From the NCBI GenBank assembly GCA_013813955.1, contig JACCQW010000225.1:1-17540 (forward strand): a DNA stretch of 17,540 nt, in the 5' to 3' direction. Below the pieces are notes generated by a model. The model saw nothing but the letters and a program-made list of their open reading frames with translations, did no database searches and had not been told where the DNA came from. Both the position numbers and the translations under genes were made by a program. Within the stretch, counting starts at the first letter, position 1; the number at the start of each line of letters is the position of its first letter. Origin of the DNA: Solirubrobacterales bacterium (lineage in GTDB: Bacteria; Actinomycetota; Thermoleophilia; Solirubrobacterales; Solirubrobacteraceae). Shown piece by piece: positions 1 to 17,540 of the stretch.

Positions 1-177
1 CGCCACCTCGGTGCGCATGAGCGGCGAGGAGCGCAGCGTGCGCCACCGCGCGGCCGGCGCGGCCTGGCCCGAACCGGGGGCGGCGACCGCCTCACCGCCC
101 GAGCTGTCGTCGTCACCGCACGCGGACGCGAGGCCCACGGCCAGCGCGGCGAGGACGGCGACGACCCACCGCCTCAT
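1..177 (-). CDS. Putative lipoprotein, N-terminal fragment (runs off left edge)
   Basis: The frame is open for 59 codons from ATG at 177 to the window edge, so the C-terminus is missing. Residues 1-20 form a lipoprotein signal peptide: MRRW, a hydrophobic stretch VVAVLAALAVGLA, then a lipobox-like SAC with the acceptor cysteine at residue 20. An acidic linker GDDDSS follows, typical of exported actinobacterial lipoproteins. After a low-complexity Ala/Gly/Pro stretch the fragment reads ARWRTLRSSPLMRTEVA. This resembles the opening of a kelch-type beta-propeller repeat (W..L...P..R.E.A), but one partial repeat is weak evidence. The start overlaps the stop of the upstream four-cysteine gene (ATGA), so translation is probably coupled. 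The protein probably acts outside the cell, anchored in the membrane by lipid. The lipoprotein call is fairly secure; the kelch suggestion is tentative. Confidence 0.72.
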   Translation of the reverse strand, partial: MRRWVVAVLAALAVGLASACGDDDSSGGEAVAAPGSGQAAPAARWRTLRSSPLMRTEVA

Positions 178-356
178 GTCTGCAACTCCCGCGGCCGGTG
201 CCCGCCGCAGCGCAGCACCGGCAGGCGCGGGTAGCGGGGATAGCGATCGTCCTCGCGCGAGAGCTCGCACAGCGAGTACGACGATCCGCGGCTGGTCGCC
301 ACCACGCGCTGGTGGCGGCAGCTCTCGCACAGGCCCACGGGCGGCGGCGCCGGCAT
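174..356 (-). CDS. Small four-cysteine (zinc-binding-like) conserved hypothetical protein
   Basis: The product is 60 aa with a CxxC pair (Cys10, Cys13) and two further cysteines (Cys30, Cys50), plus His15 and His53. This spacing suggests a small zinc- or metal-binding fold. The text GLCESCRHQRVV...SLCELSREDDRYPRYPRLPVLRC resembles a short uncharacterised actinobacterial family as I remember it. No function can be assigned. No other start codon lies in frame between the ATG and position 395. There is no Shine-Dalgarno sequence, but a -10-like TACTCT ends six bases before the ATG, which suggests a leaderless message. The stop overlaps the lipoprotein start (ATGA), so the two genes are probably one transcript. 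A longer open frame covering the same bases on this strand has no recognisable protein character. Confidence 0.7.
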   Translation of the reverse strand: MPAPPPVGLCESCRHQRVVATSRGSSYSLCELSREDDRYPRYPRLPVLRCGGHRPRELQT

Positions 357-484
357 GCGCGCAGAGTAGATGATCGATTCCCGGGTTCGTGGGCGTGGAT
401 CGGCCTTGACTTCGAGAGCACTTGAGGTTGCAGGATGCGCGACATCCTCCGAGAACTGATTGACCGAGCAACTAGTATGGACCT
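357..484. promoter_or_regulatory. Divergent promoter region with two leaderless-type -10 elements
   Basis: This 128-base gap separates divergent genes. Toward the left, TACTCT (368-363, minus strand) is followed by GCGCGC and then the ATG of the four-cysteine gene. Toward the right, TAGTAT (473-478) is followed by GGACCT and then the ATG of the ABC transporter. Both fit TANNNT and both end exactly six bases before ATG, the spacing expected when transcription starts at or next to the start codon. I see no good -35 hexamer at 16-18 bases from either and no Shine-Dalgarno. The region is also less GC-rich than the coding sequence beside it, as promoters often are. Confidence 0.5.
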
Positions 485-2281
485 ATGGCCACGTTCCTGC
501 GACTCCTAGGCTTCCTGCGCGATCACAAGCGCGGCGTCTGGTGGTCGTGCGGGCTGGCCGCCCTGGCCATGGGCGCGACGGTCGCCATCCCCGCGCTGAC
601 CGGCGCCGCGGTCAGCGCGATCCGCGACGGCGACGGCGACCGGCTCGAGCTCGTGGCGGCGGGCATCGCCCTCGCCGGACTGCTTCGCGTCGCGCTCACG
701 GTGGCGCGCCGGCTGATCGCCGGTCGCGTCTCGCTCGGCGTCGAGCTTGACCTGCGCAACCGCGTCTACGATCACCTGCTCTCGCTGGAGCTCGGCTTCT
801 TCGACGGCCAGCAGACCGGCCAGCTCATGTCGCGCGCCACGGTCGACCTGCAGGCGGTGCGCTTCTTCCTCGGCTACGGGCTCGTGTTCATACTGCAGGC
901 CGCCCTGACGATCCTCTTCGCCGGCGCGGCGATGTTCGTCATCGACCCCGGGCTCGCGGCGATCGCGCTGTTCCCCGTGCCGTTCGTGGTCTGGATCGCC
1001 CAGCGTTACGGACGCCGCTCGCGACCGGCGCTGCAGGAGGTCCAGCAGCGCATAGCCGAGCTGACCGCCGACGCGGAGGAGAACGTCGGCGGCGTGCGGG
1101 TGGTCAAGGCCTTCGCCCGCGAGGAGCGCCAGTTCACGCGCTTCCACGGCAGCGTGGACCGCGTCTTCGACCAATCGATGATCTCCACGCGACTGCGGGC
1201 GTTCTACAACCCGCTCATCGGGCTGCTGCCCCAGCTCGGGCTCGCCGCGCTGCTGTTCCTCGGCGGCCGAGCGGTTATCGACGGGCGCCTGAGCCTCGGC
1301 GAGTTCACCGCGTTCTACACCTACCTGCTCGCGCTCCTGGCCCCGATGCGCTCGCTGGGGATCACGCTCGGGATGGCCCAGCGCGCCACCGCCTCGGGCG
1401 CCCGGCTGTTCGAGCTGCTCGACCGCCAGCCGCGGATCGTCGCCGCGCCGGGCGCCCCGCCGCTGCCCGAGGGCTCGGGCCGCGTGGAGCTGCGCGGCGT
1501 CAGCCTGCGCTACGACGACGCGAGCGCGTCGTCGTCGCAGCTCAAGCCCGCGCTGCGCGACGTCTCACTCACCGTGGAGGCGGGGACGACGCTGGCGCTC
1601 GTCGGCGCGACCGGCTCGGGCAAGACGACGCTCGTCCAGCTCGTCTCGCGCCTGTATGACCCGACCGCCGGACAGGTGCTCGTCGACGGTGTGGACGTGC
1701 GCACGGTCGACCACCGCGCGCTGCGCAGCGAGATCGCGGTGGTCACCGACGACCCGTTCCTCTTCAGCGCCTCGGTGCACCACAACATCGCCTACTCCCG
1801 GGGCGGGCGCGACGGGGCCTCCCGCGAGGAGGTCGTCGCGGCCGCGCGCCGCGCGCAGGCCCACGAGTTCATCGAGCGCCTGCCCGACGGCTATGACACG
1901 CGCGTGGGCGAACGCGGCCTGACGCTCAGCGGCGGCCAGCGCCAGCGGATCGCGATCGCGCGCGCGCTGCTGGGCGATCCGCGGATCCTCGTCCTCGACG
2001 ACGCCACGTCTTCGGTCGACGCCTCCACCGAGCAGGCGATCAAGCAGGCGCTGCGCGAGGTGATGGCCGGGCGCACGACGTTCGTCATCGCCCATCGCCT
2101 GTCGACGATCGCGTTGGCCGACGAGATCGTGGTCCTCGATGGTGGGGAGCTGCTCGCGCGCGGCACGCACGAGGAGCTGCTGCAGAGCTCGCCGTTCTAC
2201 CGCGAGATCGTCGAGAAGGGCCTCCCCGACCAGGTCTTTCTCAACCGCAAGCCGCGCGAGCGAGAGGTGGCGGGGCTGTGA
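485..2281 (+). CDS. ABC exporter half-transporter with degenerate catalytic site (subunit 1 of heterodimer)
   Basis: The product is 598 aa with an N-terminal six-helix exporter membrane domain (about residues 15-310) and a C-terminal ATPase domain (about 332-580). Visible motifs are Walker A GATGSGKT (374-381), signature LSGGQ (481-485), Walker B ILVLDD (501-506) and the switch histidine in IAHRLS (His537). Two positions deviate from canonical. The catalytic glutamate after Walker B is Asp506, and the Q-loop glutamine position reads Asp422 (VVTDDPFLF). In the family, such changes mark the non-hydrolysing site of heterodimeric exporters such as TM287/288. The signature is intact and would complete the active site formed with the partner. 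The partner gene begins at a GTGA overlap. Likely substrates are lipids, drugs or peptides; nothing here decides which. The ATG at 477 is out of frame. Confidence 0.93.
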   Translation: MATFLRLLGFLRDHKRGVWWSCGLAALAMGATVAIPALTGAAVSAIRDGDGDRLELVAAGIALAGLLRVALTVARRLIAGRVSLGVELDLRNRVYDHLLSLELGFFDGQQTGQLMSRATVDLQAVRFFLGYGLVFILQAALTILFAGAAMFVIDPGLAAIALFPVPFVVWIAQRYGRRSRPALQEVQQRIAELTADAEENVGGVRVVKAFAREERQFTRFHGSVDRVFDQSMISTRLRAFYNPLIGLLPQLGLAALLFLGGRAVIDGRLSLGEFTAFYTYLLALLAPMRSLGITLGMAQRATASGARLFELLDRQPRIVAAPGAPPLPEGSGRVELRGVSLRYDDASASSSQLKPALRDVSLTVEAGTTLALVGATGSGKTTLVQLVSRLYDPTAGQVLVDGVDVRTVDHRALRSEIAVVTDDPFLFSASVHHNIAYSRGGRDGASREEVVAAARRAQAHEFIERLPDGYDTRVGERGLTLSGGQRQRIAIARALLGDPRILVLDDATSSVDASTEQAIKQALREVMAGRTTFVIAHRLSTIALADEIVVLDGGELLARGTHEELLQSSPFYREIVEKGLPDQVFLNRKPREREVAGL

Positions 2282-4089
2282 ATCACGCCGCCCCGGGGAC
2301 GCTCTCCACCGCCGAGCTGCGCCGGCGCCTGCGCCAGACGGGCGGGCGCGGACGCAAGCTGCGCGGGCTGCTCGCGCTCCTGCGCCCTTACCGCGGCAAG
2401 GTCGCGCTGATGTTCGTCGCGCTGGCCGCGGCCACCGCTGCCGCGCTGGCGCCGCCGCCGCTGGCCAAGCTCGCGATCGACGACGGCATCATCCCCGGGG
2501 ACGTCGCGACGCTGAACCTCGTCGTGGTGGCCTTCGTGATCAGCGCGCTCGTGTACTGGGGCGCGACCTACGCGCAGACCTATCTCGTCGGCTGGGTCGG
2601 CCAGCGCGCGCTGCAGGACCTGCGGCTGCGGATCTTCCGCCACCTGCAGGACCAGCCCGTCGGCTTCTACGAGCGCCGCCAGGCGGGCCAGCTCATCTCG
2701 CGCATGACCAACGACGTGCAGGCCCTGGACTCGCTGGTCACCGACAGCGTCGTCACGCTCTTTCAGGCCTCGCTGACGCTGCTGGGCACGATCGTCATCC
2801 TCGCCCTGCTCGACGCCGAGCTCGCGCTGCTGACCTTCCTCATCTTCCCGGTCATGGCGGTGGCCTCGCTGGCCTTCCGGATCGCCTCCGCCGACGCCTA
2901 CGCGCGCACCCGCGAGACGATCGGAGCGATCACGGCCTATCTGCAGGAGTCGCTGTCGGGTATCCGGATCGTGCGCTCCTTCGGCCAGGAGCCCCAGCAT
3001 GCCCGCCGCTTCCGCGAGCTCAACGAGCGCCACCGCGCGGCCAACCTGGCCACGGTCAACCTCAACGCCGCCTACTTTCCCGGCGTCGAGCTGCTCAGCG
3101 CGCTGGCCACCGGCGCGATCCTGCTCTACGGCGGCATCCAGGCGATCGACGGCAACGTGACCATCGGCGTGCTCGTCGGCTTCGTGGCCGCGCTGAACGG
3201 CTTCTTCGACCCGATCCAGCAGCTCTCGCAGCTCTACACGACCTACCAGTCGGGCATGGCGGCCCTGGACAAGATCTTCGAGCTGCTCGACGAGGAGCCC
3301 GACCTCGTCGACCGGCCCGGCGCGGTCGACCTGCCCATCCTGCGCGGGGAGATCGAGTTCCGCGACGTGAGCTTCTGCTACCGCGCCGGCGACGAGGCTG
3401 TGTGGGCGCTGCGCGACGTCTCGCTGACCGTCGCGCCCGGCCAGACCGTGGCCCTCGTGGGCGCGACGGGGGCCGGCAAGTCGACCATCGCCAAGCTCGT
3501 CGCGCGCTTCTATGACCCGACGCGCGGCGCGGTGCTCGTCGACGGCCACGACCTGCGCGAGGTCACCCAAGCGTCGCTGCGCACGCAGATGGGCGTCGTC
3601 CCGCAGGAGGGCTTTCTGTTCAGCGGCACGATCGGCGACAACATCGCCTTCGGGCGCCCGGACGCCAGCGGCGAGGAGATCCGCGCCGCCGCCCGAGCGG
3701 TCGGCGTGCACGAGTTCGTCGCCCAGCTCGAGCAGGGCTACGACACGCAGGTCGGCGAGCGCGGGACCCAGCTGTCGGCCGGGCAGCGCCAGCTCGTGGC
3801 CTTCGCGCGGGCGCTGATCGCCGACCCGCGGATCCTGATCCTCGACGAGGCGACCTCCAACGTCGACCTGCACACCGAGGGGCACATCGAGGACGGCCTG
3901 CGCCGCCTGCTCGCCGGGCGCACGTCGATCGTCATCGCCCACCGCCTGTCCACGATCCGCCAGGCCGCCCGGATCGTCGTGCTGGAGGACGGGCACGTCG
4001 TCGAGCAGGGGACCCATGACGAGCTGCTGGCCGCCGAAGGCGCCTACTGGCGTCTGTACCAGGCCTGGCAGGAGTCCGCCGCCGCCTGA
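2278..4089 (+). CDS. ABC exporter half-transporter, catalytic partner (subunit 2 of heterodimer)
   Basis: The product is 603 aa and starts at GTG within the GTGA that ends subunit 1, so translation is coupled. A basic N-terminal tail (about 1-38) precedes the six-helix exporter domain (about 40-325); the ATPase domain covers about 355-595. Motifs are Walker A GATGAGKS (395-402), Q-loop Gln443 (VVPQEGFLF), Walker B ILILDE with catalytic Glu524, and switch His555. The signature reads LSAGQ (499-503), with Ala in place of the usual Gly. This pairs with subunit 1: the degenerate site would combine its non-canonical Walker B with this altered signature, and the active site would combine this normal Walker B with the partner's LSGGQ. 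It acts in the cytoplasmic membrane as an ATP-driven exporter. The transported substrate is unknown. Confidence 0.93.
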   Translation: MNHAAPGTLSTAELRRRLRQTGGRGRKLRGLLALLRPYRGKVALMFVALAAATAAALAPPPLAKLAIDDGIIPGDVATLNLVVVAFVISALVYWGATYAQTYLVGWVGQRALQDLRLRIFRHLQDQPVGFYERRQAGQLISRMTNDVQALDSLVTDSVVTLFQASLTLLGTIVILALLDAELALLTFLIFPVMAVASLAFRIASADAYARTRETIGAITAYLQESLSGIRIVRSFGQEPQHARRFRELNERHRAANLATVNLNAAYFPGVELLSALATGAILLYGGIQAIDGNVTIGVLVGFVAALNGFFDPIQQLSQLYTTYQSGMAALDKIFELLDEEPDLVDRPGAVDLPILRGEIEFRDVSFCYRAGDEAVWALRDVSLTVAPGQTVALVGATGAGKSTIAKLVARFYDPTRGAVLVDGHDLREVTQASLRTQMGVVPQEGFLFSGTIGDNIAFGRPDASGEEIRAAARAVGVHEFVAQLEQGYDTQVGERGTQLSAGQRQLVAFARALIADPRILILDEATSNVDLHTEGHIEDGLRRLLAGRTSIVIAHRLSTIRQAARIVVLEDGHVVEQGTHDELLAAEGAYWRLYQAWQESAAA

Positions 4090-4120
4090 TCGTCGCGCCA
4101 GGCGTCATTCCCTGGCCGGA

Positions 4121-4144
4121 GAAGCTCGAACTGGCCGGAGCTTC
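4121..4144. terminator. Inverted repeat between the ABC operon and tRNA-Gln, possible bidirectional terminator
   Basis: GAAGCTC at 4121-4127 pairs perfectly with GAGCTTC at 4138-4144 around a 10-base loop. It lies 31 bases after the ABC stop and ends two bases from the 3' end of the oppositely oriented tRNA, so it could terminate either transcript. There is no T-run on either side, so an intrinsic terminator of the classical kind is not proven. A 10-base direct repeat, CTGGCCGGAG, at 4112-4121 and 4131-4140 overlaps it. Confidence 0.35.
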
Positions 4145-4145
4145 A

Positions 4146-4216
4146 CTGCGGGGCAGGGACTCGAACCCCGATACCCGGCTCCAGAGGCCGGTGTCTTGCC
4201 ATTAGACGACCCCGCA
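4146..4216 (-). tRNA. tRNA-Gln (anticodon CTG)
   Basis: The minus strand folds into a complete 71-nt cloverleaf. The acceptor 5' strand TGCGGGG pairs with CCCCGCA at the 3' end. The D stem is GTCT/AGAC with loop AATGGCA. The anticodon stem CCGGC/GCCGG encloses loop CTCTGGA, giving anticodon CTG at positions 34-36 (reads CAG). The variable loop is GTAT. The T arm CGGGG-TTCGAGT-CCCTG contains one G-T pair. Discriminator G73 suits glutamine. CCA is not encoded. All seven acceptor pairs are Watson-Crick. The gene stands alone rather than in a tRNA cluster, and no copy of its 3' end occurs nearby to suggest an integrated element. Confidence 0.95.
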
Positions 4217-4229
4217 AGGGGACGGCGAC

Positions 4230-4258
4230 AGGATAGCCAAAGCCCGATCCGCCAAAGC
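4230..4258 (-). promoter_or_regulatory. Possible promoter of tRNA-Gln
   Basis: On the minus strand TATCCT (4235-4230) fits a TANNNT -10 element and lies 13 bases before the tRNA 5' end. At a 17-base spacing upstream is GCTTTG (4258-4253), only a weak match to a -35 element. An 8-base word GCTTTGGC occurs twice in this short region. Position and -10 match are the whole evidence. Confidence 0.3.
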
Positions 4259-4304
4259 TTCGGGCGGAGGGGTACGCGACGGCGGCGACGGGTATGGCCC
4301 GGCC

Positions 4305-4586
4305 ATGATCGGATTCATCGTCGCCGGACTCATCATCGGCCTGCTCGCCCGCCTCCTGCTCCCCGGCCGCCAGCGCATCGGCCTCGTGTGGACCCTGGTC
4401 ATCGGCGTCATCGGGTCGGTGATCGGCGGCACGGTCGCCAACGCGATCGGCAGCGGGGACATCTTCGAGCTGAACGTCCTCGGCTTCGTGATGGCGGTCG
4501 TCGTGTCCGTCGTCGTGCTGGCCGTCGCCGAGAGCGCCGGCCTCGGCAGCGGGCCGGACCGCAAGAAGCTGGACAAGCGCCACTGA
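4305..4586 (+). CDS. GlsB/YeaQ/YmgE-type small membrane protein (transglycosylase-associated family)
   Basis: The product is 93 aa, the usual size for this family. Three hydrophobic segments are visible at about residues 1-20, 25-46 and 58-80, glycine-rich in the pattern GFIVAGLIIGLLARLLLPG...VIGVIGSVIGG that characterises PF04226. The C-terminus is short and basic (DRKKLDKRH) and probably cytoplasmic. In other bacteria, members are often induced by general stress or acid; no biochemical activity is established, despite the family name. No Shine-Dalgarno is evident before the ATG. The ATG at 4294 is out of frame. The gene is a single transcription unit, convergent with the oxidoreductase gene 28 bases away. 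Confidence 0.88.
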   Translation: MIGFIVAGLIIGLLARLLLPGRQRIGLVWTLVIGVIGSVIGGTVANAIGSGDIFELNVLGFVMAVVVSVVVLAVAESAGLGSGPDRKKLDKRH

Positions 4587-4605
4587 GCGGCGCCGGGCGC
4601 CCGCT
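4586..4605. terminator. GC-rich hairpin between convergent genes
   Basis: AGCGG (4586-4590) and CCGCT (4601-4605) pair. Inside them CGC pairs with GCG across a CGG loop, with one bulged C, giving about eight base pairs. It starts on the last base of the glsB-type stop codon and lies nine bases from the stop of the convergent oxidoreductase gene, so it could stop transcription from both sides. No T-tract follows, so the call rests on position and symmetry only. Confidence 0.35.
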
Positions 4606-4614
4606 GAGCCGGCG

Positions 4615-5862
4615 CTAGGCCCCGATCGCCGACAGGTCGCTGCCGGCGTCGCGTAGCTGCGCCGCCTGCTCCCCGACGTCGGCTCCGGAGGCGATCAGCC
4701 GGCGAGCGTCGTCGAGGTCCCCCGAGCGCCCGACGCTGAGCGCCGCCGCCAGCCTGTTGTCCTTGAGGTACCAGATGCTGAACGCGCCCTCCTCCAGGGA
4801 GCCGCGCACGACCTCCTCGTCCCAGCCCGCCGACGCGGGGCCTACGTACTCCAGCGAGACCCAGTCGCTCAGATCGGAGAAGAAGTAGGGGATCGCCTCG
4901 TGCGCCCGGTCGGCCCCGAGCATGTTCGCCGCCACGGTGCGGCCCTGCTGCACCGCCACGTCCCAGTGCTCGACGCGCAGCGGGCGGCCGTGCACCACGC
5001 TGTCGTACTGGCACACGTCGCCGGCGGCGAAGATGCCCTCCGCCGACGTGCGCAGGCGCGAGTCGCAGCGCACCCCGCCGTGCTCGCCGAGCTCGAGGCC
5101 CGCGGCCTTGGCGAGCATCACGTCGGGCACGGCGCCGACTCCCAGCACGACCGCGTCGGCGCCGAGCTGCGCCCCGCCGGCCAGCACCACGCGCTGCACC
5201 CGGTCGCCCGAGCCCTCCATACGCTCGAGCTGCTCGCCGCCGTGGATCTCGATCCCGCGGGAGGAGAGCAGCTCGCCGAACCAGCGCCCGGCGGTGTCAC
5301 CGAAGCCGGTCGACAGCGGGTGCTCCTCCTGCATGACGATCGTGCACCGGCGCCCGATCGAGGTCAGCGTCGCCGCCACCTCCGAGCCGATGTAGGACCC
5401 GCCGATCAGCACGACGCGCCCGCCCTCGGGCACGTCGTCGCGGATCGCGTCGGCGTTGCCCAGCGCGCGCAGATAGTGGATGCCGTCGAGGTCCGCGCCG
5501 TCGACCGTCAGCCGCCTGACGTTCGCGCCGGTGGCGAGCAGGGCCTGGTCGAAGCGGACGGTCTCCTTCGTGGCAAGCCTGACCTCCATGCCCGCCGCGT
5601 CGAGCTTCATCGCGCTCGCGCGCGTGAGCAGCTCGACGTCGTTGGCCTCGTACCAGCCGGCGGGGTGATACAGCGCGTCCGCGCGCGTCTCGGTCCCGGC
5701 CAGATAGCCCTTGGACGCGGGCGGGCGGTTGTAGGGCGGGTCGCTCTCGCGGCCGGCGAGCAGGATCGAGCCCTCGAAGCCGCCGTCGCGCAGCGCTGCC
5801 GCGCAGCTGGCGCTGGCCACGCCCCCGCCGATCAGCAGGACGTCGACGTGGCGGTCAGCCAC
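4615..5862 (-). CDS. FAD/NAD(P)-dependent oxidoreductase, ferredoxin-reductase-like
   Basis: The product is 415 aa from GTG at 5862. The N-terminal FAD motif is VDVLLIGGGVASASC (residues 6-20). DPPYNRPPASKGYL (41-54) resembles the PPY.RP.LSK flavin-contact segment of ferredoxin, rubredoxin and putidaredoxin reductases. The chain continues with ATGAN (110-114), NAD(P)-binding VLIGGSYIGSEVAA (151-164) and the second FAD motif GIFAAGDV (276-283). The C-terminus holds a reductase-type PYFFSDLSDW (325-334). There is no CxxC pair, so it is not a thioredoxin-reductase-type enzyme. The expected role is electron transfer from NAD(P)H to an iron-sulfur partner; no ferredoxin or P450 lies in the window. 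The start overlaps the TrkA-family stop by eight bases. A TTG at 5880 would add six residues (421 aa) and is the alternative start; neither has a Shine-Dalgarno. The function of an oxidoreductase at the end of a transport operon is unclear. Confidence 0.9.
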   Translation of the reverse strand: MADRHVDVLLIGGGVASASCAAALRDGGFEGSILLAGRESDPPYNRPPASKGYLAGTETRADALYHPAGWYEANDVELLTRASAMKLDAAGMEVRLATKETVRFDQALLATGANVRRLTVDGADLDGIHYLRALGNADAIRDDVPEGGRVVLIGGSYIGSEVAATLTSIGRRCTIVMQEEHPLSTGFGDTAGRWFGELLSSRGIEIHGGEQLERMEGSGDRVQRVVLAGGAQLGADAVVLGVGAVPDVMLAKAAGLELGEHGGVRCDSRLRTSAEGIFAAGDVCQYDSVVHGRPLRVEHWDVAVQQGRTVAANMLGADRAHEAIPYFFSDLSDWVSLEYVGPASAGWDEEVVRGSLEEGAFSIWYLKDNRLAAALSVGRSGDLDDARRLIASGADVGEQAAQLRDAGSDLSAIGA

Positions 5863-6529
5863 CGGCGCCGTTGGGGGCAAACTGCGAGGTGATGTCCTCC
5901 TCCAGGCCCGGGTCGAGGACCACGAGGACCTCGTCGCCGATGTTGATGACCGTGTCGCCCTTGGGGACGAACCCCCCGCCGCCGCGGGGCAGCACGGAGA
6001 TGATCAGGCTGCCGTCGGGCAGCTCGACGTCGGCGACCGTGCGGCCCACCGCGGGCGCTCCCTCGGTGACCTCGACCTCGATGATCTCCAGCTTCTCGTC
6101 GGGCAGGTCGAGCAGGTGCACCAGCCCGTGCCCGGGCACCTCGTGCTCGATGAGGTTGAGGATGAGGTCGGTGGCCGACACCGCCGGCTGGATGCCCAGC
6201 AGTTTGAAGTGCGTCAGGTTGCGCGGGTTGTTGCAGCGGGCGATGATCCGCTCGCAGAGGTACTTCTCCTTGGCGACCTGGCAGATGAGGATGTTGTCCT
6301 CGTCGTCGCCGGTGACCGCAACCACGAGGTCGGCTCGCGCTATGCCGGCGCGCTCGAGCACCCACAGTTCGGTGCCGTCGCCGTACTGGACGGCGTGCTC
6401 GAGCTCCTGCTCGATCTTCAGGTAGGCGCTGCGGTGGCCCTCGACGAGCGTGACCTCCTGGCGCTTGCGGATCAGCTCGCGGGCGAGGTTGAGCCCGACC
6501 TTCCCGCCGCCGACGATGACGACGTACAC
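5855..6529 (-). CDS. TrkA-family K+ transport regulator (RCK_N + RCK_C)
   Basis: The product is 224 aa from GTG at 6529, two bases after the stop of the preceding TrkA-like gene. It starts directly with the Rossmann fold MYVVIVGGGKVG (glycines at 7, 8, 9 and 12), with Glu30 at the end of beta-2 where an acidic residue contacts the NAD(H) ribose. Residues 1-125 are the TrkA_N domain. About 140-215 is a TrkA_C domain (LEIIEVEVTEGAPAVGRTVADVELPDG...GDTVINIGDEVLVVLDP). In known systems such proteins sit on the cytoplasmic face of K+ channels or transporters and gate them in response to NAD(H) or ATP/ADP. No TrkH or KtrB-like membrane subunit is visible; the membrane partners at hand are two APC permeases. 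Size and order resemble mycobacterial CeoB/CeoC as I recall them. Confidence 0.9.
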   Translation of the reverse strand: MYVVIVGGGKVGLNLARELIRKRQEVTLVEGHRSAYLKIEQELEHAVQYGDGTELWVLERAGIARADLVVAVTGDDEDNILICQVAKEKYLCERIIARCNNPRNLTHFKLLGIQPAVSATDLILNLIEHEVPGHGLVHLLDLPDEKLEIIEVEVTEGAPAVGRTVADVELPDGSLIISVLPRGGGGFVPKGDTVINIGDEVLVVLDPGLEEDITSQFAPNGAGG

Positions 6530-6531
6530 GG

Positions 6532-6972
6532 CTACACGCTCCCGTTCTGCGCCACGGCGTCCTCGAACATCTGGATGCCGAGCTTGACCGCGCAGACCGT
6601 GTGCAGGCCCTGCTTGGCGTACCAGTCCGAGCGCGCCGGATCGAGCACGCGCACGATCACGCGCTCCACGCCGTAGCGCTTCTTCGCGACCTGGGCCACG
6701 AGGATGTTCGTGTTGTCGCCCCGGGTGGCCGCGATGAAGACGTCGGCCTCCTCGACGCCGGCCGCCACCAGCGCGTCGATCTCGATCGCGGTGCCCACCG
6801 TGAAGCGCCCGCCGGCCTCCTCCCACGAGATGTCCTGGCCGGCCTGGCCGGCGTCCAGGCGCTCGTGCGAGAGCGGGTCCTCGTCGAGCACGGAGACCGT
6901 GTGGCCGGCGGCCAACGAGGACTTCGCGACGGCCGACCCGACCCGGCCCGCCCCGACGATGAGGACCATCAT
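6532..6972 (-). CDS. TrkA_N (RCK_N) domain protein lacking the C-terminal domain
   Basis: The product is 146 aa. It opens with MMVLIVGAGRVGSAVA, a Rossmann nucleotide-binding loop at residues 7-12, with Asp30 in the ribose-contact position. ADVFIAATRGDNTNILVAQVAKKRYGVERVIVRVLDP is typical of TrkA_N. The chain ends after the Rossmann fold (KLGIQMFEDAVAQNGSV), so the TrkA_C ligand-binding domain present in the next gene is absent. No frameshifted remnant follows, because the next gene begins two bases after the stop; the short form therefore looks genuine. Two ATG codons are adjacent at 6972 and 6969; I took the first. The start is 17 bases after the permease stop. It probably pairs with the 224-aa protein as a regulatory heteromer. 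Confidence 0.87.
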   Translation of the reverse strand: MMVLIVGAGRVGSAVAKSSLAAGHTVSVLDEDPLSHERLDAGQAGQDISWEEAGGRFTVGTAIEIDALVAAGVEEADVFIAATRGDNTNILVAQVAKKRYGVERVIVRVLDPARSDWYAKQGLHTVCAVKLGIQMFEDAVAQNGSV

Positions 6973-6989
6973 CGTCGTGATGCTAGCGA

Positions 6990-8903
6990 TCAGCCGGGGG
7001 CGCCCGCCCCATCGTCCTCGCTGGGCGGAGCGGTGAGGATCACGCGGCAGGGCGCCTTGCGCACGACGTACTTGGTGGCCTCCCCGATGAAGTTGTCCAG
7101 CGGGCCGCCGGTGCCTCCAAGCCGCGCGCCGCCGCGGATGCGTGAGGGCTCGTCGGCGGCGAGCACGATGAGCTCGACGCCACGACGCGCAGCCTCCCCC
7201 ACGATTGCCTCGCCCACGCGCCGGGCGCGCACGGTCGCCGTCGCGACGTCGACGCCCTCGTACTCCTCGCCGACCGCCTTGGCGCGGGCGAGCGCCGCGC
7301 GCGCGCGCTTGAGCTGGTCCTCCGGCAGGCGCGCGTCCAGCGGCAGCGACAGCGGGATCTCGAACACCCACAGCGCCTCGATGGTGGAGCCCTCGCCCTC
7401 TGCCGGGTCGGCCCGCTCGTCCGCGGCCAGCCGCCCGGCGGTCTGCACGATGTCGTCGTCGAGCGGGCCGCCGAAGAGCGGCACGAGGATCGAGCCGTAC
7501 TCGATCCGCCTGCGATCGGCACGCAGCGCCGCCTCGGGGACGACGACGCGACGCAGCAGCGACTTGCCCTGGGTCGTGCGGTAGACGACGTAGACCAGAA
7601 CGCCGGCGGCCATCCACGCCATCCCGAGGTAGCGGGCACCCTCGTGGTAGATCACGAGCGTCGCGAACAGCCCGGCGGTCAGCAGCGCGCCGAGCGCGGC
7701 GGGGATCGGCAGGTCGCCTCCGCCGATCCTGACCGAGAGAGGGATCCGATAGGGCCGCGGGCGGTCCGGCTCGCGGTAGCGCAGCACGCAGATCGACAGG
7801 TGGGCGAGGAAGAACGCCAGCAGCGCTCCGAAGGCGTAGATGCCCACGAGAAAGTCCAGATCCGCGGGGGCCGCGAGCGCGCACGCGAGCACCGCCGCAA
7901 GCAGGATGACGATGAACGGCGTGCCCCAGCGCGGGTGCAGCCGCCCGATGGCGCTGGGAATCTGCCGGTTGGTGACCAGCGAGTAGCCCAGCCGCGAGAG
8001 GCCGAGCATGGCGCCGTTGGCCGCCGCGACGAGCATGACCGTGGCGAGCGCGGCGACGGTGTACGTCAGCGCCTCGGCCAGCCAATCGGGGTCATAGGCC
8101 CCGACGACCCCGAGCACGGGCGCCTCGAGCGAACTGCCCCCGAGCGTCGTCTCACCGCCCGTGATCGGAGCCGCGCTGACCGCGACCAGCGCGATCCCCG
8201 TGTAGACGACCAGGACCGATCCGGTGGCGGTGGTGACCAGGCGCTTGAGGCCGCGACGGCCCACCGCCACCTCGCCCGCCAGCCCGGACGCCGACTCCAG
8301 GCTGGTGAACGCCACCGTGCTCACGGTCAGAGCGAAGACGAAGTCCTCCCAGCGCGGCTGGCTGCCCAGGTCGATCGAAGCGGTCAGGCGGTCGAGGTCG
8401 AGGAACTGCGCCAGGCCGATGAGGATGATCAGCAGCTGCAGCAGCACGTCGGCGACGACCAGCCCCAGGTAGCGCGGGCGCCCGGCGCCGCGCACGTTGC
8501 GCACCGCCACGTAGACGATGATCACCATCGTCACCGCGAGCTCCAGCCCACCCTCGTCGAGCTCGGTCCAGAAGGCGCCCATGTAGTTCGATGCCGCGAA
8601 CGCGGTGACCGCGAGCAGGATGAGGAAGTCCAGCAGCACGGCCCAGCCCGCGACGAAGCTCCACAACTCGTTGAACGCATGACGCGCGAACACCGTCGAA
8701 CCCGCTCGCTCCTGGTGCAGTGAGGCGCCCTCGACGTAGGTCATCGCCGTCAACGCGAAGAACAGCCCGCCCAGCAGGAACACGAGCGGCGTCAGGCCCA
8801 GCGCGTTGTCGGCCACCACCCCGAGGGAGAAGTAGATTGCGCTGGCCAGCGACGTCCAGACGATGGCGAACAGCGCGGGCGAGCCCAGCGAGCGGCGCAT
8901 CAC
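6990..8903 (-). CDS. APC-family permease with C-terminal universal-stress (Usp) domain, second copy
   Basis: The product is 637 aa. Residues 1-445 are a polytopic APC-type membrane domain of about 12 helices, and about 465-628 form a soluble cytoplasmic Usp-like domain (YGSILVPLFGG...ELIVLAADEP...GEATKYVVRKAPCRVILT). The N-terminal helix keeps the APC pattern with an unwound stretch (FAIVWTSLASAIYFSLG). The Usp end reads GGARLGGTGGPLDNFIGEA..., a glycine-rich segment at the place where ATP-binding Usp proteins hold GxxGxxxxxxxxxG(S/T). The start is GTG at 8903, with ATG as the very next codon; both overlap the stop of the 64-aa gene (GTGATG). The substrate is unknown: APC members carry amino acids or, in the KimA group, K+. 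It is divergent in sequence from the upstream permease, so the two are not a recent tandem duplication. Confidence 0.92.
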   Translation of the reverse strand: MMRRSLGSPALFAIVWTSLASAIYFSLGVVADNALGLTPLVFLLGGLFFALTAMTYVEGASLHQERAGSTVFARHAFNELWSFVAGWAVLLDFLILLAVTAFAASNYMGAFWTELDEGGLELAVTMVIIVYVAVRNVRGAGRPRYLGLVVADVLLQLLIILIGLAQFLDLDRLTASIDLGSQPRWEDFVFALTVSTVAFTSLESASGLAGEVAVGRRGLKRLVTTATGSVLVVYTGIALVAVSAAPITGGETTLGGSSLEAPVLGVVGAYDPDWLAEALTYTVAALATVMLVAAANGAMLGLSRLGYSLVTNRQIPSAIGRLHPRWGTPFIVILLAAVLACALAAPADLDFLVGIYAFGALLAFFLAHLSICVLRYREPDRPRPYRIPLSVRIGGGDLPIPAALGALLTAGLFATLVIYHEGARYLGMAWMAAGVLVYVVYRTTQGKSLLRRVVVPEAALRADRRRIEYGSILVPLFGGPLDDDIVQTAGRLAADERADPAEGEGSTIEALWVFEIPLSLPLDARLPEDQLKRARAALARAKAVGEEYEGVDVATATVRARRVGEAIVGEAARRGVELIVLAADEPSRIRGGARLGGTGGPLDNFIGEATKYVVRKAPCRVILTAPPSEDDGAGAPG

Positions 8904-9094
8904 GGGCGCTCACCGCGCTCGAGGTAAAGGCGCGCGGCGCCGGCCGCGACGAAGAGCAGACCCATGAAGACGCCGACGGCGAACGGCCCGCCGCCGTTGG
9001 CCAGCGTGACCGCCAGGAGCACGACGCCGATGACCACCATCGCCGCCGACAGCACGCGGGTGGAGGCGCGGTGCACGTCGCGCGGCTCGGGCAC
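8900..9094 (-). CDS. Small two-helix membrane protein between two permeases
   Basis: The product is 64 aa, from GTG at 9094 (sharing one base with the permease stop: TAGTG) to TGA at 8902-8900 (inside the GTGATG start of the next permease). It is therefore translationally linked on both sides. A short basic N-terminus (VPEPRDVHRASTR) is followed by two hydrophobic segments, VLSAAMVVIGVVLLAVTLA and FAVGVFMGLLFVAAGAARLY, separated by a glycine-rich turn (NGGGP), and a charged tail LERGERP. No domain is recognised. The exact fit of both ends and the clean membrane-hairpin pattern make a real gene very likely. A role as a small accessory subunit of the neighbouring permeases is possible but unproven. 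Confidence 0.8.
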   Translation of the reverse strand: MPEPRDVHRASTRVLSAAMVVIGVVLLAVTLANGGGPFAVGVFMGLLFVAAGAARLYLERGERP

Positions 9095-11013
9095 TAGACG
9101 CGCACCCCGGCCCGGGCTGCGCCGGCCCCCGTCTCGTCGGCGCCCGCGGGCTCGGACTCGATGATGACCCGGCACGGGCGGTCTGAGAGCACGGTCTCCA
9201 GCGTCTTGCCGAACAGCGTGGTGCCCGTGCGCGGAGGCAGCGGGAGCACGATCGCGCGAGCGCGGATCGCCCGCGCCTCCTCGATGATCACGCGTCCGGC
9301 CTGGCCGGCGCGGATCTTGATCACCCGCCCGCTGACCCGGCGCCCGCCCTGCAGGCGCGCCCGCTCGATGACCGTCTGGGCCGCGGCCTCCTGCTCGACG
9401 AGCTCGGCGTCCAAGGGGGCGGACTGCGGCACGGTGACCGTCACCAGGACGTAGATGCCGCGGCGGCGCCGGGCGGCGAGCTTGCCGGCCGTGGCGAGCG
9501 TCTGGGACGTGTAGTCGGATGCCTGCACCGCGACGAGGATCGATTCGTACTCGGCCTCGGTAGCCGTGGCCGGCTGGGGCACCGCGACCTTCGCCGTAGT
9601 CGTGAGGTCGAGGCCCTGGTTGCGCCGGTAGGCGATGTAGAGGCTGATCCCGAGCCCGAGCCACGCCACGCCGGCGAGGGCGACGTCGAGGTTCAGCGCG
9701 GTCACCACGACAAAGGCGATCGCGGTGCCGGTGCCCCCGAGCACGGCGAACACGGGGACGTCGACGCCACGAACGCGCACGTTGCCCGGCCCGCGGTACG
9801 GGCGCTCCTGCTCGGGGAGCTTGGCCCGCAGCCGGAAGACCGAGACGTGCGCGATCGTGAACGAGAGCATCGCGCCGAACGCGTACATGTTCCCCAGGAA
9901 CTCCGCCTGCCCGGGCAGCAGGGTCAGCATCGCCACGCAGCCGAACAGCAGGATCCCGATCCACGGGGTGCCGAACTTGGGATGCAGCTGGCGCAGGCGA
10001 TCGGGCACCTGGCGGTGGATGCCCATCGAGTAGACCAGGCGCGAGACCCCGATCAGCCCGGCGTTCGTCGCGATGAACAGGATCGTCGCGGCCAGGATGC
10101 CCACGTAGATCTCGCCGGCCCCCTGCAGCGGGCCGAGGTCGATCTCCTTGACCACCCCGAGGATCGGATCCCCGGCGAAGCCTCCGTCCTCCTCCGGGAG
10201 GCCGAGCTTGGTCTCGTACTCCCCGCTGTCGGGGTTGAGCGTGACGGGCAGGGCCGACAGCGCGACTGCGGGCAGCGTGAAGTAGATGGCGAAGACCGCG
10301 AGGCGCACGCGGCTGATGGCGGCGGGGATCGTCGTGGCCTCGTCCTTGGCCTCCTCGGCGAGGTTGGAGATCGTCTCGATGCCGGTGTAGGCGACCATGC
10401 CGAGCGGGATCGCCAGCAGGAAGTCCGTCCACGTGGGCGCCACGCCGAAGGACACGTTGTCGGCGAGGGTCTCGGGGCTGAGCACGAGCACGATGCCGAC
10501 CAGCACGAGCAGGATCTGGGTGAGGAAGTCCACGACGGCCAGGACGATGTTCACCCCGGCCGACTCCTTGATGCCGACGACGTTGACGGCCGACAGCACC
10601 GCGATGATCACGATGCCGGCGAGGATGTCCCCGGGCGCCGAGCGCAGTGGCTCCCAGAACAGCCCGCCGATGTAGTGGGGCACGAAGAACGCCGAGATGG
10701 CGACCGTGATCACGTAGTTGAGCATCTGGCCCCACGCGGCGAAGAACGACCAGAACTCGTTGAACGCGCGGCGCGCGAACGACGACGAGCCCCCCGCCTC
10801 GGGGTACATCGCCGTCGCCTCGGCGTAGGTGGCGGCGGTCCAGAAGAAGATCACGCCGGTGATCAGGAACACGATCGGCGTGAGGCCGAGCGCGAGCCCG
10901 GCGACGAGGCCCAGCGCGTAATAGATCGAGGACCCGACGTTGCCGTAGGCCGTCGAGAACAGTGCGTTGACCCCCAGCACACGCTGCAGGCCGTGGAGCC
11001 GGCGTTCAGCCAC
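9094..11013 (-). CDS. APC-family permease with C-terminal universal-stress (Usp) domain, first copy
   Basis: The product is 639 aa, starting at GTG 11013. Residues 10-465 hold about 12 membrane segments with APC features: STAYGNVGSSIYYALG around the broken first helix, YPEAGGSSSFARRAFNEFWSF (70-90), and YTGIETISNLAEEAKD (209-224), a typical APC helix-6 region. The cytoplasmic C-terminus (about 488-622) is Usp-like: ESILVAVQASDYTSQTL...RAIVLPLPP...DRPCRVIIE. The glycine-rich ATP motif is reduced (RTGTTLFGKTLETVLS), so ATP binding is uncertain. Nucleotide-sensing cytoplasmic domains of this kind occur in KimA-type K+ importers, but amino acid transport is equally open. No Shine-Dalgarno precedes the start; TAGACT lies 11 bases upstream. 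It heads a run of six minus-strand genes. Confidence 0.92.
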   Translation of the reverse strand: MAERRLHGLQRVLGVNALFSTAYGNVGSSIYYALGLVAGLALGLTPIVFLITGVIFFWTAATYAEATAMYPEAGGSSSFARRAFNEFWSFFAAWGQMLNYVITVAISAFFVPHYIGGLFWEPLRSAPGDILAGIVIIAVLSAVNVVGIKESAGVNIVLAVVDFLTQILLVLVGIVLVLSPETLADNVSFGVAPTWTDFLLAIPLGMVAYTGIETISNLAEEAKDEATTIPAAISRVRLAVFAIYFTLPAVALSALPVTLNPDSGEYETKLGLPEEDGGFAGDPILGVVKEIDLGPLQGAGEIYVGILAATILFIATNAGLIGVSRLVYSMGIHRQVPDRLRQLHPKFGTPWIGILLFGCVAMLTLLPGQAEFLGNMYAFGAMLSFTIAHVSVFRLRAKLPEQERPYRGPGNVRVRGVDVPVFAVLGGTGTAIAFVVVTALNLDVALAGVAWLGLGISLYIAYRRNQGLDLTTTAKVAVPQPATATEAEYESILVAVQASDYTSQTLATAGKLAARRRRGIYVLVTVTVPQSAPLDAELVEQEAAAQTVIERARLQGGRRVSGRVIKIRAGQAGRVIIEEARAIRARAIVLPLPPRTGTTLFGKTLETVLSDRPCRVIIESEPAGADETGAGAARAGVRV

Positions 11014-11015
11014 GA

Positions 11016-11042
11016 GCGGCGCGCAGTCTACGCTCGCGCCGC
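11016..11042. promoter_or_regulatory. Inverted repeat with a -10-like element in its loop, between hppA and the permease operon
   Basis: GCGGCGCG (11016-11023) and CGCGCCGC (11035-11042) are perfect 8-base complements around an 11-base loop. The hairpin lies 18 bases after the hppA stop and 2 bases before the permease start, so it may terminate hppA transcription. On the minus strand the loop contains TAGACT (11030-11025), a -10-like element followed by GCGCGC, which could start the permease mRNA about four bases before GTG. The two roles could coexist or exclude each other. No T-tract is present. Confidence 0.4.
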
Positions 11043-11060
11043 CCGCGGCTGTTCAGACAA

Positions 11061-13145
11061 CTAGGCGACGAGTGGGATTATCAGGATCGCGACGATGTTG
11101 GCCACCTTGATCATCGGGTTGATCGCGGGGCCGGCGGTGTCCTTGTAGGGGTCGCCGACGGTGTCTCCGGTGACCGACGCGGCGTGGGCCTCGGAGCCCT
11201 TGCCGCCGAACTCCCCGTCCTCGATGAGCTTCTTGGCGTTGTCCCACGCTCCGCCGCCGGCGGTCATGGCCACGGCCATGAACAGGCCGACCACGATGAC
11301 GCCGATGAGCAGGCCGCCGAGCGCCTCGACGCTGAGCAGGCCCACGACGAGCGTGAAGACGATCGGGATCAGCGACGGCAGGATCATCTCCCGCTGGGCG
11401 GACTTCGTGACGATGTCCACGCAGCGCGCGTAGTCGGGCTGATCGGTGCCCTCCATGATCCCGGGCTTCTCGCGGAACTGGCGGCGCACCTCCTCGACGA
11501 CGGCGCCGCCGGCACGGCCGACGGCCTCCATCGACAGCGCGGCGAACAGGTAGACCATCAGGCCGCCGATCAGCAGGCCGACGAGCACCTCGGGCTGATC
11601 GATCGGGAACGCGATCGCCTCGTTGCCGTCCTTGGCCAGCTCGTCCTGCAGCTCGATCTTGAACGCCGCGAACAGCACCAGGGCGGCGAGCACGGCGGAG
11701 CCGATCGCGTAGCCCTTGGTGACGGCCTTGGTCGTGTTGCCGACCGCGTCGAGCGGATCGGTGACGTTGCGCACCTCCTCGGGCATCTCGGCCATCTCGG
11801 CGATGCCGCCGGCGTTGTCGGTGATCGGGCCGAACGCGTCGAGCGCCACGATCAGGCCGCAGAGGCCCAGCTGGGCCATGACGGCGACGCCGATGCCGTA
11901 GATGCCGCCGAGCTCGTTGGCCCCCAGGATCCCCAGGGCGAGCACGAGGGCGGGCAGGGCGGTGGCCTGCATGCCCTGCGCCAGGCCGGAGATGATGTTC
12001 GTCGCGTGCCCGGTCTGCGAGGCCTCGGCGGTCTTCCTGACCGGCCGGAACCGCGTCGACGTGTAGTAGTCGGTGATCACGAACAGCAGGGCGGTGACGG
12101 CGAGACCGATAAGCGAGCACAGGTACAGGTCGCCGGCGCTCGGCACGATGATGTTCACGTCCGCGTTGAGCGTCACCAGGTCGTCCATCAGCCACTTGGT
12201 GACCGGGTAGAACGCCGCCGCGGCGATCGCGCCGGACAGGATCAGGCCCTGATAGAGCGCGCGCTCGACGTTGCCCGCGGCCGACTTGACGGCGAACGTG
12301 CCGATGATCGAGGCGATGATGGCCACGCCGCCCAGCACGAGCGGGTACAGCGCGACGTTCGTGACGATGTCGTTGGAGCCCCCGAAGGTCAGGACGCCGA
12401 GCAGCATGACCGCGACGGCGGTGACCGCGTAGGTCTCGAAGAGGTCGGCGGCCATGCCGGCGCAGTCGCCGACGTTGTCGCCCACGTTGTCGGCGATGAC
12501 CGCGGGGTTGCGCGGGTCGTCCTCGGGGATGCCGGCTTCGACCTTGCCGACGAGGTCGGCGCCGACGTCGGCGCCCTTGGTGAAGATGCCGCCGCCCAGC
12601 CGGGCGAAGACCGAGATCAGCGACCCGCCGAACCCGAGGCCGATGAGCGCGTCCACCGCCTCCTTCTGGGAGCGGTCGAAGATCGCGGTGAGGATGCCGT
12701 AGTAGCCGGCGACGCCGAGCAGCGCGAGGCCGACGACGAGCAGGCCGGTGATCGCGCCGCCGCGGAAGGCGGCGTCCAGCGCGGGGCTGATGCCCCCGCG
12801 ACCGGCCTCGGCCACACGGGCGTTGGCGCGCACCGACACATTCATGCCGATGAACCCGGCGGCCGCCGACAGCAGGCCGCCGATCGCGAAGCCGGCGGCC
12901 ACCGCGATGTCCTGCAGCGGGATGAGCACTACGAACAGCACGACGCCGACAACGGCGATCGTCGTGTACTGGCGGCGCAGGTAGGCCGAAGCACCCTCCT
13001 GCACGGCCTTGGAGATGGCGACCATGCGCTCGTTGCCCGGTGACAGGGCCAGCAGCGAGCGGGTCGTCAGGGCGCCGTACAGCACGGCGAGGGCCGCGCA
13101 CACCAGCGCGATGACGACCCCATGGTCGGTCAGGAAATCACTCAA
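11061..13145 (-). CDS. hppA: K+-independent H+-translocating membrane pyrophosphatase
   Basis: The product is 694 aa and polytopic, the usual length for the bacterial enzyme. It hydrolyses cytoplasmic pyrophosphate and pumps protons out across the membrane. Substrate and metal motifs are present: [11 protein letters not shown] (193-203), [12 protein letters not shown] (209-220), DNVGDNVGD (219-227), and near the C-terminus [10 protein letters not shown] and [14 protein letters not shown]. The type-deciding segment reads GNTTKAVT (469-476). Lys473 and Thr476 are the pair found in K+-independent enzymes, where K+-dependent ones have Ala at the Lys position; characterised K+-independent members are proton pumps. 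The start is TTG at 13145, chosen because a strong GGAGG lies nine bases upstream and no ATG or GTG in frame lies nearby. The gene has its own leader and probably its own promoter. The permease operon follows after 47 bases. Confidence 0.97.
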
Positions 13146-13154
13146 GGGAAGATG

Positions 13155-13159
13155 CCTCC
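13155..13159 (-). promoter_or_regulatory. Shine-Dalgarno of hppA (decides the TTG start)
   Basis: GGAGG on the minus strand (13159-13155) stands nine bases before TTG at 13145. It is one of only two strong ribosome-binding sites I see in the window and fixes the start of hppA at a rare TTG codon. Confidence 0.8.
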
Positions 13160-13207
13160 AGAGGTCTTGGATGCCGGGGACGAAGGACTACCGCGGGGCA
13201 GGCGGCA

Positions 13208-13241
13208 GCGGCCCTCAGCCGCGAGAAGCGCGCGCAGTCTA
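13208..13241 (-). promoter_or_regulatory. Probable hppA -10 element and leader hairpin
   Basis: TAGACT (13241-13236) followed by GCGCGC forms a 12-base word identical to that upstream of the permease operon at 11030-11019. It would give a 5' leader of roughly 80-90 bases. The leader contains a small hairpin, GCGGC (13208-13212) with GCCGC (13218-13222) around a five-base loop. No convincing -35 element lies at 16-18 bases. No known riboswitch pattern is recognised in the leader. Confidence 0.4.
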
Positions 13242-13274
13242 TCCGGACGGGGCGACGGAACGCGCCGCCGCGGG

Positions 13275-13721
13275 CTACTGGCCGGGGACCCAGAGGCGCC
13301 CGCTGGGCTTGGGCGGCGCCGCGGGCTCCGGATCGGCGGGGGGCGCCTGGCCTCCGGACTCACCGCCCGGGCCGGGCTCGCCACCCCGGCCATCGCCCGC
13401 CCGGGCGTAGGTCAGCTGCAGCTGTGAGAGGGCGTCGCGCACCTGCTTGATGTCGGCGCCCAGGGCGGCCTCGACGAGCGGCAGCAGCGCGCGCACGCCC
13501 TCGACCGCCTCGCGCACCTGCTCGAGGTCGCGCTCGTCCTCGGTGCCCGGCGCCAGGCCGGCCTTGCGCCCGCCGAGGTTCAGCAGCGAGACAACGGTCT
13601 GCACGAGGACGTCCTCCACGCGTATGCGCTTGAGCTCGGCCTCGTAGGCGGCGCGCATCTCCTCCTCGGTGGGCTGCGGGCCCTCGGGACCGGGCGGCAT
13701 GGATCCGGGTGGCGTGCTCAT
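13275..13721 (-). CDS. Conserved hypothetical protein, DUF1844-like
   Basis: The product is 148 aa. Residues 1-18 are Pro/Gly-rich. About 19-108 form a helical domain containing IRVEDVLVQTVVSLLNLGGRKAGL and EQVREAVEGVRALLPLVEAAL...IKQVRDALSQLQLTYAR. The tail, 109-148, is a low-complexity Gly/Pro/Ala region ending in GRLWVPGQ. The helical core resembles DUF1844 proteins of actinobacteria, which have no established function; I am moderately sure of the family. There are no membrane segments, so it is probably cytoplasmic. The ATG overlaps the stop of the upstream ligase (ATGA), and AGGAGG lies ten bases before it inside the ligase coding sequence. The pair is thus translationally linked but independently able to load ribosomes. 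Confidence 0.78.
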   Translation of the reverse strand: MSTPPGSMPPGPEGPQPTEEEMRAAYEAELKRIRVEDVLVQTVVSLLNLGGRKAGLAPGTEDERDLEQVREAVEGVRALLPLVEAALGADIKQVRDALSQLQLTYARAGDGRGGEPGPGGESGGQAPPADPEPAAPPKPSGRLWVPGQ

Positions 13722-14866
13722 GCGGCTGGCACCTCCTGGGCATAGGTGGTCGCGGTCTCGCGCACCGTCGAAGCGTAGACGTCGCGCAGATCGGTCCCGC
13801 CCTCCAGCGCAGCGCGCTGGCGCTGGGCGCCGTTGGGGCCGCCCGGCCCGGGCTCGATGCGCAGCTCGTCGCGGACGGGGGCGGTCCATGTCCACAGCGC
13901 CTCCAGCGCGGCGCGCGTGGAGACCTCCTCGCCGCGGTCGAGGTCGATCATCCTGCCGTCGAGCCCGTGGCGGGTCGCGCGCCACATGTTCTCCTCGACC
14001 AGGCGCGGCGCCGGGTCGGTGAACGGCACGCCGTCGTCGCCGTCGCGGACGGCCTGGGCCACGCAGGCGACGATGAGCGACGCCAGGCCCTCGGACTCGG
14101 CGGCGGTGATCTGGGCGTCGCAGATGCGCACCTCGACGGTCCCGAAGGTCAGGTGCGGGCGCACCGACCACCAGACCTGCGTGTACTCCACCAGCGAGCG
14201 CGTGCGGATCAGCAGCTCGAGGTAGGCGCGGAACGCCGCCCAGCCCCCGTAGGCATCTGGCACCCCGCAGCGCGGGAAGGACTTCGTGAACGTCTGGGTG
14301 CGCGCGGAGGCCAGCCGCGTGTCCTGGCCCTCCAGAAACGGCGAGCTCGCGCCCGCGGCCAGCAGGATCGGCAGCACGGGACGCAGCCGGTCGCATGCGC
14401 GGACGGCGCGGTCGAGGTCGCGCACGCCGACGTGGACGTGCAGCGAGAACGTGTTGTTGCGCCGGGCGACGTAGCCCAGGCCCTCGACGACGCGCCGGTA
14501 GTGCTCGGTGTCGATGTTCTGCTGCTCGCGGTAGTCCGCCCAGGGATGGGTGCCCGTCGCGCCCAGCGCGACGCCGCGGCCCGCGCACAGCGCGAACAGC
14601 CGGCGGCGCGCGTCGCGCTGGCGGGCCAGCGCGTCGCTCAGGTCCTCCCCGCGCCCGGAGATGATCTCGATCTCCGAGGAGATCAGCTCGCCCGTGATCT
14701 GCTCGTGCAGCACGGGGTCCGCCGCCGCCGCGTCGCGCAGCTCCTCGAAGCGCGGCACGAGGTCCAGCGTGACGGGGTCCAGGATCGCGAACTCCTCCTC
14801 CAGGCCGACCGTGAGGTCCGTGGCCGTGGTGAAGGTCTCCTCTGCGCTGTCGAGGTCGATGGGCAT
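13718..14866 (-). CDS. Carboxylate-amine ligase, glutamate-cysteine ligase type 2 family (YbdK/EgtA-like)
   Basis: The product is 382 aa, close to E. coli YbdK length. The family hallmark VGLEEEFAILD is at residues 20-30 (metal-binding glutamates), ISSEIEIISG at 62-71, GATGTHPWADY at 102-112 and NNTFSLHVHVGV at 137-148, which carries the active-site histidines. Further on are RSLVEYTQVWWSVRPH and TVEVRICDAQ. The family joins glutamate to an amine such as cysteine using ATP; weak gamma-glutamylcysteine synthetase activity is known for YbdK. The true product here cannot be read from sequence: no glutathione synthetase or ergothioneine genes are in the window. It follows rex after 26 bases and precedes the DUF1844-like gene with an ATGA overlap. 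The ATG has no good Shine-Dalgarno. Confidence 0.92.
   Translation of the reverse strand: MPIDLDSAEETFTTATDLTVGLEEEFAILDPVTLDLVPRFEELRDAAAADPVLHEQITGELISSEIEIISGRGEDLSDALARQRDARRRLFALCAGRGVALGATGTHPWADYREQQNIDTEHYRRVVEGLGYVARRNNTFSLHVHVGVRDLDRAVRACDRLRPVLPILLAAGASSPFLEGQDTRLASARTQTFTKSFPRCGVPDAYGGWAAFRAYLELLIRTRSLVEYTQVWWSVRPHLTFGTVEVRICDAQITAAESEGLASLIVACVAQAVRDGDDGVPFTDPAPRLVEENMWRATRHGLDGRMIDLDRGEEVSTRAALEALWTWTAPVRDELRIEPGPGGPNGAQRQRAALEGGTDLRDVYASTVRETATTYAQEVPAA
13732..13737 (-). promoter_or_regulatory. Shine-Dalgarno of the DUF1844-like gene
   Basis: AGGAGG on the minus strand lies ten bases before the ATG at 13721 and within the last codons of the ligase gene. It supports this ATG as the true start in preference to the second in-frame ATG seven codons later. 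Confidence 0.7.
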
Positions 14867-14892
14867 GCCCGTAGGGCCGGCGATGCGGCGGG

Positions 14893-15567
14893 TCAGGTCA
14901 GGTAGAAGTACAGCGCGTAGAGCAGGTCGACCGCGGGCGAGGACGTGTGGACGGTCACCTCGGGCGGCACGTCGAGCAGTGCCTCGGAGTAGTTGAAGAT
15001 GATCTTGACGCCGGCTTCGACGAGGTCGTCGGCCAGCGGCTGGGCCGCGGCGGTGGGAACCGCGAGGACGCCGACGACGATCTCCTCCTCCTCCACGACG
15101 GTCGTGAGCTCTGAGTTGTGGCGCACGGCCGAGGTGCCGATCTTCTGGCCGACCTTGCGCGTGTCGGTGTCGAAGATCGCGACGACGCGAAAGCCGTGAT
15201 CGGCGAAGATGTCCGACGAGGCGATCGCCTTGCCGAGGTGCCCGGCCCCGAACAGCGCGATGTTGTGTTGGCCGGCCGTGCGCAGGATCTTGCGGATCTG
15301 CGAGACCAGCGAGTCGACGTTGTAGCCGACCCCGCGCTTGCCGAACTTCCCGAAGCCCGAGAGGTCCCGGCGGATCTGCGTGGAGTTGACGTGCGTGTAG
15401 TCGCTGAGCTCCTGGGAGGAGATCGTCTCCTTGCCCATCTTCTTGGCCTGGGTGAGCACCTGCAGGTAGCGCGACAGGCGCGCGGCGACCCCCAGGGACA
15501 GCCGCTCGACACTGCCGTTGGCCCCCGGCTCGGTGTCGGTCGGGGAAACGAGATCGCCGGGCGTCAT
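14893..15567 (-). CDS. rex: Redox-sensing transcriptional repressor Rex
   Basis: The product is 224 aa. An N-terminal winged helix (about 20-85) contains SSQELSDYTHVNSTQIRRDLS and the hallmark FGKFGKRGVGYNV. A Rossmann NAD(H)-binding domain follows (GAGHLG at 107-112, VAIFDTD at beta-2), and the C-terminal helix VDLLYALYFYL mediates dimer swapping. In the family, Rex binds operators resembling TTGTGAA-N6-TTCACAA when NADH is low, repressing respiratory and fermentative genes. The first ~20 residues are an extra acidic tail. The ATG overlaps the stop of the glutaredoxin-like gene (ATGA). I found no recognisable Rex operator in the window, so autoregulation is not supported here. Confidence 0.95.
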   Translation of the reverse strand: MTPGDLVSPTDTEPGANGSVERLSLGVAARLSRYLQVLTQAKKMGKETISSQELSDYTHVNSTQIRRDLSGFGKFGKRGVGYNVDSLVSQIRKILRTAGQHNIALFGAGHLGKAIASSDIFADHGFRVVAIFDTDTRKVGQKIGTSAVRHNSELTTVVEEEEIVVGVLAVPTAAAQPLADDLVEAGVKIIFNYSEALLDVPPEVTVHTSSPAVDLLYALYFYLT

Positions 15568-15797
15568 CTACGGTTCACTCTATCCAGTCGCCCTCGCAGC
15601 GCAGGCTCGTCGACGAACAGCTCGAAGAGCTCCTTGCCGTCCAGCGCGACGACCGGGATGCGCTCCAGGTAGGCCGCGTGCAGCGCGTCGTCGACGGTGA
15701 TGTCGACCTCCTCGTAGGGCTCGCCCAGGCGATCGAGGATCACACGCGCGTCGTCGCACAGATGGCAGCCCGGCCGGGAGAACAGGACTAGGCTCAC
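15564..15797 (-). CDS. Glutaredoxin-like protein (thioredoxin fold, DUF836 type)
   Basis: The product is 77 aa from GTG at 15797. It opens with beta-1 and the redox motif VLFSRPGCHLCDDA (Cys11-His-Leu-Cys14), then LDRLGEPYEEVDITVD, the conserved RIPVVALDGKELFELFVDE carrying the cis-proline (Pro48), and a last helix. The length and the CxLC motif match small glutaredoxin-like proteins of actinobacteria. It is expected to reduce disulfides in the cytoplasm, but the electron donor is unknown. Both ends are four-base overlaps: GTGA with tsaD and ATGA with rex. Extending the frame upstream would run deep into tsaD, so GTG is favoured. Confidence 0.88.
   Translation of the reverse strand: MSLVLFSRPGCHLCDDARVILDRLGEPYEEVDITVDDALHAAYLERIPVVALDGKELFELFVDEPALRGRLDRVNRR
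15577..15582 (-). promoter_or_regulatory. Possible internal -10 element before rex
   Basis: TAGAGT within GGATAGAGT on the minus strand lies nine bases before the rex ATG, inside the end of the glutaredoxin-like gene. Its placement resembles the -10 elements of the divergent region near the left edge and of hppA. There is no clear -35 element. An internal promoter would let rex be expressed apart from the tsa genes. Confidence 0.3.
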
Positions 15798-16792
15798 GCC
15801 AGGGCCCGCTCGCCCGAGGCGTAGGCGTCCAGCGCGAGGTAGGCGGGAAAGCGCAGCGCCTCGCCGAAGCGCGCGGCGGAGGCGATCATCGCCGCGTTGT
15901 CGGTGCACAGCGTGCGATCGGGGATCCCGAGCGCCACCCCCAGGCAGGCCAGCCGGTCGCGCAGCGGGCCGTTGGCGGCGACGCCGCCGCCGATGGCGAG
16001 ACGGTCCAGGCCGGTCTGCTCCAGCGCGCGCTCACAGCGCACCGCGAGCGTCTCGACGATCGCGTGCTGATAGCTCGCGGCGAGGTCGGCGCGCCGCGCG
16101 CGCGCGGCATCCTCCCCGAGGTCGCGCACGCGGTACAGCAGCGCGGTCTTCAGCCCGGAGAACGAGCTGTCCAGGCCGGTGACACCGGCCGCAGTGGGAA
16201 ACGCGAACGCTCCCGGGTCGCCGTCGCGGGCCAGCCGCTCGAGCGCCGGGCCGCCGGGGTAGGGCAGCCCGAGCAGGCGGGCGCCCTTGTCGAACGCCTC
16301 GCCGGCGGCATCGTCGAGGGTTCGTCCCAGGACCGTGAAGCCCACCTGATCCTCCACCCGCACGAGCAGCGTGTGGCCACCGCTGGCGATCAGGCAGACG
16401 AACGGCGGCTCCATCAGCGGCCGGCCACCGGCACGCAGGAAGTTCGCCGCGACGTGGCCCTGCAGGTGGTCGACGGGGACGAGCGGCAGCCCGCGCGCGG
16501 CGGCCAGCGCCTTCGCGGTCGCGACGCCGACCAGGAGCGCGCCGACGAGCCCCGGCCCCTGGGTCACCGCCACGAGCGTGACGTCGTCGAGCGTGCGCCC
16601 GGCCCGGCGCAGCGCGTCGTCGACCGCGGCGTTGGCCAGCTCGAGGTGGTGGCGCGAGGCGATCTCCGGGACCACGCCCCCGTACGCGTCGTGGATGCCC
16701 TGCGAGGAGATGACGCTGGAGAGCACCTCGCCGTCGTGCGAGACCGCCGCGGCGCACGTGTCGTCGCAGCTGGTCTCGAGCGCGAGGATCAC
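15794..16792 (-). CDS. tsaD: tRNA N6-threonylcarbamoyladenosine synthase catalytic subunit TsaD
   Basis: The product is 332 aa from GTG at 16792, the usual length. It transfers the threonylcarbamoyl group from TC-AMP to A37 of tRNAs that read ANN codons. Motifs are LALETSCDDT (3-12), PEIASRHH (42-49), metal-binding His109 and His113 in VDHLQGH, ASGGHT (136-141), FDKGARLLGLPYPGG (nucleotide site), LAIGGGVAANGPLR (275-288) and CTDNAAMIA with Asp298 as the third metal ligand. It works in a complex with TsaB and TsaE; tsaB lies two genes upstream. The start forms a GTGA overlap with rimI and the end a GTGA overlap with the glutaredoxin-like gene. All catalytic residues I can check are present. 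Confidence 0.97.
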   Translation of the reverse strand: MILALETSCDDTCAAAVSHDGEVLSSVISSQGIHDAYGGVVPEIASRHHLELANAAVDDALRRAGRTLDDVTLVAVTQGPGLVGALLVGVATAKALAAARGLPLVPVDHLQGHVAANFLRAGGRPLMEPPFVCLIASGGHTLLVRVEDQVGFTVLGRTLDDAAGEAFDKGARLLGLPYPGGPALERLARDGDPGAFAFPTAAGVTGLDSSFSGLKTALLYRVRDLGEDAARARRADLAASYQHAIVETLAVRCERALEQTGLDRLAIGGGVAANGPLRDRLACLGVALGIPDRTLCTDNAAMIASAARFGEALRFPAYLALDAYASGERALA

Positions 16793-17283
16793 GCGCGCGA
16801 CGCGTCGGGCACGTCGTCGAGGCGACCCGCGAGCGTGGCCGGCGTACGCCACATGATGAGCGCATCCTCGCCGTTGTCCTGGTAGTAGCGCGGGCGCAGC
16901 CCCGCCGATCGGAACCCGTAGCGCTCGTAGAGCGCGATCGCCGGGAAGTTCGACTGGCGGACCTCCAGCGTGTAGCGCGCGGCGGGGTCGGTGATGCGGG
17001 CCAGCAGGTGTTCCAGCAGCGCGGTGGCCAGGCCCTGGCGGCGGCGGTCGGGGTCGACGGCGATGTTCATCACGTGCCAAACCGTGTCGTAGCGCGAGCA
17101 GACCATGTAGGCCACGATCTGGCTCTCCAGGCGCGCGGCGAGGCAGATCCCGGACGGCTTGGAGAGCTCGAGCACGAACATCGCCAGCGACCACGGCGTC
17201 GGGAACGCCCGGCGCTCGATCGTGATGACCTGCGGCAGGTCGGCGTAGGTCAGCCGCCGGATGTCCGGCTGGGCGTCGGTCAC
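16789..17283 (-). CDS. rimI: Ribosomal-protein-type N-terminal alanine acetyltransferase RimI (GNAT)
   Basis: The product is 164 aa from GTG at 17283. The GNAT fold is clear: IRRLTYADLPQVITIERRAFPTPW (8-31), a RimI-typical N-terminus, then VMNIAVDPDRRRQGLATALL (71-90) with the acetyl-CoA pyrophosphate loop RRQGLA (81-86). The RimI signature TLEVRQSNFPAIALYERYGF (105-124) and a conserved RYYQDNGEDALIM follow. The family acetylates N-terminal residues of ribosomal protein S18 and, in many bacteria, other proteins. The gene sits between tsaB and tsaD, an arrangement common in actinobacteria. It overlaps both neighbours by GTGA. The last ~20 residues (AGRLDDVPDASRA) are a variable tail. Confidence 0.94.
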   Translation of the reverse strand: MTDAQPDIRRLTYADLPQVITIERRAFPTPWSLAMFVLELSKPSGICLAARLESQIVAYMVCSRYDTVWHVMNIAVDPDRRRQGLATALLEHLLARITDPAARYTLEVRQSNFPAIALYERYGFRSAGLRPRYYQDNGEDALIMWRTPATLAGRLDDVPDASRA

Positions 17284-17540
17284 GGTGCGGGCGGTTGGCG
17301 GGCGATCACGGCGTCGGGCTGGCGGAGGTAGTGCGGGATCACCGTCTCGATCGGCGCTCCCTGCCGGGCCTCCAGCGAGAGCCGGCAGATCGCCGCCGCG
17401 GTGACGCGGTGAAGCGGCGATGCGTCCGGCGGCACCGCGCAACCGGCACCCTCCAGCTCAACCCGGAATCGTACCGCCCCGTCCCCCACCGCCAGCCAGC
17501 CCGGGCCGGCGGCGCCCGCCAGCCGGGCCGGGCTCAGCAC
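17280..17540 (-). CDS. tsaB: TsaB, C-terminal fragment (runs off right edge)
   Basis: The last 86 residues are present, and the frame is open to the window edge, so the N-terminal part is missing. The fragment ends IETVIPHYLRQPDAVIARQPPAP; P.YLR.PDA is the usual C-terminal signature of TsaB, the inactive TsaD paralogue that scaffolds t6A synthesis. WLAVGDGAVRF earlier in the fragment also fits TsaB. Its position directly upstream of rimI and tsaD supports the call. A GTG lies at the very edge but is almost certainly an internal valine, not a start. The stop overlaps the rimI start (GTGA). Confidence 0.85.
   Translation of the reverse strand: MLSPARLAGAAGPGWLAVGDGAVRFRVELEGAGCAVPPDASPLHRVTAAAICRLSLEARQGAPIETVIPHYLRQPDAVIARQPPAP

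What the first reader, a model, noticed from the sequence alone, without database searches (positions are those of the whole stretch)
4615..11013. Candidate composite transport system: two APC-Usp permeases, a two-helix protein, two TrkA-type subunits and a flavoenzyme in one operon
Six genes on one strand are separated by at most 17 bases, most overlapping. TrkA-type proteins normally gate TrkH/KtrB K+ channels, yet the only membrane partners here are APC permeases with Usp domains, a plan also seen in KimA-type K+ importers. I recall that mycobacterial ceoB/ceoC also neighbour an APC permease (Rv2690c), which would make the linkage conserved. The proposal is a nucleotide-sensing permease complex, plausibly for K+, coupled to redox state through NAD(H) binding. 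Operon and domains are seen; substrate and complex are inferred.
Basis: partly seen in the sequence, partly recalled or inferred. Interest (0 to 1): 0.72.

Follow-up and report, generated by a model that had tools for sequence, protein, structure and literature searches.

The report
Potassium regulators paired with APC permeases
A conserved bacterial gene cluster joins two potassium-channel regulator proteins to two permeases built like a known potassium importer instead of to the usual channel, which suggests a different kind of potassium uptake system and a candidate partner for similar orphan regulators in other actinobacteria.

Summary
The operon is real and conserved in one actinobacterial class: APC1-Usp, a 64-aa protein, APC2-Usp, TrkA_N-only TrkA1, TrkA_N+TrkA_C TrkA2, sometimes a flavoenzyme, often a proton pyrophosphatase upstream. 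Of 59 named loci with enough sequence, 49 keep APC1-APC2-TrkA1-TrkA2.

In 81 neighbourhoods across the phylum, the same kind of TrkA pair sits beside a true KimA-type K+ importer (35), TrkH (15), APC-Usp (7, one shared with TrkH) or none of these (25). The membrane partner changes while the regulators stay.

Best reading, inferred: a Trk-like K+ uptake system whose TrkA proteins regulate an APC-fold transporter. Redox coupling is not supported (flavoenzyme in 17 of 42). Wider hypothesis: mycobacterial CeoBC works with the adjacent KimA-type permease.

The parts
11061..13145 (-). Membrane proton pyrophosphatase (hppA-like), 47 bases upstream of APC1; often upstream in relatives; possible source of proton motive force (inferred)
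   Evidence: ORF; homologues upstream in 24 of 37 named loci with at least 6 kb upstream and 4.3 kb downstream
9094..11013 (-). APC1: APC-fold permease with C-terminal Usp domain; candidate transporting subunit
8900..9094 (-). Small 64-aa protein, two hydrophobic stretches by eye, no Pfam match; possible accessory subunit
   Evidence: homologue present in 46 of 49 complete loci
6990..8903 (-). APC2: diverged paralogue of APC1 with Usp domain; lacks the APC1 TM1 motif and the T121/S125 equivalents; candidate partner or regulatory subunit
6532..6972 (-). TrkA1: RCK_N (TrkA_N) only, 146 aa; counterpart of the first member of the actinobacterial TrkA pair (CeoB-like) without TrkA_C
   Evidence: Pfam; GxGxxG in 80 of 80 and acidic residue at the end of beta-2 in 80 of 80 homologues; short form (139-149 aa) in 119 of the 120 homologues listed
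5855..6529 (-). TrkA2: TrkA_N + TrkA_C, 224 aa (CeoC-like); no c-di-AMP RCK_C signature
4615..5880 (-). FAD/NAD(P)-dependent reductase with Reductase_C domain; optional neighbour (alternative start GTG at 5862)
   Evidence: hit over 150 bits in 17 of 42 complete loci with at least 5.3 kb

Best explanation
A Trk-like potassium uptake system in which the TrkA (RCK) pair regulates an APC/LeuT-fold secondary transporter instead of a TrkH/KtrB channel. Shown: conserved operon; a related TrkA pair beside three different membrane partners, two of them known K+ transporter families; KimA-like whole-chain architecture and six of eight KimA site positions in APC1; intact Rossmann signatures in both TrkA proteins. 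Inferred: APC1 carries K+ in, driven by the membrane potential or by protons (its Glu equals the KimA proton residue E233), with the upstream pyrophosphatase helping to keep up the proton gradient. APC2, which lacks part of the site, forms a heterodimer with APC1. The TrkA1/TrkA2 assembly binds ATP/ADP or NAD(H), docks at the cytosolic domains and opens or locks the inward gate, as c-di-AMP does with KimA.
For: Operon conserved in 49 of 59 named loci. Of 81 phylum-wide TrkA-pair neighbourhoods: KimA-type 35 (20 families), TrkH 14 (11 families), APC-Usp 6, APC-Usp plus TrkH 1, none within 2.5 kb 25. The TrkA tree groups by partner: 15 label changes against a shuffled mean of 38.5, as low in 0 of 200 shuffles. 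One KimA-type partner (L090) matches B. subtilis KimA at 378 bits with D36, Y43, D117, T121, S125, T230, E233, Y377 kept. The genome has no TrkH hit in 30 of the 35 KimA-linked cases. APC1-type rows keep KimA Y43, T121, S125, T230, E233, N237, Y377 in 14 of 14; 11 control permeases have Y43 0, T121 0, S125 0, Y377 0, T230 1, N237 4, E233 6 of 11. Model: the two c-di-AMP-bound KimA entries are best by Z, 43.6 (rmsd 13.9, 513) and 42.9 (rmsd 14.5, 531), spanning membrane and cytosolic parts. G152, G163, G054 and G130 (97-99% complete) have the TrkA pair and APC1 but no TrkH, KdpA, Kup or strong KimA hit; G054 and G130 also lack Ion_trans_2 and TMEM175 hits. In family f6, TrkH lies within 3 kb of APC1/APC2 in 9 of 12 genomes that have both.
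Confidence: 0.52

Rival explanations
1. The permeases import an amino acid or other organic osmolyte (for example the counter-ion of K+), and the TrkA pair tunes that uptake, or is only co-expressed, as part of osmotic adjustment.
For: Best sequence-profile matches are amino-acid transporters: CAT4 82.6 bits, Xc- 82.3, BasC 77.8 against KimA 43.1. The membrane core superposes on ApcT and BasC with rmsd 2.5-2.8 A over 412-422 residues. No acidic residue at the KimA Asp36 position.
Against: Y43, T121, S125, T230 and Y377 equivalents are kept in 14 of 14 APC1-type rows and almost absent in 11 other APC permeases of G119, G152 and G163. Among the listed VIA matches, only KimA and NKCC/KCC entries extend over the C-terminal domain of the model. 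Four of 18 class genomes have the TrkA pair and APC1 without a known K+ importer family hit.
Confidence: 0.23
2. The TrkA pair regulates a TrkH or another K+ channel encoded elsewhere, and the APC permeases are only part of a K+/osmotic stress neighbourhood without physical contact.
For: Counterparts of the pair sit beside TrkH in 15 of 81 neighbourhoods. TrkH is within 3 kb of APC1/APC2 in 9 of 12 family f6 genomes with both. 37 of 79 class genomes with APC1 also have TrkH. In f3 genomes G130 and G087 the pair follows the pyrophosphatase and APC1 is unlinked. G152 and G163 have Ion_trans_2 hits.
Against: The window's order mostly lacks TrkH: 8 of 34 APC1-bearing genomes have it, and 0 of 15 in the three sister families. 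G054 and G130 have no TrkH, Ion_trans_2 or TMEM175 hit for the pair to gate. The pair sits beside KimA-type permeases in 20 families.
Confidence: 0.2
3. Redox-coupled permease complex as proposed by the first reader: the flavoenzyme sets an NAD(H) signal read by the TrkA proteins.
For: The flavoenzyme overlaps the TrkA2 stop and is found downstream in 17 of 42 complete loci; Rossmann signatures are kept.
Against: No hit over 150 bits in 25 of 42 complete loci that keep the rest of the operon (one of them, L199, has several weaker pieces) and none at the fetched neighbourhoods of G098 and G119.
Confidence: 0.05

Closest known systems
KimA (Bacillus subtilis; KUP-family K+/H+ symporter, PDB 6s3k, 8b70, 8b71)
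   Same: APC/LeuT fold with a C-terminal cytosolic alpha/beta domain, best whole-chain structural match; Y43, T121, S125, T230, E233, N237, Y377 equivalents in APC1
   Different: Low sequence-profile score (43 bits); no acidic residue at Asp36; here two paralogous permeases plus a small protein and a TrkA pair in one operon
CeoBC ('Trk') system of Mycobacterium and the KimA-type permease beside it
   Same: Adjacent TrkA pair of the same tree next to an APC-superfamily permease (L066); in one Tn screen ceoB and adjacent Rv2690c share a phenotype (PMC12216072, passages)
   Different: There the permease is a true KimA relative, single and divergently placed, and the TrkA frames are of full length (261 and 224 aa in L066); here two APC-Usp permeases are co-oriented and TrkA1 is RCK_N only
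TrkAH / KtrAB
   Same: TrkA/RCK regulators with nucleotide-binding signatures; related TrkA pairs sit beside TrkH in other families
   Different: No TrkH in the operon, nor found in the 77%-complete own genome
KhtTU / CpeAB (RCK_C protein with a K+/H+ antiporter)
   Same: Precedent for an RCK-domain protein controlling a secondary transporter (PMC10117811, passages)
   Different: Cation/H+ exchanger type and c-di-AMP-binding RCK_C; the c-di-AMP signature is absent from all 80 TrkA pairs here
Cation-chloride cotransporters (NKCC1, KCC)
   Different: No NKCC/KCC chain among the 43 sequences of the profile search at E 0.001; chloride sites not examined

Membership tests
Trk/Ktr K+ uptake system | TrkA/RCK regulatory subunits | tested here: met
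   TrkA_N in both, TrkA_C in TrkA2
Trk/Ktr K+ uptake system | TrkH/KtrB (PF02386) membrane subunit linked to them | tested here: not met
   None in the own genome, window included (77% complete); 11 of 14 control genomes ring
KimA / KUP | Full-length sequence similarity to KimA | tested here: not met
   APC1 profile 43.1 bits, 26 sequences (amino-acid transporters and ApcT) rank above it; the KimA-type profile A3 scores 688 bits
KimA / KUP | Essential TM1 Asp (KimA D36) | tested here: not met
   No acidic residue at this place in 14 of 14 APC1-type rows; the alignment there is uncertain (non-acidic residue, gap, or the invariant Asn of GN[VI]GSS by analogy with the recalled Kup TM1 motif)
KimA / KUP | Other K+/H+ residues Y43, T121, S125, T230, E233, Y377 | tested here: met
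   14 of 14 APC1-type rows
KimA / KUP | APC fold followed by a cytosolic alpha/beta domain | tested here: met
KimA / KUP | K+/H+ symport activity | not testable with these tools
   Needs transport assay
APC superfamily (AA_permease_2) | Family profile above cut-off | tested here: met
   138.8 and 99.3 bits, cut-off 27
Amino-acid permease by function | Amino-acid transport | not testable with these tools
   Needs transport assay
c-di-AMP-binding RCK_C regulators | Signature (I/L)(I/L)X2DX1RX5N(I/L)(I/L) | tested here: not met
   0 of 80 TrkA pairs; signature from PMC10117811

The most novel reading that the evidence does not exclude
TrkA/RCK pairs are general regulatory subunits of LeuT-fold potassium transporters across Actinobacteria. 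In 20 sampled families the partner is a divergently or tandemly encoded KimA-type permease, which would make the adjacent permease the unnamed membrane subunit of the mycobacterial CeoBC system. In Solirubrobacterales and kin the partner has become a heteromeric APC1-APC2-Usp transporter with a potassium site that lacks the KUP aspartate.
Probability: 0.4. Interest if true: 0.85.

Novelty: new variant of a known kind. Interest (0 to 1): 0.7.

Why it matters
TrkA proteins are textbook regulators of TrkH/KtrB channels (recalled), yet many sampled actinobacteria carry a TrkA pair and no TrkH hit. Papers on the tuberculosis bacterium describe its Trk system as two TrkA proteins (PMC13163235, passages), and the terms TrkH and Rv2690 do not occur in the three CeoBC papers that I searched (PMC13163235, PMC6375644, PMC12136442). 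A conserved pairing with KimA-type and APC-Usp permeases gives a concrete, testable membrane partner. It would also show one regulator module moving between an ion channel and a secondary transporter of a different fold, and give a K+ importer candidate for genomes that seem to have none.

Tried and rejected
KimA membership of APC1 was considered and rejected on sequence although structure favours it. For APC2 the KimA and ApcT matches are tied. Class-wide exclusion of TrkH by APC1 was tested and not found. No riboswitch above Rfam cut-off in the window, only a tRNA at 4146-4216. No clear promoter or terminator signal: one weak promoter-like site at 11104-11077 upstream of APC1 and two terminator-like sites inside coding sequence, near shuffled expectation. 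A first set of control permeases was read from wrong strands and discarded; the corrected controls are. The neighbour clustering merged TrkA with antisense ORFs; only its pyrophosphatase cluster is quoted. Paper searches for a link between CeoB and KimA or TrkH, or between APC permeases and TrkA family proteins, showed no relevant title (listings only, capped at 20 of 45 and 25 of 154). Rv2690c occurs in 12 papers of the library; I read passages in four.

The 80 phylum loci were not a random draw. From 198 genomes (167 with a TrkA1 match) I fetched places whose coordinates were printed, mostly the better matches: 80 loci from 78 genomes. Genomes with weaker matches were not examined for partners. 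Fragments under 150 bits (such as the cut-off permease piece in L109) and permeases more than 2.5 kb away (L070, L081) count as 'none'. L069 was paired by hand and is absent from the tree.

In the class count 18 partial matches of families f57 and f4 were set aside; in three of the 79 kept (G243, G249, G258) only an APC2-type match of about 37% identity was printed.

Full report
WHAT IS THERE. The window is contig C197 of a 77%-complete genome assembly. On the minus strand a pyrophosphatase gene (13145-11061) is followed after 47 bases by APC1 (11013-9094), a 64-aa protein (9094-8900), APC2 (8903-6990), TrkA1 (6972-6532), TrkA2 (6529-5855) and a flavoenzyme (5880 or 5862 to 4615). Pfam gives AA_permease_2 and Usp for both permeases, TrkA_N alone for TrkA1, TrkA_N plus TrkA_C for TrkA2, and Pyr_redox_2 plus Reductase_C for the flavoenzyme; the 64-aa protein has no match.

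CONSERVATION. A scan of named genome contigs with APC1 found 107 relatives and kept the best 80, titled Solirubrobacter, Conexibacter, Patulibacter, Svornostia, Thermoleophilaceae and similar MAGs. Of the 59 with at least 4.3 kb after APC1, 49 have APC2, TrkA1 and TrkA2 downstream on the same strand within 9 kb; L193 has them adjacent with APC1 inverted; the other nine (L175, L177, L179, L184, L200, L210, L211, L215, L220) have no TrkA pair there. The 64-aa protein is found in 46 of the 49. The flavoenzyme gives a hit over 150 bits in 17 of the 42 with at least 5.3 kb, and the pyrophosphatase is upstream in 24 of 37 with enough sequence. So the constant core is APC1-small-APC2-TrkA1-TrkA2.

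PARTNER SWAP. TrkA1 was searched in 198 genomes of the phylum: 167 matched. I fetched 80 places from 78 genomes, mostly the better matches, and added the window. Within 2.5 kb of the adjacent TrkA pair there is a KimA-type permease in 35 of 81, TrkH in 14, APC-Usp in 6, APC-Usp plus TrkH in 1, and none of these in 25. KimA-type partners span 20 families, TrkH partners 11. Of 44 KimA-type frames of 500 aa or more in these loci, 33 lie within 500 bases of the pair, 26 of them on the opposite strand and 7 on the same. No TrkH hit was found in the genome in 30 of the 35 KimA-linked cases. A tree of joined TrkA1+TrkA2 (80 rows) groups rows by partner: a set of 10 (7 with APC-Usp beside them, 3 none), a set of 16 (13 TrkH, 3 none), a set of 51 (33 KimA-type, 18 none); SH-aLRT 90, 93 and 94, so none of the three is starred; 15 label changes against 38.5 in shuffles. 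L095 sits alone on a very long branch, and shuffles do not correct for relatedness.

THE KIMA-TYPE PARTNER. One such permease (L090) matches only KimA in the PDB at E 0.01, 378 bits over nearly its whole length, with D36, Y43, D117, T121, S125, T230, E233 and Y377 kept. Locus L066 belongs to a mycobacterium by its near-identity (about 94%) to named Mycobacterium proteins. In the tuberculosis bacterium one transposon screen groups ceoB and the adjacent Rv2690c among mutants with enhanced survival in rifampicin (PMC12216072, passages); another paper reports variants of Rv2690c and ceoC emerging in one isolate (PMC11878324, passages). That Rv2690c is this KimA-type protein is my inference from adjacency and from L066; I did not fetch that gene. 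In Streptomyces venezuelae a review lists a KimA-like protein Vnz_27465 and an RCK_C protein Vnz_27460 that did not bind c-di-AMP (PMC10117811, passages); their adjacency is inferred from the tag numbers.

SITE RESIDUES. In a joint alignment, 14 of 14 APC1-type rows (three are paralogues, two are unlinked to TrkA) carry the KimA residues Y43, T121, S125, T230, E233, N237 and Y377; D117 is Asn in 10, Asp in 3 and Val in 1; D36 has no acidic equivalent in any. Eleven other APC permeases of G119, G152 and G163 have Y43, T121, S125 and Y377 in 0 of 11, T230 in 1, N237 in 4 and E233 in 6, so E233 and N237 are weak markers. By the recalled Kup TM1 motif (GDIGTSPLY), the APC1 motif GN[VI]GSS would put Asn at the Asp place. 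KimA D36A/N abolished K+ uptake (PMC6994465, passages), a serious objection to plain KUP chemistry. APC2 has T121 in 0 of 10 and S125 in 1 of 10, which fits a regulatory or structural half.

POTASSIUM REPERTOIRE. In 18 genomes of the class I looked for KdpA (2 of 18), K_trans/Kup (4 of 18, one of them weak), KimA-type permeases (strong matches in 3), Ion_trans_2 (13 of 18) and TMEM175 (5 of 18); TrkH comes (10 of the 18). Five of the 18 lack TrkH, KdpA, Kup and KimA-type: G152, G163, G054 and G130, which have the TrkA pair and APC1, and G065, which shows neither. G054 and G130 also lack Ion_trans_2 and TMEM175 hits; G152 has Ion_trans_2, G163 both. In G054 and G130 APC1 is present but not beside the TrkA pair. 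The window's own genome has a Kup, G119 has Kdp and G098 has TrkH, so the operon is not everywhere the sole importer. Over 150 class genomes TrkH occurs in 37 of 79 with APC1 and 30 of 53 without (p 0.29); 18 partial matches were set aside. In the window's order TrkH occurs in 8 of 34 APC1-bearing genomes and in 0 of 15 of its three other families. In family f6, 9 of 12 genomes with both genes have TrkH within 3 kb of APC1/APC2, the other three on different contigs.

MECHANISM. I propose that the TrkA pair, which keeps GxGxxG (TrkA1 80 of 80, TrkA2 78 of 80) and the acidic residue at the end of beta-2 (80 of 80 each), senses adenine nucleotides and acts on the cytosolic domains of an APC1-APC2 dimer. 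KimA gives the precedent: a dimer that binds two c-di-AMP molecules and is trapped inward-occluded (PMC10284832, title, abstract start and passages). The c-di-AMP RCK_C signature is absent from all 80 pairs. The redox role of the flavoenzyme is not supported. All transport and complex statements are inference.

VERDICT. A real, conserved operon and a good K+ candidate: a new variant of the Trk idea with an APC-fold membrane part, and a phylum-wide pattern that points to KimA-type permeases as partners of orphan TrkA pairs.

Noticed in passing
L145, L159, L171, L173: Records titled Bifidobacterium breve MAG carry this Solirubrobacterales-type operon at 70-75% APC1 identity; the record titles are probably wrong.
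   Followed up: no
window 11061-13145: The pyrophosphatase carries GNTTKA, which by recall marks K+-independent H+-pyrophosphatases; related pyrophosphatase frames lie within 7 kb of the TrkA pair in 26 of the 80 loci clustered.
   Followed up: partly
L175, L179, L184, L200, L210, L211, L215: APC1 followed by a second, more distant APC1-type paralogue and no TrkA pair; in L179, L184 and L200 an APC2 precedes APC1.
   Followed up: partly
G109, G213, G243, G263, G280, G289, G295, G318, G322 (family f6): TrkH genes, sometimes two, within 3 kb of the APC1/APC2 genes: a potassium gene cluster.
   Followed up: partly
window 6532-6972: TrkA1 here is RCK_N only (119 of 120 listed homologues are 139-149 aa) while first members of the pair elsewhere are often about 220 aa, so the TrkA_C domain seems lost or absent in this lineage.
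   Followed up: partly
window 4305-4586: Convergent 93-aa protein weakly like Transgly_assoc (below cut-off) next to a tRNA at 4146-4216.
   Followed up: no
G000:C36:1666-1965 and G000:C317:882-1181: Two further TrkA_N matches in frames of 466-469 aa in the own genome, fetched but not identified.
   Followed up: no
G065: A 98%-complete class member with no hit for TrkH, KdpA, Kup, KimA-type, TrkA1 or APC1; its K+ importer is unexplained.
   Followed up: no
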